Source: Acidobacteriota bacterium (lineage in GTDB: Bacteria; Acidobacteriota; Terriglobia; Terriglobales; Acidobacteriaceae). Taken from it: DNA of 64,000 nt. The stretch is from assembly GCA_013289765.1 (NCBI GenBank), contig JABCZI010000001.1, forward strand, positions 186,001 through 250,000. Reading direction: 5' to 3'. The notes below the pieces were generated by a model. It saw nothing but the letters and a program-made list of their open reading frames with translations, made no database searches and had not been told where the DNA came from. This document shows, piece after piece, positions 1-64,000 of this stretch; the first letter of the stretch is position 1; each line of letters starts with the position of its first letter. The translations under genes and the position numbers were made by a program.

Positions 1-966
1 GCGCGGCAGAATCTTCTTTCCGGTCTGGATCAGGCCCTTGGCCCAGCGCGCCTGCTGGGTCTTGAATGCGGTCATTTCAATGGGCAATTCGGCCGGGCAC
101 TCGACATCCTGCAGGTAGATGAACTTCCATCCCTTGAGCTGGGCGCGATAGGAGAGATCGGTGTCTTCGGTAAGCGTATCGTGTTGCCAGCCACCAGCTT
201 CGTCGATCGCGCGCCGCCGCCAAACACCGGCGGTGCCGTTGAAATTGAAGAAGACTCCGCTGCGCGCGCGTCCCGAGTGCTCGAGCACGAAGTGACCATC
301 GAGCAGGATCGCTTCGACCTGCGTGAGAAAGGAATAGTCGCGGTTGATGTGCGTCCAGCGGGTTTGCACCATCCCAATCTTGGGATCGGTGAAGTGATGG
401 ATGGTGCGCAGAATAAAATCTTCGGGCGGCGTGAAGTCGGCGTCGAAGATAGTTACAAATTCTCCTTTGGCTGTCTTCAAGCCTTCGGCGAGCGCGCCTG
501 CTTTGTATCCCTCGCGGTTGGTGCGGTGATGGTAAGTGATAGGATTCCCGAGCGCGGCATAGCGCTCCACCAGAGTTCGCGCCACCACGACAGTTTCGTC
601 GGTGGAATCGTCGAGCACCTGGATGTCGAGCTTCTCCCGAGGGTATTTCAACTTGCAAATGGATTCCAGCAAGCGCTCAATTACGTACTGCTCGTTAAAG
701 ATCGGCAGTTGCACGGTCACGCGCGGCAATTCTTCGAAGTAAGCGGCGGGCTCAGTGGTGCGGTTCTTCTTGTGCTTGTAGTAGAGGTAAACCAGAATGT
801 AGCGATGCATTCCGTAGCCGGCCAGCAAGACCAGCACAAGAAAATATGGAATCAGCAGCGCGCGATCGAACGCATCAGTGTGATAGAGACCCTGAAAAGT
901 CTTATCCAGCAAGTGCTGGCGGAGGTAGGGCCCAATGCCGCGCGGGGCGGCCCATGCGGCCACCAT
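1..966 (-). CDS. Family-2 glycosyltransferase, membrane bound (3' part lost at window edge)
   Basis: Reading leftwards from an ATG at 966, 322 residues are visible and the frame is still open at base 1. Residues about 36-62 form a membrane segment, followed by a GT-A catalytic domain. It has the processive GT2 signature set: DDS (119-121), DAD (175-177), TED (266-268) and QQARW (304-308), the Q-x-x-R-W motif of cellulose-synthase-like enzymes. It therefore probably transfers sugars from nucleotide-sugar donors at the cytoplasmic membrane, for a polysaccharide or glycolipid; the substrate cannot be told. The missing C-terminus should hold further membrane helices. No neighbour clarifies the role. 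Confidence 0.9.
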   Translation of the reverse strand, partial: MVAAWAAPRGIGPYLRQHLLDKTFQGLYHTDAFDRALLIPYFLVLVLLAGYGMHRYILVYLYYKHKKNRTTEPAAYFEELPRVTVQLPIFNEQYVIERLLESICKLKYPREKLDIQVLDDSTDETVVVARTLVERYAALGNPITYHHRTNREGYKAGALAEGLKTAKGEFVTIFDADFTPPEDFILRTIHHFTDPKIGMVQTRWTHINRDYSFLTQVEAILLDGHFVLEHSGRARSGVFFNFNGTAGVWRRRAIDEAGGWQHDTLTEDTDLSYRAQLKGWKFIYLQDVECPAELPIEMTAFKTQQARWAKGLIQTGKKILPR

Positions 967-1083
967 CGATGACAGCGTGAAATGAGAGTGTGGCAAGCGT
1001 TCCGGTGAAAACGTCTATTCTACCGGATTGAATACACTAACCGCTTCAGGCATTGATGCCGGCAAGAACATGGCGCTTGCCGC

Positions 1084-1341
1084 TTATTGTGAGGCAGAAC
1101 TGGACTGGTCTCCGTTTTTTCCGGCGCGGACCGATGTGCTTACACATTGTTCCGCTTTATCCAAAAGAATTTCCAGTTCAAAGGCAAAGTTGCGGCGGGT
1201 TTGCGCCTGCAATCTCCACTGATCTTGTACGGAAGAGCACACGCGCGGAATCAAATCTTCAAAGTGCTCCACTGCGTGCGTAAAGTAATCGATGTCTTTT
1301 TTAAGGAGACGAAGAAATTCTGCATCGCCGGTAGCGGACAT
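1084..1341 (-). CDS. Small hypothetical protein (85 aa)
   Basis: I chose the ATG at 1341 because a GGAGG Shine-Dalgarno lies about 7 bases upstream; an in-frame start ten codons earlier has no such site. The product is mixed-charge and mostly helical (for example residues starting MSATGDAEFLRLLKKDID), with two cysteines and a Ser-rich tail. It has no signal peptide or membrane segment. I do not recognise a family. It lies alone between the glycosyltransferase and mqnC, in the same orientation. Confidence 0.5.
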   Translation of the reverse strand: MSATGDAEFLRLLKKDIDYFTHAVEHFEDLIPRVCSSVQDQWRLQAQTRRNFAFELEILLDKAEQCVSTSVRAGKNGDQSSSASQ

Positions 1342-1661
1342 TGGAAATCCCTCCAATTGCAGCGACAGCAACTCTGTAATTGCAATTCTTGTGCCAAGTC
1401 GAGGTCGGCTGTGGCGAGAAAAGAAGTGCCGTCTTTTCAGGGTGCTAGCATGCTCCCGCGTCTAAACGCAGATCGAGTTGCCCTCGGTAGTTGTTACTGG
1501 GATGTAATAATTTCGGGAGCGCGCGACACTCGTTCGCGTGCAAAAACTTATCCAGAGTGTCCCAAAACGAGACGTCGCTTCAATAAGTACACGATAGAGA
1601 GCTTTGCGCGGCGCTGAAGCGCCGCTCTTCCACTTTATTGCAGGCCTTCCACGTGACATAG
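1342..1661. other. Intergenic stretch with one palindromic repeat copy
   Basis: No ORF here has coding character. The only recognisable structure is the inverted copy of repeat family A at 1606-1633. The rest should contain the promoter of the 85-aa gene and the 3' flank of mqnC. Confidence 0.5.
1606..1633 (-). repeat. Repeat family A, half copy (GGCGCTTCAGCGCC palindrome)
   Basis: Read on the minus strand this is GTGGAAGAGCGGCGCTTCAG followed by the closing half of the palindrome. The same sequence occurs at about 46049, 48574, 53826 and 63475. Here only the first hairpin of the usual two-hairpin unit is present. Confidence 0.8.
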
Positions 1662-2708
1662 CTAGTTCAGGAAGTACTGCCGATAAAGCGTGTCCCTCTG
1701 CGCCGGTCTGAATCCCGCGTCGCGGATAATGCGGCGGAGTTCTTCCTCGGTGGTGCAGTTGGTGACGCCTGCGGCGCGGACTACGTTTTCTTCGAGCATC
1801 ACGGAGCCGACGTCATTGCCGCCGAAGCGCAGTCCCATCTGGCAGACTTTCAGACCCTGCGTTACCCAACTCGATTGCACGTTGACGAAGTTTGAGAGAT
1901 AGAGGCGCGAGATAGCGAGCACTTTCAGATATTCGACGGCGGTGGCTTCGTCCCAGTGGCGGCCGCCGAGGGCGGTGTGTTGCGGCTGAAAGCTCCATGG
2001 GATGAAGGCGGTGAAGCCTCCGGTTTCTTCCTGAAGATCGTAGAGTTCCTGCAAATGGTTGATGCGGTGTTTGTAGTCTTCGCCGACGCCGAACATCATG
2101 GTCGCGGTGGTGCGCATGCCGAGTTGGTGGGCGGTGCGGTGGACATTGATCCAATCGCCGGTGAGGCATTTGAGGCGGGCAATTTTGTAGCGGACTTCGT
2201 CGTCGAGAATCTCAGCGCCGCCACCGGGGATGGAATCGAGTCCGGCATCGCGCAGGCGGAGAATCGTGTCGCGAATGCTGAGAGCGCTGTACTCGGCGAT
2301 GGCGATGATTTCGGAAGCGGAATAGCAGTGCAGATGAATTTGCGGAAAACGGTCTTTGATGCCGCGCAACATCTTTTCGTGCCAGTCAATTTTGAGGTCA
2401 GGGTGCAGTCCGCCTTGCATCAGCACCCCGGTACCGCCAAGTTCGACAGTTTCACGGATTTTTTCATAAATAGTGTCGAACTCGAGGATGTAGCCTTCTT
2501 TCGCGGTGGGGCCTTTCAGCGGGCGGTAGAAGGCGCAGAAGGTGCAGTATTCCGTGCAGAAATTTGTGTAATTAATGTTGCGATCGATGATGTAGGTGAC
2601 GGTGCCTTCCGGATGAAGCTTTCGCCTGACAGCGTCGGCTTCCATGCCAATACCGATCAGGTCGTCGGACTCGAACATCTCCAGCGCTTGCTGTTTGGTA
2701 AGAGACAT
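1662..2708 (-). CDS. mqnC: Cyclic dehypoxanthinyl futalosine synthase MqnC (radical SAM)
   Basis: This 348-residue radical SAM enzyme converts dehypoxanthine futalosine to its cyclic form in the futalosine branch of menaquinone synthesis. The 4Fe-4S/SAM motif C51-x3-C55-x2-C58 (CTEYCTFC) is intact, followed by the aromatic FYRP stretch typical of the MqnC/MqnE family. Length and N-terminus match MqnC, which it resembles more than MqnE. The ATG at 2708 has no clear Shine-Dalgarno site. It is not in an operon with mqnA (4965-5816) or mqnD (11566-12447), although they work in the same pathway. Confidence 0.93.
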   Translation of the reverse strand: MSLTKQQALEMFESDDLIGIGMEADAVRRKLHPEGTVTYIIDRNINYTNFCTEYCTFCAFYRPLKGPTAKEGYILEFDTIYEKIRETVELGGTGVLMQGGLHPDLKIDWHEKMLRGIKDRFPQIHLHCYSASEIIAIAEYSALSIRDTILRLRDAGLDSIPGGGAEILDDEVRYKIARLKCLTGDWINVHRTAHQLGMRTTATMMFGVGEDYKHRINHLQELYDLQEETGGFTAFIPWSFQPQHTALGGRHWDEATAVEYLKVLAISRLYLSNFVNVQSSWVTQGLKVCQMGLRFGGNDVGSVMLEENVVRAAGVTNCTTEEELRRIIRDAGFRPAQRDTLYRQYFLN

Positions 2709-2858
2709 GGGCTACAAATTCATTCTAGCGGAGACAACGTCCGACATCAAAGCGAGGAACTTCCACCGCCCGCCGATAAAACTTCTTGACGATTGCTCGT
2801 TGTTACTGTAGCTTCTGTTTGTACAGAAATTAATGACGGTGAACACGCGGGAGATCTT

Positions 2859-4247
2859 ATGAAAATTGCACTCCGTGATTTGTGGGAACCGGCAGGCTCG
2901 GTCGACCGTGGAACTTACGCAACCATCGGCGTGCTGGGGTTCGCTTTCAAACACAATCTCGATCGTTTGGTCGCCGTTTATGCCTTCCACCGCCCCTGGG
3001 GTTTCTTCAACTATTGGCTGCCGGCTGCAAATATTGGCCGAATCACGAGCCTCCGCAGCTACGACGCACTGTTCCTAGAAACCTTGCTGGCTCTCTCGCT
3101 TCCATTCGTGTGGATAGGTGTCGTCCTAACCCTTAAGCGCCTTCGAAGTGCGGGACTTCCCTCTCCTCTCGTCGCCTTGTTTTTTGTTCCATTCCTAAAC
3201 TTGTTATTCTTCCTCTTGTTATCCTTGCTACCCGAACGCACCACATCGCAGACGAGTTTTCGTAGACTAGGGAATTCACGCTTCGCGGGCTTTATTCCTG
3301 ACAGCATTCTAGGAAGCGCAGCGGTGTCTTTGCTTTTTACCGTGCCGCCGGGAATTGGCATCGCGCTGCTCGGTGCGAAATTGCTTGTCAACTACGGCTG
3401 GGGATTATTCGTCGCGTTGCCCTTTACGATGGGTCTCGCGGCAGCGCTCGTCTATGGCTCGAAGAGTCCACGCACTCTGAAAGGGTGTGTGAGCGTCGCA
3501 TGCTTGTCCATTGCCGTCTTGGGGTTCTGTCTGCTAGCCGTTGCAGTCGAAGGCGTTCTCTGCCTGGTCATGGCGGCTCCTATTGCCTTGCCGCTCGCCG
3601 CATTTGGAGGTGCCTGCGGATATCTTGTACAGAAGCGCCGGTGGTTGCACGACAACACGCCCGCATTTCTTTCCCTTCTGTTGATTTTTGTTCCCGGTGT
3701 CCAGTGGGCAGAACATGGTGCGGCGATTTCGCCGCCAACGTTTGAAGTCCACTCTTCCATTGAGGTCAATGCACCTCCTGAAAGAGTCTGGCAACAAGTG
3801 ATCGGATTTTCAGAAATTTCGCCTCCAACAGAATGGATATTTCGCGCCGGCATTGCATACCCGATTCGGGCAGAAATCGTGGGAAGCGGGCCCGGTGCGG
3901 AGAGGCGTTGCGTTTTTTCTACCGGAGCTTTTATCGAACCAATTCAGGTTTGGGACGAGCCCCACAAGCTGAAGTTTTCGGTGACGGCGAACCCAGCCCC
4001 GCTTGAGGAATGGACTCCTTATTCTCACATCGATCCCCCGCACCTCCATGGCTTCCTGGTTTCGAATGGGGGCCAATTTCTGCTAACGCCACTACCCAAT
4101 GGTAAGACAAAGCTCGAAGGAACCACATGGTACCGGCATAGCTTATGGCCATCCTCATACTGGCGGCTGTGGTCGGACGCAATCATCCACCAGATTCACC
4201 TGCGCGTTTTGAAACACATTCGAGATGAGGCGGAGAAGAACTCATAG
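2859..4247 (+). CDS. Membrane protein with DUF805-like N-terminus and SRPBCC-like C-terminus
   Basis: The protein is 462 aa. I start it at ATG 2859 (MKIALRDLW) because GGGAG lies just upstream; an earlier in-frame GTG/TTG extension lacks a ribosome site. About eight hydrophobic segments fill residues 1-300, and the first part (TLKRLRSAGLP followed by a long helix) resembles DUF805 inner-membrane proteins. The last 160 residues, beginning FEVHSSIEVNAPPERVWQQV, look like a SRPBCC/polyketide-cyclase fold: a charged first strand, then a P-x-x-V-W helix. The pairing suggests a membrane-anchored ligand-binding domain. No substrate can be inferred. Confidence 0.75.
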   Translation: MKIALRDLWEPAGSVDRGTYATIGVLGFAFKHNLDRLVAVYAFHRPWGFFNYWLPAANIGRITSLRSYDALFLETLLALSLPFVWIGVVLTLKRLRSAGLPSPLVALFFVPFLNLLFFLLLSLLPERTTSQTSFRRLGNSRFAGFIPDSILGSAAVSLLFTVPPGIGIALLGAKLLVNYGWGLFVALPFTMGLAAALVYGSKSPRTLKGCVSVACLSIAVLGFCLLAVAVEGVLCLVMAAPIALPLAAFGGACGYLVQKRRWLHDNTPAFLSLLLIFVPGVQWAEHGAAISPPTFEVHSSIEVNAPPERVWQQVIGFSEISPPTEWIFRAGIAYPIRAEIVGSGPGAERRCVFSTGAFIEPIQVWDEPHKLKFSVTANPAPLEEWTPYSHIDPPHLHGFLVSNGGQFLLTPLPNGKTKLEGTTWYRHSLWPSSYWRLWSDAIIHQIHLRVLKHIRDEAEKNS

Positions 4248-4319
4248 CGCAAAGCGCAGCGCGTAACCTCTGAGTGCGGTTCGGCTGAGAGTGTAATCTC
4301 CGGCCGAGGGGATGCATGG

Positions 4320-4925
4320 CTATTTTTTTCGCATCCGGAGGTATTGAATGAGTGATAGTACGGCACCGACAACGGCCAATCCGATCAGGATCGCCACCGC
4401 CGGTTTGTAATATCGGGAGAAGAATCGCAAGACGTGGCTGCCATACACATAGCCAAGGCCAGCGGCGATGGAGTAGCGAATACCGCGACCGGTGGCCAAC
4501 GCCGCCAGAAATTTCTTAGGAGGGTATTGGCCGGCGCCCGCCGCTATCAGGAATGGGACGAAGGGAAATGGCGGTGGCAGGATTGCAGGGACGGCAACGG
4601 CGAAGAATCCCCAGCGTTTAAAGGCGTTTGAAACTTGTTTTGCCCTTTTCCTGGAGAGCTTGCGCTCCATGGTTTCTTTGCCGCCCTTGCGGGCGAGTGC
4701 ATAAGTAATGTAGCCACCGATTACCGCGCCGATGGTCGCCATCAGTGCATAGTAGGGCCAGGGTTCGCGATGGCGCGCGGCGAGCCAGATCGTAAGAACG
4801 TCCATGCTGCCGGTAAGCGGGATCACGGAATTATCGGCGATGCCGAGCAGAACGAGTCCAGGACCGCCCATGCGGCGAAGCTTCTGCCAGATAGGAACGG
4901 CGAGCAGTGGATCAAAGTGAAGCAT
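4320..4925 (-). CDS. VTT/SNARE-associated (DedA-superfamily) membrane protein
   Basis: This 201-residue protein has five or six hydrophobic segments and the VTT-domain layout: a helix with acidic and Asn residues near the N-terminus, a glycine-rich GAVIGGYITYALARKGG segment, and the proline-rich re-entrant stretch AILPPPFPFVPF. Family members act in lipid or ion homeostasis at the inner membrane, and some DedA relatives flip lipid carriers. A second family member (DedA proper) lies at 41089-41694. It is followed on the same strand by no close gene; mqnA starts upstream at 5816. Confidence 0.8.
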   Translation of the reverse strand: MLHFDPLLAVPIWQKLRRMGGPGLVLLGIADNSVIPLTGSMDVLTIWLAARHREPWPYYALMATIGAVIGGYITYALARKGGKETMERKLSRKRAKQVSNAFKRWGFFAVAVPAILPPPFPFVPFLIAAGAGQYPPKKFLAALATGRGIRYSIAAGLGYVYGSHVLRFFSRYYKPAVAILIGLAVVGAVLSLIQYLRMRKK

Positions 4926-4964
4926 TCAGGTTTGAAGGAGTCTACAGAGGATGCGAGAATTTCG

Positions 4965-5816
4965 CTATACCATGGCGGCATTTGCAGCGCCTAAAAAGTT
5001 CAGCTCGGGAGCCGCGGGCAGGGCTCCAATCTCGGCCGCGTAGCGATAGAAAAGTTGCAAGCCTTCCAGGCAGGCAGCGTCCAGATGGTAATGAATACTT
5101 TCGGTGAGGTAGGAGAGCACATTGCCTTCGCTGAGACCGAGGCGGGGAGCCCATTCGCGGGAGATGTGCGCGAGGCTTTCGGGTTCGAGTCCATGGTCGC
5201 GAGAGTGTTGAAAGATGGCAGTGAGATCTTCGGGCGGCAAAGACTCGCGCAACGCGTCCTGGCGAAGCGCCCAGAAAGCGAAGACGAAGGGTTTGCCGGT
5301 CCGGTGAATCCATTCTTGGGCCAGATCGAGAGTCACATAGCGCGAGCGGTCGATCTGGAGAGCGGGATCTCCGATTAGTAATCCGGCGTCGTTCGAAGCG
5401 AGCATTTTCCCAATATCGGGAGACATCGAGGTGAACGTCCTGCTGCCGCCCAGCCATTTCTCGAAGAGAATTTTGGTGAGTGCCACCGAGGTCATGGAAG
5501 ATGTGTCTAAGGCCACGGTGCGAATTTTTTCGATCGGTAGAGTGCTCACAAGAAGGATGGAACGAACCGGCTGGCGCGAAGCTATAGCAACGCCGGGCAA
5601 CACCATCAGGCCGGGGACTTGCGCGTAGGCAGCAGCCGGGATAATTCCGATGTCGGCGGTTCCCGCTTCAAGGTCGCGAGCGCAAGCTGATGGCAGCGTG
5701 TAAGCAATATCGAAGCGGTGGCCGGCACCGCCGTCCTCAGGCTGGCCGTGTTCAAAATCCCACATCAGGGGAGCAGTGTTGAGGTAGGAAATCGCAGAGA
5801 TGCGTAGACGTCTCAT
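4965..5816 (-). CDS. mqnA: Chorismate dehydratase MqnA
   Basis: This 283-residue protein has the periplasmic-binding-protein-like fold of MqnA/MqnD. The N-terminus RISAISYLNTAPLMW is the family hallmark (S-Y-L-N-x-x-P), and later stretches (GIIPAAAYAQVPGL, DPALQI) also fit. It dehydrates chorismate to 3-(1-carboxyvinyl)oxybenzoate, the first committed step of the futalosine pathway. The ATG at 5816 gives the expected N-terminus. About 40 bases separate it from the VTT gene downstream, so the two may be co-transcribed. Confidence 0.92.
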   Translation of the reverse strand: MRRLRISAISYLNTAPLMWDFEHGQPEDGGAGHRFDIAYTLPSACARDLEAGTADIGIIPAAAYAQVPGLMVLPGVAIASRQPVRSILLVSTLPIEKIRTVALDTSSMTSVALTKILFEKWLGGSRTFTSMSPDIGKMLASNDAGLLIGDPALQIDRSRYVTLDLAQEWIHRTGKPFVFAFWALRQDALRESLPPEDLTAIFQHSRDHGLEPESLAHISREWAPRLGLSEGNVLSYLTESIHYHLDAACLEGLQLFYRYAAEIGALPAAPELNFLGAANAAMV

Positions 5817-5868
5817 TCCTGTTTTGATTCTAGCAGAGAGTATTTGACATGCCTTGTGACGTCTTTCC

Positions 5869-5898
5869 TTGACACCGCTTTCTGCGAATGACTACAGT
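5869..5898 (+). promoter_or_regulatory. Possible sigma-70-type promoter for dprA
   Basis: TTGACA at 5869-5874 is followed after 18 bases by TACAGT at 5893-5898, about 48 bases before the dprA start. The -35 is perfect and the -10 matches at 4 of 6 positions. The position in the divergent mqnA/dprA gap supports it. Confidence 0.35.
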
Positions 5899-5945
5899 CC
5901 GCCCAGTCTCTATCTCGCAGGGCCGATAAAGATTGGAGTAATGTC

Positions 5946-7100
5946 GTGCCAAATGCCGTGGCTGCACCCGCAACTCATATTCTGGAATGGCTTGCCATCT
6001 CGTTGACGGCCGGACTCGGACCGACCAAGGCGCGAAAGCTGGTGGAACACTTTGGCAGCGTCGAAGTGGTGTTTCACGCTTCGCTGACTGAACTGGAGAG
6101 CACGGGGATTCAGGCAGTGTCGGCGCAGTCGATCGCTACAGGAAAATCATCGGAACTGGCGCGGGAGGAAATGGCGCGAACTGCGGCGGCGGGGGTGACG
6201 GTGCTGTCGCCGGAAGATTCGTGTTATCCGGTGCGCCTGAAAGAGATCTATGATCCGCCGCTGGTGCTGTACGTTCGCGGAAATCCCGAAGTACTGAAAC
6301 AGCCGGGGATTGCGATGGTAGGTACGAGGCACCCCACGCCGTACGGGTCCGGGATGGCGGAGCGACTGGCGTGTGATTTGGCCGCACAAGGCCTGGTCAT
6401 TATTAGTGGGATGGCGCGCGGGGTCGACACAGCTAGCCATCGCGGGGCGCTTACCGCGAAGGGGAAGACCGTCGCGGTGTTTGGCACCGGAGTTGACGTG
6501 ATTTATCCGAAGGAGAATTCGCGATTGTCGGAGCAGATTCTCGCTACGGGGGGCGCGCTCATTTCCGAATTTGCGATGGGATCGTTCGCCGCGCCGCAGA
6601 ACTTCCCCATTCGCAATCGGATTTTGAGTGGAATGTCGATCGGAGTACTGGTGGTGGAGGCTGCGGAATATTCAGGGACGCGGATAACAGCGAGGTGCGC
6701 CCTGGAACAAAATCGGGATGTATTTGCCGTGCCTGGCAATGTGACTAACAAAAACTCCTGGGGACCTAACACGCTGATTAAGCAAGGCGCAAAGCTGGTT
6801 GCCACGTGGGAAGATGTGTGGGAAGATCTGCCGCCGGAGGTAAAACTGGCGCTGACGCCGCCGCCGTCACCTGAATCCGGCGAGGCGAGTTCCGCATCTC
6901 TATTTCCGGACCAAGGGCTTCCGCACGAGAAGCGAATTCTGAAGTTGCTGAAAGCCGATGAATCCACGCACATCGATGAGTTAGTGGAGGGACTGGAGAA
7001 CGTCATGTCATCCTCGGAAATCTTCGCAGCGCTGTTCGAGCTGGAGTTGAGCGGTAAAGTAAGGCAGATGCCGGGGAAGAATTTTGTGAAAAGCTTTTAG
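5946..7100 (+). CDS. dprA: DNA-processing protein DprA
   Basis: This 384-residue protein loads RecA onto incoming single-stranded DNA during natural transformation. It has an N-terminal helix-hairpin-helix/SAM-like part (about 1-70) and a central Rossmann-like DprA domain (about 85-290) with the motifs GTRHPTPYG, SGMARGVD, GTGVDVIYP, FPIRNRI and VPGN. A C-terminal winged-helix region (about 315-384) follows. The start is GTG at 5946, with GGAG about 9 bases upstream. Its stop codon TAG lies inside the left inverted repeat of the four-helix-bundle cassette. topA follows after the cassette, a common dprA-topA order in bacteria. Confidence 0.95.
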   Translation: MPNAVAAPATHILEWLAISLTAGLGPTKARKLVEHFGSVEVVFHASLTELESTGIQAVSAQSIATGKSSELAREEMARTAAAGVTVLSPEDSCYPVRLKEIYDPPLVLYVRGNPEVLKQPGIAMVGTRHPTPYGSGMAERLACDLAAQGLVIISGMARGVDTASHRGALTAKGKTVAVFGTGVDVIYPKENSRLSEQILATGGALISEFAMGSFAAPQNFPIRNRILSGMSIGVLVVEAAEYSGTRITARCALEQNRDVFAVPGNVTNKNSWGPNTLIKQGAKLVATWEDVWEDLPPEVKLALTPPPSPESGEASSASLFPDQGLPHEKRILKLLKADESTHIDELVEGLENVMSSSEIFAALFELELSGKVRQMPGKNFVKSF

Positions 7101-7130
7101 CTGTCAGCTGTCAGCTATCAGCTGTCAGCT
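7099..7130 (+). repeat. Left inverted repeat of the four-helix-bundle cassette
   Basis: Four overlapping AGCTGTCAGCT-type words (one with ATC) make a 32-base internally repetitive, palindromic sequence. Its reverse complement matches 7512-7543 at about 28 of 32 positions. Confidence 0.75.
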
Positions 7131-7171
7131 CGAACGATCAGAGGTCAGCGGCCAGAACCGGAGGCCATCGA

Positions 7172-7531
7172 ATGCAGAGTTTCAAGAATCTGAAAGTCTG
7201 GGAGAAGGCCCACATTTTGACGCTTGACGTCTATCAGTCCAGTAAGACGTTTCCTCGGGAGGAGATATACGGATTGACCAGTCAGATGCGGAGGGCATCG
7301 GCATCCATCGGCGCTAATATTGCCGAGGGGACATGTCGAAAAGGAGATATAGATTTTGCGAGATTTCTGCAGATGGCTGCGGGTTCGGCGAGCGAATTGG
7401 AATATCATCTGCTCCTTGCCCGCGACCTAAAATTGTTGCAGACGCCGGATTTCGAGCGCCTGTCCGGCCGGGCCGTGGAGGTTAAACGCATGCTGGCATC
7501 GCTCATGCAACGGCTGAGAGCTGATAGCTGA
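7172..7531 (+). CDS. Four-helix-bundle protein (23S rRNA intervening-sequence type)
   Basis: This 119-residue all-helical protein belongs to the 'four helix bundle protein' family, first known from intervening sequences in 23S rRNA and related to the Avd accessory protein of diversity-generating retroelements. Diagnostic stretches are FKNLKVWEKAHILTL, LTSQMRRASASIGANIAEG and FLQMAAGSASELEYHLLLARDL. A GGAGG site lies 7 bases before the ATG. The final codons (…RADS) are encoded inside the right inverted repeat. Biochemical function is unknown; nucleic-acid binding is proposed for the family. No reverse transcriptase is nearby. Confidence 0.9.
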   Translation: MQSFKNLKVWEKAHILTLDVYQSSKTFPREEIYGLTSQMRRASASIGANIAEGTCRKGDIDFARFLQMAAGSASELEYHLLLARDLKLLQTPDFERLSGRAVEVKRMLASLMQRLRADS

Positions 7532-7543
7532 CAGCTGAGAGCT
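7512..7543 (-). repeat. Right inverted repeat of the four-helix-bundle cassette
   Basis: This is the partner of 7099-7130 in opposite orientation. It covers the last codons of the four-helix-bundle gene and ends about 70 bases before topA. Confidence 0.75.
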
Positions 7544-7612
7544 TTGGCCCGTAACTTGTTGCCGCTGTCCCATTCGTGCTAGCTTCGAGACAATTCTTAC
7601 AGAGATGAGGGA

Positions 7613-10108
7613 GTGTTGACAAAAAGTTTAGTCATTGTCGAATCGCCGGCGAAGGCGAAGACCATCCAGAAATATCTGGGGAAGGGTTTTTCCGTGGAGG
7701 CCTCGCTAGGCCATGTGAAAGATCTGCCCAAGAGCACCCTCGGGGTGGACACGAACGATGAGTTCGCGACGGATTACGTCGTCATCCCCGGCAAAGAAAA
7801 GGTGCTGGCCAAGCTGAAGAAGATGGCGGCCGGAATGGATGCAATCTTCCTGGCGCCTGATCCGGATCGCGAAGGCGAGGCCATTGCTGCGCATCTCGCG
7901 TTCGAACTTGATGACAATGGGGGCGCCTCTAAGAAGAAAAAGAAGAAGAAGGAAGATGGTGAGGCTCCGCCGCGGATTCAGCGCGTAACGTTCAACGAAA
8001 TTACCAAGCGCGCGGTTCAAGCGGCATTCGAGCACCCGCGAGCCATTGATCAGAATCTAGTCGACGCGCAACAGGCGAGGCGCGTGCTCGACCGATTAGT
8101 GGGCTATCAGGTTTCTCCGCTGTTATGGGACAAGGTGCGCCGGGGCCTGTCCGCCGGACGTGTACAGACGGTTGCGCTGCGGTTGATCGTGGAACGCGAA
8201 CGCGAGATTAAGGCGTTCGAGAAAAAAGAATATTGGACGATTGACGCGCATCTTGCCGCGAGTAAACCGCCGGCCTTCGACGCGCGGTTCCTGGGCAAGG
8301 GCGAAGAAAAGATTGAAGTCACGAAGGGCGAGGACGCGGAAAAAATCCGCGCTGCACTGGAGCAAGCCGACTGGCTGGTGCGGTCGGTCGACAAGAAAGA
8401 ACGCCGTCGCAACGCAGCACCTCCTTTCACCACCAGCAAATTGCAGCAGGATTCTTCGCGCAAGCTACGCTTCAGCGTTAAGCGCACGATGATGATCGCT
8501 CAGCGCTTGTATGAAGGTGTGGAACTGGGCGAGGAAGGCCAGGTTGGCCTGATCACCTACATGCGTACGGATTCAACCCGAGTTGCGCCCGAGGCGATAC
8601 AGGAAGTCCGCGAATATGTGGGCAAGGAATACGGCGCGGCCTATCTGCCGGAGACTCCGAACACTTATAAAGAGAAAAAGGAAGCGCAGGCAGCGCACGA
8701 AGCGATTCGGCCGACCTCGGCGATGCGGCATCCGGACCTGGTTAAGCAGTATTTAAAAGAAGATGAATTCAAGGTTTACAAGCTGATCTGGCAGCGTTTT
8801 GTGGCATCGCAGATTATGCCCGCCGTGTTTGACCAGACTACGGTCGACATCGATGCGAAGGGTAAAGCTGAGACGTTTTGGTTCCGCGTAACTGGATCGG
8901 TGCTGAAGTTTGACGGCTTCCTGCGAGTGTACGAAGAATCGAAGGAAGGCAAAGACGAAGAAGACGAGGAATTGAAGCACAAGTTGCCGGCGCTGGAAGC
9001 TGGACAGAAGCTGACGCTCAAAGAACTGAAGCCCGAGCAGCATTTCACCGAACCTCCGCCACGCTACAACGAAGCTTCGCTCGTGAAAGAACTGGAAGAG
9101 CGCGGGATTGGGCGTCCATCAACTTATTCGGCGATTCTGTCGACGATTCAAGAGCGGCAGTATGTACAGAAGTTGGGTGGAAAGTTTACTCCAACTGAGA
9201 TCGGACTGGTGGTCACCGATCTGCTGGTGGAAAACTTCCGCGACATTTTCGACATTGCCTACACCGCACGGCTGGAAGAAGAGCTCGACGAAATCGAAGA
9301 AGGCAAAGAAAAGTGGACCGACACTCTCGCCGAGTTTTACAAGAAATTCCAGAAGGATCTCAAGTATGCCGAAAAGCATATGGAGAACATCAAGCGGATG
9401 GAAAAACCCACCGACGAAAAGTGCGAGAAGTGTGGGTCGCCGCTGGTAATCAAGTGGGGCAAGCATGGATCGTTTTACGCTTGCAGCACCTACGATAAGG
9501 AAGATCCAAACACCTGTACCTTTACGAAAGAAAACCCGATCAACCTGCCCGATCTTGATTCCGCCGATGTGCAGGAGACGACGCAGGAGGAATATTGCGA
9601 AAACTGCGGCCGCGTTATGGTGCTCAAGCGTGGGCGCTTCGGGCAGTTCATGGCCTGCACGGGCTATCCCGACTGCAAAACTACGCGACGGCTCGATCAA
9701 GGGAAGAAGGTGCCGGACATTCCGCTGGATGAGCCATGCCCGAAGTGCGGGCGCAATATGATGATCCGCCATGGACGCTTTGGCGAGTTCACAGCTTGCA
9801 GTGGATATCCCGAGTGCAAGTACGTGAAGCAGAACTTCATTGGGGTAAAGTGTCCGGAGTGTAAAGACGGCGAACTGGTGGAGAAGCGCGCGCGCAAGGG
9901 CAATACATTCTACGGATGCGGAAACTATCCGAAGTGCAAGTTCACTTCGGCGCACAAGCCGATTCCGGAGAAGTGCCCGAGTTGCGGCAGCGAATATCTG
10001 GTGGAGAAATTCCTGAAGGCCGGACCCGTGATCGCCTGCCCCAATAAGGAGTGCGACTTCGAGCGGCCAGCGCCACATTTGGAAGCGGCAGCCACAACCG
10101 GCGACTGA
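7613..10108 (+). CDS. topA: DNA topoisomerase I (type IA), five zinc ribbons
   Basis: This 831-residue enzyme relaxes negative supercoils. The Toprim domain starts at once (IVESPAKA, Glu10) with the acidic triad region PDPDREGE (Asp83, Asp85). The catalytic tyrosine is Tyr316 in LITYMRTDS. Five C-terminal four-cysteine units follow from about residue 605, for example CEKCGSPL, CENCGRVM, CPKCGRNM, CPECKDGE and CPSCGSEY. A lysine-rich insertion (seven consecutive Lys) sits near residue 107, after the Toprim core. The start is GTG 7613, but TTG 7616 is better spaced from the GAGG at 7607-7610. Confidence 0.97.
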   Translation: MLTKSLVIVESPAKAKTIQKYLGKGFSVEASLGHVKDLPKSTLGVDTNDEFATDYVVIPGKEKVLAKLKKMAAGMDAIFLAPDPDREGEAIAAHLAFELDDNGGASKKKKKKKEDGEAPPRIQRVTFNEITKRAVQAAFEHPRAIDQNLVDAQQARRVLDRLVGYQVSPLLWDKVRRGLSAGRVQTVALRLIVEREREIKAFEKKEYWTIDAHLAASKPPAFDARFLGKGEEKIEVTKGEDAEKIRAALEQADWLVRSVDKKERRRNAAPPFTTSKLQQDSSRKLRFSVKRTMMIAQRLYEGVELGEEGQVGLITYMRTDSTRVAPEAIQEVREYVGKEYGAAYLPETPNTYKEKKEAQAAHEAIRPTSAMRHPDLVKQYLKEDEFKVYKLIWQRFVASQIMPAVFDQTTVDIDAKGKAETFWFRVTGSVLKFDGFLRVYEESKEGKDEEDEELKHKLPALEAGQKLTLKELKPEQHFTEPPPRYNEASLVKELEERGIGRPSTYSAILSTIQERQYVQKLGGKFTPTEIGLVVTDLLVENFRDIFDIAYTARLEEELDEIEEGKEKWTDTLAEFYKKFQKDLKYAEKHMENIKRMEKPTDEKCEKCGSPLVIKWGKHGSFYACSTYDKEDPNTCTFTKENPINLPDLDSADVQETTQEEYCENCGRVMVLKRGRFGQFMACTGYPDCKTTRRLDQGKKVPDIPLDEPCPKCGRNMMIRHGRFGEFTACSGYPECKYVKQNFIGVKCPECKDGELVEKRARKGNTFYGCGNYPKCKFTSAHKPIPEKCPSCGSEYLVEKFLKAGPVIACPNKECDFERPAPHLEAAATTGD

Positions 10109-10193
10109 CGCGGACTTGCATCCTGCAGGTTTGGTTCTGAATGGCCTGCTGGGTTAGGACCCATCCGATTTAACCGCAGTAACGGAGGAATTT

Positions 10194-10652
10194 ATGGCGA
10201 AGAAGGCTACAGCTGCGGACGCTCAGCTAGTTATGCAACTCTACGATCTGCGCCGCGAGGCAGAAATGCGCAAGGCGCGCCACTGGTGGGTTAATCAGTT
10301 CTGGCCGCGAAGTGCCGACGAGTTTATGAAGATTTCATTTACTTTCGGGACGCAGGAGAATAACTGGCTGCGCCAGGTTTCAGGCTACTGGAGCATGGCG
10401 GCGGCGTTCGTCCTGCAGGGAGCGTTGAACGAGGATTTATTTTTGCAGCCGGCGATCAGCGGAGAAATGTTTCTTATATTCGCGAAGGTTCAACCGTTTC
10501 TCAAAGAGCTCCGAGAAAAGGCTGGCGACCCGCACATGTTTGGAAACATCGAGAAAGTGATCATGAGTTCCAGGTTTGGCCGGGACCGGTTCAAGCTCAC
10601 GCTGAAGCGAGTGGCAATGTTGCAGGAAAAGGCCGGCTCGAAGACGAGTTAA
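10194..10652 (+). CDS. Conserved-looking hypothetical protein (152 aa)
   Basis: The ATG at 10194 has a strong GGAGG site 6-7 bases upstream (AACGGAGGAATTT). The product is soluble and helical, with a Trp-rich early part (ARHWWVNQFWPRSADEF) and a basic C-terminus. It has no signal peptide or metal motif. I do not recognise the family. It lies 85 bases after topA in the same direction and could be transcribed with it. Confidence 0.75.
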   Translation: MAKKATAADAQLVMQLYDLRREAEMRKARHWWVNQFWPRSADEFMKISFTFGTQENNWLRQVSGYWSMAAAFVLQGALNEDLFLQPAISGEMFLIFAKVQPFLKELREKAGDPHMFGNIEKVIMSSRFGRDRFKLTLKRVAMLQEKAGSKTS

Positions 10653-10730
10653 CCTCGCTTTAACAGCCGAGGGCGCCTGTCCTCAAGTGAGTATCTTCCA
10701 GACGATCTGTTATCCTACACAGTTGTGCGG

Positions 10731-10898
10731 ATGATCTGGTGGTTCCTGATCCTGGGTGTGAGCACACTGGTTGTAGTGTGCGTCGCAATCGCACTGTACA
10801 TGCGGTTGCGCCGGCATTTATTGGCTGCGCACGCTACCCATGAGGGATCTTCCAGCGAAGTGGGGCGCGAGACGCAGACCACTGACATCGAGCACTGA
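10731..10898 (+). CDS. Small single-pass membrane protein (55 aa)
   Basis: From ATG 10731 the frame gives MIWWFLILGVSTLVVVCVAI, a long hydrophobic helix, then a positively charged stretch (YMRLRRH) and a polar tail ending at TGA 10898. A GTG two codons earlier is an alternative start; neither has a good Shine-Dalgarno site. The hydrophobic-then-basic pattern suggests an N-out or uncleaved signal-anchor protein. It ends 30 bases before bioY. Function unknown. Confidence 0.45.
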   Translation: MIWWFLILGVSTLVVVCVAIALYMRLRRHLLAAHATHEGSSSEVGRETQTTDIEH

Positions 10899-10928
10899 CG
10901 CGTCGCGTTAAAGTTCGGAGAGTCTTCC

Positions 10929-11513
10929 ATGGCGAAAGTGGCATTACAAACATTAAGCACTCAGCAAAGTCGAGGCTTCGAGGCCGTGCGGCAAGTTGCG
11001 CTTGTAGTGGGCGCGAGTTTGTTCGTTGCGCTGTGCGCGCGCATTACGATTCCCCTTCCGTTTACTCCGGTACCGCTAACAGTTCAGAATTTTGGCGTGC
11101 TACTGGTTGGCCTGATGTTAGGCAGTAAGCGCGGGTTCGCCGCGCTCGCGCTCTATCTGGCGGAGGGAGCGATCGGGATGCCGGTGTTCAATCCTACGGG
11201 CATGGGCGGGGTAGCACAGCTTTTGCACGGAGCAACCAGCGGCTTTCTTTTAGCCTACCCGTTAGTCGCGTGGATTGCGGGATACGTGATGGAACATGGA
11301 CGGAAGAGCTTTGCTCGCGCCGCAGTGGGCGGACTTCTCGGGGAGATCGTACTTTTTACCAGTGGCCTGGCATGGCTCGCGGTTCTTACGCATTCGGTGG
11401 CGCAGGCTTTCCGTTGGGGATTTTATTGGTTTATGTTTGCCGAAATAATCAAAGTGATGATAGCTGCTGGAATTGCAGCGCAGTGGCAGCGGCGGCCTGG
11501 TGCATCGCATTAG
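10929..11513 (+). CDS. bioY: Biotin transporter substrate-binding subunit BioY
   Basis: This 194-residue membrane protein is the S-component of an ECF-type biotin transporter. The BioY pattern is clear: ARITIPLPFTPVPLTVQNFG early on, GAIGMPVF in the middle, and six hydrophobic segments. No ECF A or T subunits are in the window, so it either uses a shared energising module elsewhere or works alone, as some BioY proteins do. Imported biotin would serve the AccB/AccC proteins at 25.6-27.6 kb. Upstream is a weak AG-rich ribosome site. Confidence 0.93.
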   Translation: MAKVALQTLSTQQSRGFEAVRQVALVVGASLFVALCARITIPLPFTPVPLTVQNFGVLLVGLMLGSKRGFAALALYLAEGAIGMPVFNPTGMGGVAQLLHGATSGFLLAYPLVAWIAGYVMEHGRKSFARAAVGGLLGEIVLFTSGLAWLAVLTHSVAQAFRWGFYWFMFAEIIKVMIAAGIAAQWQRRPGASH

Positions 11514-11565
11514 GCATTGTTAAGGCATTCATCAGTACATCAGTAAGGTTTTGGAGTGCAAATTC

Positions 11566-12447
11566 ATGACGGTAATTTCAGAACAGGAAACAAGGCAGTC
11601 CACTGACACATCGCATCAGGTGCGTGAGATCAGCATCGCTCATAGCCCGGATTCCGACGACGCTTTCATGTTTTATGGCCTCGCCACGAATAAGGTTCGC
11701 GTCCCGGGCCTGCGGTTTACGCACACTCTGTGCGATATCGAAACTTTGAACCAGAAAGCGCGCGAGGCCGTCTACGACGTGACGGCGATTTCGTTTCACG
11801 CTTATCCTTACATTCAAGATTTGTACGCGCTGATGTCTTGCGGCGGCAGCGTGGGCGAAGGTTATGGGCCGATGATTGTTTCGCCTCGCGCCTTCACCGA
11901 GAGTGAAATCAAAGTTAAACGCATTGCAGTTCCGGGGACGCTCACCACGGCTTATCTAGCACTGCAGTTATATGCTCCGGGAGTTCAGACGGAAGTTGTG
12001 CCATTCGATCAGATTATTCCGCAGGTACTGGAGGGCAAATACGAAGCGGGACTCATCATTCACGAAGGGCAACTGACCTATGACAAAGCTGGACTGCACC
12101 GTATTGTGGATCTCGGGCGGTGGTGGCAGCAAACGACTGGGCTGCCTTTACCCCTAGGAGGAAACGCGATCCGCCGGGCTCTGGGTCCGCAGCTGATCGC
12201 CGCAGTGAGTGGCGCCTTACACGACAGCATTCAGTATGCGCTGGATCATCGCGAAGAGGCTTTGTCTTATGCCATGCAGTTCGCCCGCGATCTCGATACG
12301 CAAACCGCCGACCGGTTCGTCGGGATGTACGTGAATGAGCGGACGCTCGATTATGGTCGCGAAGGCCGCGACGCCGTTGTACGTTTGCTGGACATGGGGC
12401 ATAAGGCGGGGATCATTGGGCCTGAGGCGCGGGTGGATTGGGTTTAG
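11566..12447 (+). CDS. mqnD: 1,4-dihydroxy-6-naphthoate synthase MqnD
   Basis: This 293-residue enzyme cleaves cyclic dehypoxanthinyl futalosine to dihydroxynaphthoate, the last dedicated futalosine step. The N-terminal motif [16 protein letters not shown] is the MqnD signature, followed by [12 protein letters not shown] place the start at ATG 11566, 9 bases after GGAG (11553-11556); an in-frame TTG at 11551 overlaps that site. It follows bioY by about 50 bases on the same strand. With mqnA and mqnC it gives three of the pathway enzymes; mqnE and mqnB are not in the window. Confidence 0.93.
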
Positions 12448-12587
12448 AAAAGCTCTTATCTTTCAATCCCAGCTTCAACTATTTGGCGATTCAATGTTTT
12501 CACCCGTTTTGAACCCTCAATGTTGGTCATTAGCACTGGTTGCGTCAGTGAGATTTGAGCCAAGAATAAAGGCTAAGAGCTAACCGC

Positions 12588-13280
12588 TTGCTTCCCCAGA
12601 CACTTCTCATTGACGCTGACGATACGCTCTGGGAAAACAATATTTACTTTGAGCGTGCCATTGTCCATTTCATTTCATTTCTCAATCATCACGAGTTTTC
12701 TCCCGAGCAAGTGCGTGAAGTGCTCAACGATGTGGAGCGCGAATGCATTGTGAAGCACGGCTACGGGCTGCACAGTTTTGGGCACGCGCTGGTCGACACC
12801 TTCGAGCGGCTGAGCGTCCGTCCGGTCACGCCGGACTTGCATGCGCAGATCAGTAGCTTTGCACATACTGTCGCAGACCACCCGATAGAACTCTTGCCCG
12901 AAGTTTCTCAGACCCTGGAATATCTTTCGACGCGGCATCGGCTCATCCTGATGACCAAGGGCGCAGTGGCAGAGCAGACGGGGAAGATTGAGCGCTCCGG
13001 ACTGAAGCAATATTTCGCCGCAACGGAAATTGTCGCAGAGAAAAACGCGGCTGCCTACCACGCCTTAACCGATAAGCACGCACTAACCTGTGATGCCACC
13101 TGGATGATCGGGAACAGTCCGAAGTCTGACATCAATCCAGCTCTGGCCGCAGGCTTGCACGCCGTGTTCGTGCCGCATGGCAACACTTGGATCCTTGAAC
13201 ACGAAGAAGTGGATGCCGCATCACCACCGCAGCGCCTCTTGATCGTGGGTCGCTTCGCGGAATTGCGGGAGCATTTTTAG
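12588..13280 (+). CDS. HAD-superfamily hydrolase
   Basis: This 230-residue HAD phosphatase starts at TTG 12588. Motif I is LLIDADDTLW (nucleophile Asp9, acid/base Asp11). Motif II is the Thr in LILMTKG, motif III a Lys in EIVAEKN, and motif IV GNSPKSDINPALAAG. The helical insertion between motifs I and II gives a C1 cap typical of small-molecule phosphatases. The substrate is unknown. It follows mqnD by 140 bases on the same strand. Confidence 0.88.
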   Translation: MLPQTLLIDADDTLWENNIYFERAIVHFISFLNHHEFSPEQVREVLNDVERECIVKHGYGLHSFGHALVDTFERLSVRPVTPDLHAQISSFAHTVADHPIELLPEVSQTLEYLSTRHRLILMTKGAVAEQTGKIERSGLKQYFAATEIVAEKNAAAYHALTDKHALTCDATWMIGNSPKSDINPALAAGLHAVFVPHGNTWILEHEEVDAASPPQRLLIVGRFAELREHF

Positions 13281-13371
13281 CCTTCGGGCAGCCGGCGGAA
13301 TCAGACTCGTCAACTCTTTTCACCCGCATCAGCACTGCACCAAACTAACCAACAACCGTCTCTCCCCGCGC

Positions 13372-14673
13372 GTGAAAGCGCGTGTTACGCTCAATTTGGT
13401 AGCTCTCGCTCCGCCAAAAGTGACCGTGGAGACCAACAATTTCCGAAGGCTGTTGCGCACCGTAGAAGCTCTCTCTGAATTGGGGCCTGAGCTAACGGCG
13501 GAGCGTGAATTTTCTGAGACGGCGCGACTGATGCTCTCTGCGGTAATGGAGGCTGCAGGCGCGAGCGAAGGCGCGCTTTTCATTTTCAACGAGAAACCGA
13601 CCATGCTGACCTCGGTGGCGGCGCAAGGTTTTGCCATGTTGCCCGAGCCGGCGTTCATTCCTCTTCTACCCAAGCACACCCACGCCCTCAGCGCGGCACG
13701 CGGGCCGATCGTGCTGAATGCGTCCACCTATTCCGTTTTTCTGAGCTCGAACGGCAACGTAGCTCCCGAACTTTTTAAGTGTGTGGCGCCACTCAAGGCG
13801 GCCGGCAAACTAGCGGGCGCGGTCGCTTTAGGACGGCGGCCCGGAGACGCTCCTTATGAATCCGGTGAACTGGATGCCATGGCCTTGCTGTGCAGCTACA
13901 TTGGGCTGGCGGTGCAGAATCACGCCCTTACGCAAACCCTGGCGCAGCGCGTTACGGAAAATTTGCGCCTGATGGCTTCGCTGCACGGATTTTATGATAC
14001 GGCGCTGGAAGCCTTCGCCACGGCCATCGACGTGAAGCACGTCAACATTCATGGCCACTCGCTGCGAGTGGGCCGCTATGCCGCTGCCATTGGCGAAGCG
14101 ATGGGTGTCGATGCGGGCGAAGCGGCAGCCCTGCGCAGCGCCGGATACCTGCACGACATTGGCAAGGTAGCGGTGGACCGTCGCTTATTCGGAAAGGCCG
14201 GGGCATTGAATCCCGAGGAGTTTCGCGAAATGGCGGATCACACCGTGGTCGGCTACCAGATTGTTAGCAGCGTAGAGTTTCCATGGCCGAAGATTCACGA
14301 GTCGGTGCGCTGGCATCATGAACGGAGTGACGGATCTGGTTATCCTGATGCACTCGTGGGCGACGAACTCCCTATGCCGGTGCGGATCATGGCGCTGGCC
14401 GACACCTTCGACGCCATGACCAGCACGCGTCCTTATCGCGGATCACTTTCGCTGGGCAGTGCACTGAGCGATCTGGTGCGATTGACTCCGCAAAAATACG
14501 ATCCCAATGTAGTGCAAGCTTTTCTGATTCAAGTGCGGCGCGAGGCGGTTGGCAGCAATCGAGTTCCACTACTGGCTGAACACATGGCGGTAAATATCGC
14601 TCCCGGCGATGTGGATCAGTTGGCGGCAACGCTGCAGCATAAAGTCTCTCGCGGCAAAGCTTATCTGACCTAG
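13372..14673 (+). CDS. HD-GYP phosphodiesterase with N-terminal GAF-like domain
   Basis: This 433-residue protein probably hydrolyses cyclic di-GMP. Residues about 30-190 form a GAF-like sensor. The HD-GYP domain has YLHDIGK (His261-Asp262) and the full motif HHExxDGxGYP (His315 to Pro325), so catalysis should be possible. No membrane segment is seen, so it acts in the cytoplasm. The start is GTG at 13372 with a weak site. A PilZ-like protein is encoded at 16954-17349 and the pilus cluster at 28.9-35 kb, both common c-di-GMP outputs. Confidence 0.92.
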   Translation: MKARVTLNLVALAPPKVTVETNNFRRLLRTVEALSELGPELTAEREFSETARLMLSAVMEAAGASEGALFIFNEKPTMLTSVAAQGFAMLPEPAFIPLLPKHTHALSAARGPIVLNASTYSVFLSSNGNVAPELFKCVAPLKAAGKLAGAVALGRRPGDAPYESGELDAMALLCSYIGLAVQNHALTQTLAQRVTENLRLMASLHGFYDTALEAFATAIDVKHVNIHGHSLRVGRYAAAIGEAMGVDAGEAAALRSAGYLHDIGKVAVDRRLFGKAGALNPEEFREMADHTVVGYQIVSSVEFPWPKIHESVRWHHERSDGSGYPDALVGDELPMPVRIMALADTFDAMTSTRPYRGSLSLGSALSDLVRLTPQKYDPNVVQAFLIQVRREAVGSNRVPLLAEHMAVNIAPGDVDQLAATLQHKVSRGKAYLT

Positions 14674-14687
14674 CGGTCGGCTTCGGC

Positions 14688-15242
14688 TTACCGCTGCCCA
14701 GTATTCGCCACCACTACTCCGCCTTCGATCTTCGGAATACCAAAATGACCGCCGAGATGAGCGAGATCAACCGGACTGATAGACCCGGAAACAACGATGA
14801 AGTTGACCTCATTCCCACTTGCCAGAAGAAGGGCGACGTTGCTGATCGCGTTGTTGTCTAAACGCACCCAGAGATCGGTCGCTCCTGAACCTTCCCTCTT
14901 ATCGTGCTTATTCAATACCTGTTTCCAGCCCGCCGCGTGGTACTCGTCGGTTAGTGAACTCAGAGCGCCCGGGTCATATTGCCATGCTTCTGAAAAATGA
15001 AATCTGTGGACCGAGATGCCACTCACACCCGCGATCACGCGGCGAAGATCCTCGTTGTCAGGATCAAGTTTCGACGCGAGTACCAGCATCGAGTGGTCGA
15101 ACGTGAACTCGGATTTCGAGGACGCGGTTTGCCGCAAGGCTTCAATACCCTGCGGAATCCAGATATTCTGCTGCTGCGCTTCGGAAGACTGGGCTGCGAA
15201 AGTGGCGAGGACGGTTGCTAAAACAAAGAAGGTCAATTTCAT
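14688..15242 (-). CDS. Secreted protein, DUF4252-like
   Basis: A clear signal peptide (MKLTFFVLATVLATFAAQSSEA) precedes about 160 residues of a mixed alpha/beta domain resembling DUF4252 (GISVHRFHFSE, WVRLDNNAISNVALLLASGNEVNFIVVSG). Two strands near the end, with the IVVSGSI stretch, fit that family. It is predicted to be periplasmic. Function is unknown. It is convergent with the HD-GYP gene and divergent from fabI. Confidence 0.7.
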   Translation of the reverse strand: MKLTFFVLATVLATFAAQSSEAQQQNIWIPQGIEALRQTASSKSEFTFDHSMLVLASKLDPDNEDLRRVIAGVSGISVHRFHFSEAWQYDPGALSSLTDEYHAAGWKQVLNKHDKREGSGATDLWVRLDNNAISNVALLLASGNEVNFIVVSGSISPVDLAHLGGHFGIPKIEGGVVVANTGQR

Positions 15243-15506
15243 ACAAAACCTCAGGAATGTGACGGGATTCTATCCCGGGCCAGGACAGAATCCTCCAGGG
15301 AAATAAGAACCCCGGAGCCGGCAATTAGTTGTCCGGCCGCCCCCGATGAATCTCCAAAACTGCGCTGCGGACTGAAGGACAGTCCGCAATGAACGATTCA
15401 AGAGATAATAGAAGCAGATTCTCACCCGTATTTTTCTCCGAACCTTTTCTCTCCGTGGTAAAGAGCGGTTCCCTGCTGTTATTCTTTCCCATTCCAAGGA
15501 GCACTC

Positions 15507-16277
15507 ATGTCCGCTGATTTGCAAGGCCGTAACGCCGTCGTTTTCGGGGTCGCCAACAAGCGATCGATTGCCTGGTCCATCGCGCAGGGACTGCACGCCG
15601 CGGGCATGAAGATCGCGGTCACCTACCAGAACGAGCGGATGGAGCAGGAAGCCAAAGATCTTATTCTGTCGCTGCCCGGGGCCGAAGGCTTCATGTGCGA
15701 TGTTTCGAAAGATGAAGAAATCGATCGCCTTTTTGTCACTCTCAAAGAACGCTACGGCAAGTTGCACACGGTTGTGCATTCCGTCGCCTACGCTCCCGCT
15801 GACGAACTGAAGGGAGAATTCCTGAATACGACGCGTGAAGGCTTTCGCATCGCCCACGATGTGAGCGTGTACTCGCTGATTGCGGTATCGCGCGCAGCCG
15901 CTCCTCTGATGGAAGATGGCGGCTCGATTATCACGATGACTTATTACGGAGCGGAAAAAGTTGTGCCGCATTATAACGTGATGGCGGTTGCCAAAGCGGC
16001 CCTCGAATGCAGCGTGCGCTACCTGGCGAGCGATCTCGGAAAGAAGCGGATCCGGGTCAATGCGATCTCCGCTGGACCCATCAAGACCCTTGCTGCTCGC
16101 GGCATCTCGGGTCTGGGAGACATGCTAAGATCACACGCTGAGCGAGCTCCTCTCGGCCGCAATGTGGAGGTCAAAGAAGTCGGCTCAACTGGAGTATTTC
16201 TTGCCTCTGACGCCAGCAGCGGGATCACTGGCGAGGTTATTTACGTCGATTGCGGATACAACATCATGGGGTTCTGA
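15507..16277 (+). CDS. fabI: Enoyl-ACP reductase (NADH) FabI
   Basis: This 256-residue SDR-type enzyme performs the last reduction in each cycle of fatty-acid elongation. Catalytic residues fall exactly at the E. coli FabI positions: Tyr146, Tyr156 and Lys163 (in YNVMAVAK). The N-terminal nucleotide motif is GVANKRSIAWSIA. The start ATG 15507 has AAGGAG just upstream (CCAAGGAGCACTC). It is predicted to be a normal housekeeping enzyme and a triclosan-type target. The accB/accC genes lie 10 kb away. Confidence 0.96.
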   Translation: MSADLQGRNAVVFGVANKRSIAWSIAQGLHAAGMKIAVTYQNERMEQEAKDLILSLPGAEGFMCDVSKDEEIDRLFVTLKERYGKLHTVVHSVAYAPADELKGEFLNTTREGFRIAHDVSVYSLIAVSRAAAPLMEDGGSIITMTYYGAEKVVPHYNVMAVAKAALECSVRYLASDLGKKRIRVNAISAGPIKTLAARGISGLGDMLRSHAERAPLGRNVEVKEVGSTGVFLASDASSGITGEVIYVDCGYNIMGF

Positions 16278-16466
16278 ATGCGGTTCCCTGCTCTCGATTC
16301 TCAGTTGCTGCCTCATGGGATAATGGAGGAGATGCGAAGCAACCGTTTCATCTTTGCCGTATTTTCCGCTGCCATTCTCTTCTCGATGGTGCGGGAATGG
16401 AATACTCCGGTGGCTTGTGCACGGTCGATTCTTCTTCCGACTCTGGCAGCCCAAAGCGCGCACTAA
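16278..16466 (+). CDS. Possible small membrane protein (44-62 aa), uncertain
   Basis: An ORF starts immediately after the fabI stop and ends by overlapping the 3' end of tsaE by 4 bases. Its middle (FIFAVFSAAILFSMV) is one hydrophobic segment. An internal ATG at 16332 sits only 2 bases after GGAGG, too close for efficient use. The position between convergent genes and the tight fit argue weakly for a real gene. It may equally be chance. Confidence 0.3.
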   Translation: MRFPALDSQLLPHGIMEEMRSNRFIFAVFSAAILFSMVREWNTPVACARSILLPTLAAQSAH

Positions 16467-16891
16467 CTGACGATCTTGATTTTTCTTCTGGTCTCTCCGT
16501 TGCGCTCAAAAGAAATTTCTATGTCGCGCTCCCGCTGCAGGCGCGGAAACTTCTCTCCCCACTCGATGAGCAAAATGCTGTTGTCCGACGAGCGCAGGTC
16601 ATCGAGACCCAGCGTTTCCAATTCCCGGGGCGTGTCTAAGCGGTAGAGATCGAGATGGTAGAGATTGGCTCGCGGCCCCCGATACTCATGCACCAGCGTG
16701 AAGGTAGGACTGATCACGTCGTCTTCCTGAGCAGCTTCGAATCCGGCTGCAATTCCCTTAACGAGCGTGGTCTTCCCTGCGCCCAGATCGCCGCGCAACA
16801 GGACCAACTTGGGCGGCGTCAGCAATTCCGTTAGCGTGCGCCCGAACGCAATCGTTTCTTCGGCCGAGTGAGTCGTGATCTCCCGCGTCAT
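16463..16891 (-). CDS. tsaE: tRNA threonylcarbamoyladenosine biosynthesis ATPase TsaE
   Basis: This 142-residue P-loop protein energises the TsaB-TsaD complex that makes t6A37 in tRNAs reading ANN codons. The Walker A is RGDLGAGKTTL (Gly34 to Thr41). Downstream are the family motifs SPTFTLVHEY and LYHLDLYRL, and IEWGEKFP near the end. The length is typical. No tsaB or tsaD is nearby. Confidence 0.95.
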   Translation of the reverse strand: MTREITTHSAEETIAFGRTLTELLTPPKLVLLRGDLGAGKTTLVKGIAAGFEAAQEDDVISPTFTLVHEYRGPRANLYHLDLYRLDTPRELETLGLDDLRSSDNSILLIEWGEKFPRLQRERDIEISFERNGETRRKIKIVS

Positions 16892-16953
16892 CTCAAACAG
16901 TATAGCGAGTGTGCTTCGGCAGATGCGTGACGGTCAAAACTCTGCGCGTCGAC

Positions 16954-17349
16954 CTAGATCGTCCGCGGCACGCTGAATACGGATGACTTCAAACCCAGCA
17001 GATGGCTGTCCGACACGTGATCGAGCGATGTTCGCAAACGACGATGGTCATCATCTTCGAGGGCGACGAAACGGAAGGGCTGCAGCACTCCTTCTGAAGT
17101 TTTACGCATCGGGTTGAGAATCTCCGCCATGCCATGCACGGGGCCCGATTGCGTTTGAAATGCGACTTCAACGAAGTCGCCCTGCGCCAACGAACGGGGC
17201 AGTTGCAAAAGGCCGCCCGTGATCGAGATAGATTGCAGTTTAGCTTTTGCGTGCCGGCCATCTTCTAAACGAATCGCAGCCAGGACAACATCGCCAAGCT
17301 GGACCCGGACGGCTCGCCGCGACGGATGCGGTTGGGGAAAGTGGGTCAT
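16954..17349 (-). CDS. PilZ-domain-like protein
   Basis: This 131-residue single-domain protein has an early basic stretch (HPSRRAVRVQLGD) and the SITGGLLQLP segment, which fits the D/N-x-S-x-x-G part of PilZ c-di-GMP receptors, although the usual first acidic residue is absent. Alternating strands follow (GDFVEVAFQT, GMAEILN). Canonical PilZ proteins bind c-di-GMP through RxxxR plus D/NxSxxG; both motifs are imperfect here, so binding is uncertain. It lies 60 bases upstream of tsaE on the same strand. Confidence 0.6.
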   Translation of the reverse strand: MTHFPQPHPSRRAVRVQLGDVVLAAIRLEDGRHAKAKLQSISITGGLLQLPRSLAQGDFVEVAFQTQSGPVHGMAEILNPMRKTSEGVLQPFRFVALEDDDHRRLRTSLDHVSDSHLLGLKSSVFSVPRTI

Positions 17350-17587
17350 AAGGGTGTTTGTACTGTCGCACGCGCTTTGAACGGGTAACAGGTTACGGAA
17401 GCAGATGACCGGATTCCCGTGCTGGACGCAGGTTTCCGACGTTGCAACTCTATGGGATTCGGGGAGTTAGCATTGTATTTACTATTGAGACAATGTCCTT
17501 CGAGGACGCAATTGAACTACTCTGAGCAAGTAGGAGAAGGGCGGTTTTTCTTTCATTGCGGAGCGCGTCTTCTCTCAGGAGTCATTT

Positions 17588-18055
17588 ATGCATCGCTATA
17601 TGTCTATAGTCTGTGTCTCTGTGGCCTGGTTTCTGGCCGCACACTGCCCCGCGCAGTCCGCCCCGGCCAAAATGAGCGGGCCTCTCCCCGTCGGTATCGT
17701 TGGCCTGGTTCACGGGCACGTCGAGGGATTCTTCCAACAATCGCTCCGCAATCGGAACATTGAGATTGTCGGCATCGTCGAACCAGACGGACAACTGGTC
17801 TCGAAATACGCCGCGCAGTATGGCCTCGACCGGCGACTGTTTTCGTCAGACTTGGAAGAGATGCTAACGCGGGCACATCCGCAGGCTGTACTGGTTTACA
17901 CGAACACCTACGACCATCGCCGCGTAGTTGAGATCTGCGCCCGGCACGGTGTTCACGTGATGATGGAAAAGCCTTTGGCGGTCAGCTTCGAGGACGCTCT
18001 GGCCATCGAAAAAGCAGCACGGACAGGAAAGATTCAGGTGCTTGTCAATTACGAG
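17588..18055 (+). pseudogene. Gfo/Idh/MocA-family oxidoreductase, N-terminal fragment (gene split by insertion)
   Basis: An ATG with AGGAG upstream begins a signal-peptide-like leader (MHRYMSIVCVSVAWFLAAHC) and then the NAD(P)-binding domain: VGIVGLVHGHVEGF, VDY-like strands and HVMMEKPLAVSFEDALAIE, the family's E-K-P motif. Homology to the family stops at VNYE (18055); the next 17 codons to TAA 18107-18109 come from the inserted DNA. The rest of the gene resumes at 19234 in another frame. Members of this family use sugar or sugar-like substrates; the intact protein would be about 378 aa and exported. Confidence 0.88.
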
Positions 18056-18110
18056 TCCGGTGTTCGGCAGCAGATGATCCTATTTTTTACGTCTGATACT
18101 ACCCTCTAAC

Positions 18111-18183
18111 TGCTGTGAATATCTTTAGTAAGCAGTGCAACCTAGTGAGAACACTAATAAGAAACACAGAGTAATTCACAGCA
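18111..18183 (+). ncRNA. Candidate structured RNA in the leader of the insert
   Basis: TGCTGTGAAT (18111-18120) is perfectly complementary to ATTCACAGCA (18174-18183), giving a 10-bp stem around 53 bases. Inside, TAGTG (18143-18147) pairs with CACTA (18152-18156) across the tetraloop AGAA. This nested fold lies 120 bases upstream of the 151-aa ORF, in DNA without coding character. It could be a small RNA, a 5' regulatory region or a protein-binding site. No known RNA family is recognised. Confidence 0.35.
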
Positions 18184-18219
18184 TAGAAAAAGAAAAGGGT
18201 AGGTAGTTAGCGGGGAGGT

Positions 18220-18240
18220 ACTTATAATAAATTTATAAGT
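18220..18240. promoter_or_regulatory. AT-rich palindrome upstream of the insert's main ORF
   Basis: ACTTATAA and TTATAAGT form an 8-bp stem with a five-base loop, 66 bases before the ATG of the 151-aa ORF. It could be an operator, a promoter element (it contains TATAAT) or an RNA hairpin. Confidence 0.4.
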
Positions 18241-18305
18241 TCGATGCTACGACTAACGAGCACGAAGTAGTTGATTGGTTAGTAGCACAGAAGGAGTGTT
18301 ACATT

Positions 18306-18761
18306 ATGGGTAAAAACAAGCAGCAAGTAGCAACAGAAGCTCGCGCCAAGAAGACCACCGAGCCAGCAGAAGAACAGAAGCCAATCGAGCAGGCAAAGCC
18401 AGCACCTGAGACGAAGGCTGCCACACCTGCTACCCCAACTCAACCAACGACGGTAAGCAAGCAGCAGTTGACGATCATGCGGCTGACGGTTGCTCTACGG
18501 GAGCAGCGGCAGATCGAAGTGAAGCCCACGATGCTGACGCAAGATGGCAAGTTCATACTCCTGCGGATCGGCAAGGAGTGGCCCACGATACAGGTTGGCA
18601 ACTCTGGTGGGATCACGGTTGTTGAACTGAAGTCCTACCCGAAAGCGTTCGAGGCGGCAATCGAAGGCGATAAACTGCTAGCCAAGCAGAACGAGCGGGA
18701 ACAGAAGAAAGCTGCTGCACCCGCACCGAAAGCAGCTGCACCTGAAGCAGTGACGGCGTAG
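18306..18761 (+). CDS. Unknown protein of the insert (151 aa, low-complexity ends)
   Basis: The ATG at 18306 follows a good ribosome site (AAGGAG, 9 bases). Residues 1-57 are a Lys/Ala/Glu/Pro/Thr-rich tail and residues about 130-151 are Ala/Pro/Lys-rich. Between them lies a compact part (about 58-128) with predicted helix-strand-strand-helix content, including QDGKFILLRIGKEWPTIQV and SGGITVVELKSYPKAFEAAI. There is no catalytic motif, signal peptide or membrane segment. A charged disordered tail plus a small folded domain is seen in many nucleic-acid-binding or structural phage proteins, but I cannot assign a function. It is the largest gene of the insert. Confidence 0.75.
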   Translation: MGKNKQQVATEARAKKTTEPAEEQKPIEQAKPAPETKAATPATPTQPTTVSKQQLTIMRLTVALREQRQIEVKPTMLTQDGKFILLRIGKEWPTIQVGNSGGITVVELKSYPKAFEAAIEGDKLLAKQNEREQKKAAAPAPKAAAPEAVTA

Positions 18762-18772
18762 GGCGGTGACGC

Positions 18773-18886
18773 ATGGAACACCTGATGCACATCGCTGAAG
18801 CGGTCCTAGCGGTCTTCGGGGCTGGGAAGTTCTGCCATGAAGTGTTCGAGCTAGCGCATCACATCATGAAGCTAGTTAAGAAGTAG
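18773..18886 (+). CDS. Tiny ORF of the insert (37 aa)
   Basis: It starts 11 bases after the stop of the 151-aa gene, with a GGCGG-like site before ATG 18773. The product is an amphipathic helix (MEHLMHIAEAVLAVFGAGKF) rich in His and ending LVKK. The tight spacing and the terminator hairpin directly after it suggest it is the second gene of a two-gene transcript. It could be a small membrane-active or toxin-like peptide; that is speculation. Confidence 0.5.
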   Translation: MEHLMHIAEAVLAVFGAGKFCHEVFELAHHIMKLVKK

Positions 18887-18895
18887 TAGCAGGAT

Positions 18896-18915
18896 CACAC
18901 CCGTAAGAGGGTGTG
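18896..18915 (+). terminator. Hairpin terminator after the insert's plus-strand genes
   Basis: CACACCC (18896-18902) pairs perfectly with GGGTGTG (18909-18915) over a six-base loop, followed by the pyrimidine-rich CTTCTGTCC. It lies 10 bases after the 37-aa ORF. The U-tract is weak. It may also stop the convergent minus-strand gene. Confidence 0.55.
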
Positions 18916-18932
18916 CTTCTGTCCGGGTGCGT

Positions 18933-19127
18933 TCAGGCTTTAGCTTTAGCCTTCTCAGCTCTGACTTTCGCCCAACGTTTTTTCTGTGCAGCAGAAATCT
19001 TTGCTCTGAACTCAGCAGACCTATGCTTTCTCTTGGCGAAGTTGGAAGTGTCCCCGAATGCCTCTTCTAGTTTATGAAGGCGTTCGAGCTTCTTCGTTAG
19101 CTCTTCTAGTAGTTCCTTAGTGTTCAT
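18933..19127 (-). CDS. Small basic protein of the insert (64 aa, NUMOD3-like tail)
   Basis: Residues 1-22 form a charged helix (NTKELLEELTKKLERLHKLE), and the C-terminal half (KHRSAEFRAKISAAQKKRW followed by Lys/Ala-rich sequence) resembles NUMOD3-type DNA-binding helices found next to homing nucleases and in many short phage or plasmid proteins. No nuclease domain is attached. It is convergent with the plus-strand pair and has its own 100-base upstream region at the right edge of the insert. DNA binding is inferred from composition only. Confidence 0.55.
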   Translation of the reverse strand: MNTKELLEELTKKLERLHKLEEAFGDTSNFAKRKHRSAEFRAKISAAQKKRWAKVRAEKAKAKA

Positions 19128-19233
19128 GGCTCAGAAGTGTACCATAGCGCTGAGGAGAAAGAAGATCACTTCTTTCATCATCTTTCATACAAGTAAATAG
19201 ATGATGACAGGAGAAGCGGTAGCGTCGGGCTAG

Positions 19234-19902
19234 ACCACTTGGTATGCGAGCAACCGCGCAGCATACGACCTGGTGCACGATAAGGCGCTGGGAGAGGTGC
19301 GCAAGGTCGTTGTCCATGACGGCCACAGCGGCCCCAAAGAAATCGGAGTCGGCCCCGAGTTTTTGAGCTGGCTGACCGATCCTAAACTGAATGGCGGGGG
19401 CGCGCTATTTGACTTCGGATGCTATGGCGCCGACCTCATGACCTGGCTCATGGACGGCGAACGCCCGCAAACGGTCACCGCGGTCACGCAGCAGATCAAG
19501 CCGGATGTTTATCCGCGAGTCGATGATGAAGCAACCATCATCCTGACATACCCCAAAGCCCAGGCCATCGTGCAAGCTTCCTGGAACTGGCCGTTTGAGC
19601 GCAAAGATATGGAAGTGTACGGGCAAAAAGGATACGCGATCACGGTGAGGCGGGATGACATTCGCGTACGCCGCGGCGGAAATAGCAATCAGCAAGAAAG
19701 CCGCGAAGAACAAATTGCGGCTAAGCCGCTGCCAGCTCCCTATGATAATTCCCTTTCCTATCTGAGAGCGGTGCTAGTGGATGGAATGAAGCCCGACGGA
19801 CCGTCATCTCTCGAGATCAATCTCACTGTGACCGAGATCCTTGATGCCGCGCGGCGTTCCGCAGCTACGGGAAAAACTATTCCCCTGCCAGCGTCGAGAT
19901 GA
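19234..19902 (+). pseudogene. Gfo/Idh/MocA-family oxidoreductase, C-terminal fragment
   Basis: The frame from 19234 gives TTWYASNRAAYDLVHDK and then the complete substrate-binding domain: GGGALFDFGCYGADLMTWLM (family G-G-G-x-L-x-D-x-G-x-H/Y motif), WNWPFERKDMEVYG, and an end typical of the family. It is 222 codons plus stop. A downstream ATG at 19273 could start a truncated product, but without the NAD domain it should be inactive. Sequence is undamaged, so the insertion looks recent. It is the continuation of 17588-18055. Confidence 0.88.
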
Positions 19903-19916
19903 ACACGTCGTGCCGT

Positions 19917-21485
19917 TCAACCGCTCCAACGCGCCAACTTCTCCCGCGATGCTTCCCGCGCGCGCTGAAAAGCCTGGGGAAGTCCCCGCAGAAGATCGGT
20001 CGCCACCAGCGAATGCTCACCTACACAATCTCGCATCACGTCGCCGGCCAGTCCATGCAGATGTACCGCTGCAAGCACGCCGAGGAATGCCTGCTTGGGA
20101 TTCTGCGCAATCATCCCTGCGACCATGCCTGTCAAAATATCTCCTGTACCGCCAGTCGCCATGCCTGGATTGCCGGTAGTATTGACCCACGCTTCGCCGT
20201 CCGGCCGCACAACCAGCGTGCGATGGCCTTTGAGCACAACGATCAGCTCGTGCTCACTCGCGAATTTCCGCGCTATCCCCAAGCGATTTTTCTGCACGTC
20301 CGCAACGGTGCATCCGGCCAGACGCGCCATCTCCCCTGGATGCGGAGTAATTACAATTGTTCGGCCCTTTCCATTTAGTTCATCGGTGTGCTTCTCAAAC
20401 GCATTCAGGCCATCAGCATCCACCACCATGGGCATCTGGAGTTCTGACACGAGGGCCCGCACCAGGTTCGCAGTCTGCGGATGGCTCGATATCCCGGGTC
20501 CGATAGCAAGAATGTTCTTCCCTTTTGCCAACTCCTCGATTCGATTTTTTGCTTTCGTCGAGATCGTGCCTGCTTTGGTCTCTGACATGGGCTCGGTCAT
20601 CAACTCTGGATGAAATCCCGCCACGGTTCCGAGTACCGACTTCGGCGTGGCCACGGTTGAGAGTCCGGCACCAGCCCGCAGTGCGGCCATGCCCGCCATC
20701 GCGGCCGCTCCCGCTTTGCCGAGCGATCCTCCAACCAACAGCACGTGACCGTAGCTACCTTTGTTCGATTCCGCTGGCCGGGGCGCGACCGTTTGCACAA
20801 GGTCGCGCGGGGTTATTACATTTAGTTGCAGGGCCGAAACAATTGCCTCTTCGGGTGAGCCGATATCTGCCACCACAGTTGGCCCCGTGGTCAATGAGCT
20901 GAACGCGTGGGCTGGACGTGGGGCAGTAAAAGTGACAATCGCAGTCGCGCGGGCAATCGTCCCGGTCTGCGGATGCATGGCGTTAGCGTCCGCACCCGAG
21001 GGAATATCGACCGCGATTATCGGCGTCTGGGTCGTGTTCATGATTGCGATTGCGTCCCCATAGAGACCGCTCACCGGAGGCTTGAAACCCGTGCCCAGCA
21101 CGGCGTCGAGGTACAGATCGGCATGGAGCGCCTGCCGTACTGGATCGCGATTCAACTCCTCGCTGGAACGCACGGCGATGGGAGCTCCCGGTAATTTCTC
21201 GAACATGATCGCAGCATCACCCCGCAGATCCTTGGGATCCGCTAGCAGAATGACCTGAACCTTCTTGCCCTGCTCGTGCAGCCGCCGCGCGGCCACGAAA
21301 CCGTCGCCACCGTTATTTCCCTTACCGCAGAAAACCACGATGCGGTCCACCGCAGGATGTTGCGACAGCACAAACTCGGCCACGGCCGCTCCGGCATTCT
21401 CCATCAGCGTGAGCGAAGGCACGCCGAAGCGCTCGCTGGTGGCGCGGTCGATGGCTCGCATTTCTTCTGCGGTAACAATCTTCAT
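19917..21485 (-). CDS. nnr: Bifunctional NAD(P)HX epimerase/dehydratase (NnrE-NnrD)
   Basis: This 522-residue enzyme repairs hydrated NADH/NADPH. The N-terminal epimerase domain has SLTLMENAGAAVAEF and CGKGNNGGDGFVAARRL. The C-terminal ADP-dependent dehydratase (ribokinase-like) has AIGPGIS, VVDADGLN, ITPHPGEMARL and the closing GNPGMATGGTGDILTGM. I start at ATG 21485 (MKIVTAEEM), which matches the family; an upstream in-frame start five codons earlier is less likely. A 14-base gap separates it from the convergent oxidoreductase fragment. Confidence 0.95.
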   Translation of the reverse strand: MKIVTAEEMRAIDRATSERFGVPSLTLMENAGAAVAEFVLSQHPAVDRIVVFCGKGNNGGDGFVAARRLHEQGKKVQVILLADPKDLRGDAAIMFEKLPGAPIAVRSSEELNRDPVRQALHADLYLDAVLGTGFKPPVSGLYGDAIAIMNTTQTPIIAVDIPSGADANAMHPQTGTIARATAIVTFTAPRPAHAFSSLTTGPTVVADIGSPEEAIVSALQLNVITPRDLVQTVAPRPAESNKGSYGHVLLVGGSLGKAGAAAMAGMAALRAGAGLSTVATPKSVLGTVAGFHPELMTEPMSETKAGTISTKAKNRIEELAKGKNILAIGPGISSHPQTANLVRALVSELQMPMVVDADGLNAFEKHTDELNGKGRTIVITPHPGEMARLAGCTVADVQKNRLGIARKFASEHELIVVLKGHRTLVVRPDGEAWVNTTGNPGMATGGTGDILTGMVAGMIAQNPKQAFLGVLAAVHLHGLAGDVMRDCVGEHSLVATDLLRGLPQAFQRAREASREKLARWSG

Positions 21486-21560
21486 AAAAACGGTGGCCAC
21501 TGATCAGTGTCCAGCAAAAGCGCAGGTAAGATTTCGTCACCGATCACTTTCTTCGAAACT

Positions 21561-21597
21561 ATAAAACAAAAAAGCTCTCCGCGCCGTGCGGAGAGCT
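21561..21597 (-). terminator. Rho-independent terminator of the amino-acid permease gene
   Basis: AGCTCTCCGC (21573-21582) pairs perfectly with GCGGAGAGCT (21588-21597) around GCCGT. On the minus strand the stem is followed by a T-rich run (complement of 21561-21572). It lies 30 bases after the stop of the permease at 21627. Confidence 0.85.
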
Positions 21598-21626
21598 CGC
21601 CGTCCTTACTGGCCGCTAGCCACTGA

Positions 21627-23228
21627 TCACTGTCCACTGCCCTTCGACTGCAAAGCCTGCACCCGGCTGTGCTTCACGCTGTAGGTGAAATACACTACCA
21701 GTCCAATGGCCAACCAGACTACCAGCCGTATCCAATTCCACATCCCAAGCTTGTACATCATGTAACCATTGGACACTACGCCAAGAATGGGAATGAACGG
21801 CACCCACGGCGTACGGAAGGGCCGGGGTTGGTTGGGATTTGTATAGCGCAAGACCATCACCGAGACCGACACAATTACGAATGCCAGCAAGGTGCCGATG
21901 TTCACCATCCTTCCGATGTCGTCGATGGGAGTCAGGCTGCCCACAACTGCCGCCAACAGACCAACAAGAATAGTGTTCTTCCACGGAGTACGAAATTTGG
22001 GATGAACATCCGCAAAGAATTTTTTGGGCAGAAGTCCGTCGCTCGCCATCGAATATAGAACTCGCGTCTGGCCCAGCAACATTACCAGCATCACGCTGGT
22101 CAGCCCGGCCAATGCGCCTATCGTGATAATGTGCGAAGCGGTGGTTAGACCCCGATCGAGAAATGCGCGAGCTACCGGCGCCTCGATGTTAATCTGCTGC
22201 CAGTGCATCATTCCCGTCAGAACGCCGGCTACCGCAATATATAAAACCGTACAGATCGCCAGTGAAGCGATCATGCCAATAGGCAAGTCGCGCTGCGGAT
22301 TCTTGGCCTCTTGCGCGGTAGTGGAAACCGCATCGAAGCCAATGTAGGCAAAGAATATGTAGGCTGCGCCGGCTCCGATTCCTGCGAGACCATTCGGCGC
22401 GTAGGAGTGCCAGTCGGTGCCCCAATTGCTGGGGTTGATGTAGCGAGCGCCGAGCGCGATTACAAACAGCACTACCGAGACCTTAACGACGACGATTCCG
22501 GTATTAAATCGCGCGCTCTCTTTGATACCGACGACCAGAATCGCGGTGATGATAAGAGCGATGATGAAGGCGGGAAGGTTCAGCCCGATCTCCATTCCAA
22601 ACATATGCGGCGCACCCAGCAGATCGTGCGCCCGCTGCAACAGTTCGGGTGACTGGGCGCTCACAATCGCGCTTACCTTATCGAGAAAGCTTTGGGTGCC
22701 CGGTACCAGCGAGGCGTCGCCCGCCTGAGCCATCTGGCGCGCGATGGTGTTCTCGGCGGTCTTCAATGCCGTCCAGTGGTCGTAGGCTAGCCAGAGGGGC
22801 ATCCGGATATGAACTATTTTCAGCAGTTCGATGAAATGGTTTGACCAGCCGGAAGAAACGGCGCTGGCGCCCATGGCATATTCCAATGTGAGGTCCCAGC
22901 CGATGATCCAAGCCAGCAACTCACCTAGCGTAGCGTAAGCGTAGGTGTATGCGCTGCCGGCGAGTGGAATCATGGCCGCAAACTCTGCGTAACATAATCC
23001 CGCAAAGGCACATCCCAAGCCAGATAGAACGAACGACAATGTAAGTCCGGGGCCGGCATACTGCGCTCCCAGCCCCACCATCACAAAGATTCCTGCCCCG
23101 ATGATTGCGCCCACACCCAACGCTGTCAGTTGAAAAACTCCGAGCGTGCGCTTCAGGCTGTGATCGCCCGTCTCGCGGGCTTCCTCCATAAGCAGATTCA
23201 GTGGCTTGGTTGCAAACAGATTTGCCAT
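21627..23228 (-). CDS. APC-family amino acid permease (CAT-like)
   Basis: This 533-residue transporter has about 12-14 membrane segments. The first helix carries the APC substrate-binding loop GVGAIIGAGIFVMVG, followed by GLCYAEFAAMIPLAGSAYTYAYATLGE and GWDLTLEYAMG, as in cationic amino-acid transporters of the CAT type. A large loop between the third and fourth helices (about 135-200) is typical. It probably moves amino acids by proton symport; the substrate is not determined. A second APC permease precedes it by 22 bases on the same strand, so the two likely form an operon. Confidence 0.92.
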   Translation of the reverse strand: MANLFATKPLNLLMEEARETGDHSLKRTLGVFQLTALGVGAIIGAGIFVMVGLGAQYAGPGLTLSFVLSGLGCAFAGLCYAEFAAMIPLAGSAYTYAYATLGELLAWIIGWDLTLEYAMGASAVSSGWSNHFIELLKIVHIRMPLWLAYDHWTALKTAENTIARQMAQAGDASLVPGTQSFLDKVSAIVSAQSPELLQRAHDLLGAPHMFGMEIGLNLPAFIIALIITAILVVGIKESARFNTGIVVVKVSVVLFVIALGARYINPSNWGTDWHSYAPNGLAGIGAGAAYIFFAYIGFDAVSTTAQEAKNPQRDLPIGMIASLAICTVLYIAVAGVLTGMMHWQQINIEAPVARAFLDRGLTTASHIITIGALAGLTSVMLVMLLGQTRVLYSMASDGLLPKKFFADVHPKFRTPWKNTILVGLLAAVVGSLTPIDDIGRMVNIGTLLAFVIVSVSVMVLRYTNPNQPRPFRTPWVPFIPILGVVSNGYMMYKLGMWNWIRLVVWLAIGLVVYFTYSVKHSRVQALQSKGSGQ

Positions 23229-23250
23229 TCGTTTGTTTTCTCCTTACGAC

Positions 23251-24753
23251 CTACGCCGATATGCGGTTGGCACTGGAACTTTTTGACCACGCGAAATATA
23301 CCGGGATGCCCAGCAGAACGACAATCAGCCCCGGCCACGTGAACTGCGGTTTGTAGCGCAATAGTACGACATCGATGAATAATGCCATCACAATATAAAT
23401 CGCAGGCAGCACCGGATAACCGATGGCGCGGTAAGGCCGCGGAGCGTCCGGCCGCGTGCGACGCAGTACGAACAATCCCACAATCGTCAAAATATAGAAG
23501 ACCAGCACCGCGAAAATAATGTAGTCAAGAAGCTGTCCGTAACTGCCAGAAATGCAGAGCAGGCATGCCCACACCATCTGCACCATCAAAGACACGGCTG
23601 GAGTCTTGTATGTAGGATGCAGCTTGGCAACGCTGCGGAAGAATAGACCATCCTTCGCCATGGCGTAGTACACGCGCGCGCCAGAGAGAATGAGCCCGTT
23701 GTTGCACCCGAAACCCGAAATCATGATGGCCGCGGCCATTAACAATCCGCCGGCGGAGCCGAGCATCTGCGTCATCACCGCGGTTCCGACGCGCTCTTCA
23801 GCGGCAAACTTGATGCCGCGCTGGAGAATCGTCGCGCCATTCGCCACGCCATCCAGCGGCAAAACATTGATGTAGACAAAATTGCACGCAATGTAAAGTG
23901 CGATCACCACGCCCGTGCCAAGCGCTAACGAAAGCGGAAGATTGCGGCTGGGATTTTTAACTTCGCCCGCGGTGAAGGTCACATTGTTCCACGCGTCGGC
24001 GGAAAATAGCGAGCCCACTTGCGCGACCGCCAGAATCGTCAGTGTGCCAACCATCACGACCGGACCGCCTACTCCCACCTGTACCGCGTGCTGCGCACCC
24101 AATCCCGCGTTGCGCCAGAAATGTCCGCTGAAGTTTGCAGCGAGCGCTTGCGGATTCCTCCCTATCGCAAAGCCGAAGAACGCTAATCCCAGCAGGGCCG
24201 ATACTTTGGCTGTAGTGAAGACGTTCTGGATCAGAGCTCCGGTTTTCAATCCGAAGATATTTACGACAGAGAGGAAGACTACGAGTAAAACGGCTACCAG
24301 GTTCTGCGTGTTGATGCCCACGTCCATGTTGCCGAGAACCATGGGACCGAGGCGAATCGGCGGGACTTTCCAGAGATGCAGAATCCAATGGGAAGAAGAA
24401 ATTGCGGGAAAGAAAACTCCCAGGAACTTACCGAAAGCCACGCCCACAGCCGCAATCGTGCCAGTCTGGATTACCAGAAAAAGAGTCCAGCCGTAGAGAA
24501 ACCCCCACAGCGGGCCGAGCGCTTCGCGCAGATAAACGTATTGCCCGCCGGCACGCGGCATCATCGCCGCCAACTCGCCGTAGCTGAGCGCGGCGACAAT
24601 CGTCATAAAGCCGGCCACGGCCCATGCGGCGATCAGCAGCGCGGGCGAATCTACTTCACGGGCAATCTCCGCCGAAACAATAAAGATGCCCGACCCGATC
24701 ATCGAACCCATCACCAGCATAGTCGCGCTAGTCAGGCCCAAGCCTTTGACCAA
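23251..24753 (-). CDS. APC-family amino acid permease (LAT-like)
   Basis: This transporter of at least 500 residues has 12 membrane segments. The first is LTSATMLVMGSMIGSGIFIVSAEIA with the G-S-G-I-F substrate site, followed by GELAAMMPRAGGQYVYLREALGPLWGFLYGW. It differs in subfamily from the neighbour at 21627. The TTG at 24753 is the first conventional start. However, a GGAGGG (24820-24825) lies upstream with the frame open between, and a CTG at 24816 would add 21 residues including a plausible cytoplasmic tail, so the true start may be non-standard. Confidence 0.9.
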   Translation of the reverse strand: MVKGLGLTSATMLVMGSMIGSGIFIVSAEIAREVDSPALLIAAWAVAGFMTIVAALSYGELAAMMPRAGGQYVYLREALGPLWGFLYGWTLFLVIQTGTIAAVGVAFGKFLGVFFPAISSSHWILHLWKVPPIRLGPMVLGNMDVGINTQNLVAVLLVVFLSVVNIFGLKTGALIQNVFTTAKVSALLGLAFFGFAIGRNPQALAANFSGHFWRNAGLGAQHAVQVGVGGPVVMVGTLTILAVAQVGSLFSADAWNNVTFTAGEVKNPSRNLPLSLALGTGVVIALYIACNFVYINVLPLDGVANGATILQRGIKFAAEERVGTAVMTQMLGSAGGLLMAAAIMISGFGCNNGLILSGARVYYAMAKDGLFFRSVAKLHPTYKTPAVSLMVQMVWACLLCISGSYGQLLDYIIFAVLVFYILTIVGLFVLRRTRPDAPRPYRAIGYPVLPAIYIVMALFIDVVLLRYKPQFTWPGLIVVLLGIPVYFAWSKSSSANRISA

Positions 24754-24968
24754 CTCTTTATCTTGCTGGCTATGAAGTTCCCAGTCGCTGCCTGCAGTCG
24801 CGGTCGGTGTGCTCAGTATCCCTCCAGAATCGTGAAGCGCCGTTTGTCGTTCGTCGCTGGTCGTTGGCCGGGAGCGCGACGCCGTTGGCTTTATTCTTGG
24901 CTAACGACTAACGACCACGACTAACGACAAACAACTACGTCGCAAGCTCCTATCATTGCCCCATGACT

Positions 24969-25583
24969 TTACCTCAAGATGCGAAAAAATTCCTCTGCTG
25001 ATTTTCGCGGGTCTCGTAGCAGATCAGATATCACCGCCACGGAATCGGCCCCAGCTTCAATCACTGAGGCGGCATTGGCACGCGTAATCCCTCCGATCGC
25101 GACCAGGGGCTTTCGCGTCAACAGCCGCGCCTGGCGCACACCTTCGAGCCCTACGACGGGATCGGGCTTATCTTTGCTGGAGGTCGAAAATACGGGACCG
25201 ATGGCGAGATAATCAGCCGATGTGCGATCGGCTTCCTCGATCTGCTCTGGATTATGCGTCGAAACACCGAGCCAGCGGTCGGGGCCGATGATGGCCCGAA
25301 CGGAATCGGGCAGCAGGTCGTCTTGCCCCACGTGCACACCGTCGAACTCCGCCACCAACGCCAGATCGGCGCGGTCGTTCATGATGAGCCTGGCGGTTGC
25401 GCCCACATGCCCTTTCAGTTCGCGCGCATGTTTCAACATCACGCGAGCATTCCCAGTTTTGTTGCGGTATTGCAGCAGCGTGCAGCCGGCCGCAAGAAGC
25501 TGCTCTGCATAACGAACTAAGTCTTCGGTTGTTGAGAAGCTAGCCGTATCCACGATGGGATAAAGGCGAGGAACCGGGATCAC
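24969..25583 (-). CDS. thiE: Thiamine-phosphate synthase ThiE
   Basis: This 204-residue TIM-barrel enzyme joins hydroxymethylpyrimidine pyrophosphate and thiazole phosphate. Family motifs seen are [49 protein letters not shown] and AIGGI. Its ATG overlaps the accC stop by 4 bases (ATGA type), so translation is probably coupled to accC. No other thiamine gene and no TPP riboswitch were seen nearby. Confidence 0.95.
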
Positions 25584-26944
25584 GCCGACGTGTCCTTTTT
25601 GCCGGTCGCCAGAAAGCGTTCGATGAACCCTGTGTCAAATTTGCCGGCCTGGAAATCCGGATCCGCCAAAATCCTCCGGTGCAGCGGAATCGTCGTGTAC
25701 ACACCCTCGACAATAAACATGTCCAGCGCCCGAGTCATTCGCGAGATGGCCTCGCCGCGATCCTTGCCGCGCACAATTAGTTTTGCGATCAGCGAATCGT
25801 AATAAGGCGGTATCACGCCCTCAGTGTAGGCGGCCGTATCCACACGCACGCCCGTGCCTCCGGGAGGATGGAACGCCGTAATCTTTCCCGCCGACGGCGT
25901 AAATTTCTCGGGATGCTCTGCATTAATGCGGCACTCAATGGCATGTCCGCGATGCACGATGGGGCCTTGCAACACATCTGACATGGGAGCGCCAGCAGCA
26001 ATCATGATCTGGCTTTTCACCAGGTCAACATCCGTCACCATCTCGGTCACGGGATGTTCGACCTGAATGCGCGTATTCATCTCAATGAAGTGCAAGCGGC
26101 GATCCTGATCCATCAGGAACTCGATCGTGCCCGCATTGGTGTATCCAATGGCCGTTAGCGACTTGACCAGGACTGCGCCAATTTGATCGCGCAACTCGGG
26201 CGTGACCTGCGTCGAGGGCGACTCTTCCAGCAATTTCTGATGGCGGCGCTGGATGGAACATTCGCGTTCGCCCAAGCTGATCACGCTGCCATGCTCGTCA
26301 GCCAGCACCTGAAACTCGATGTGTCGCGGATGTTCGACATACTTCTCCATGTAGAGGTCGCCATTGCCAAACGCGCCTGCCGCCTCTGCCTGCGCGGCCT
26401 TGAATAATGCCGGCAGTTCTTCTTCGCTGCGCACGATGCGCATGCCGCGTCCCCCGCCGCCGGCGGATGCCTTCATAATCACGGGAAAGCCCACTTGCTT
26501 TCCCCACTCGATAGCCTCGCCTTCTGAGGCGATGATTCCATCGGAACCGGGCAGAATCGGCACGCCCGCACGTTTCATGGCGGCACGAGCTTTTTCCTTT
26601 TCTCCCATCAGCCTCATCACATCAGGCTGCGGCCCGATGAATTTGATCCCGCTGGTGTCGCATACTTCGGCAAAATTGGCGTTCTCTGCCAACAATCCGT
26701 AACCGGGATGGACTGCATCCACGTTCGCGATTTCCGCTGCGCTAATTACGGCGGGAATGTTCAGATAGCTTAGCGCCAGTTGAGGGGGGCCGATACAAAT
26801 GGCCTCGTCGGCAAAACGTACCGGCAAAGAATGCCGGTCCGCCTCGCTGTAGATGGCCACGGTGCGGATGCCCAGTTCCTTGCACGCACAAATGACGCGC
26901 AACGCTATCTCTCCGCGATTCGCAATCAGTATCTTCTTAAACAT
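25580..26944 (-). CDS. accC: Acetyl-CoA carboxylase, biotin carboxylase subunit AccC
   Basis: This 454-residue ATP-grasp enzyme carboxylates biotin on AccB, the first half of malonyl-CoA synthesis. Diagnostic stretches are [64 protein letters not shown] and RINAEHP. Length is typical. It follows accB by 130 bases and is followed by the overlapping thiE. The carboxyltransferase subunits are not in the window. Confidence 0.97.
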
Positions 26945-27075
26945 GAATCAGCTTTCGGCCTCTAGCCGTCAGCTTTTGCTCCGATTTCTAAAGGGTGGGC
27001 AATTGGTTGGAATTAACCCTTGTTGGAAGAAAAATGAATAAGCAGGCGCAGTTCGCCTCAGCGCAGACTCCGGCT

Positions 27076-27561
27076 TCACTTCTTCGGCCTAATTGCGAAC
27101 AACTCCTGGCCGTACTCAATCGGCTGGCCATTGCTCCCCATCTTCTTCACGATTTCGCCGGCCACATCCGACTCAATTTCGTTCAGCAGTTTCATCGCTT
27201 CAACGATGCAGAGAACCTGGCCCACCTCAACCATATCCCCTGGCTTTACGAATGGCGGCGCTCCCGGTGAGGGCGCCTCATATAAAGTTCCCACGATAGG
27301 AGACTTCACAATGTGCAAATTCTCTTCTGGAATCAGCTGCGCAGGAGGCGCAGGCGGCACCTCAGACGACGCTGTAACAGCCGGCGCCGCTGACTGCACC
27401 CCGGTCACCGCGGCATAGGGAACCTCGGGACGCGTGTGCAGAACAGTGTGTTCTCCACCACGCTTGATCTTCACCTTGACATCGCCGCGCTCCAACTCGA
27501 ACTCGGAAATATCCTTTTCGATTAAGAACTCGATGAGTTCCTTCAGCTCTTTATGATTCAT
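27076..27561 (-). CDS. accB: Acetyl-CoA carboxylase biotin carboxyl carrier protein AccB
   Basis: This 161-residue protein has an N-terminal AccC-interacting helix region (about 1-40), an Ala/Pro-rich linker (about 55-77) and the biotinyl domain (about 82-159). The biotin-accepting lysine is Lys124 in VEAMKL. The loop APSPGAPPFVKPGDMV fits bacterial AccB. It is first in the accB-accC-thiE group. Biotin probably comes in part through BioY (10929-11513). Confidence 0.96.
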   Translation of the reverse strand: MNHKELKELIEFLIEKDISEFELERGDVKVKIKRGGEHTVLHTRPEVPYAAVTGVQSAAPAVTASSEVPPAPPAQLIPEENLHIVKSPIVGTLYEAPSPGAPPFVKPGDMVEVGQVLCIVEAMKLLNEIESDVAGEIVKKMGSNGQPIEYGQELFAIRPKK

Positions 27562-27657
27562 TCGCGTAGAGTGGACCGCTTTATCACTTTGTGTCGCGCC
27601 GAAACGGGCGCGGAAACCGCCCGGCGTCCATCCGGCCCGGCGTGAAAGCCAAGAAGA

Positions 27658-28764
27658 CTAAACTGCGAGAAAATCCTTGCTGGTCGGAGTCAGCACTTCA
27701 CAACCGCTGTCGTTAACCGCGACCATGTCCTCGATCCTCACGCCCCATTTTCCGGGGAAATATACTCCTGGCTCAATCGTGACGACCATGCCTGGTTGCA
27801 GCACTTCCTTCTGTCCAGCGGCGACCCTGGGCGATTCGTGGATCTCAAGACCCACTCCGTGCCCGGTTGAATGTGTAAAATAACGTCCCAATCCGGCGTT
27901 GTGCAATACCTTCCGGGCTGCCGCATCGACTTCAGAAACGCTGGCACCGGGTCGCACCGCTGCGATCGCTGCCAACTGCGCTTCCCTGACCGCCGCGTAT
28001 GCCTCACGTGCCTCCGCGGCGTTTGCACCGGAAGACGAACCCACCCACACGGTGCGGGTCTGATCCGAACAATAACCATCGAGTATAACACCGAAATCGC
28101 AGACCACGAATCCGCCCGGCACGATCACTTGCTCCGTCGCTCTGCCATGAGGTAATGCGGATCTGGCTCCCGACGCAATGATAGTAGGGAACGACATCTC
28201 CTCCGCCCCTGCCCGGCGAGCCGCATACTCCATTACCGCCGCTACTTCGGATTCCTTGACCCCGGGCTTCATTACTTCAATCGCCCGGTTAAACAACGTT
28301 GCGCCCAACTGCACCGCCGCCCGAATCAGATCCAGTTCATCGTCGTCTTTCACCATGCGCGCGCGCTCTACTAGAGCCGACGCATTCCTCAATCTAATGG
28401 TTGGAGAAAGCAAATCGGCGAGGCGCTTCTTTTCCGCCACAGTCAAGTGTTCGGCTTCAATCCCGATGGTCCATTTCCCCGATCTTTTCCGCTTGTGACG
28501 CGTTTCAAGCCATTCCCCAAGCGAGTTCAACAAAGCTTTGCGCGCAATGTTTACTTTCGCGCCCTTCACCTCGGCGCGGCCCTGCGTGTCATAACGCACG
28601 TCGGTAAAAAAGACACTGCCGGTAGCCTCGATCAGCAGGAAACCGGCGCTCCCGGTGAAGCCGCAAAGATATCGAATGTTAGGAAGGTGGCTGATTAGAA
28701 GCGCGTCGAAGCTGCTGATCGCGAGCACGTCGCGAAGCTTTTGTTGGCGCACTAGAAAATTCAT
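27658..28764 (-). CDS. M24 family metallopeptidase (Xaa-Pro aminopeptidase-like)
   Basis: I start at ATG 28764 ([14 protein letters not shown]), which is 368 aa; a TTG six codons earlier is possible. The N-terminal creatinase-like domain covers about 1-130. The pita-bread domain follows with metal ligands in [18 protein letters not shown] (two Asp), [10 protein letters not shown] (His), VVTIEPGVY (Glu) and VRIEDMV (Glu). It probably removes N-terminal residues before proline. It lies between the pilus cluster and accB, on the same strand. Confidence 0.9.
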
Positions 28765-28810
28765 CGCTGCCCAGTTTAGCAAACAGCAGCTGAGCGATGT
28801 GAGATCTGCC

Positions 28811-28859
28811 CAAAAACAAAGCCGCCGGCGCTGACAGGTTCTTCAGGCCGGCGGGCTTT
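28811..28859 (-). terminator. Terminator at the end of the pil cluster
   Basis: On the minus strand AAAGCCCGCCGGC pairs with GCCGGCGGCTTT (one bulged G) over about 17 bases, followed by GTTTTTG. It lies just after the pilQ stop at 28890 and before the peptidase gene. Confidence 0.7.
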
Positions 28860-28889
28860 AATCTTCAACTGCGCTGTTATGTCTGACGG

Positions 28890-30968
28890 TTATGTCTGAA
28901 TAATTCGCGGCGTGATGAAGAAGATCAGCTCCTGGTTAGTGGTGTTTACCTGGGTATGCTTGAACAAATTACCCAGGATCGGGATGTTGCCCAGCAACGG
29001 CACCTGATTAATGTTGATCGAGTTCTGAGTTTGGATAACACCGCCGATCACCACCGTGCCGCCGTCGGTCACCAATACTTGCGTCGTGGCCTGCTGAGTG
29101 ATCAGTTCGGGGTTACCCTGCACTTCCTGACCGAAGTTTGGCGTGGTGTTCTCCACGTCAACGTTCAGGAAGATCGTGTTCTCCGAGGTGATCTGCGGAG
29201 TAACGGTCAAGCGCAAGAAGGCGTCGATGTAGGTCACCGTTGGAGGACCACCCAACTGCGCCTGCGTCACGATCGGGACGCGCACACCCTGTTTCACCAG
29301 AGCCTGGATGTTGTTCTGTGTTACCACTCGCGGCCGCGATAGGACCTTCAGCAATCCGCGCGATTCAGCCATCGTAAGAATGGCATCGATGCGGACGTTC
29401 CCACTCGAGTTCTGAAATCCTAAACCGCTTGTCGGACTCGTTGAAGCCAGGTTGCTGAATAGCGGGATTTGGCTGATCGTGGTTGGGCTCGGCGGAGTAC
29501 TGCCGACGACCGTGTAAAGTGGGTTTCCTCCGAAAGTGCCAATCGGAGAAGTTCCCACGGAGGTGGCGCCGCCTATTGTGCTTGTACCGTTGCCCCATCC
29601 GAATCCAAGCTGCGTACCGATATCGCGCGCGAATTGTCTTGTTGCTGCCACCACGCGCGCTTCAATCTCTACTTCTTGGGTCTTGCGATCGAGCTGCGTA
29701 AGCAGCCGATCGATGATGGGAAGGACTTTTGGTATGTCATTGACGATTACGGCGTTGGTTCGCTCATCGGCGACCACGTCGCCGCGTGTCGAAAGAAATT
29801 TCTTTACCGTAACTACCACATCTTTGGCATGCGCATAGCTCAGGAAGCGGGTGACCGAAACTTTATCGACCGCCAGGGCCTCCGCTTCGACTTGAGCGCG
29901 GCGTCCCTCCGCTTCTTTCTTCAGTGTTTCCACAGTAGCGACGCGTAGAACATTGCCTTCGAGTTCTCGAGCCAGGTCGTTGTTCTTCAGAACGATATCC
30001 AAAGCCTGATCCCACGGCACATCATCTAGAACAATGGTCAGGGTGCCGTGCACATTCGGATCGAGCACTACATTCAATCCACTGATTTCGTGGATCAATC
30101 GGAAGAAGTCTTTCAAATCAACATCCTTCAGATTCACCGAAATCGGCTCGCCCGTGTACTTCGGACCGGCCATGGCGGGTTGCTGTTTGGCCTGCGCCTT
30201 TTGCTCAGCCGCAAGGTTTACCGCGGGCTGAATGGCGTTGTCGGAGGAAGAGCTTTGCGGTGCCTGCGTCGCGTGCATGCTGACAGGCAGAAGCTCTGCG
30301 GCGGTTTTGTCGGAAAACTTGGCTGCCGCGTCCTGAGCACGCTCGATGGGCTCTGACGCTGCGACCGGAGAGGCTTTCTTCGCCTCATAAGTAGGTTCTA
30401 CAAAGACGAAATCGCTCGACGAAGTCTTGGCCGTTTCGGCCGCCTGCGGAGCCACCGGCTGCTTGACTGGTGCGACCGGAGACGGATCCATGCTGGCAGT
30501 CTCTTTAACGGGGGCCGCCACAGGCTTTGCCGAGCTTGCGCCCGCCGCTGTTTGCTGCGTATACAACGTCAACACTAGCTTCCCATCCGCGGAGGGATTC
30601 AAGTCATAGCGGCAAGCATGCTCCAGATCAACCACCACGCGAGTAGTAGGAGGAGTCTGACCATCCATGCCGATGCGAATGCCTATTACTCCAGCACTGC
30701 CGACCGTAATGTGGCTCTGCCCCGTCGCCATAACGGTTCCGGGCAGTGCCACAACCAGCCGCGCCGGTGAATCCGCAGTGGTCACCTTGGGCGTTATTGA
30801 ACCACGGGCATCGATTTCGACCCTGGTCTCATTCGCGCCCCGAACCACATTCACTCGCTGCAGTTCGTTTCGCTGGCTCGCCGGTTGTGACGCCGGTGTC
30901 TCGGCAGCCGATGCCGCCAGTCCGAGTACCAGCAACGGTAGTAATACGCTGAGCAGTTGCTTTCGCAT
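28890..30968 (-). CDS. pilQ: Type IV pilus secretin PilQ
   Basis: This 692-residue outer-membrane secretin forms the pore for the pilus fibre. A signal peptide (1-22) precedes an AMIN domain (37-139), a long Ala/Pro/Lys linker, an STN-type domain (LKDVDLKDFFRLIHEISGLN, about 275-345), an N1-type domain (VDKVSVTRFLSYAHA…) and the secretin core near the C-terminus (RPRVVTQNNIQALVKQG, VTDGGTVVIGGV, VPLLGNIPILGNLFK). It is the last gene of pilM-N-O-P-Q and is followed by a terminator. Its AMIN domain is closely similar to that of the next gene upstream. Confidence 0.96.
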   Translation of the reverse strand: MRKQLLSVLLPLLVLGLAASAAETPASQPASQRNELQRVNVVRGANETRVEIDARGSITPKVTTADSPARLVVALPGTVMATGQSHITVGSAGVIGIRIGMDGQTPPTTRVVVDLEHACRYDLNPSADGKLVLTLYTQQTAAGASSAKPVAAPVKETASMDPSPVAPVKQPVAPQAAETAKTSSSDFVFVEPTYEAKKASPVAASEPIERAQDAAAKFSDKTAAELLPVSMHATQAPQSSSSDNAIQPAVNLAAEQKAQAKQQPAMAGPKYTGEPISVNLKDVDLKDFFRLIHEISGLNVVLDPNVHGTLTIVLDDVPWDQALDIVLKNNDLARELEGNVLRVATVETLKKEAEGRRAQVEAEALAVDKVSVTRFLSYAHAKDVVVTVKKFLSTRGDVVADERTNAVIVNDIPKVLPIIDRLLTQLDRKTQEVEIEARVVAATRQFARDIGTQLGFGWGNGTSTIGGATSVGTSPIGTFGGNPLYTVVGSTPPSPTTISQIPLFSNLASTSPTSGLGFQNSSGNVRIDAILTMAESRGLLKVLSRPRVVTQNNIQALVKQGVRVPIVTQAQLGGPPTVTYIDAFLRLTVTPQITSENTIFLNVDVENTTPNFGQEVQGNPELITQQATTQVLVTDGGTVVIGGVIQTQNSININQVPLLGNIPILGNLFKHTQVNTTNQELIFFITPRIIQT

Positions 30969-31064
30969 TTCGCTTCTCTCCCCAACCCGCGGGTCTGACC
31001 CGCGTGTCCTTCTTGAACTCGATTTTTTCAGAGCTCCGGTTTTTCCGGTGGCACTGTCGTAGCG

Positions 31065-32321
31065 CTAAACAGCCGGCGTCGTGATCCGCTTCGTTACTTC
31101 CCGTGTAAACGGTTTACCCAGCTTGTCCTGCATCGTTTCCTGGAACACTACCGAGTCCCCTGTGATTCTCACCACGAAGCCGTTAAACACAGGATCGTTC
31201 TCGTGCAGAAAATAAGCTTTGTTCAAGCTGTTAGTCACCACCGCGATGAAGCCGGTTTCCGCCTTCACCACACCTCGCACATTGATCTGTCCAATCTCCA
31301 GGCATTTCTTGCCGCTGGAGCAACCTGAACCTGCGCTCTGCTGCACTACCGGACTGAAAAATGGATCACGTTTCCCCGTCATCGCCCATTTTTTCGCCTC
31401 GGCTGCGGGCGGCTTTGGTGCTTCAACTTTCTTTATGACGCTAGCCTGAGTTTCCTGTGCCGTAATCTTCGTAGTGGCACCCGCTGGCTTTGAAGCAAGC
31501 TTCGGATCTGCTGTGGCAGTCGCAGCCTTCGGGGCAGCGCCCTTCGCAATCGCGTCTGCTTTTGCTGGCTTCGGAGATGAGGCCGGAACTTCAACCTTCT
31601 TCGTTGTCGTGGAAACCGCTGCAATCGGTTTCGCCGCTGTCGTTTGTTCCTTAGTCGCCGTCGCAGGGGAAGTCTTGGCCGGAGCATTCTTTGCAATTGC
31701 CTGCGTAGTATGGAGGGTCAAGAGGAACTTGTTGCCGGGGCCCGGGGCCAAATCGTAGCCTACTGCCTGTTCCAGATCCACCACTACACTCGTAGTCGGG
31801 GGCGTTTTACCGTCCATGCCGATGCGTACACCTTTGACTCCCGCAGTGCCGACTGCAATCTTATTCTGCGGGGTCGCCATCACGGTCGCCGGAAGTTCCA
31901 CCACCACACGCGCCGGCGAACTTAATTTGCTCACCTTGGGCGTCACTGCCTCCCGAGAACTGATCTCGATCTGTACATCGTCCGCATTGTGGAGGACGTG
32001 CACTCCCTCAAGCCGGTTGGGCTGGCCCGCCGCTGAAGCCGATGATGGCTTCACTGCCGCCTTGGCGGGAGCCGCCGCTGGTTTCAGCGGTGCTGTACTG
32101 GCGGGCGTAGTCACGCCTGCCGGTTTCGCGCCCGGAATCTGCGCGGGTTTTACCATCGGCGCCGGAGCTCCAGGTGTTGGCTTGGTCGGTTGTGCTCCCT
32201 GCGTCGGAGCGACCGCCGTTCTCTGGGCTGCATTGCTCTGGTTGTTGTTAGCGTCCGGGCTTTGTGCCCAGGCCGCCCCGGTCATCATTGCTACTGCCAA
32301 AATGCCTGTAGTCAGCTTCAT
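31065..32321 (-). CDS. pilP: PilP-like pilus assembly protein with an extra AMIN domain
   Basis: A signal peptide (to AAWAQ, residue 20, no lipobox Cys) is followed by a Pro/Ala linker and an AMIN domain (104-206). Then comes a Lys/Ala-rich spacer and a C-terminal PilP-type beta domain (about 310-418: GKRDPFFSP, INVRGVVKAETGFIAVV, GFVVRITGDSVVFQE). PilP usually links PilN/PilO to PilQ and is a lipoprotein without AMIN. Here the AMIN domain resembles that of PilQ (both contain RIGMDG then TPPTT then VVVDLE). Two cysteines lie in the PilP domain. The gene order supports the PilP role. Confidence 0.88.
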   Translation of the reverse strand: MKLTTGILAVAMMTGAAWAQSPDANNNQSNAAQRTAVAPTQGAQPTKPTPGAPAPMVKPAQIPGAKPAGVTTPASTAPLKPAAAPAKAAVKPSSASAAGQPNRLEGVHVLHNADDVQIEISSREAVTPKVSKLSSPARVVVELPATVMATPQNKIAVGTAGVKGVRIGMDGKTPPTTSVVVDLEQAVGYDLAPGPGNKFLLTLHTTQAIAKNAPAKTSPATATKEQTTAAKPIAAVSTTTKKVEVPASSPKPAKADAIAKGAAPKAATATADPKLASKPAGATTKITAQETQASVIKKVEAPKPPAAEAKKWAMTGKRDPFFSPVVQQSAGSGCSSGKKCLEIGQINVRGVVKAETGFIAVVTNSLNKAYFLHENDPVFNGFVVRITGDSVVFQETMQDKLGKPFTREVTKRITTPAV

Positions 32322-32331
32322 AAGGCGATTC

Positions 32332-32985
32332 CTATTTGCGCACGCTTGCAGCCCCGGTTGTGGGCTTCGATCCCGGCGCCGCTACGGATGGCTCCAGGTC
32401 ATGACTGAAAAATGTCGTCGCGGTGAACGAGGCCGCTACGCTCTCGTTCGGCGCGTATTGGTAGGTATGCTTGACTTTCGCATCGGAGGCATTCTTCGTA
32501 TTTGCCACCAACAGCGCGCTAACGTTCACGATGCGCTCCAGCTTCGAAACCCGGTCAAAGAAATTCAGCATGGAGTAGTAAGGACCATCCAGCTCCAGGT
32601 CGAACGGCACCTCGGAGTAGTAATCCTTTGAAACCACTGGTTTGGCGGAGTAGCGGCGCAGTTCAACACCAGCCTTCTGCGCTTCGCCATCCATCATCTC
32701 GATGAAGGTATCGACCTGCTTTTCATCCGGAACGATCCGCCGCTCGATTTCCAGTTGTTGTTTCAAGTTCGCCAGCTGGCGTTCCATATCTTTCAGCTTG
32801 GGACGGTAGGATTCGAGTTCGTTGTTTTCCTTAACTTTTTCCTGTACCGCATGCTCGGCCGCCGCGTTCTTATCGCTCTTGCTCTTGAACACAACGAAGT
32901 ACAGCGCTCCTGTAACCAGGGCGCCTCCGAGTATCACCGTTCCCCACTGCTTCAGGCCCGACAGTTCGCTAAAATTCATTGCCAT
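32332..32985 (-). CDS. pilO: Type IV pilus inner-membrane protein PilO
   Basis: This 217-residue protein has one membrane helix (about 16-33) after a short cytoplasmic tail, a coiled-coil stretch (about 45-85, ELESYRPKLKDMERQLANLK) and a periplasmic ferredoxin-like fold. The family stretch DGEAQKAGVELRRYS followed by FDLELDGPYYSMLNFFDRVSKLERIVNV is clear. It pairs with PilN. ATG 32985 and an in-frame ATG two codons later are both possible. It starts 10 bases after pilN. Confidence 0.93.
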   Translation of the reverse strand: MAMNFSELSGLKQWGTVILGGALVTGALYFVVFKSKSDKNAAAEHAVQEKVKENNELESYRPKLKDMERQLANLKQQLEIERRIVPDEKQVDTFIEMMDGEAQKAGVELRRYSAKPVVSKDYYSEVPFDLELDGPYYSMLNFFDRVSKLERIVNVSALLVANTKNASDAKVKHTYQYAPNESVAASFTATTFFSHDLEPSVAAPGSKPTTGAASVRK

Positions 32986-32995
32986 AGGTCTGCCC

Positions 32996-33595
32996 TTACG
33001 ACTTCCCCTTCTCGCAGGTCAGCATGAACTGGAACGCCTGCATGTCTTTAATCGTATCGTCCTGGTAAGTTTCCTTGATCTCAACACTCTTGAAAAATCC
33101 TGTCTTCTGCAGATTTGCGATTAAACTGGCCACCGCGTCGGTGCTCAGAGCGGTACCTTCCAGGCTGACGCTGGGACCGGTATCATCCATCTTTTTTAGC
33201 CAGACTGCTTCAGTGCCGTTCACCGTCTCGCCCAGCATGGCTAGCAGGGTGACGGGGCCGCCGGACTGGGCAGCGCGCAATGCATCGATTACGTCGACGC
33301 GTCGCTTGTAATTGTTCGCCTGAGTTTGCCGCTCCATGTAGCGAGCTTTCACCTCGCTGAGTTCGCGGTTCTTTATTTCAGCCGTCTGCATTTGCTTCGC
33401 GATCGACTGTTCCTGCCGGTCCAGCCGGTACCAGTAACCAAAATTCAACAGGCCAGCCACTACCACTACCGCCAGCACTTTCAGGCGGGGCGAACCCATA
33501 TCGCCCATTTCCATCGTGGGCATTACCGGCGCACTGCTGCCTCCGGCGCGTTTATTTTTTCCCTTCGACGATTCCAGCAAATTGATTCTGATCAT
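32996..33595 (-). CDS. pilN: Type IV pilus inner-membrane protein PilN
   Basis: The N-terminus MIRINLLESSKGK is the PilN motif that docks into PilM. A membrane helix follows (about 37-55), then a coiled coil and a periplasmic domain. It is 199 aa, as usual. The gene overlaps the end of pilM by 4 bases (33592-33595), so translation is likely coupled. Confidence 0.94.
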   Translation of the reverse strand: MIRINLLESSKGKNKRAGGSSAPVMPTMEMGDMGSPRLKVLAVVVVAGLLNFGYWYRLDRQEQSIAKQMQTAEIKNRELSEVKARYMERQTQANNYKRRVDVIDALRAAQSGGPVTLLAMLGETVNGTEAVWLKKMDDTGPSVSLEGTALSTDAVASLIANLQKTGFFKSVEIKETYQDDTIKDMQAFQFMLTCEKGKS

Positions 33596-34647
33596 AAGGA
33601 TTCAAAGCTCCTTAAAGCCAAGCCCACAGCTACGGCTAGTTGGCCCGGATTCTGCTCCACCAGCTCCGCTCCTGGACCGTCGCTCGGCGGCACTACTCGC
33701 TGGAACGGATTCAACAATTCCACCGGCATGGAAAATTCCTGCCGCAATGCTTCCATTAATCCCGGCACCTTCGCCGATCCGCCGGCCAGGTAAATTTTCT
33801 CGATGTGCTCGCCCGCCGCGCTTGCCCGGAAAAAGTCGAACGTTTTTTGAATTTCCAGCACGATGATCTCCGTCACCTGTTGCAGGATCGGCGCCTTGGC
33901 ATCTTCACTCACCGTGCCAACCTTCTCGCCCAGCTTCAGCTTCTCGGCATCCTCGAAGTTCAAGTCGAGTTCCTTCTGCAGAGAGTCCGTATACTGGTGG
34001 CCGCCCACACTCACGTCGCGCGGGAACAACGGCGTTGTGCCTTTCACGATGTTGATGTTCATCACGCTGGCGCCCAGGTTCAGCAGCGCCACTACCTGGC
34101 CGGGCGCTGGCTGGTAGTTGTACTCGTAGCAGTTCTGCAATGCCAACGCATCGATGTCCACAATAGACGGGGTCCGTCCCGACATCGAGAGTACGTTGGT
34201 GTAGTTCAAAATCTTGTCCTTCTTCACGGCCACCAGCAGAACGTCCATCTGCGGGCTGCCGGCTTCCTCGGAGAGAATCTGATAATCCAGACTCACGTCC
34301 GCCAGGTCGAAGGGAATATGTTGTGCCGCTTCCTTCTCGATGGTCTCCGCCAGTTCCTGATCGCTCATCGAAGGCAGCGAGATTTTCTTAACAATCACCG
34401 AGTGTCCGCTCACCGCGGTTGCCACTGATTTGGTTTTGATCAGGCAGTCGGCAAACAACTTTGAAATTGCGCTCGAGACTGTCCCCGAGTCCACGATCAT
34501 CGAATCGACCACGATGTCAGAGGACAGCGGTTCCAGCCCCAGGTGCGCCACTTCAATCTGCCCACCCTTTTTCTTCAACTCCACCGCCTTGATGCTGGAA
34601 GAGCCCACATCCAGACCTACGATCGTCTTCGCTCCCATTCCAAACAT
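33592..34647 (-). CDS. pilM: Type IV pilus assembly ATPase-like protein PilM
   Basis: This 351-residue actin-like (FtsA/PilM) cytoplasmic protein binds ATP and the PilN tail. Phosphate and nucleotide motifs are visible: GLDVGSSSIKAVEL at the N-terminus, VVALLNLGASVMNINIV in the middle and IYLAGGSAKVPGLME near the C-terminus. It starts the pilM-N-O-P-Q run, 75 bases after the small HTH gene. Confidence 0.95.
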   Translation of the reverse strand: MFGMGAKTIVGLDVGSSSIKAVELKKKGGQIEVAHLGLEPLSSDIVVDSMIVDSGTVSSAISKLFADCLIKTKSVATAVSGHSVIVKKISLPSMSDQELAETIEKEAAQHIPFDLADVSLDYQILSEEAGSPQMDVLLVAVKKDKILNYTNVLSMSGRTPSIVDIDALALQNCYEYNYQPAPGQVVALLNLGASVMNINIVKGTTPLFPRDVSVGGHQYTDSLQKELDLNFEDAEKLKLGEKVGTVSEDAKAPILQQVTEIIVLEIQKTFDFFRASAAGEHIEKIYLAGGSAKVPGLMEALRQEFSMPVELLNPFQRVVPPSDGPGAELVEQNPGQLAVAVGLALRSFESL

Positions 34648-34720
34648 GTGTGCCCGCCTTTTCAGTAGCTTTGTTTTTTGTATCCCCGGCCTATTGCCGG
34701 CTTTCTACTCTGCAAAAGTC

Positions 34721-34957
34721 TTACTGTGACCCAGCAGCTTTTGTCGCCGCCTTCGGTTTATGTTTCGTTCCCATCTCCATCTGGCTCGACTTCTCTTCCA
34801 TCCACTGGTCCAGCTTCGATTTTTTGAAGCGCCAGCGGTTGCCCAGTTTGAAGGCCGGAATCTTCTGTTCGCCGACGTATTTGTAGAGCGTGTCCGGACT
34901 CACTCCCAGATACTGCGAAGCCTGACGAATGTTCATCACTTCTCGCGAGTCGGCCAT
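34721..34957 (-). CDS. Excisionase-type helix-turn-helix protein (78 aa)
   Basis: Translation from ATG 34957 (site AAGGGA) gives MADSREVMNIRQASQYLGVS, then PDTLYKYVGEQKIPAFKLGNRWRFKKSKLDQWM. This is a MerR/excisionase-like winged HTH (HTH_17): a helix-turn-helix, then a 'wing' with K-L-G-N-R-W-R-F, then a terminal helix. A Lys/Ala-rich tail follows. It sits immediately before the pil cluster and may regulate it. An upstream in-frame start at 35029 lacks a ribosome site. Confidence 0.85.
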   Translation of the reverse strand: MADSREVMNIRQASQYLGVSPDTLYKYVGEQKIPAFKLGNRWRFKKSKLDQWMEEKSSQMEMGTKHKPKAATKAAGSQ

Positions 34958-35445
34958 GTTCCCTTTTGCCTGTCCCCAGAACCTTCGCCGTGCCGGTGTC
35001 TCCGGCCCGCGTTTACCCCGGCCCTCCATGCCTATCCGGGGGCTCTCGGTGTCCAGAGCATATATCAGCCCTGAAAAACCTCGGCTCGAAGCGAATCTCC
35101 GCGTTTTACTGGATTTTGCGCCTGTTTTCTGGAATTGGCAGGAAAGTGACCAGGAGGGTAAATCTATATGTTGTGGTATGCGTCATTACATACGCAATTA
35201 GAAGTATAATTCCCATCCGCCGTCTCCGGTCACTTCGGGAGCGGTAACTGAAGTACTAGAGACGGTACGGAAGTACTATATCGCGCGCTCAAGTTGCTGC
35301 TTCTGCGGAGTTTACGTTCCCCTCGGAAGGTGGGGCTTACCCGCGAAGCGTTAGAGCTCGAAGTCCAAGCTCTGCGCTACTCCTCCGGACTACGTTATGG
35401 CCGGAACAATTATGCTCGAAGAAAGCTGTTGCATTCTTATTCTGT
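34958..35445. other. 488-base intergenic region upstream of the pil cluster
   Basis: No coding ORF is credible here. It holds the promoter of the HTH-pil transcript and the 3' side of the Gln-rich secreted protein gene. The only pattern I can point to is the direct repeat at 35250-35278 and the nearby AT-rich stretch at about 35160-35220. No riboswitch was recognised on either strand. Confidence 0.5.
35250..35278. promoter_or_regulatory. Direct repeat GAAGTACTA, possible operator
   Basis: GAAGTACTA occurs at 35250-35258 and again at 35270-35278. The starts are 20 bases apart, about two helical turns, and each copy contains the palindrome AGTACT. This spacing suits a dimeric regulator binding one DNA face. 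It is 290 bases upstream of the HTH-pil gene group. Confidence 0.35.
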
Positions 35446-36276
35446 TCACTGCACGTCGAACACTTTCCCGTTCAGGAAAGTCACCTTCAGATCTTTATAA
35501 ACGTAAATCTTCTTTAGACCCAGATTGACAATCTTTTCCGGCTTGCCCATGGCCGCTTCGACCTGGTCCGTAGTCATGCCCTTCTCGATGCTCTGCGGCT
35601 CAGCCTGCGGCTCGGGTTGCTGATTTCCCTGCTGCTGGCCATGACCCCCTTGTTGACCCTGGCTGCTCTGCTGCTGCTGTTGCTGTCCGCCCTGATCCCC
35701 GTCACCCTGCTGAGCATCATCACTGACGGAGAGCAACTGCCCGATCGTATCTTCCACTTCCCCCGCACCCGCCTTCGCTAACGACCCCTTGGGAAACTGG
35801 AAGACCACCTGGGCCTTGTTATAGGTTGGCGGATCAGTCTTGTTACAGGTGTCGCATGCGATGATCAACATCGAAACCTTATCGCTGGCCACGTTCACAT
35901 CGATTTTTGAGGGATAAACTTTATCTCCCACCTGGAACAAGTGGGTCGACTGTTCCTTCCCGAATCGCTTCATCCCGAAGCCGATTCCCTTGGTCAGCAA
36001 GGCGCTCGGAGAATGCACCGCTCCGCCTTCATACTTCGTCGTAAGAACACTCTGGTCGGTATAAGGCACAGCAAGAATTCCGCCCTTTTGGATGGCCAAT
36101 AGAGTCCCCGCCTCGACCACGGAATACCCGCTCGTGTCCGATCCCATCTTCACCGCCTTGTACTGCGCGGCGAGTTGCTCCTGCAGCGAGGGTGCCTGCG
36201 CCTGCGAGCATGGAACCAAGGCCGTCAGAATAAACGCTACTCCTGAAATAACCGCTTTCAATCTTTGCTGTCCCAT
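35446..36276 (-). CDS. Secreted Gln-rich protein with SmpA/OmlA-like C-terminus
   Basis: The start is ATG 36276, six bases after GGAGG; the ORF extends upstream but without a site. A signal peptide (MGQQRLKAVISGVAFILTAL, then VPCSQA) leads into a beta-rich domain of about 150 residues with a CDTC pair. Next comes a Gln/Gly low-complexity stretch (about 188-225) and a C-terminus EKGMTTDQVEAAMGKPEKIV, which resembles the SmpA/OmlA (BamE-like) motif G-M-T-x-x-Q-V-x-x-x-x-G-x-P. Total 276 aa. It is predicted to be periplasmic or envelope-associated. Function unknown. Confidence 0.75.
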   Translation of the reverse strand: MGQQRLKAVISGVAFILTALVPCSQAQAPSLQEQLAAQYKAVKMGSDTSGYSVVEAGTLLAIQKGGILAVPYTDQSVLTTKYEGGAVHSPSALLTKGIGFGMKRFGKEQSTHLFQVGDKVYPSKIDVNVASDKVSMLIIACDTCNKTDPPTYNKAQVVFQFPKGSLAKAGAGEVEDTIGQLLSVSDDAQQGDGDQGGQQQQQQSSQGQQGGHGQQQGNQQPEPQAEPQSIEKGMTTDQVEAAMGKPEKIVNLGLKKIYVYKDLKVTFLNGKVFDVQ

Positions 36277-36396
36277 GGTCAGCCTCCTGCAAATTCTCTT
36301 GTTCAGCGCCTCCAGTAGCGCGGCGTAAGTTTGGCAAGGGTAGCGTCCGCGAACCCGCGGCGCTAACCCTCCCATTCTGTTTCTGCTCTTGCGGGC

Positions 36397-38040
36397 CTAT
36401 TGCTCACCACCACCGCCAGAACTGGCCTCTTGCTTGACCTCTGCCTCGGTCTGATCAGCAGACGCCTGCTGCTCCTTCAGCGTTTTCTCCGCGCTCTTAT
36501 CCGGTTCAGGAGCGGGAACATCTCCCGCCGTGGTGCTGGTGTCGGGGGCATTCGGCAGGCCGCCCGTGCCCTGCTTCTTCGCCAGCTCGCCCATACCATC
36601 CTTAAGCGACTCGCGGAAGTGGTTGTACATCTCTTGCAGATCGTCCACCGCAAGGGGACCTTCCTTGCCAATGGCACAATCCGCCTTGGTGCTGGCGACC
36701 ACTTTCACGTTGACGTTCTGGTCGTTATCCGGCGTGTCCGTGGTTCGCATGACAACGTCACCATCGGTGAGCCCGCACTCTTCGCCTTCCGCCACCACCA
36801 GAGACAGGTCGGCAGAGACCACAAACGTTTTGAACTTAGGATCCAGCGCCGGCGGTGCTTCGTCCTTGCTTGCCGCTTGCCCTCCGGAGGAACTCTTGCC
36901 TTTTCCAGCTTCAGCCTGTTCCGCTGCCAGCAGAGCTTTCACTTCCTCTGCCAGATCTTTTTTCACCTCGGGACTGAGCTTTGCCGTCTCCGCAACTGCA
37001 GGCGCCACATCCAACAAACTGGCGACCAGCGTTCCGTCCCCGGCGTCGGGATGCAGCAACCACCCTTCGCTGCTTTCCGCCTGGGCCGCGTACGCCGCTT
37101 GCAGACTGGCAGCCAGCAGGTAATCCGTCAGCCAGAAAGCCGCTGAAGGATACACTGGATACGGCTGGTAGTAGGCCCCGTAATAGCCATACCAAGGCGC
37201 CCCGCCCCAACCCCAGCCGTAGGCGACCGGAGCAGGCCACGGGTTATAGGCCCATCCGTAATAAGCGGGACGGTAATAGTAGGCAGGATAGTAACCGTAA
37301 TAGGGATGTCCTCCGTAGTAGTAGCCCTGGTAAACCCCGGACCGGTACCCGCCGTGATAGTAGTACGTGCGCGAATAGTAGGAACGCCCCCCACGCGTGA
37401 CATAGGCGCGCTGCACGTAGCCGCCGCGGCCTCTCCCGTTGCTTACGATCCGCGCGCCATTGTGCGTGCTCACTACCGTGCGACCGCCATGCATGCCGTG
37501 CTCAATATGCATTCCGTTCTTGTTGACCGAGCGGATTTGTCCGTTGGGACGAACGTGCGCCGAACCGCCGCCCTTCAGCGACACCGACTTCCCGGGAGGA
37601 GTGTGGGCCGCGTTGGCGTGGCTCGCAGTGTTCCCGCCGCCCGCCGCAGTGTTCCCGTGCGCGGCCGTGGTGTTCCCATGAGTCGCCGTAGTGTTTCCTC
37701 GGCCTGCCGCCGTGTTCCCATGAGCGCCCGCGCTGTTCCCATGGCTCGCCGTCGTGTTCCCATGACCCGCCGTCGTGTTGTTATGGGATGATGGCGCCGC
37801 TGAGTGCGACGGTGACGACGCGTGCCCACCTGTCGCAGCCTGATGACTCGCAGGTGCTGCGTGTTGCGGAGCGGAATGCTGCGGCGCTGAAGCATGCGAC
37901 GGCGCGCTCGCGTGGGGCGCTGGAGCAGGCGCGCTCGATTTCTTTTCTTGTTGTCCCCATGCCAGCGCTGGAATCACCAGGCATAGCAAAAGAACTCCCC
38001 ACCTCGGAAAAAATCCTTCCCTTCCCGAAATCCGATTCAT
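36397..38040 (-). CDS. Secreted Tyr/Gly-rich protein with heptapeptide repeat (547 aa)
   Basis: ATG 38040 lies five bases after GGAGG. A signal peptide (ending near WGQQ) is followed by a His/Ala/Ser-rich part and a run of seven-residue repeats of the HGNTTAx type (93-141). A Tyr/Gly/Arg-rich segment (about 185-265, e.g. GGHPYYGYYPAYYYRP) comes next, then a more ordinary domain (about 300-480) with two cysteines and the stretch FVVSADLSLVVAEGEECGL. The C-terminus is charged and low in complexity. Such Y/G-rich proteins are often surface or matrix proteins; the role here is unknown. It is 120 bases upstream of the Gln-rich gene on the same strand. Confidence 0.75.
   Translation of the reverse strand: MNRISGREGFFPRWGVLLLCLVIPALAWGQQEKKSSAPAPAPHASAPSHASAPQHSAPQHAAPASHQAATGGHASSPSHSAAPSSHNNTTAGHGNTTASHGNSAGAHGNTAAGRGNTTATHGNTTAAHGNTAAGGGNTASHANAAHTPPGKSVSLKGGGSAHVRPNGQIRSVNKNGMHIEHGMHGGRTVVSTHNGARIVSNGRGRGGYVQRAYVTRGGRSYYSRTYYYHGGYRSGVYQGYYYGGHPYYGYYPAYYYRPAYYGWAYNPWPAPVAYGWGWGGAPWYGYYGAYYQPYPVYPSAAFWLTDYLLAASLQAAYAAQAESSEGWLLHPDAGDGTLVASLLDVAPAVAETAKLSPEVKKDLAEEVKALLAAEQAEAGKGKSSSGGQAASKDEAPPALDPKFKTFVVSADLSLVVAEGEECGLTDGDVVMRTTDTPDNDQNVNVKVVASTKADCAIGKEGPLAVDDLQEMYNHFRESLKDGMGELAKKQGTGGLPNAPDTSTTAGDVPAPEPDKSAEKTLKEQQASADQTEAEVKQEASSGGGGEQ
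37618..37764 (-). repeat. Intragenic 21-bp tandem repeat (HGNTTAx coding)
   Basis: About seven imperfect copies of a 21-bp unit encode H/R/G-G-N-T/S-x-A-x in the secreted Tyr/Gly-rich protein. On the plus strand the unit contains the word GTTCCCATG. Such in-frame arrays can change length by slippage without a frameshift. Confidence 0.8.
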
Positions 38041-38424
38041 TACGGCCTCCTCAGTACCTGAACTTATCGCTTTAACACGCAATAAAACTGCCGCCATCCT
38101 TTGCAACAGCGACCGTACAGGGGCCCATACTCGTGCTGCGCCAAAAAACTTAAACGCCGCACAAGTAATCGAACTATTTATAAGACCGGAGGGGAGATCC
38201 GCAGGGTGCGACATGCAGTCGCAACTCGACCCAATCAGCGACTCGCAACCTGGGGCGACAGAACGTTACCAGAAGTCGGCCACTGGCGCAATCATTCTCT
38301 GAACACTGCCTTAACCTTTTCCGCAGGGCGAACTCCCGCCGCCACGAGAGCGTTTGCAACGCAGCTTCCTTCCATCCTCGCGCTGCTGTAATCTATCTTT
38401 TTCTTTTTCCGCAGGAGGAATTAC
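38041..38424. other. Divergent promoter region between secreted protein and DoxX genes
   Basis: This 384-base gap lies between divergent genes. The ORFs crossing it look like chance frames. A GGAGG at each end is the ribosome site of the flanking genes. I see no repeat family copy or clear terminator. Confidence 0.4.
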
Positions 38425-38844
38425 TTGCGCTACCTTGATCGTCTGCAACCGCTCGGCCTCTTGGTTATGCGCCTGGCGCTTGGCCTCATCTTTCTCGACC
38501 ACGGATATCACAAGGTGTTCGGTGGTCTTCATCACCACGTTCAATTCGTCACCAGCCTCGGGCTTCCCGCCTGGAGTGCCTATCTCTCTGCCTTCACCGA
38601 ATTCTTTGGCGGTATTTTGGTTCTAGTCGGCCTGTTCACTCGCGTAGCTGCCTTTGCCCTATGCATTAATATGTGCGTCGCCATTGCCAAAGTACATTTC
38701 CACAACGGACTGATGGGCAACGGAGGATACGAATTTCCCCTGGCTCTCGCCGCACTGGCTTTTGCGCTCGTGTGCTTCGACGGAGGTCCAATTGCCTTCG
38801 ATCACATCCGCGCTCCCGGCGGCGGTGGTTGGAAATCCAAGTAG
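38425..38844 (+). CDS. DoxX family membrane protein
   Basis: This 139-residue protein has four membrane helices. The DoxX pattern is present: LLVMRLALGLIFLDHGYHKVFG near the start, AFTEFFGGILVLVGLFTRVAAFAL in the middle and a closing GGYEFPLALAALAFAL. The start is TTG 38425, six bases after GGAGG. Members are linked to redox stress or quinone-dependent oxidation, but the biochemical role is uncertain. Confidence 0.9.
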   Translation: MRYLDRLQPLGLLVMRLALGLIFLDHGYHKVFGGLHHHVQFVTSLGLPAWSAYLSAFTEFFGGILVLVGLFTRVAAFALCINMCVAIAKVHFHNGLMGNGGYEFPLALAALAFALVCFDGGPIAFDHIRAPGGGGWKSK

Positions 38845-39148
38845 CCGATGTCCGTCGTAAGGTATCCAGAGAGTAAACGCCTGCGCAACTTCCGGCCGCA
38901 TTCTGGGTTCAACAGCACATCGTAAGAGAATTGCGCCATGTTGTTGAGAGACTGGCCCCGTTGCGCGCGCTGTTTTTAGAAGGTCGTACCCGGAATAGAA
39001 GTTTTTTGTAACATTTCTTTACATCCAGTCGGTTGAAAGTGATCATGCGCAGAAATTATGATGGTTTGCCGTCATCTTTGCGGCATCTTACAGGTTTCGA
39101 CTCTGCATCTCACGACTCGCGATAGCAATAATTGATTGGAGGTCAATC
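38845..39148. other. Upstream region of the tandem outer-membrane protein genes
   Basis: This 304-base region is without a credible ORF. It ends in GGAGG six bases before the TTG start at 39149. An A/T-rich stretch around 39000-39030 (TTTTTTGTAACATTTCTTTAC) could hold a promoter. Nothing else stands out. Confidence 0.4.
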
Positions 39149-39748
39149 TTGAGAAAGCTAGCGTTGTTCGCCCCCATTTTCGGATTCTTGTTGTTCACCC
39201 AGTTTGCCTCCGCCCAGCAAGGCGATGCCATGTTCGGTTTCGGCACGATCATGTCCTCCGGATCGTGCGACATAAATACCGGCCTCTGTCCCGAGAAGGG
39301 GGGCCTGTATCCCAGCGTCAGTGCCGATGTCATCTTCCACAAACGCGTCGGTTTCGGCTTTGAGACGGCTTGGAAAGCGAGCCAGGGATCTTACGGTGGT
39401 CCTGGCGGGCAGCCTTTTCGTCCCATAATTACCGACTTCAATGCTATGTATCAACCCAAGATCAGCAAGAAGGTCGGCTTGGATTTGATGGCTGGCGTCG
39501 GATGGCAGAGTACTCGCTTCTACGGTTACACTCCCACAACCAGCTGCGTATATTTCGGCGCCTGCTTTGTTAGCAGCCATCACTTTCTGGTGGACGTTGG
39601 TGGGGGCATCCGCTACTACGTCTGGAATCATGTCTTCGTCCGTCCCGAGATTCACTACTATCACATCGTCAATAACACCAACGATTTCAGCTCCGACAAT
39701 TTATTTCGCGCGGGGGCTTCGATCGGTTACACAATCGGTCCAGACTAG
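39149..39748 (+). CDS. Predicted outer-membrane beta-barrel protein, paralogue 1
   Basis: A TTG start (site GGAGG) gives a signal peptide (RKLALFAPIFGFLLFTQFAS, then AQQ) and 175 residues of alternating strands ending in GASIGYTIGPD. Strand-like stretches with aromatic ends (e.g. GLDLMAGVGWQSTRFYG, GGGIRYYVWNHVFVRPEIHYY) fit a small eight-strand-type barrel. The gene at 39904 is a tandem paralogue. Function unknown; likely an OmpA/OmpW-like porin or adhesion protein. Confidence 0.75.
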   Translation: MRKLALFAPIFGFLLFTQFASAQQGDAMFGFGTIMSSGSCDINTGLCPEKGGLYPSVSADVIFHKRVGFGFETAWKASQGSYGGPGGQPFRPIITDFNAMYQPKISKKVGLDLMAGVGWQSTRFYGYTPTTSCVYFGACFVSSHHFLVDVGGGIRYYVWNHVFVRPEIHYYHIVNNTNDFSSDNLFRAGASIGYTIGPD

Positions 39749-39903
39749 GACTTCGGTTTCCTTAGCAGCCCGACGTTTTCTAATCCGGGCGGTCAGTCCC
39801 GAGGTGAGCTTAGAATGACTCATCAAGAGGACTGCCCGCCCGATTCGTTAATCCGGCTCGGGGCATTTCCTAATATCCTGACAAAATGACAAGGGGGCTG
39901 TAT

Positions 39904-40506
39904 TTGAGAAAGTTCGCACTCTTCGTAACCGTGTCGATTGTTCTCCTGGTCGGTTTCTCTCGTGCCCAACAAGTTGATATTGCTGCGGGCGGAAGCACGC
40001 TGCTTTCCGCTACCCGACCCAGCGACCTGGTAACCTTCCAACCGCCTCCTGAGAAAGGCGGCACATATCTGGACGTTAGTGCGGACGTCGTTGGCCGCAA
40101 ACGCCACCTCGGCCTTGAGTTCGATACCGCCTGGAGGTATCACCATACTTTTTATCCTTATAACGGTGAAACCTACCGTCCTTTTTTCAGCACTCTCAAT
40201 GTCCTCTTCCAGCCGCGTGTTACTAAAAAAGTTGGCTTGGACCTTATGGGCGGAATCGGCATCGCTAGTACGCGATTCCAAGGGCTCAGCGGCTCATGCA
40301 ATAACCCAACGGTCGGTTGCGTTAACTTCACCAACTCCAACCACTTCATGGAAGACCTGGGCGCCGGCATTCGCTACAACTTTTGGCGCCATTTTTTTGT
40401 GCGCCCTGAAGTTCGCTACTACCATGTTCAGAACAATCAGGAGTTCAATTCCGATAACGTCTTCCGCGTCGGTGTCTCGCTCGGATATACGATCCATCCC
40501 AACTGA
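39904..40506 (+). CDS. Predicted outer-membrane beta-barrel protein, paralogue 2
   Basis: This 200-residue protein is a clear tandem copy of 39149-39748; both have P-E-K-G-G-x-Y near residue 45, K-K-V-G-L-D-L-M and a final VRPE(V/I)xYYH then a GYTI strand. I place the start at TTG 39904 (LRKFALF) since it aligns with TTG 39149 and has GGGGG five bases upstream; an ATG six codons earlier is the alternative. It ends in front of a bidirectional terminator. Confidence 0.75.
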   Translation: MRKFALFVTVSIVLLVGFSRAQQVDIAAGGSTLLSATRPSDLVTFQPPPEKGGTYLDVSADVVGRKRHLGLEFDTAWRYHHTFYPYNGETYRPFFSTLNVLFQPRVTKKVGLDLMGGIGIASTRFQGLSGSCNNPTVGCVNFTNSNHFMEDLGAGIRYNFWRHFFVRPEVRYYHVQNNQEFNSDNVFRVGVSLGYTIHPN

Positions 40507-40554
40507 TCTCCGGTCGTCGGCACGCACCGTTGCGCGCACGCACTAAAATAAAAA

Positions 40555-40577
40555 GGCAGCGTCTTCCCGGCGCTGCC
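40555..40577. terminator. Bidirectional terminator between convergent genes
   Basis: GGCAGCG (40555-40561) pairs with CGCTGCC (40571-40577). An A-run lies on the left and ATCTTAATTTT on the right, so it can stop transcripts from both the barrel gene and the minus-strand gene at 40604. Confidence 0.8.
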
Positions 40578-40603
40578 ATCTTAATTTTGCTGACCCGCCC
40601 GCT

Positions 40604-40909
40604 CTATCTCATTGACATGCAAATTTCCGCTTCATGGATCGCGCGATCCAGATGTTCAATTGCCTTTGCCCTGTGGCCACCGAAATCGTGCTCGGCCGAT
40701 TCCAGTTGATGCTTGGCGGCACGCATGGATTCCAGTGCTTCATCGATGTGCGGATGACGCTCTGGCATAGCGGCAGCCGGAGTCGGAGCCGGCGCAGCTG
40801 CGGCCACGGGGGCCGCCGGAACCTTTGGCCCAGCCGCTGACATTGGCGAAGCCACGGTTAATAACAGACTTGCGCTAATCAACAGAGTCAAAAAATCGAT
40901 TCTTTTCAT
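40604..40909 (-). CDS. Small secreted helical protein (101 aa)
   Basis: ATG 40909 follows AGGAG by seven bases; a longer frame upstream has no site. A signal peptide (MKRIDFLTLLISASLLLTVA, then SPMSAA) precedes a Pro/Ala linker and a helical, His-rich part (HPHIDEALESMRAAKHQLES, then AEHDFGGHRAKAIEHLDRAIHEAE). The His/Glu/Asp-rich helices could bind metal. Such small proteins occur widely in Acidobacteriota; function unknown. Confidence 0.7.
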   Translation of the reverse strand: MKRIDFLTLLISASLLLTVASPMSAAGPKVPAAPVAAAAPAPTPAAAMPERHPHIDEALESMRAAKHQLESAEHDFGGHRAKAIEHLDRAIHEAEICMSMR

Positions 40910-41088
40910 GCGTTTCTCCTCTCCGAATTGCGGCGCGGACGCCGCCACATAAGCATTGGCCAAGGACTCTGCCTTCGCCAAATTGCCCGCGATATCTCGC
41001 ACAGTATAATCGCGCTCCGACGGAATTAGAGGCCTTGAGGTTGACTTCCGAGATGCTCGTTTTTTGAATTGGTCCTGCGGAAAACAAG

Positions 41089-41694
41089 CTAAGAACTTGC
41101 GCGCACTTTGCGGCTTCTCCACCACAAAACTACCGCTATTATCGCGAAGGCCGCGCCTACCGAGAGATCGAAGCGCTTCATGAAATGCACCAGCAGATTC
41201 CAACGGCTGCCAAAGGTGTATCCCAAACACGAGATCACCGTTACCCAAAGCGCAGCGCCGAGTAGATTAAAAACCACGAATTTCTTCCACGGCATGCGCA
41301 GCATGCCCGCCAGCGGTCCCGCGATGATCCGCATTCCAAAAACAAATCGCGCAAATAAAATCGTCGTCGCGCCGTAACGGCTAAACAATTTTTCTCCGCG
41401 GGCTACTGCGGCGCCGCCTCGGAACCCCCGGTAACGCTTCAGCAGCGGAGGCCCTCCGTAATGACCGATGGCAAACCCCAGGTTATCGCCCAAAGTAGCC
41501 GCCACGGTTCCAACCAGAATGATCCAGCCGAGATGTAGATCGCGCTCGGCGTAAGCCAGAAAACTTGCCATTAACAGAATCGTTTCGCCCGGCACCGGCA
41601 AGCCGGCATTCTCCAGCAATAACGCCGCAGCCACTGCCCAATATCCGTAGTGCACCAGCGCGGCCCGCAGCAGATCGAGGATGTGGTGGTTCAT
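41089..41694 (-). CDS. DedA family membrane protein
   Basis: This 201-residue protein has the DedA hallmarks: LLLENAGLPVPGETILLMASFLA near the N-terminus, GDNLGFAIGHYGG, and FARFVFGMRIIAGPLAGMLRMPW with conserved Arg residues. DedA proteins are inner-membrane lipid-carrier or lipid transporters needed for envelope integrity. A more distant relative is at 4320-4925. Confidence 0.9.
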   Translation of the reverse strand: MNHHILDLLRAALVHYGYWAVAAALLLENAGLPVPGETILLMASFLAYAERDLHLGWIILVGTVAATLGDNLGFAIGHYGGPPLLKRYRGFRGGAAVARGEKLFSRYGATTILFARFVFGMRIIAGPLAGMLRMPWKKFVVFNLLGAALWVTVISCLGYTFGSRWNLLVHFMKRFDLSVGAAFAIIAVVLWWRSRKVRASS

Positions 41695-41721
41695 GATATT
41701 GAATTGCGAACGACGCTCCGC

Positions 41722-42678
41722 TCAGGCGGGAACCGTTTCACTTGTCAGGAAATCAATCAGCGCTCGGTTGAATTCATCCGGACACTCTTCGTAGGGAAGA
41801 TGTCCAATGCCGGGGAAAATTACCAGCCTGGAATTTGGGAAATACTTCGCCAAAGGCGCAGCCGACGACGCATACACCGCAGGATCTTTGCTGCCCCACA
41901 TTAAAAGGGTAGGAAGTCCCGCCAGACTGGGCAGCGTTTTTTCCAATTCGCGCAGATCTTTTGTCCAAGTGCGAACGATGCTCAGGGCATGCTCAAACAA
42001 TCCCGGTTTCGTCAACGGCGCCACGTACCCCGCAAGCGTTCCGGGCGGGATTTTCCGTCGGTTCGCATAAAGGCGCGCGTGGAAGTAAGGAAACAAGAAA
42101 CTCATATGCGCGACGCCAAAGCGGAACAAGCCCGCGCCAAAATTACTGCCCGCGAAGGGGGCCAGGCGCCGCCCGTGCGCCGAATACGGATTCACCGGCG
42201 CCACCAGTACCAGTCGCCGCAACCGCAAATTGAAATTACCGGCGCGGCATTCCGCAGCCGCCATCATCGCCACCGCGCCGCCGTGCGAAGTCCCCAGCAG
42301 ATCGAAGGAAGAAATTCCCAGCCGCTCAATAAACTGCAGAAGCCGCACCGCCGTTCCCCGCATGGAATGGTCAAGCCCGGCCGGGCGATCCGAAAACCCC
42401 GCGCCCATCATGTCCAGGGCGTAGACCGTGGCGTAGGGGGCCAGAGCTGGAATCGTATAGCGCCAGGAAAACGAATATCCTAGCAATCCGTGCAGCAATA
42501 TTAATGGCCGCCCCGAACCGGCGCGCAGATAACGCATGCGCGCGCCCTCCAGATCCATCCAGCACTCTTCCACTCCAGCGTCCAGCGCCGGTTCGTGAGC
42601 ACTGAAATCCTGGCGCTCTGTCAGCGCCGCACGCAAATGTTTTCGCCCCGAATCCACTCCACAGACAACTCTTTTCAC
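41722..42678 (-). CDS. Alpha/beta hydrolase
   Basis: This 318-residue protein has the alpha/beta-hydrolase fold: LILLHGLLGYSFSW (oxyanion HG), GAGFSDRP, the nucleophile elbow GTSHGG (Ser), a late Asp in LLMWGSKDP and a His in GIGHLPYEECPDEF. The substrate is unknown; such genes often act on small esters or C-C bonds. It is 27 bases upstream of dedA on the same strand, so the two may be co-transcribed. Confidence 0.9.
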   Translation of the reverse strand: MKRVVCGVDSGRKHLRAALTERQDFSAHEPALDAGVEECWMDLEGARMRYLRAGSGRPLILLHGLLGYSFSWRYTIPALAPYATVYALDMMGAGFSDRPAGLDHSMRGTAVRLLQFIERLGISSFDLLGTSHGGAVAMMAAAECRAGNFNLRLRRLVLVAPVNPYSAHGRRLAPFAGSNFGAGLFRFGVAHMSFLFPYFHARLYANRRKIPPGTLAGYVAPLTKPGLFEHALSIVRTWTKDLRELEKTLPSLAGLPTLLMWGSKDPAVYASSAAPLAKYFPNSRLVIFPGIGHLPYEECPDEFNRALIDFLTSETVPA

Positions 42679-42726
42679 GCCTCTGGATTCTATTTAAGTG
42701 AACATCGCCTCTGTTCGCTACACTCT

Positions 42727-42744
42727 GGGGAGCTTCGGCTCCCC
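42727..42744. terminator. GC hairpin with UUCG loop after argD
   Basis: GGGGAGC (42727-42733) and GCTCCCC (42738-42744) form a perfect stem around TTCG. A GCTTTTAG follows on the plus strand; there is no T-run on the minus strand. It lies between argD and the hydrolase gene, both read leftwards, next to a decayed family B repeat (TATCCTGAGCGAAACCGAAG at 42760-42779, then GGATCC). Confidence 0.35.
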
Positions 42745-42855
42745 GCTTTTAGCTTTGGTTATCCTGAGCGAAACCGAAGTGGATCCCTGCCAGCGTGCAC
42801 CGCAGACCCTCGCAAGGACTTTCTACGACCGCCGCAGCCCGGTCACCGGCCACTG

Positions 42856-44067
42856 CTACTTCCGCTTCTTCCTCAACAACTTCTTCAGCACCCGAATCCC
42901 CTTGTCCACATGTTTCTCTTCCAACAGGAAGGGAGGTAAAAACCGCACGACCGTATCGTGCGTGCTGTTGAACAAGACTCCTTCGGCCAATGCCTCATCC
43001 ACAATCGGACGCGCCGGAATCTCCAAATTAATCCCCTGAATAAATCCTCGCCCGCGCACTTCCTTCGCTGCAGCACTTTTTTCGACAATCGTTTTCAATT
43101 CCTGCTGCAGATACGCCCCAACTTTATTCACGTTCTCCAGCAGCCTCTCATCTTCCACAATCGCTAGAAATTCCAGCGCCACCCGGCAAGCCAATGGCCC
43201 GCCGCCAAACGTAGTCCCATGTTGCCCCGGAGAAATCGCCGAAGCAAATTCTTCTTTCGCGAGAAAAGCTCCCAGCGGAAGCCCCGCCGCAATCGGCTTG
43301 GCAATCGCCACAATATCCGGAGTCACTCCGAAAGTCTGGAACGCAAACATTGTCCCCGTGCGTCCGAGCCCGCACTGGATTTCGTCAAAGATCAGTGCCG
43401 CGCGATGCCGGTCCGCCACCGCCCGGCACTCTTGCAGAAACTCCACCGAGCATTCATAAATTCCGCCCTCGCCAAAAATCGGCTCCAGCACAATCGCGCA
43501 GGTATTGTCACTCACCGCCGCCCGCAATCCTTCCACATCATTCTGCGCGACAAAGGTCACATCTTCCAGCATGGGCTCGAATCCCTTGCGATGCTTCTCC
43601 TGCCCGGTCAGCGACAGCGCTCCAAACGTCCGCCCGTGATACGACCCCTGCAGCGCCACCAGTCGCGACTTCCCTTCGCCACCCGCACGATGTCCCGCCA
43701 GCCGCGCCAGCTTGATCGATCCCTCAATCGCCTCGGTCCCGCTATTTTGGAAAAACGCCCGGGCATTTCCAAAAGAGCTGCCCGCCAGCGTGCACAACTT
43801 CTCCGCCAGCGCTCCCTGATACTCGTGGTAATAAAGGTTGGAGATGTGAATCAGCTTCGCTGCTTGCTCCCGAATCGTCTTCACAATGCGCGGATGCGCG
43901 TGCCCCAACGCATTCACCCCCAGTCCCGAAACAAAGTCGAGATAGCGCCGGTCCTCAAGATCGTAAAGAAATACGCCCTTCCCCCGCGTGAACGCCACAG
44001 GATACCGGCTGTAAGTCCCCAACAAATATTTCTTTTCTAACTCCGCAATTTGTTCGAAAGTTTTCAT
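42856..44067 (-). CDS. argD: Acetylornithine/succinylornithine-type aminotransferase (ArgD-like)
   Basis: This 403-residue class-III PLP aminotransferase starts at ATG 44067 (MKTFEQIAELEKKY); upstream in-frame codons are probably not translated. Visible are the NSGTEAIEGSIKLAR cofactor loop, GSYHGRTFGALSLTG, IFDEIQCGLGRTG and the lysine in VAIAKPIAAGLP. It probably makes N-acetylornithine in arginine synthesis, but other class-III substrates cannot be excluded. No other arg genes are in the window. Confidence 0.85.
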   Translation of the reverse strand: MKTFEQIAELEKKYLLGTYSRYPVAFTRGKGVFLYDLEDRRYLDFVSGLGVNALGHAHPRIVKTIREQAAKLIHISNLYYHEYQGALAEKLCTLAGSSFGNARAFFQNSGTEAIEGSIKLARLAGHRAGGEGKSRLVALQGSYHGRTFGALSLTGQEKHRKGFEPMLEDVTFVAQNDVEGLRAAVSDNTCAIVLEPIFGEGGIYECSVEFLQECRAVADRHRAALIFDEIQCGLGRTGTMFAFQTFGVTPDIVAIAKPIAAGLPLGAFLAKEEFASAISPGQHGTTFGGGPLACRVALEFLAIVEDERLLENVNKVGAYLQQELKTIVEKSAAAKEVRGRGFIQGINLEIPARPIVDEALAEGVLFNSTHDTVVRFLPPFLLEEKHVDKGIRVLKKLLRKKRK

Positions 44068-44201
44068 AGGAAGAATAGATTCTATAGGAAGAGACGCAGG
44101 CAAGAATGTCGAATAGTTGTGGATTTCTGGTTGTGTGTGGCTATCGCAAAATCATCCAACTGCGACCGCCGTTTCCGGATGCCGCCCTCCGGAAGCCGCA
44201 T

Positions 44202-45101
44202 TCAATACAACCCCTTCTCCCCCGGCGGCCGCGTCTTCCACCGCCGATGCACCCACAACCATTGCTCCGGATACTTCCGTACATACTCTTCAATAATGGA
44301 TGTAAACCTCTGCGTGTTGGCCTTGATGTCTGCTTCCAGATCGCCAGTGCGCACCAACTCCACTGCGGGATCAAACCGCAGCCGGTATTTTCCCAACTCC
44401 GCATCCCAGATCGTGAACGTCGGGACCACCGCCGCATCGGTGCGCAGCGCAATCCGCGCCAGTCCGCTCGCCGTGCATGCCGGAATCCCGAAAAAATCTA
44501 CAAAAATCCCCTGCGGCGGCGTCATATTCGTGTCCATCAATATGCCCACCACTTCCCCCGCTTTCATCGCCGCCAGCAACCCGCGCACGAAGTCGTCTTT
44601 ATCCACCGTCTGGTTCCCGTGCATCGTCCGGTATTGCCGGATCAACCGGTCCAGATACACGTTGTCCATCGCACGCGACACCACATGCATCCAGTGCCCA
44701 TGCAGCGAGTGCGTGAAAGCCGAAAGCTCCCATCCCCCAAAATGCGCGGTCAGAAACAACACTCCCCTGCCCCGCGCATGTGCCCGTTCGTAATTCTCAA
44801 GGCCGTCGTAAACTACGACCTGCTCAACGTTCTCCCGCGTGTATTTAGGAAAGTGGCAGACCTCGGCCAGTTGACGGCCCAGTGAAGCGAACTCTCCACG
44901 CAGAATGCGGGCCCGCTGTATCTCAGTTTCTTCCGGAAATGCCAGGGCAAGATTGCGCATCCCAACCTGCCGCAATCGAACGTGCAGAAGATAAACCACC
45001 CGAGCCAGCCCAATGCCGGCGGCTCGTGCCAGCGGGCGCGGGAACATACCGAGGATTTTGATGAACGGCCAGGCTGCCGCGTACTCAAGTCGCTGCCGCA
45101 T
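44202..45101 (-). CDS. Lipid A-type lysophospholipid acyltransferase (LpxL/HtrB-like)
   Basis: This 299-residue enzyme has the catalytic H-x4-E motif in TAHFGGWEL and the later family stretches MDTNMTPPQGIFVDFFG and WVHRRWKTRPPGEKG. A hydrophobic N-terminal segment anchors it to the inner membrane. It probably adds an acyl chain to lipid A or a similar glycolipid, which fits a Gram-negative envelope. It lies upstream of argD, same strand, 134 bases apart. Confidence 0.9.
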   Translation of the reverse strand: MRQRLEYAAAWPFIKILGMFPRPLARAAGIGLARVVYLLHVRLRQVGMRNLALAFPEETEIQRARILRGEFASLGRQLAEVCHFPKYTRENVEQVVVYDGLENYERAHARGRGVLFLTAHFGGWELSAFTHSLHGHWMHVVSRAMDNVYLDRLIRQYRTMHGNQTVDKDDFVRGLLAAMKAGEVVGILMDTNMTPPQGIFVDFFGIPACTASGLARIALRTDAAVVPTFTIWDAELGKYRLRFDPAVELVRTGDLEADIKANTQRFTSIIEEYVRKYPEQWLWVHRRWKTRPPGEKGLY

Positions 45102-45227
45102 CGGGGAAGCGTGACGGTACCACCGTCAAAAATTCTTTGTCAAACAAAGGAAGTCACCAAGTAAAGTCCTACCCTGTGAATCCCTGTGCCCTCTGTGTTA
45201 AGGAATTTGGGAGCCGCGTCTGCTTCC

Positions 45228-45920
45228 CTACTTGGCCGCCGCCTGCGCCCACTGCGCCAACGAGGCTAAAAACTCATGCGCGCCCGCTGGCGGATTGATC
45301 TCTCCAGTCAACGACGTGCGAAACGGCACCATGCGCCCATAAAATTCTCGTGTGCTGTCCTTATCCTGCTTCACCACAGCCCCGTTCAAACTCACACCGG
45401 CAAACAGCCCGCGCGCGCGCGAATAGGTCAATACTTCCGACCGCATCTTCCAGTCGGTATTCCCCTCCGCATGGCGCCCGACCGGGCCCGCTGCCACCGA
45501 AGCGTCCGCACCCAGCGCGAACTGGCTCGACAAAAGATGCTTCATCCCGTCCTTATTCATGATGAGCATCACCAGATCGACCGCCTGCCCCCCGATCTGA
45601 AATCCGAAGCTGCCACCGGTAACGACAAAAAATGCCGGGGCGCTCCAGCCCTTCTCCGTGCGGCAACTGGCTAAGCCGCGTCCGTATTTCCCGCCAACGA
45701 TAAATCCGCCCTTCAACATCGATGGCACCACCGCCACGCACTCCGCCGACCCCAACACTTCCTGCGGAATGCCCTTGTCCGGCGCGCCCTGAATCTCATT
45801 CAGCACGGCCGCAGCCGCCTGCGCCCGATCCGCAGCCTTGGTTTCCCCGTCTTTTTTTTCTTCAGCGAAAGAACAAGCACAAAGAGACAGAATCAGGGTC
45901 AAGAACAAGAATTTTTTCAT
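45228..45920 (-). CDS. Secreted SYLF/YSC84-domain protein
   Basis: A signal peptide (MKKFLFLTLILSLCACSFAE, possibly a lipoprotein because of Cys15/Cys17) precedes a SYLF lipid-binding domain. Markers are GIPQEVLGSAECVAVVPS, GGKYGRGLASCR, FGFQIGGQAVDLVMLIM and AVAAGPVGRHAEG-like strands ending SRARGLFAGVSLNGAVV. The domain binds phosphoinositides in eukaryotes; in bacteria its role is unclear. Length is 230 aa. Confidence 0.88.
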   Translation of the reverse strand: MKKFLFLTLILSLCACSFAEEKKDGETKAADRAQAAAAVLNEIQGAPDKGIPQEVLGSAECVAVVPSMLKGGFIVGGKYGRGLASCRTEKGWSAPAFFVVTGGSFGFQIGGQAVDLVMLIMNKDGMKHLLSSQFALGADASVAAGPVGRHAEGNTDWKMRSEVLTYSRARGLFAGVSLNGAVVKQDKDSTREFYGRMVPFRTSLTGEINPPAGAHEFLASLAQWAQAAAK

Positions 45921-46048
45921 GGTTCCTCGTCACGCAAAGTTTCCTGGGATCTGGTACTTGGATTGTAAACGAAGCGCCACAGTTGTATCGTTGGCGTGTC
46001 GGTTTCGTCTGCGCACTCGGCCTCAACCGGACTGACTCCAATGGCAAA

Positions 46049-46112
46049 CGTGGAAGAGCGCGCTTCAGCGCCGCGTAAGCATTCACAACGAATGCGGGCT
46101 TCAGCCCCCGTG
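46049..46112 (+). repeat. Repeat family A, full two-hairpin copy
   Basis: CGTGGAAGAGCG then a GCGCTTCAGCGC palindrome and, after a variable spacer, GGGCTTCAGCCC. The two-hairpin design is shared with copies at 48574, 53826 and 63475. It lies between the SYLF gene and the structured region at 46.2 kb. Confidence 0.85.
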
Positions 46113-46205
46113 GTGGCGTTCAGCCATCACTACGGCTGCTGAAAATATCTGGACTCATAAAATGGGATAAGACTGAGGAAGCGACACGGGGAGAATAGTC
46201 TGGAC

Positions 46206-46329
46206 AAAAAAATCGGGGCTGAAAGCAGTGACCCTAATCGCCACTCTCAACCCCGTCTCCCAGGTTCTGTGGTAGGTGAACCGAGTATGTGTCGTGGTCG
46301 CTTTCCCAACAAGATTACCGAGGTCACTG
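46206..46329 (-). ncRNA. Structured 3' region or small RNA ending in a terminator
   Basis: On the minus strand the region ends in a hairpin (46214-46255: CGGGGTTGA with TCAGCCCCG, inner AGTG/CACT) followed by seven T (complement of 46206-46212), a good terminator for the response regulator at 46386. In addition CAGTGACC (46226-46233, plus strand) matches GGTCACTG (46322-46329) and TAATC (46235-46239) matches GATTA (46313-46317), a 13-pair long-range helix with one internal loop. A GGTTC/GAACC hairpin (46263-46282) lies between. The two folds compete or form a pseudoknot. No known family is recognised. Confidence 0.45.
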
Positions 46330-46385
46330 TCCTGTGGTAACCCGTGGTGTTGCAGTTGCGAGGTACTAGGTACTAGCCACTTCCC

Positions 46386-47042
46386 CTACTTCGCCGCCAC
46401 CAGCGAGTGCGTGATCGCATGCACTGACAGCGCAATCCGGTTCTGCACGCCTACCTTGCGCATCAATTTCGCTACGTGCGCCTTCACCGTGCGCTCCTCA
46501 ATTCCCAACTGAGCGCCAATTTCTTTATTGGAACGCCCTGCCACCAGCATCTCCAGCACTTCTTTTTCACGGTCGGTGAATGTCACGCGGCCCGCCGGAA
46601 AGATCCGTCCCGGAGCCGACGATACCCGCTCGATAAACATGGAAAGAACTTTTCTCGGCGCCCATACCGACCCCTGACTCACGATGCGAATGGCCTGCAC
46701 GAATTCCGCCGGTGAAGCTGCCTCGTCCACATACCCCTTGGCCCCGGAAGCGATGGCCTTCAGAATGGTCTCTTCATCCACGCCCGACCCAGTCACGATA
46801 ATGCGCAGATCGGGACGCGTCGCCTTCAGGCTCGCCATCACATCGAACAGGTTTTGGCCGGAACGGTTTCCTAGCAGAATCAGGTCCACGTCCTGCAACG
46901 TGGAAATCTCTGGCAGTCCGGCGGAGATGAGTTCGAACTCAGGTTCGGTATCGAACAAGGCGCGAAATCCTACAAAGCGGAGCGGGTCGCTCTCCACTAC
47001 TGCAATTTTGATGATCGGTTTTCTTGCTACTGCTGCTTTCAT
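46386..47042 (-). CDS. NarL/FixJ-type response regulator with degenerate receiver
   Basis: From ATG 47042 (AGGGA upstream) this is 218 aa. The receiver (about 10-130) keeps the acidic pair (VVESDP) and the Thr in IIVTGSG. The phosphoacceptor position, expected as Asp in DLILLD, is Gly58 (DLILLGNRSG), and the conserved Lys is replaced (GYVDEAAS). The C-terminal LuxR HTH is standard: LTDRE-like FTDREKEVLEMLVAGRSNKEIGAQLGIEERTVKAHV. It probably binds DNA without being phosphorylated, perhaps sensing a ligand or partner. It stands alone; no kinase is adjacent. Confidence 0.88.
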   Translation of the reverse strand: MKAAVARKPIIKIAVVESDPLRFVGFRALFDTEPEFELISAGLPEISTLQDVDLILLGNRSGQNLFDVMASLKATRPDLRIIVTGSGVDEETILKAIASGAKGYVDEAASPAEFVQAIRIVSQGSVWAPRKVLSMFIERVSSAPGRIFPAGRVTFTDREKEVLEMLVAGRSNKEIGAQLGIEERTVKAHVAKLMRKVGVQNRIALSVHAITHSLVAAK

Positions 47043-47219
47043 AGGTTTCCCTGTGGGCGTAGTTTCGTAATAAGAGCATAGCGGCAATTGCCCGCTGCGC
47101 AAAGAGAACGTGACCGCGGGAAATTACGGGAGTAACATGGGAAAGCATGTTCAAAATCGCCTCCGCAGTGGAAATTGGCAGCTGAATCCTTGCGTTCCCC
47201 ATCCTGGAGAAGATCTAGC

Positions 47220-47678
47220 ATGAAAAAAAGTGTCGCCCATTTCTTTGCCATCCTCGCCGGTCTGGCGCTCGCCGCCTCCATTTCCTTAACGTCGTCACCG
47301 GCATTCGCTCTGCAAACTCCCGCCGGCACATACCAGCCAAAGTTCCACGGCGACCCTGCCCGTTCGGATTCTGAAGCCGCGGCACTCGCCTACATGCGTG
47401 TCGTGATCCGCGCCCAGCGCCAGTTCAACAAACAGTACAATCATTTCGCGACTTCCCTCGCCGAACTCGTCCATTCCGGTTCCTTCACCAAGCGCATGGT
47501 TAGTCCAGATCGGGGCGACTACACCGTCGACTTCCATGGCGAGAAAGATAGCTACATCCTCACCATGATGCCCAAACAGCTCGACGCCACGCACCGCTCC
47601 TTTTACGCCGAGGACGACGGCAAAATTCGCGCCGACGAAGAAAAACCCGCCGACGCAAAATCCCCCATTCTCAAATGA
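47220..47678 (+). CDS. Secreted hypothetical protein (152 aa)
   Basis: ATG 47220 follows GGAGA; a longer frame upstream is not used. The signal peptide is MKKSVAHFFAILAGLALAAS then ISLTSSPAFA. The mature part begins with a helix (EAAALAYMRVVIRAQRQFNKQYNHF) and continues with short strands (GDYTVDFHGEKDSYILTMMP, RSFYAEDDGKIRADE). This helix-then-strands layout looks like the globular part of type IV pilin-like proteins without the prepilin leader; the resemblance is weak. Function unknown. Confidence 0.7.
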   Translation: MKKSVAHFFAILAGLALAASISLTSSPAFALQTPAGTYQPKFHGDPARSDSEAAALAYMRVVIRAQRQFNKQYNHFATSLAELVHSGSFTKRMVSPDRGDYTVDFHGEKDSYILTMMPKQLDATHRSFYAEDDGKIRADEEKPADAKSPILK

Positions 47679-47698
47679 TGTGACCCATTACGAAACTC

Positions 47699-47760
47699 TG
47701 TCATCCTGAGCGAAGGCTGTGCTTCGCGAATGCGAAGCCCAGCCGCAGTCGAAGGATCCC
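47699..47760 (+). repeat. Repeat family B copy
   Basis: The unit starts TGTCATCCTGAGCGAAGG, has a central hairpin (GCTTCGCGAATGCGAAGC) and ends CGCAGTCGAAGGATCC. Other copies are at 49232 and 52990, with decayed or partial ones near 42760 and 60834. Confidence 0.85.
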
Positions 47761-47904
47761 TAGCCCGCAAAGGCCGATCGACCTCGCAAGGCGTTTCTAT
47801 AAACGTCCCGCTTTTTTTCTTGCTACCTGCCATGACGACGGCACTCCGTTTATGATGGAAGTCGAACCGCTTTATAGCTCAAGAGAACACTCCACGGAGG
47901 AACC

Positions 47905-48366
47905 ATGCCAGCAACCGTCGGCGCACTCGCGCCAGAATTCACCCTCAAAGATCAGGACCAGAAGGAAATAAAACTCAGCGACTACAAAGGCAAGAAGCGC
48001 GTCGTGCTGGTTTTCTACCCGCTCGATTGGAGCCCGACCTGCACCCAGGAACACGTCTGCCTCGTCAACGACATGAAGAAGTTCGAACAACTCGACGCGC
48101 AAGTGATGGGACTCAGCGTCGATAGCGTCTGGTCCCACAAAGCCTACGCCGATAAAATGGGCATCCACTATCCGCTGCTTGCCGACTTCAATCCTCGCGG
48201 CGCGGTCGCTGCGAAGTACGGCGTCTATCTGGAAGATAAAGGCATCACCGGACGCGCCATCTCCATCATCGACCGCAACGGCAAACTCGCATGGCACAAA
48301 AATTACGACATTCCCGTCGTCCCGGACATTCAAGAAGTCTCAAAGGCCCTGGCTGGAGTAAAGTAA
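47905..48366 (+). CDS. Peroxiredoxin (AhpC/TSA, BCP-like)
   Basis: This 153-residue thiol peroxidase has a thioredoxin fold. The peroxidatic cysteine is Cys46 in YPLDWSPTCTQE; the usual P-x3-T-x2-C motif appears as P-x3-S-x2-C. A second cysteine (Cys52) is close enough to be resolving. A GGAGG site lies six bases before the ATG. It reduces peroxides with a thioredoxin-like partner. It is a single gene flanked by repeats. Confidence 0.92.
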   Translation: MPATVGALAPEFTLKDQDQKEIKLSDYKGKKRVVLVFYPLDWSPTCTQEHVCLVNDMKKFEQLDAQVMGLSVDSVWSHKAYADKMGIHYPLLADFNPRGAVAAKYGVYLEDKGITGRAISIIDRNGKLAWHKNYDIPVVPDIQEVSKALAGVK

Positions 48367-48395
48367 ATCGACGTTCCACGTCGCTGGTAAAGCGG

Positions 48396-48633
48396 AGCCC
48401 ATGTGGGGACAGCCGCCCTCGGCTGTCCATTGAGCGACGCTCGATTCGTCGGTGTGCGCTTTGAAAGACCGCGGCTCCAGCCGTGCCGCTCGTTTGGGTT
48501 CGTATCAGGGCGCGGCTCCAACCGTTACTACCGAGGTTTGAAAGGGCGCGGTTTCAAGCGTTGCTACCCAGTGCGTGGAAGAGCGGCGCTTCAGCGCCGC
48601 GTAACGTCGCGAAAAGATGCGGGCTTTAGCCCC
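48396..48633. repeat. Composite repeat block with a full family A copy
   Basis: Between the peroxiredoxin and the reductase genes lie several related units: GGGGACAGCC/GGCTGTCC near 48408, two copies of a GGGCGCGG(T/C)T(T/C)CAA(G/C)CGTT unit (48508 and 48544) and a family A two-hairpin copy (48574-48633). No gene is present. The block ends 13 bases before the next ATG. Confidence 0.65.
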
Positions 48634-48645
48634 TGAAGGAGCCCC

Positions 48646-49194
48646 ATGAAAGCCTCCGTCTTCATCGGCACCAGCCTCGACGGCTTCATCGCCCGGCCAA
48701 ACGGCGAGTTCGACTTTCTCCCCGCCGACGGCGGCGAACCTCACGGCTATAACGAATTCATCGCGAGCGTTGACGCAATCGTCATCGGCCGCAACACCTT
48801 CGAAACGGTTCTCCCGATGAAGCCCTGGCCGTACGCCAAAAAACGCGTCGTCGTCCTGAGCACCAAGCGCCTCGACTTCTCCGCCATCGTCGGAGCCAAC
48901 GTTGAACAAATGTCCGGCGATCCCGCGGAGATCATTTCAAAACTCGCTGCCAGTGGAGCCACTCACCTCTACATCGACGGAGGAATCACCATTCAACGCT
49001 TCCTGCGCGCCGGACTGATTCAGCGCCTCATCATCACTCGCGTCCCAGTTCTCATCGGAAGCGGAATCCCGCTCTTCGGATCGCTCGAGAAAGATATCCA
49101 TCTCCGTCACATCTCAACCAAGCAATATCCCAGCGGCCTGGTCTCGAGCGAGTACGTTGTTGACGAAGCAGAAGAACGAGCCGGATCAAAATGA
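48646..49194 (+). CDS. Dihydrofolate reductase / RibD C-terminal domain protein
   Basis: This 182-residue NADPH-dependent reductase-like protein has the RibD-C/DHFR fold. Signature stretches are MKASVFIGTSLDGFIARPNG, AIVIGRNTFETVL, LSTKRLDF, GATHLYIDGGITIQRFLRAG and ITRVPVLIGSGIPLFG. Substrate is unknown; family members include pyrimidine reductases and many uncharacterised enzymes. ATG 48646 has AAGGAG upstream. Confidence 0.9.
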   Translation: MKASVFIGTSLDGFIARPNGEFDFLPADGGEPHGYNEFIASVDAIVIGRNTFETVLPMKPWPYAKKRVVVLSTKRLDFSAIVGANVEQMSGDPAEIISKLAASGATHLYIDGGITIQRFLRAGLIQRLIITRVPVLIGSGIPLFGSLEKDIHLRHISTKQYPSGLVSSEYVVDEAEERAGSK

Positions 49195-49231
49195 ACCCCA
49201 AGCGTCTCCCACTCTTATTCCTGCAAACGCT

Positions 49232-49298
49232 TGTCATCCTGAGCGAGGACTGATCTTCGCGCCTCAAGCGCGAAGATCAACCGCAGTCGAAGGATCCC
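49232..49298 (+). repeat. Repeat family B copy
   Basis: TGTCATCCTGAGCGAGG, then a strong hairpin (TGATCTTCGCGC with GCGCGAAGATCA) and CGCAGTCGAAGGATCC. The central stem differs in sequence from the copy at 47699 but keeps pairing, so the stem itself seems to be maintained. Confidence 0.85.
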
Positions 49299-49373
49299 TG
49301 CACTACCTACGCTCGTAAATGCGCTGCAACGCTTCCCCACGACGAACTGGTGCCACATTCAAATGAACCCGAC

Positions 49374-50096
49374 CTACCCGCCCGCTTTAATCTCCTCCGC
49401 CTTCCCTCCGCGATAAATCACCACCAGCGCTTTCCCCCCGTTCGGATACCGCACCGTCTTCTCATTCGACGACGCCCCCGCATCCGGCACACCCATCCCC
49501 ACCGCAAAATCCGCTTGCAACTCATTCATCCCCGGCTTCACCTCATGCTGCGCCACCGCTTGCCAAACCTCGGCTGGCCAATGCTTATACAGCTCGTGCG
49601 GATCTTCCACGTAGAACATCTCATCCGAATAAATCTTGTACTGACCATCGCTCTCGAATCCGATCGGCACCGCAAAGCTGTGCTCCTCTTTGTCAAACGT
49701 CGCCACTACCTGCTTCCTGCCGCCCGGCGCGGCAACCGCCATCACGTCCGTTATCTGGAGCCGCTCTATCGGGCCCAGCAGTCCTGCCTCATGCGCGAAA
49801 TCTACGCTCTTCACCACTGGGACGTACCGATAATAGGTGTAGCGGTACCCTTCCTTCACCCACACCGGCTGCTCCGTCAGCATCTTCGCCGACTTTAAAT
49901 CGTAGGGATAAAGTTTCTTCGGCGTGACGTAGTAATCAGCGTTCGTGTAGCCGGCTTTCTTCGCCTGCTCCACCTTCTGCGCCGCCAAGTAATCCTCATG
50001 CCGCTGATAAAGAATGTATCCCGCGCGAATCCCCGCAACCACCAGCGCCAACGCCAACGCAATCTGTATCCTCTGCTTCGCCTCTGGACTCATCAT
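49374..50096 (-). CDS. Membrane-anchored hypothetical protein (240 aa)
   Basis: A short cytoplasmic N-terminus is followed by one membrane helix (about 11-30, IALALALVVAGIRAGYILYQ) and a coil-rich, then beta-rich, extracytoplasmic part (KKLYPYDLKSAKMLTEQPVWV, TFDKEEHSFAVPIG, GVPDAGASSNEKTVRYPNGG). The last motif is similar to the G-x-P end of SmpA/OmlA-like domains. I do not recognise a named family. It stands alone between convergent repeats and the next gene. Confidence 0.7.
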   Translation of the reverse strand: MMSPEAKQRIQIALALALVVAGIRAGYILYQRHEDYLAAQKVEQAKKAGYTNADYYVTPKKLYPYDLKSAKMLTEQPVWVKEGYRYTYYRYVPVVKSVDFAHEAGLLGPIERLQITDVMAVAAPGGRKQVVATFDKEEHSFAVPIGFESDGQYKIYSDEMFYVEDPHELYKHWPAEVWQAVAQHEVKPGMNELQADFAVGMGVPDAGASSNEKTVRYPNGGKALVVIYRGGKAEEIKAGG

Positions 50097-50296
50097 GAGA
50101 AAAACTCTATCCGGATAAATCAGGCTCCTACCTTACCGCGTGGGACGCTGAGCCCCCTGTGTTATGGATTTTTGAAATGTGTTAATGGTTTTTGAAGCTA
50201 CGCCAGCGCTAAGCTCCTGCGGTACACTAAATGCAGCCTAAAGCTCGCCAGTATGCGGGAGCCGGGCGCCGCGACCCGGACGCCCCAGAAAGAAAA

Positions 50297-50629
50297 ATGC
50301 CAGTCACCGAACAAGACGTCTTAAGTGCCCTGAAGAGTTGCTACGATCCCGAGATCCCCGTCAACATCGTCGACCTCGGCCTTATTTATTCCGTTAAATT
50401 TGCCGACGTGTCCTCCGAGAATTCCGAAGAAGCCAAACAGGATGTCACTGTCGATCTGACTCTTACCTCGCAGGGCTGCCCCGAACACGTCAACATCAGC
50501 GCCCAGGTAAAATCGCGCATCGAACAACTGCCCGGCGTCCGCGACGCGACGGTAAACGTCGTGTGGACTCCCGCCTGGACCCCCGAGCGCCTCAGCCCCG
50601 ACGCCCGCAAGCAACTCGGCATCGAGTAG
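50297..50629 (+). CDS. MIP18/DUF59 iron-sulfur assembly factor
   Basis: From ATG 50297 this is 110 aa: ALKSCYDPEIPVNIVDLGLIYSV is the DUF59 (PaaD/SufT/MIP18) signature with D-P-E-I-P and D-L-G-L-I, and LTSQGCPEHVNISAQV carries the T-x-x-x-C-P motif. Members help deliver or load Fe-S clusters. An in-frame ATG at 50231 would add 22 residues with no homologous character. No suf genes are next to it. Confidence 0.88.
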   Translation: MPVTEQDVLSALKSCYDPEIPVNIVDLGLIYSVKFADVSSENSEEAKQDVTVDLTLTSQGCPEHVNISAQVKSRIEQLPGVRDATVNVVWTPAWTPERLSPDARKQLGIE

Positions 50630-50720
50630 CCGGCTTCCGCTTACCAGCCCCCGGATAGAATCGATTCGATACCAGCATCGCTTCCGGAAGCCGAGCGCCG
50701 GAAGCCGATCCCCGACTCTC

Positions 50721-51002
50721 TCACCCACCAATTTCGTCCCACACGCCCGCCCCGCCGCCGCGTCCTGCAGCGTCCGTAATACGCTGCCCGGCCCGGCCCG
50801 CCATCTCCATCACTCGCATGCTGCGGTCAAAATAATCCGGCAGCGATTGCCGCACTTTCTCAAACTTCTCGGGATACTCCGCAGCCAGCATCGCCAACGC
50901 TACGCCGCTGGCCAGCACTCCCGCCGGAAACCGCCTCTTCATAAAGAAAATCGTCGCTGCTCCAATCGACCCGGCCACTACCGCTTTCTTCCAGCTGTCC
51001 AT
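50721..51002 (-). CDS. Small membrane protein, hypothetical (93 aa)
   Basis: ATG 51002 (MDSWKKAVVAGSIGAATIFF) is preceded by GGAGA. One membrane helix lies near the N-terminus and a second hydrophobic stretch (GVLASGVALAMLAAEYP) follows; the C-terminus is polar and Gly-rich. An in-frame start ten codons earlier is an alternative. I do not recognise the family. Confidence 0.6.
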   Translation of the reverse strand: MDSWKKAVVAGSIGAATIFFMKRRFPAGVLASGVALAMLAAEYPEKFEKVRQSLPDYFDRSMRVMEMAGRAGQRITDAAGRGGGAGVWDEIGG

Positions 51003-51199
51003 TTCTCTCCTTCCAAACATTCTGTTGCTCACGGGATTCTACTCCTCCTGATTCTCGGATTATGATTCGCGAATTTGATTCGCGGATTATGCTTCGCAGA
51101 TCATCTCTACCATTCCGATGCCTGTTCCGTCGCGCGCGTTGTCGTCCTCCTCCTGCCAACCACAGCATCCTTTATACTGCTCGTTCTCCTGGAGGCCCA

Positions 51200-52390
51200 A
51201 TGTCACTCTGCTCCCGCGCGATTTTCCCGAAGCCCGAAGCCCAAAGCCCAAAGGCAGTTCTCCTCATCCTCGCACTAACCCTCGCCGCCTCCGCCCAAAC
51301 CAAGCCTCGCGCCCGCGATCTCGGCGTCCCCTTCGACGGCTCGCCCGGCTCCAACAACGCCATCACCGACGTAAAAGGCGTCGAGGTCGGACACACTACG
51401 CTCATCTCCGGCGAAGGCAAACTCGTAGTCGGTACAGGCCCCGTCCGCACCGGAGTCACCGCCATCCATCCCCGCGGCAAGACCAGTAACGACGCCGTGT
51501 TCGCCGCCTGGTTCACCCTCAACGGTAACGGCGAAATGACCGGAACCACCTGGGTCGAGGACTCCGGCTTTCTCGACGGACCAGTAATGATCACCAACAC
51601 TCACAGCGTCGGCGTGGTCCGCGACGCCGTCATCGCCTGGAAGGTTAAGCACTCCACGCCTGACATGGAAGGCTACTTCTGGTCGCTGCCCGTCGTCGCC
51701 GAAACCTGGGACGGCTGGCTCAACGACATCAACGGATTCCACGTTCATCCGGAAGACGCCTGGCACGCCCTCGACGTCGCCCACACCGGCCCCGTTGAAG
51801 AAGGCAATGTCGGCGGCGGAACGGGAATGGTCTGCAACGAATTCAAAGGTGGCATCGGCACTTCATCCCGCGTGCTCGACGCCAAAGCCGGAGGCTACAC
51901 CATCGGCGTCCTCGTGCAATGCAATTACGGACGCCGCGATCAGCTCCGCGTCGCCGGCGTTCCCGTCGGCAAAGAAATTCCCGATCATCCCGCCTACGGA
52001 AAAAATGACGACACCGGCTCCATCATCGTCATCGTCGCCACCGATGCCCCGCTCATCCCTACGCAACTCAAACGCATCGCGCGCCGCGTCTCGCTCGGCC
52101 TCGGCCGCGACGGCAGCTACTCCGGCGACGGCTCCGGGGACATCTTCCTCGCCTTCTCCACCGCCAACCCCGGCGCAGTCAGCCCCAAGGGCGTCCATCA
52201 GCTAACCATGTTGCCCAACGACACCCTCGACCCACTCTTTCTCGCCACCGTTCAGGCCACCGAAGAAGCCGTAATCAATGCCATGGTCGCCGCCGAAACC
52301 ATGAAAGGCATCGACAATCACGAAGTGATCGCCTTACCTCACGACCGCCTCCGCGAAGTATTAAAGAAGTACAACCGCCTCGCAAAGTGA
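51200..52390 (+). CDS. P1 family peptidase (DmpA-like aminopeptidase), secreted
   Basis: ATG 51200 follows GGAGG; the earlier in-frame ORF start is not supported. A leader (about 1-34, ending SAQT) suggests export. The peptidase body begins RARDLGVPFDGSPGSNNAITDVKGVEVGHTT. P1 peptidases cleave themselves to expose an N-terminal Ser; by position (compare DmpA Gly249-Ser250) this is probably Gly273-Ser274 in DDTGSIIVIVATDAPL. The DGSGDIFLAFST stretch is also conserved. It should release N-terminal residues from peptides or amides. Total 396 aa. Confidence 0.92.
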   Translation: MSLCSRAIFPKPEAQSPKAVLLILALTLAASAQTKPRARDLGVPFDGSPGSNNAITDVKGVEVGHTTLISGEGKLVVGTGPVRTGVTAIHPRGKTSNDAVFAAWFTLNGNGEMTGTTWVEDSGFLDGPVMITNTHSVGVVRDAVIAWKVKHSTPDMEGYFWSLPVVAETWDGWLNDINGFHVHPEDAWHALDVAHTGPVEEGNVGGGTGMVCNEFKGGIGTSSRVLDAKAGGYTIGVLVQCNYGRRDQLRVAGVPVGKEIPDHPAYGKNDDTGSIIVIVATDAPLIPTQLKRIARRVSLGLGRDGSYSGDGSGDIFLAFSTANPGAVSPKGVHQLTMLPNDTLDPLFLATVQATEEAVINAMVAAETMKGIDNHEVIALPHDRLREVLKKYNRLAK

Positions 52391-52695
52391 TCTGAGTAAA
52401 CTCTGTCATTCCGACTGGAGCTGGAGCGACCGCGACCGCGCAGTGGAGGAACCTGCTTTCGCCTGCATTACCACACCTCATGTGGAAACGGCGCGCGGCC
52501 TCACCCTTCTCGTTCTGTGCGCGCGGATTATGACTTCGCCTTTGTGTGGCGCAGCTTCAGCACTGGGATCAAACCACGAATGCAAGCGGCTTCCGCCGCC
52601 GAGCTATTCCCATTTCGGGATTCCTGCCCCTCATTACTTTCGCTGCTCAACCCCCGTGCCTACCGCTTCTCTACGAAAAGACTAGACTGAAAATT
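52391..52695. other. Intergenic stretch after the P1 peptidase
   Basis: This region of 305 bases has no convincing gene; an ORF from 52546 runs in frame into the next feature but its upstream part has poor coding character. A sequence like a decayed family B unit (TCATTCCGACTGGAGC, then GTGGAGGAACC) starts near 52409. Confidence 0.4.
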
Positions 52696-52911
52696 GTGAA
52701 ACGTCTCTACACCATCGCCCGCGTTAAGGGAGGCATGAGGTTCACCTGCTCCCACTGCGCTCATCACGTCAGCACCCTCGACTTCGACGCCCGCGACGGC
52801 AACCTTCGCACCCAGGCCGCCACCGCCATCAACCGCCACGCCACCAGCGTCCACCACGAACCCGTAATGTTCTCCTCCCTCGACACCCAGCAACACATCT
52901 GGCGCAGCTAA
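52696..52911 (+). CDS. Small hypothetical protein with CxxC motif (71 aa)
   Basis: GTG 52696 begins a frame that ends at TAA 52911. Nearly all third codon positions are C or G, like the genuine genes around it. The product VKRLYTIARVKGGMRFTCSH continues with CAHHVSTLDFDARDGN, giving a C-x2-C followed by His-His, a possible small zinc site. No good ribosome site is seen; ATG 52735 is another possible start. I do not recognise the family. Confidence 0.5.
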   Translation: MKRLYTIARVKGGMRFTCSHCAHHVSTLDFDARDGNLRTQAATAINRHATSVHHEPVMFSSLDTQQHIWRS

Positions 52912-52928
52912 TTCCCGCTGTTCACCTT

Positions 52929-53000
52929 CTTCTCACGACCTTGTCATCCTGACTTCTCACGACATTGTCATCCTGACTTCTTACGACATTGTCATCCTGA
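52929..53000 (+). repeat. Three tandem 24-bp copies of the family B 5' end
   Basis: Three direct copies (52929-52952, 52953-52976, 52977-53000) of a 24-base unit containing CACGACATTGTCATCCTGA (C-C or T-A variants at three positions). The third copy runs straight into a full family B unit, so the array looks like local amplification of its left edge. Confidence 0.85.
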
Positions 53001-53054
53001 GCGAAGTAATCCGATTCGCGCCTTCGCGAATCAGTTGGCGCAGTCGAAGGATCC
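52990..53054 (+). repeat. Repeat family B copy
   Basis: TGTCATCCTGAGCGAAGT, a central hairpin (CCGATTCGCGCCTTCGCGAATCAG) and CGCAGTCGAAGGATCC. It lies 8 bases from the REP sequence that bounds the RAYT element. Confidence 0.85.
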
Positions 53055-53062
53055 TTTAGCGG

Positions 53063-53103
53063 GTGCCCCATTTCTCGCGTTCTTTGCGAGAAGTGGGGCT
53101 TTT
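53063..53103 (+). repeat. Left REP of the RAYT unit
   Basis: GTGCCCCATTTCTCGCGTTC followed by the closing arm: GCCCCA-x-TTCTCGC pairs with GCGAGAA-x-TGGGGC around GTTCTTT, with one mismatch in the stem, then CTTTT. Confidence 0.9.
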
Positions 53104-53123
53104 CGCCGTTACCCTTCCGACCT

Positions 53124-53639
53124 TCAACCTGCACTCCGTCGAATCTTCTCCTCCCACCAGGTCCAATCGTTCATCCGAACTACTCCTGCCTCTGCGTAGG
53201 CATACGAACGGTAGCTGCTCCACTGCCAATCCTCGGGACTTGCCACCAGCCCGCGCACAACCGGATTGCGATGCATGTACTTTAGCTTCTCGACCTCTTT
53301 CTGTTGACTCCACAGATTGAAATCGTAGAAACGACGTTGCCAGAACTGACCGGAAAATTCGCCTTCCGTGGTCAGTCGCCGGCAGACGCCCAGCTTCACG
53401 GCCTGAATTACCTTCGAGGGATTGCCAATGAAAGGTTCCGAAATCAGTAGATGCACGTGCTCGGGCATGACCACGTACCCGATCACGACAAAACGGTAGC
53501 GCTCCCGCATCCGTTCCAGGACAGTAAGAAGCACGTCCCGGCGCGCAGCAGTGCCGAGTAGCGGCTTACGCCGGTAGCAACTCCAAGTGATGAAATGGAG
53601 GTCTCCCGTGCCGTAGTAACGCTTTAAGCCCCAGGGCAT
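53124..53639 (-). CDS. REP-associated tyrosine transposase (RAYT, Y1/IS200-like)
   Basis: This 171-residue HUH nuclease of the Y1 transposase superfamily has the metal-binding motif MPEHVHLL (His-Val-His) and the downstream tyrosine in EKLKYMHRNPV, its probable nucleophile. Early HFITWSCYRRKPLL and late WQWSSYRSY stretches are typical of RAYTs. It cuts single-stranded DNA at REP hairpins and is thought to spread or maintain them. The ATG at 53639 gives MPWGLKRYYGTGDLHFITWS, a usual RAYT N-terminus. It looks intact. The left REP is 21 bases beyond its stop. Confidence 0.95.
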   Translation of the reverse strand: MPWGLKRYYGTGDLHFITWSCYRRKPLLGTAARRDVLLTVLERMRERYRFVVIGYVVMPEHVHLLISEPFIGNPSKVIQAVKLGVCRRLTTEGEFSGQFWQRRFYDFNLWSQQKEVEKLKYMHRNPVVRGLVASPEDWQWSSYRSYAYAEAGVVRMNDWTWWEEKIRRSAG

Positions 53640-53725
53640 CAGGAAACACTACACAACACTGGCGGGACATTTCTGTGACGAATGAACATTGAAGTACGAA
53701 TTCGGGTCATCGTGACCTATAAGCC

Positions 53726-53766
53726 AAAAGCCCCACTTCTCGCAAAGAACGCGAGAAATGGGGCAC
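53726..53766 (-). repeat. Right REP of the RAYT unit
   Basis: It is the exact reverse complement of 53063-53103 and lies 86 bases upstream of the transposase start. Confidence 0.9.
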
Positions 53767-53825
53767 CCGGCCTTTGACGTTGACGCTGGTTTTGATCCTG
53801 CCCCTACACGGACCTCCCACAGCCC

Positions 53826-53889
53826 CGTGGAAGAGCGGCGCTTCAGCGCCGCGTAAAGCATCCAGGATGAATGCGGGCTTCAGCCCCCG
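53826..53889 (+). repeat. Repeat family A, full two-hairpin copy
   Basis: CGTGGAAGAGCGGCGCTTCA with its palindrome GGCGCTTCAGCGCC, a spacer, then GGGCTTCAGCCC. It is 60 bases from the RAYT right REP. Confidence 0.85.
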
Positions 53890-54309
53890 GCCGGACGTCG
53901 CCGGCATGAAAGTGCTTGGCATCCGCTCCTCACAAGTGTTAAAAAAGGAACCCGGAAAACCGGGGACAGACGGGACGTTTCCTATCAATTTTTCCACACC
54001 CCTCCACACCCCCACTGTGACATCTGACCTTGCCCCCACCCCATAAACTAGTAGTAGTATGCTTCTCCGCGAAATCATCTCTGAGCAACTTCTGGCAACT
54101 CCCGCCGGCACTGAATTCAACGTCCGTAACACCTTATTTTTCAATATTTTGGCCGCAAACCCTTTACTTGCAAGATTTTACGCGGACCTCTTCCGCCGCC
54201 ACGGCGCTAACCCCGGCATTATCAAAGATTTAGAAACTCGATCCGCAATTTTTTTCTCCCGAGATCAATCCACCAGAAACCCAACACCAAACCATCGAAA
54301 GGTTCAAAC
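53890..54309. other. Intergenic region with a weak short ORF
   Basis: The stretch is 420 bases long. A frame starting at ATG 54059 (MLLREIISEQLLATPAGTEF) gives about 80 plausible residues, then runs out of frame through the next gene for 112 bases. Base composition is more AT-rich around 54130-54300. No ribosome site is seen for it, so I do not call a gene. Confidence 0.4.
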
Positions 54310-54867
54310 ATGGCAGTCAATCCCAACACTCGTGTCTGCACTCACATCAAGGTCAACGGAATCCGCTGCGGCTCGCCGTCGCTACGCGAGGAAGTCTTCT
54401 GCTATTTCCATCAGCGCATGATCCGCGGCGTGCGCACTCCGCCCAAGTCGCGCCTCCATCCCATCGCCAATTTCGAGGACACGCACGCAATCCAAGCCTC
54501 GCTCATGGAAGTTGTCAACGCTCTCGTTCGCAACCACATCGATGTACCTCGCGCACGCCTAATCCTGCGCGCTCTCAGCATCGCGGCCAGGAACGCGAGC
54601 AAGATTCATTTTGATTGTTGGCAAAGCGACATGGTGAAGGAAGTCCCCGAATATCCCGCAGCCCCGCCTTCCACCGGCGCACTCGTGAGGTCCACCGCTC
54701 AGGCCGCGGCCCTCGCCAGCATCCACACGCCGCAAGAAGGCGAGTCAGAATCACAACGTCTCAGCGGCGCGTTTCACACCCCATCGGCGGATCTTCCCCG
54801 CAAACCGCCCACCAGCGTCAACCCAGCTCATCGATCCCGCCCCGCAAGCGGCAGCCAAGCCGGATGA
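54310..54867 (+). CDS. Hypothetical protein with zinc-finger-like N-terminus (185 aa)
   Basis: AAAGG precedes ATG 54310. The N-terminal part carries Cys10, His12, Cys20, Cys31 and His34 (VCTHIKVNGIRCG, FCYFHQ), a pattern that may bind zinc. A helical part follows (HAIQASLMEVVNALVRNHID, RARLILRALSIAARNASK), then a disordered Ser/Pro/Ala-rich tail. I have a sense of similar proteins in other Acidobacteriota but cannot name a family. It could bind nucleic acid. Confidence 0.7.
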   Translation: MAVNPNTRVCTHIKVNGIRCGSPSLREEVFCYFHQRMIRGVRTPPKSRLHPIANFEDTHAIQASLMEVVNALVRNHIDVPRARLILRALSIAARNASKIHFDCWQSDMVKEVPEYPAAPPSTGALVRSTAQAAALASIHTPQEGESESQRLSGAFHTPSADLPRKPPTSVNPAHRSRPASGSQAG

Positions 54868-54938
54868 CTTTCCCAGTACACTTCGCGCGTTTCGCAAGCT
54901 CCTTGTAACGATTGGTTAAGAAATCTCACGGAGGCACC

Positions 54939-55883
54939 ATGGCAAACGACGACACGATTGCAGCAGCGGTCGCCTTGGGACGTCAGAACGCCGAGCGGAT
55001 CATTCAGAACCGCGCTCAGATTCGCGCGCGACGCTCCACTGCCCTGCGCACCAACGACCGGGCTCTCGCCTTGCGAGTTCATATTGCAGCCGGCGCCGAG
55101 GAGGCCGTGACGCAATTGCAGACCAGCGGATTTCTTGCCGCCATCGGCGACTCCTGGTTCGACTATCCCTTTCACGATGTGCTCAAGGATTTGGAAGACA
55201 TCTATGGATACGACGTGGAATCCACGGCGCACGCCGGCGATCCCATTGAAAAAATGGCCTACCATCTCGGCCAGCTCGACGACTTCCCCCGCAAGCTCGA
55301 CAAGATCAAGGCTCTGGGCGCGGTTCCCCGGGCGTGCCTGCTTTCCGGCGGAGGCGACGATATTGCCGGCAACGAGTTTGGCATGTTGCTGAACAACGCC
55401 TTCTCTCCCATTTCCGGCTGGGACAAAGAGATTGTCCAAGGCCTTCTCAGCGACCGCATCGAGACCGCTTTTGTCACCATGATCACTTGCATCGACGCTC
55501 TCATTCGCGAGCGCTTCGCCAAAAGCTTGCCGCTATTGGTGCACGGCTACGACTATCCCGTTCCCGACGGTCGAGGTTACCTTGGAGTGTTCGGTCATTA
55601 CCTGTTCGGACCGTGGCTTGAGCCGGGCTTTCGCGAGAAGAACTTTACCGACCTCCCGGTGCGTATTCAAATGATGCGAGACGTCATCGACCGCCTTAAC
55701 GGCATCCTGCAAGCGCTCGCCACAAGGTTCACATTTGTGCGCTATATCGATGTAAGGAATACCCTTTCCACCGTCTTGCCCGATGCTTACAAGGCCTTTT
55801 GGGACAATGAACTGCATCCCACCGAGAAAGGTTTCGAAAAGGTGACTGAGAAGTTTGTGGCCGTATTACAAGCTCTCCCCTAA
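54939..55883 (+). CDS. SGNH/GDSL-type hydrolase-like protein
   Basis: ATG 54939 lies four bases after GGAGG; translation may be coupled weakly with the gene 71 bases upstream. The 314-residue protein has SGNH blocks: IGDSWFDYP (Ser nucleophile), LLSGGGDDIAGN (Gly/Asn oxyanion blocks) and DNELHPTEKGF (Asp and His). No signal peptide is visible, so it may act in the cytoplasm. Substrate unknown; esters or acyl groups are usual for the fold. Confidence 0.8.
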   Translation: MANDDTIAAAVALGRQNAERIIQNRAQIRARRSTALRTNDRALALRVHIAAGAEEAVTQLQTSGFLAAIGDSWFDYPFHDVLKDLEDIYGYDVESTAHAGDPIEKMAYHLGQLDDFPRKLDKIKALGAVPRACLLSGGGDDIAGNEFGMLLNNAFSPISGWDKEIVQGLLSDRIETAFVTMITCIDALIRERFAKSLPLLVHGYDYPVPDGRGYLGVFGHYLFGPWLEPGFREKNFTDLPVRIQMMRDVIDRLNGILQALATRFTFVRYIDVRNTLSTVLPDAYKAFWDNELHPTEKGFEKVTEKFVAVLQALP

Positions 55884-56008
55884 AGGATCGGTTCAGGGAA
55901 CCAAGGGGGAGACTACGGGGGTTGGCGTGATGGGGATTGCTCGAACTGGCCCATTCCATTAGGCGATTAAAAACCAGCGCGCGGGCGAATATCGGGTATG
56001 ATCAGTGC

Positions 56009-56242
56009 ATGCCCTACATTCTGGAACATCTCACCAGCCTTCGTCAGGAAATCACGGATTTGCGGAATATGAACCAGCGGTCTGCGCTCAAGACCGCGGA
56101 CAGCCAGATTGATCAGTCGGCGGTGGAAATGCGCGCCAACCGCCTGGCCGAGATCAAGAAAGAATTGTCGCAGATGCTGAACCGGCCCGAAGATCCCCAG
56201 GTTTGGTGGGAAAAGGGCGGCCGCCGCAATCGTGTAGCGTAG
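56009..56242 (+). CDS. Small hypothetical protein (77 aa)
   Basis: ATG 56009 begins MPYILEHLTSLRQEITDLRN. The product is a single charged helical stretch, likely a coiled coil, ending in WWEKGGRRNRVA. No membrane segment or motif is seen. The frame also extends upstream to 55937, without a ribosome site. It lies between the SGNH-like and AlaX-like genes. I do not recognise it. Confidence 0.5.
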   Translation: MPYILEHLTSLRQEITDLRNMNQRSALKTADSQIDQSAVEMRANRLAEIKKELSQMLNRPEDPQVWWEKGGRRNRVA

Positions 56243-56330
56243 CCCTCGCGAACCGCGAAAGTCATGAAGCCTCCATCGGACTGGATCCGGTGGAGGCTTC
56301 TGTTTTTGGCGTATGTGGCTTTTGGCCGTG

Positions 56331-57554
56331 CTATCGCACGAGCAGCTGTGCGGCAGACGCGAGTGCGGCGGCGAATCCCTCGGAACTTGGAGCGCCGCCC
56401 TGCGCCAAATCTTTGCTGCCGCCACCGCGTCCGCCAATTTTGTTCAAGGTTTCCTTCAACAGAGCAGCCATATCGTAAGGCTGGCCTGCGGACTGGGCGA
56501 ACACCAGCGCGGGCTGTGGCGAAATGGTAGCAAGCAAGGCAACCGCAGCGGATTGGCGCGTCAGTTTCTGTGCCAGCAACTTGAGAAAGTTAAGATCACG
56601 GTTTGAAAACGTTCGGACCACAAGCCTGTGGCCATTTCTTTCGGGGACTTCCGACAGCAGAGCTGCGGCTTGGGCGGCGGCCAAGTCTTCCAGTGCTTGC
56701 TCCCCAAGCTTACGCAGCGACTTGATTTCGTCGAGAGCTTTTCGGACGTGATGGGGAACCTCGTAAATGCTGGCGGAAAACAACCCCGCAGTTTCGGTGA
56801 GCGTAGAGAAATCGCGGCGCGCCGTCGTCACCGCACGTTGGCCGGCAACAAATTCAACGCGGTATCCTTGACGAGCTTTTTCGGATTTGCGCACCAGAAT
56901 GCCGCCAATCTCCCCGGTGTGCGCCACATGCGTGCCACCGCAGGCGGTGAGGTCGAAGTCGCGGATATCGATGAGGCGTAACTGGTCGCGCTCCGCGGGA
57001 GGAAGTTTTCGCAGGCCGAGTGCCGCGGCTTCTTCGCGAGTTGTGAAGCGGATGTCTACGCCACGATTCTCAAGGACGATCTCATTCGCCAGCCGTTCGG
57101 CGGCTTCGCTTTGATCCGGGGAGAGCGAGGGCGTGTCGAGATCGATCGAGCAATAGTCGTCACCCATGTGGAATGAGACCGTCGGCATATTGAACAGACG
57201 GACAAAGGCGGCGGAGAGCACATGTTGCGCGGAGTGCTGCTGCATGTGATCACGGCGGCGGATGGAATTGATTTCGCCGCGGATGCGGCTCCCGGGCTGG
57301 ACATTCTTGAGCGGGGCTTCGAGGTAGTGGACGACGTGGCCGTCTTCAGTGTCGGCAACTTCCGTGATGCGGAGTTTCGCTGCAGCATCGGTGGCAGAGG
57401 CGATCCAGCCGGTATCGTGAATCTGTCCCCCGCTGGTCGGATAAAAAGCGGTGCGGTCCAGAATCAGCGCTGGGCGCGGGCTTTCGAGCACTGAGCGGAC
57501 CTCTGCATCGAAGTTGTAGAGGAAAGAATCGTGATAATACAGGCGTTCTGTCAT
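56331..57554 (-). CDS. Alanyl-tRNA editing protein (AlaX with DHHA1 domain)
   Basis: This 407-residue protein hydrolyses mischarged Ser- or Gly-tRNA(Ala). From ATG 57554 it has an AlaRS-like N-terminal barrel (RTAFYPTSGGQIHDTG) and the editing core with metal ligands His107 and His111 (HSAQH) plus Cys205 and His209 (CGGTH). The C-terminal DHHA1 domain ends with GGRGGGSKDLAQGG. It lacks the aminoacylation domain, as expected. The upstream part of the ORF (to 57695) is not needed for the domain. Confidence 0.93.
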   Translation of the reverse strand: MTERLYYHDSFLYNFDAEVRSVLESPRPALILDRTAFYPTSGGQIHDTGWIASATDAAAKLRITEVADTEDGHVVHYLEAPLKNVQPGSRIRGEINSIRRRDHMQQHSAQHVLSAAFVRLFNMPTVSFHMGDDYCSIDLDTPSLSPDQSEAAERLANEIVLENRGVDIRFTTREEAAALGLRKLPPAERDQLRLIDIRDFDLTACGGTHVAHTGEIGGILVRKSEKARQGYRVEFVAGQRAVTTARRDFSTLTETAGLFSASIYEVPHHVRKALDEIKSLRKLGEQALEDLAAAQAAALLSEVPERNGHRLVVRTFSNRDLNFLKLLAQKLTRQSAAVALLATISPQPALVFAQSAGQPYDMAALLKETLNKIGGRGGGSKDLAQGGAPSSEGFAAALASAAQLLVR

Positions 57555-57757
57555 GTTATTGCTGTGCTCTTCAAGAATAGGGCCAGAAAGAATAGTTATC
57601 AAGGTGGCTCGGCAATAAGGCATCGCGTCTGTTGACGTGTGTTCCCCGGTGTGAGCGGTGCTTTGATGACTTTCGACTCGACGGCGCCAACTCAAACGCG
57701 GACTGCGACTGCTTCAAATGTTATCTTGGTTGCTTGCGCCAGCGACCCACATAAATC

Positions 57758-59197
57758 ATGGACTCTATCGACGCTCTCAAGAAGCTTTTCGAGCAGCACT
57801 TCCGCACGCCTGCGGCGCGGATCCAGCCGCTGCAGGGCAAGCTTGGCGGATCAGGGCGCAATATCATCCGGCTCTCTGGGGAGAAAGTCAGCGCGATCGG
57901 TATTTTGTACAACGTGCGCGAAGAGAACATCGCATTCCTGGAATTTTCCCGCCATTTTCGCCGCCACGGCCTGCCCGTCCCGGAAATTTACGGCGAAGAC
58001 CTGGACAATGGCGCGTACCTGGAAGAAGATCTGGGCGACACGACGCTGTTCGAGTCTCTCTCGAAAACTCGAACGGGCGACACCATCGCCCCAGAGGCGA
58101 TTGAAGCCTATCGCAAAGTTGTGGCGGTGCTGCCGCGCTTTCAAGTTGAGGCGGGACGCGATCTGAATTACAAAGTCTGCTATCCCCGTGACAGCTTCGA
58201 TCGCCAGTCCATCGCATGGGACCTGAACTATTTCAAGTATTATTTTCTGCGCCTTGCCGGAATTCCCTTCAACGAGCAGGCTCTCGAAGACGATTTCGAC
58301 CATCTCACCGATTTTCTCTTGAGCGCCCCACGCGACTATTTCATGTACCGCGATTTCCAATCGCGCAACATCATGCTGCGCGGCGGACAGCCATATTTTC
58401 TGGACTACCAGGGCGGACGCAAAGGGGCGCTCCAATACGACATCGCTTCTCTTCTGTACGATGCCAAAGCCGATCTGCCGCCGGAACTCCGCCACCAGTT
58501 GCTCGATCTGTATATCGAAAAGCTCAGAAATTACGCCGACGGCACCCCCGAAGCCTTTCTGCATCATTACTACGCATATGTTTATGTCCGCATCCTGCAG
58601 GCGCTCGGGGCGTACGGCTTTCGCGGATTCTATGAACGCAAGCCGCACTTTCTGCAAAGCGTTCCCTACGCCCTGAAAAACCTGCGCTGGCTTTCGCACA
58701 ATGTGAAGCTGCCCATCGCGCTTCCAACCCTCATGGAAGCATTCAACAGCATGCTTGCGTCTGAAAAACTGCAGTCGCTGGCATCCGAAGCAGATACTCT
58801 AACGGTACGAATTTTTTCTTTTTCCTTTCACCGCGGAGGCGCGCCGAAAGATGAGAGCGGCAACGGCGGCGGATTCGTTTTTGATGGCCGCAGCCTGCCG
58901 AATCCCGGACGCGAAGAACGGTTCAAGCAGCTCACCGGCAAAGACGCGCCGGTCATCGATTACCTCAACCAGCAACAAAGCGTGCATCAGTTTCTGGCCA
59001 GCGTGATGTCACTAGTGGATGCCAGCGTTAACGAGTATCAACGCCGCGGCTTCAGGAATTTAATGGTTTCTTTCGGCTGCACCGGCGGCCAGCACCGCTC
59101 CGTATTTTTGGCGGAGCAGGTAGCGCGGCGCTTGCATGGGCGAACCGGGGTCGAGGTCGTGTTGCATCATCGTGAACTGGAGAGTCGCGGGCAATGA
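57758..59197 (+). CDS. AmgK-like sugar kinase fused to RapZ C-terminal domain
   Basis: The protein is 479 aa. Residues about 10-310 form an aminoglycoside/choline-kinase-like phosphotransferase: GSGRNIIRL loop, YRDFQSRNIM with catalytic Asp199 and Asn204, then FLDYQGGRKG. From about 345 to the end it matches the RapZ C-terminal domain (IFSFSFHRG-type start, DGRSLPNPG, FGCTGGQHRSV and a final HRELESR). RapZ-CTD senses glucosamine-6-phosphate in enteric bacteria. The next gene, overlapping by 4 bases, is a MurU-like nucleotidyltransferase, so the kinase is probably an AmgK that phosphorylates N-acetylmuramate or N-acetylglucosamine in wall recycling. Confidence 0.88.
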   Translation: MDSIDALKKLFEQHFRTPAARIQPLQGKLGGSGRNIIRLSGEKVSAIGILYNVREENIAFLEFSRHFRRHGLPVPEIYGEDLDNGAYLEEDLGDTTLFESLSKTRTGDTIAPEAIEAYRKVVAVLPRFQVEAGRDLNYKVCYPRDSFDRQSIAWDLNYFKYYFLRLAGIPFNEQALEDDFDHLTDFLLSAPRDYFMYRDFQSRNIMLRGGQPYFLDYQGGRKGALQYDIASLLYDAKADLPPELRHQLLDLYIEKLRNYADGTPEAFLHHYYAYVYVRILQALGAYGFRGFYERKPHFLQSVPYALKNLRWLSHNVKLPIALPTLMEAFNSMLASEKLQSLASEADTLTVRIFSFSFHRGGAPKDESGNGGGFVFDGRSLPNPGREERFKQLTGKDAPVIDYLNQQQSVHQFLASVMSLVDASVNEYQRRGFRNLMVSFGCTGGQHRSVFLAEQVARRLHGRTGVEVVLHHRELESRGQ

Positions 59198-59937
59198 AAG
59201 CGATGATTCTGGCAGCCGGCCTGGGCACGCGGCTGCGGCCACTCACCAACGATCGTCCCAAGGCGCTGGTAGAAGTGGCGGGGCGCACGCTGCTGGAAAT
59301 TACAATTGCGCGCTTGCGCGAGTTTGGCGTGAGCGAGGTGATCGTCAACGTCCATCACTTTGCCGATATGGTTGTCGAGTATCTGACGAAGAATAAGAAC
59401 TTCGGCATGCGGATTGAAATTTCGCGGGAAGACGATTTACTCGATACTGGCGGAGGTTTAAGAAAGGCTGCCTGGTTTTTTCTGGAAAATTCCAGAGACG
59501 AACCGTTCATTCTGCACAACGTCGACGTCATCAGCACGATTGACCTCAGTAGCATGGTGCAGTTTCATAAGGAGCGTAAGGCGCTAGCTACACTGGCGGT
59601 GCAGGCGCGAGAAACATTTCGATACTTGCTGTTCGACGAGCATCTGCGGCTTGCCGGAAGGCTCGCCGGTCAGAACGGGCAGGCGGAATTTGTTCGGCCT
59701 TCGCGGCAACTTGAGATTCAGGCCCTGGCATTCTCCGGCATCCACATAATCTCGCCGCGTTTGCTGTCGATGATGACCGAGGACGGAGCTTTCTCCATCA
59801 TCACCTCCTACCTCCAGTTCGCCAAGCAGGGGGAACCAATCATCGGCTTTCGTTCCGATGAATATTACTGGCGTGATCTGGGACGGCCCGAGAACGTGGC
59901 GCAGGCGGAGAAGGATTTCAGGGACAAGGTTCTGTAG
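59194..59937 (+). CDS. Nucleotidyltransferase, MurU-like (MurNAc-1-P uridylyltransferase)
   Basis: This 247-residue enzyme has the sugar-nucleotidyltransferase signature LAAGLGTRLRPLTNDRPKAL at the N-terminus, a GGGLRKA stretch and HNVDVIST (metal-binding Asp). It overlaps the kinase-RapZ gene by ATGA, so the two are translated together. In the AmgK-MurU route this enzyme turns MurNAc-1-phosphate into UDP-MurNAc, bypassing de novo synthesis. Glucose-1-phosphate or mannose-1-phosphate could also be substrates by sequence alone. Confidence 0.85.
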   Translation: MKAMILAAGLGTRLRPLTNDRPKALVEVAGRTLLEITIARLREFGVSEVIVNVHHFADMVVEYLTKNKNFGMRIEISREDDLLDTGGGLRKAAWFFLENSRDEPFILHNVDVISTIDLSSMVQFHKERKALATLAVQARETFRYLLFDEHLRLAGRLAGQNGQAEFVRPSRQLEIQALAFSGIHIISPRLLSMMTEDGAFSIITSYLQFAKQGEPIIGFRSDEYYWRDLGRPENVAQAEKDFRDKVL

Positions 59938-60056
59938 CTTGCCTTCAATTCTTCGTTACGAAACGTTCCGGATAGGCGTGAGCATGCTGCCTCCAGCTCA
60001 ATGAGCGTAATCGAGATTTTGCAACGGCCACCCTCCGAAGCTAGAATCCCAGCAGG

Positions 60057-60470
60057 ATGAAGAACTCCTGCTCGCGCCTTAGGTACTGTGCAGCCGCTCT
60101 CCTGCTGATCATGGCTATCGGATGCAGGCCTAAGAACGAGGATATGCTTGTGGCACATGTGCAAGGGGACGTGTTTCTGCCACACTTGAGCGCTAGCCTC
60201 TGGAACTTCAGCGAAGTCGTTGAGTGCCAAATCGCGAGCCGCACATCCATTCCACCAGACGCACGCGGCGACTTGCTGCTGTGCGGTGAGAAAACGCAGC
60301 TCGCGTGGTCACAGACTTGGCTGCGGCCTGACATCACGGCCCAGATTTACGCTGCAGCCGAGAAACAGGCCGTTGAGTTCCGCAGCGTCGGGCATCCGCT
60401 ACTCGGTAATAAATCCAAACCTCGCTCGTGGCAGTGCAGGAAGACACCGGACCGAGTGGTGTGTGATTAG
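60057..60470 (+). CDS. Predicted lipoprotein (137 aa)
   Basis: ATG 60057 starts a lipoprotein signal peptide: basic MKNSCSRLRYCAAALLLIMA then IGC, a lipobox with Cys23. The mature part is 115 residues with five more cysteines (including VVECQIA, LLLCGEK and WQCRKT), which may form disulfides in the periplasm. I do not recognise the family. It is 119 bases after the nucleotidyltransferase gene. Confidence 0.65.
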   Translation: MKNSCSRLRYCAAALLLIMAIGCRPKNEDMLVAHVQGDVFLPHLSASLWNFSEVVECQIASRTSIPPDARGDLLLCGEKTQLAWSQTWLRPDITAQIYAAAEKQAVEFRSVGHPLLGNKSKPRSWQCRKTPDRVVCD

Positions 60471-60810
60471 GAAAAGTCCGTTAGTTTACCTACCTGTTGA
60501 AACCAGGCGATAGCGCCTATTGACCCCCAATTTGTAATTGATTCCATGACAATGTCGGCGCCCACTCCCGAGTAATCGCGACGGCTTCCGTTACGGCTTC
60601 GAATTTCTCACCTCAGCGATGCCCGGCGCGAAATATCCACCGCGTCTGCGAAGTCCTCGCCGCCAAATCCTGATGCGTTCAGGTTTTAATTACCCAATCA
60701 CAAAATTGCCCAATCACCTAATTTTCTTCAATTACCCCCGTAACTTTCTCCTCACTCCCCCACGTTCTACCATTGCCCCTGGCTGAGCTTTCTGAGGGGG
60801 AAGCTTCGAA
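60471..60810. other. Intergenic region upstream of the hybrid kinase
   Basis: This stretch of 340 bases has a short hairpin (AGGCG/CGCCT around 60507-60520) that may end the lipoprotein transcript. A run of ACCCAATCAC / GCCCAATCAC words lies at 60695-60720. No ORF or known RNA is seen. The kinase promoter is presumably here. Confidence 0.4.
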
Positions 60811-63393
<2,583 letters not shown>

Positions 63394-63425
63394 CCCGGAA
63401 GACTGACGTGGAGGATTAACGAGGA

Positions 63426-63481
63426 GAGCTAACGTGGAAGAGCTAACGTGGAAGAGCTAACGTGGAAGAGCTAACGTGGAA
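63426..63481 (+). repeat. Four tandem 14-bp repeats at the edge of a family A copy
   Basis: GAGCTAACGTGGAA occurs four times head to tail without mismatch (63426-63481) and its last copy merges into the GTGGAAGAGCGGCGC start of the family A repeat. It looks like replication slippage at the repeat boundary. Confidence 0.9.
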
Positions 63482-63540
63482 GAGCGGCGCTTCAGCGCCG
63501 CTTAAAGCGTCCAGATGATTTGGGGCTTTAGCCCCCGAGG
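63475..63540 (+). repeat. Repeat family A, full two-hairpin copy
   Basis: CGTGGAAGAGCGGCGCTTCA with GGCGCTTCAGCGCC palindrome, a spacer, then GGGGCTTTAGCCCC. It lies between the histidine kinase and superoxide dismutase genes. Confidence 0.85.
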
Positions 63541-63658
63541 TTCCTAAAACTTCTGCTCACAACCACTCCACGATTCCCGTCAACAAACCTCCAGCCCCTT
63601 TCGCCTGAATCTGTACCCCCGATCTCATCATCAGTACAATAAGACACTGGAGGAAATC

Positions 63659-64000
63659 ATGGCTCACGAACTACCAGCCCTTCCCTACGACTACGCAGCG
63701 CTTGAACCCGTCATCGACAAGCAGACGATGACCCTGCACCACGACATGCACCACGGTGCCTACGTTAAGAATCTCAACGGGGCCATCGAAAAGCATCCCG
63801 AGCTGTCCAAGAAAAGTCCGGAAGATTTACTTCGCAACCTCAATTCGATTCCCGAAGACATTCGCGCCACAGTCCGCAACAACGGAGGCGGCCACGTCAA
63901 TCACTCCATGTTCTGGAAGATCATGAAGCCCAAAGGCGGAGGCGACCCCAACGGCCCCATCGCGCAAGTCATCAGCAAAACTTTCGGCAACTTCAAAGAC
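63659..64000 (+). CDS. Superoxide dismutase (Fe/Mn), 5' part
   Basis: ATG 63659 lies a few bases after GGAGGA; 114 codons are visible before the window ends. The N-terminus AHELPALPYDYAALEPVID is the Fe/Mn-SOD start. Metal ligand His27 (TLHHDMHHGAYV) and the second His in GGHVNHSMFW (His82) are present; the Asp and last His ligands are beyond the edge. The enzyme converts superoxide to peroxide and oxygen. Metal preference cannot be fixed without the rest. Confidence 0.95.
   Translation, partial: MAHELPALPYDYAALEPVIDKQTMTLHHDMHHGAYVKNLNGAIEKHPELSKKSPEDLLRNLNSIPEDIRATVRNNGGGHVNHSMFWKIMKPKGGGDPNGPIAQVISKTFGNFKD

Follow-up and report, generated by a model that had tools for sequence, protein, structure and literature searches.

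In Pseudomonas and Caulobacter, the AmgK-MurU shunt relies on an anomeric kinase-type gene, encoding a protein of the APH fold, that lies beside a gene for a MurU-type nucleotidyltransferase (NTase). The AmgK enzymes of both genera are in use and are reported to be only 30.1% identical (PMC13046382). Labelling of E. coli with a 2-modified MurNAc probe is reported to have required the addition of amgK and murU; in that strain the two genes come from Tannerella forsythia and serve MurNAc incorporation (PMC13041923). T. forsythia itself is described as importing free MurNAc and as lacking MurA/MurB (PMC7670621, PMC5790795).

The second described system of relevance is RapZ. The isolated C-terminal domain (CTD) of E. 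coli RapZ is reported to bind glucosamine-6-phosphate (GlcN6P) with a KD of 10 nM, and the authors describe strong conservation of the putative site among RapZ homologues (PMC7073468). H190 is one of five pocket residues, and dimerization of the CTD requires F181 and D182 (PMC5737377). The resemblance of the RapZ loop to tyrosine phosphatases is already in print (PMC7199280). The exchanges C247A and C247S are reported to abolish RapZ activity, and the same authors suspect a catalytic thiol and describe a crystal with GlcN6P that was likely transformed (PMC9841335). For the Bacillus subtilis homologue YvcJ, NTPase and phosphatase activities are stated (PMC7525490). In the open-licence literature searched, no paper contained both words RapZ and AmgK.

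We analyzed a 64,000-nucleotide stretch of DNA (the window) from a soil bacterium of the Acidobacteriaceae. Its forward strand carries a two-gene unit consisting of a kinase-RapZ-CTD fusion ORF (57758..59197, 479 aa, ATG start; mean pLDDT of the AF2 model 90.4) and an overlapping gene for a MurU-like sugar-1-phosphate NTase (59194..59937, 247 aa, ATG start). An APH-fold kinase domain occupies approximately aa 1-320 of the fusion (58717 being its last base) and a RapZ CTD aa 349-475 (58802..59182); the N-terminal P-loop domain of RapZ is missing. The TGA of the fusion and the ATG of the NTase share a 4-base ATGA overlap (junction sequence GGGCAATGAAAGCG). Both ORFs were recovered at exactly the coordinates given in the first-pass annotation, together with the ATGA junction, and both domains score over their Pfam cut-offs.

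The APH domain (PF01636) was found at aa 58-257 with 46 bits against a cut-off of 23.2. It carries the kinase motifs YRDFQSRN (aa 197-204) and LDYQGG (aa 215-220), and the catalytic Asp and Asn, D199 and N204, were invariant in 34 fusion sequences. At E<=0.001 the only NCBIfam kinase models matched were two AmgK models, NF045759 and NF045698, with 58.1 and 51 bits, far below their curated cut-offs of 550 and 500. Judged by its sequence the kinase is AmgK-like, and we do not assign it to the AmgK equivalog because the curated cut-offs are not reached. It also differs from AmgK of the described shunt in its own YRDFQSRN signature and in the presence of a CTD, for which the AmgK models (324 and 360 positions) are too short. 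The top solved fold for the kinase domain was 3csv (Z 28.8, rmsd 2.9, 308 aligned), followed by a corramycin phosphotransferase and then by N-acetylhexosamine 1-kinase (4ocj; Z 20.0, rmsd 3.7, 289 aligned). The choline kinases LicA and human choline kinase resemble the domain about equally to the N-acetylhexosamine kinases (Z 19-20). Together with the low AmgK scores, this resemblance is consistent with a cassette that serves another sugar or an alcohol (heptose, mannose, choline) and not wall recycling. That no kinase model other than AmgK was matched speaks against such a substrate.

MurU was the top NCBIfam family of the NTase (131.9 and 124.4 bits for NF045761 and NF045697). The curated cut-offs of 250 and 370 bits were far from reached, and models for mannose and heptose NTases matched as well, both of which could again point to a different substrate. 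The best solved relatives of the NTase are 4y7t, which we take to be P. putida MurU, and 8hhd, named N-acetylmuramate alpha-1-phosphate uridylyltransferase. The motif L[DE]TGGG, found as LDTGGG at aa 83-88 of the window's copy, is shared by 34 of 39 fusion-linked NTases and by both of these MurU-type chains and is present in none of 21 NTases beside stand-alone kinases, arguing for MurU-like function. The NTase tree gave no supported grouping of the fusion-linked NTases with the two MurU chains. Elsewhere in the phylum, NTases are paired with kinases that stand alone. We considered whether these pairs belong to the same pathway and rejected this idea, as L[DE]TGGG is missing from the NTases concerned, which sit on other branches; on these sequence grounds, the pairs may serve a different sugar.

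The first-pass annotation had proposed a survey of how often a RapZ CTD is fused to such kinases, and the fusion turned out to be widespread. Within the Acidobacteriaceae, 46 distinct fusion ORFs (including the window's own), drawn from loci with a BLAST score >400, span both domains. Of 46 distinct loci of the family, 44 have an NTase start between -30 and +60 of the fusion stop, and 39 have ATGA at that stop. Across phyla, the NTase start lies at -30 to +60 in 55 of 80 loci and at 61-500 in another 9, and an NTase match was absent in 12 of the 80 despite at least 800 bases downstream. In the Bacteroidota order of Draconibacterium orientale, 323 of 393 sampled genomes matched a Bacteroidota copy of the fusion. 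The architecture is therefore not peculiar to the window's genome and is common in Bacteroidota; copies in Acidobacteriaceae, Bacteroidota and several other phyla rule out an assembly or strain oddity as its origin. A wider operon was also rejected: ORF clustering in 20 loci of the family and 48 other loci showed broad conservation for no genes except the fusion and the NTase, and revealed neither a conserved wall-recycling neighbor nor conserved polysaccharide neighbors. The next-largest neighbor clusters among the 48 loci comprised at most 5 loci each. In the 20 family loci, extra clusters ran antisense inside the fusion and NTase genes and look like shadow frames.

Across the 393 genomes of the D. 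orientale order the weakest best match was 4e-55, indicating that none of them has a best match resembling a stand-alone kinase. AmgK of T. forsythia is thus very probably of the fusion type. The MurNAc-dependent activity reported for the T. forsythia pair in E. coli would then apply to the cassette and argue against an unrelated substrate. Whereas T. forsythia imports free MurNAc and lacks MurA/MurB, the window's organism carries MurQ and AnmK, both as strong matches, and the shunt is thus not its sole route. In 270 of the 300 family genomes the MurQ score exceeded the cut-off, which rules out strict exclusion of MurQ by the cassette and leaves an association between MurQ loss and the kinase. 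Among high-quality genomes, the kinase was present in 9 of 10 without strong MurQ versus 84 of 198 others (Fisher p 0.006), where the MurQ-less genomes are clustered (4 of 10 in one genus), making the test not independent, and where the frame in one of the nine carriers is just 367 aa long. Genomes of all qualities gave 17 of 25 versus 109 of 275 (Fisher p 0.01). This association, like the lack of conserved polysaccharide neighbors, disfavors a cassette for heptose, mannose or choline, which we consider unlikely.

These observations favor the AmgK-MurU wall-recycling shunt. As a reading of the first-pass annotation it held up, based on AmgK models being the sole kinase models matched, on nearest folds that include N-acetylhexosamine 1-kinases, on the L[DE]TGGG motif and on the T. 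forsythia pair working in E. coli. With family, fold, gene pairing and a MurU-type motif behind it, and with the curated AmgK and MurU cut-offs unreached, salvage is well supported, and the cassette very probably turns a recycled cell-wall sugar into a wall precursor. The other part of that annotation, in which GlcN6P allows the kinase to sense amino-sugar levels directly, did not survive in its original wording once the pocket of the CTD was compared.

The CTD is complete, as PF22740 was matched over profile positions 2-121 of 121 (117.6 bits, cut-off 27, aa 349-475), and it superimposes on the E. coli RapZ CTD (5o5s) with Z 20.0 and rmsd 1.6 over 123 aligned residues at 38% identity. The full-protein RapZ model NF003828 reached 111.9 bits against a cut-off of 244 and matched at positions 148-278 only; the N-terminal RapZ domain was absent from the Pfam matches of the fusion. 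Of the five E. coli pocket residues H190, T248, G249, H252 and R253, the latter four are kept in all 34 fusions. This phosphate side, the completeness of the domain and the affinity and site conservation reported for E. coli fit a CTD that binds GlcN6P as RapZ does and tunes the kinase allosterically to amino-sugar supply. The sugar side of the pocket, compared between 34 fusions and 22 two-domain RapZ CTDs, argues against this. H190 is replaced by Gly in 34/34 fusions (G384 in the window's copy), the following residue is aromatic in 22/22 two-domain RapZ and Arg or Lys in 34/34 fusions, and an insert forms an [NH]-G-G-G loop beside the pocket in 34/34. In the window's copy, the two rebuilt loops (58850..58912) read D-x-S-G-N-G-G-G (aa 365-372) and P-N-P-G-R (aa 381-385). 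Because of the lost histidine, the fixed Arg/Lys and the Gly-rich loop, a ligand other than GlcN6P is probable, and we regard allosteric tuning by GlcN6P as quite improbable.

A CTD that acts only as a dimerization or folding module, devoid of any ligand role, would explain why F181 and D182 are kept (33/34 and 34/34 fusions). Yet the invariant positions of the whole fusion protein include the residues of the pocket and the greater part of the Gly-rich loop, which a pure dimerizer does not need, and we think such a module unlikely as well. YvcJ binds UDP-GlcNAc and could be taken as proof that the ligand of RapZ-type CTDs drifts; we dismissed this argument because a Walker A mutant of YvcJ does not bind UDP-GlcNAc, so that the CTD may not be the binding site. 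The C-terminal tail of the fusions is not obviously the basic RNA-binding tail of E. coli RapZ; its last 12 residues hold 0 to 4 Lys/Arg, as counted in the 34 fusions only. A second RapZ domain was not found in 10 of 12 fusion-host genomes, a weak result given that the same search was positive in 6 of 14 controls and missed B. subtilis, which has YvcJ.

We consider it likely that the locus represents a two-gene salvage cassette of the Bacteroidota kind for MurNAc, possibly GlcNAc, whose CTD provides a hydrolyzing or gating pocket for an amino-sugar phosphate. The kinase half would add a phosphate to C1 of the free amino sugar, and the NTase of the overlapping gene would convert the product into the UDP-sugar, UDP-MurNAc, which would bypass MurA/MurB. 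The cysteine-phosphatase-type loop of the CTD would bind the phosphate group of an amino-sugar phosphate; since the sugar side is rebuilt, the CTD probably accommodates a ligand related to GlcN6P and likely bulkier, such as MurNAc-6-P, which it might either hydrolyze or use to gate the kinase. The analysis itself establishes which domains are present, the pairing and distribution of the genes, the residues of the pocket and the predicted fold, from which we infer the substrate, the order of the reactions, the ligand and a catalytic or regulatory role of the CTD. Should this reading of the cassette hold, Bacteroidota, and with them a number of little-studied phyla, would salvage MurNAc via a kinase that is permanently joined to a domain of the RapZ type. 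As this domain is fused to a likely metabolic partner, simple substrates would suffice to assay it, independently of small RNAs, which gives an outside handle on whether the RapZ pocket of E. coli is a sensor or an enzyme.

Catalysis has to be weighed against sensing because the phosphate loop of the CTD, C-T-G-G-Q-H-R-S (aa 441-448, 59078..59101), is an exact cysteine-phosphatase signature, C-x-x-G-x-x-R-[ST]. As in dual-specificity-type cysteine phosphatases, it lies between a strand and a helix in the AF2 model, and its residues C, T, G, G, H, R and S are kept in 34/34 fusions and 22/22 two-domain RapZ. We tentatively propose, as a possibility short of an even chance, that the CTD is a working cysteine-dependent sugar-6-phosphatase rebuilt for MurNAc-6-P. 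The fusion would then combine MupP and AmgK in one chain, with a single polypeptide dephosphorylating C6 and phosphorylating C1 and the overlapping MurU-like gene completing UDP-MurNAc. The catalytic thiol suspected in RapZ and the phosphatase activity stated for YvcJ are in line with this idea. Tyrosine and dual-specificity phosphatases also appeared in the fold list of the CTD at Z 4.3-4.7 (DUSP14, 2wgp, Z 4.7, rmsd 3.6 over 91), whereas phosphofructokinase domains scored above them (8w2g, Z 6.6, rmsd 4.0 over 97), all in the middling range. Dual-specificity phosphatases have a general acid approximately 30 residues before the Cys; the predicted CTD forms a helix there and shows no clear general acid. 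Separately, and not counted as evidence, the Cys lies approximately 35 residues before the end of the phosphatase alignments in the CTD model, as it presumably does in several phosphatase targets.

If the CTD is a phosphatase, Bacteroidota and Acidobacteriaceae would have in it an enzyme for the MupP step, and RapZ would be a regulator derived from a sugar phosphatase, or would still be one. The distribution of AnmK, the source of MurNAc-6-P, bears on this proposal in two ways. Within the family, AnmK occurred in 207 of 208 high-quality genomes (285 of 300 overall), as the proposal would require; being near-universal regardless of the kinase, it is uninformative in this group. For the Bacteroidota order, the comparison covered 80 of the 393 genomes, 40 with and 40 without a fusion match (17 of the latter named as non-matching and 23 deduced by absence from the full match list; three genomes of 1.2-1.3 Mb were omitted). 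An AnmK match was absent in 15 of the 40 fusion-bearing genomes, indicating that AnmK-derived MurNAc-6-P is not a constant partner of the fusion, versus 25 of the 40 fusion-less genomes (Fisher p 0.044).

We found that the fusion claimed in the first-pass annotation is indeed encoded on the forward strand, as an open reading frame of 479 aa (57758-59197) that joins an AmgK-like kinase to a RapZ C-terminal domain (CTD). Its TGA stop codon is shared, in an ATGA overlap, with the ATG of a MurU-like nucleotidyltransferase (NTase) gene on the same strand (59194-59937, 247 aa). The fusion scored 46 bits against the APH phosphotransferase family and contained the whole RapZ CTD (aa 349-475, 117.6 bits); in NCBIfam it matched RapZ, in its C-terminal part only, and two AmgK models, whose scores of 58.1 and 51 bits fall well short of the model cut-offs. 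For the NTase, MurU was the top NCBIfam family (131.9 bits against a cut-off of 250), ahead of mannose-1-phosphate and other NTase models. Its nearest solved structures were 4y7t, which we take to be P. putida MurU, and 8hhd, which carries the name MurU.

The pathway itself is known, and this architecture is a variant of it that occurs widely. The full fusion query matched somewhere in 285 of 297 genomes of a phylum sample. Among the matches listed, those near full length and of high identity came from six genomes, all Acidobacteriaceae (one with its match in two pieces of one frame), and the remainder were partial, covering either kinase or RapZ domain at ~25-43% identity. The best named relative was Candidatus Sulfotelmatobacter sp. 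RYN_10. Within the family, the kinase part, scored alone at E<=1e-10, was matched in 126 of 300 genomes, and both domains ran through all 46 distinct fusion ORFs read. A wider scan of one genome per species, using the kinase alignment and the patterns WDLNYFK and YRD[FY]QSRN, returned at least 579 relatives, of which the best 80 were analyzed. By record titles these belonged to Acidobacteriota, Bacteroidota, Calditrichota, Elusimicrobiota, Neomarinimicrobiota, Ignavibacteriota and KSB1, together with one bin each from Deferribacteres and Opitutae and some unplaced records. Kinase motif and CTD loop lay in a single ORF at 77 of the 80 loci; the exceptions were an ORF that stops at its contig end (L114), one with a different kinase motif that nevertheless aligns to residue 479 (L139), and a Calditrichaceae bin (L168:3896-5332) in which two successive ORFs encode a 339-aa kinase and a 135-aa CTD, through either a genuine split or an error in sequencing. 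The Draconibacterium orientale fusion matched 323 of 393 genomes of that species' order (E<=1e-10), which we take to be Bacteroidales. The weakest best match there was 4e-55, so that no genome's best match resembles a stand-alone kinase, and the single matches listed, about half, were nearly full length. All 12 genomes reached via named loci carried the fused CTD; a second RapZ domain was detected in two, both Elusimicrobia, by a search that gives no match in B. subtilis, which has YvcJ, and so may have overlooked one in the other ten.

The NTase accompanied the fusion at most of the best 80 of at least 579 loci: its start lay within -30 to +60 of the fusion stop at 55, at 61-500 at nine and further away at one, while 15 had no NTase match, three of them with fewer than 800 bases left. 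The ATGA overlap recurred at 29 of these 80 loci, and the fusion stop read ATGA at 39 of the 46 distinct family loci. No broad conservation of other genes was found around the compared loci. This pattern indicates that selection tends to hold both genes together.

We asked what the pair might do. The predicted fusion structure was confident (mean pLDDT 90.4, pTM 0.74), and the folds nearest to its kinase half were 3csv (Z 28.8, rmsd 2.9, 308 aligned) and corramycin phosphotransferase (Z 26.9), followed by N-acetylhexosamine 1-kinase, homoserine kinase and choline kinases (Z ~19-20). The substrate cannot be picked from the modelled fold alone; the kinase sequence families point to AmgK only. 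Among 39 fusion-linked NTases (the window's, nine of its family and 29 others), 34 carried the motif L[DE]TGGG, as did both MurU-type chains, compared with none of 21 NTases adjacent to stand-alone kinases in other acidobacteria, where LGSAGG, LDTAGG, LGTGGG and similar sequences stand instead. Those stand-alone AmgK-like kinases (L009-L031), most of them preceded immediately by an NTase without the motif, perhaps serve a different sugar pathway. In an NTase tree the 39 fusion-linked NTases grouped together (98/99), and no supported link joined them to the two MurU chains. Excerpts of published work describe a 2-modified MurNAc probe that labels E. coli only when amgK and murU are added, the control strain carrying the T. 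forsythia genes (PMC13041923), and state a MurU pathway for T. forsythia (PMC13046382). Given that the copies observed in Bacteroidales are fusions, AmgK of T. forsythia is very probably one too. Taken together, the kinase families, the MurU assignment, the NTase motif and the gene pairing make it likely that fusion and NTase form an AmgK-MurU salvage shunt, as had been proposed.

The same proposal suggested that the CTD could sense glucosamine-6-phosphate (GlcN6P). The CTD model (mean pLDDT 94.6) superposed on the E. coli RapZ CTD 5o5s with Z 20.0, rmsd 1.6 and 38% identity over 123 aligned residues. According to passages of the structural papers, the E. coli pocket comprises H190, T248, G249, H252 and R253, observed with malonate or sulphate (PMC5737377), with C247 nearby (PMC9841335). 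We compared 34 fusions with E. coli RapZ and 21 two-domain RapZ from the genomes studied here (P-loop G....GK in 18, changed in three). C247, T248, G249, G250, H252, R253, S254 and D182 were kept in all 34 fusions. In contrast, the H190 position was Gly in every fusion, whereas 21 of the 22 two-domain proteins had His, Tyr or Asn there; position 191, aromatic in all 22, was Arg or Lys in every fusion. Every fusion also had an [NH]-G-G-G loop, preceded by Gly in 33, which arises from five columns empty in all 22 two-domain RapZ plus replacement of A177-D178 by Gly-Gly. Thus, the phosphate grip is retained and the sugar side is rebuilt following one fixed pattern, as would be anticipated if the ligand had changed. 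A carboxylate, for instance that of the lactyl group in MurNAc, would be well matched by an Arg that replaces the aromatic residue next to the pocket. GlcN6P self-sensing as originally worded is therefore unsupported, and we regard it as improbable.

Catalysis by the CTD is a real possibility. Its G-C-T-G-G-x-H-R-S loop fits C-x-x-G-x-x-R-[ST] and is flanked in the models by a strand and a helix. A published account of RapZ already points out how this loop resembles tyrosine phosphatases (PMC7199280). Parts of the 2022 structure paper report that C247A and C247S abolish E. coli RapZ activity, suspect a catalytic thiol and describe GlcN6P likely transformed in a crystal (PMC9841335). Excerpts on YvcJ state NTPase and phosphatase activities and UDP-GlcNAc binding, which a Walker A mutant no longer shows (PMC7525490). 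Xanthomonas HpaP, named an ATPase and phosphatase in one excerpt (PMC10782981), figures where the RapZ authors cite phenotypes of mutants in distant species (PMC7073468, in part), from which we infer that it is a RapZ homologue. Given its fusion to an anomeric kinase, such a CTD would most obviously convert MurNAc-6-P to MurNAc, which in the Pseudomonas route is the MupP step (PMC13041923, excerpt). Fold comparison of the CTD gave middling scores throughout (phosphofructokinase domains up to Z 6.6, phosphatases 4.3-4.7) and, for a predicted model, neither proves nor excludes a phosphatase. We consider a two-step enzyme of CTD phosphatase and kinase possible but doubtful; it is compatible with the salvage shunt, so the odds of the two overlap. 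In an open-licence library we found no paper naming RapZ and AmgK together, and phosphotransferase with "RapZ C-terminal" only in the RapZ structure paper.

The wall-recycling enzyme AnmK was present in 285 of 300 family genomes (207 of the 208 of high quality), and MurQ exceeded its cut-off in 270 of 300. The kinase occurred in 9 of 10 high-quality genomes without strong MurQ (best E above 1e-20) versus 84 of 198 others (Fisher p 0.006), and across all qualities in 17 of 25 versus 109 of 275 (p 0.01). Since a single genus accounts for four of the ten and, of the nine carriers, one has a fusion-family kinase frame of only 367 aa (G365:C12:11404-12432), this association is support, not proof. 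Among 80 genomes chosen from the 393 of the Bacteroidota order, AnmK was found in 25 of 40 with the fusion versus 15 of 40 without (Fisher p 0.044). With MurQ and AnmK both present in the window's genome, the shunt would there supplement rather than replace the catabolic route.

That genome also encodes, on another contig, a two-domain RapZ (L001, 333-aa frame) that retains His in its pocket (LPNPHF); a single cell thus has pockets of both types. In Acidobacteriaceae RapZ the P-loop end is often changed (GMSGSGKA, GMSGSGKL and similar, not GK[ST]; L001, L188, L191-L196, L199). Elsewhere the genome has four weaker MurU-model matches and further APH matches, of which one is stronger and 16 are short and lie in long frames. 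The divergently oriented neighbour of the pair encodes an AlaX-like alanyl-tRNA editing protein whose end is of the DHHA1 type (56331-57548, reverse strand; below the AlaXM cut-off). The window also contains, by domain matches, an IS200-like (Y1) transposase of 171 aa (53124-53639, reverse) and a peptidase family S58 gene (51062-52390, forward). Downstream lies a hybrid histidine kinase with PAS, GAF and receiver domains (60811-63393, forward), whose best NCBIfam model, below cut-off, is CckA.
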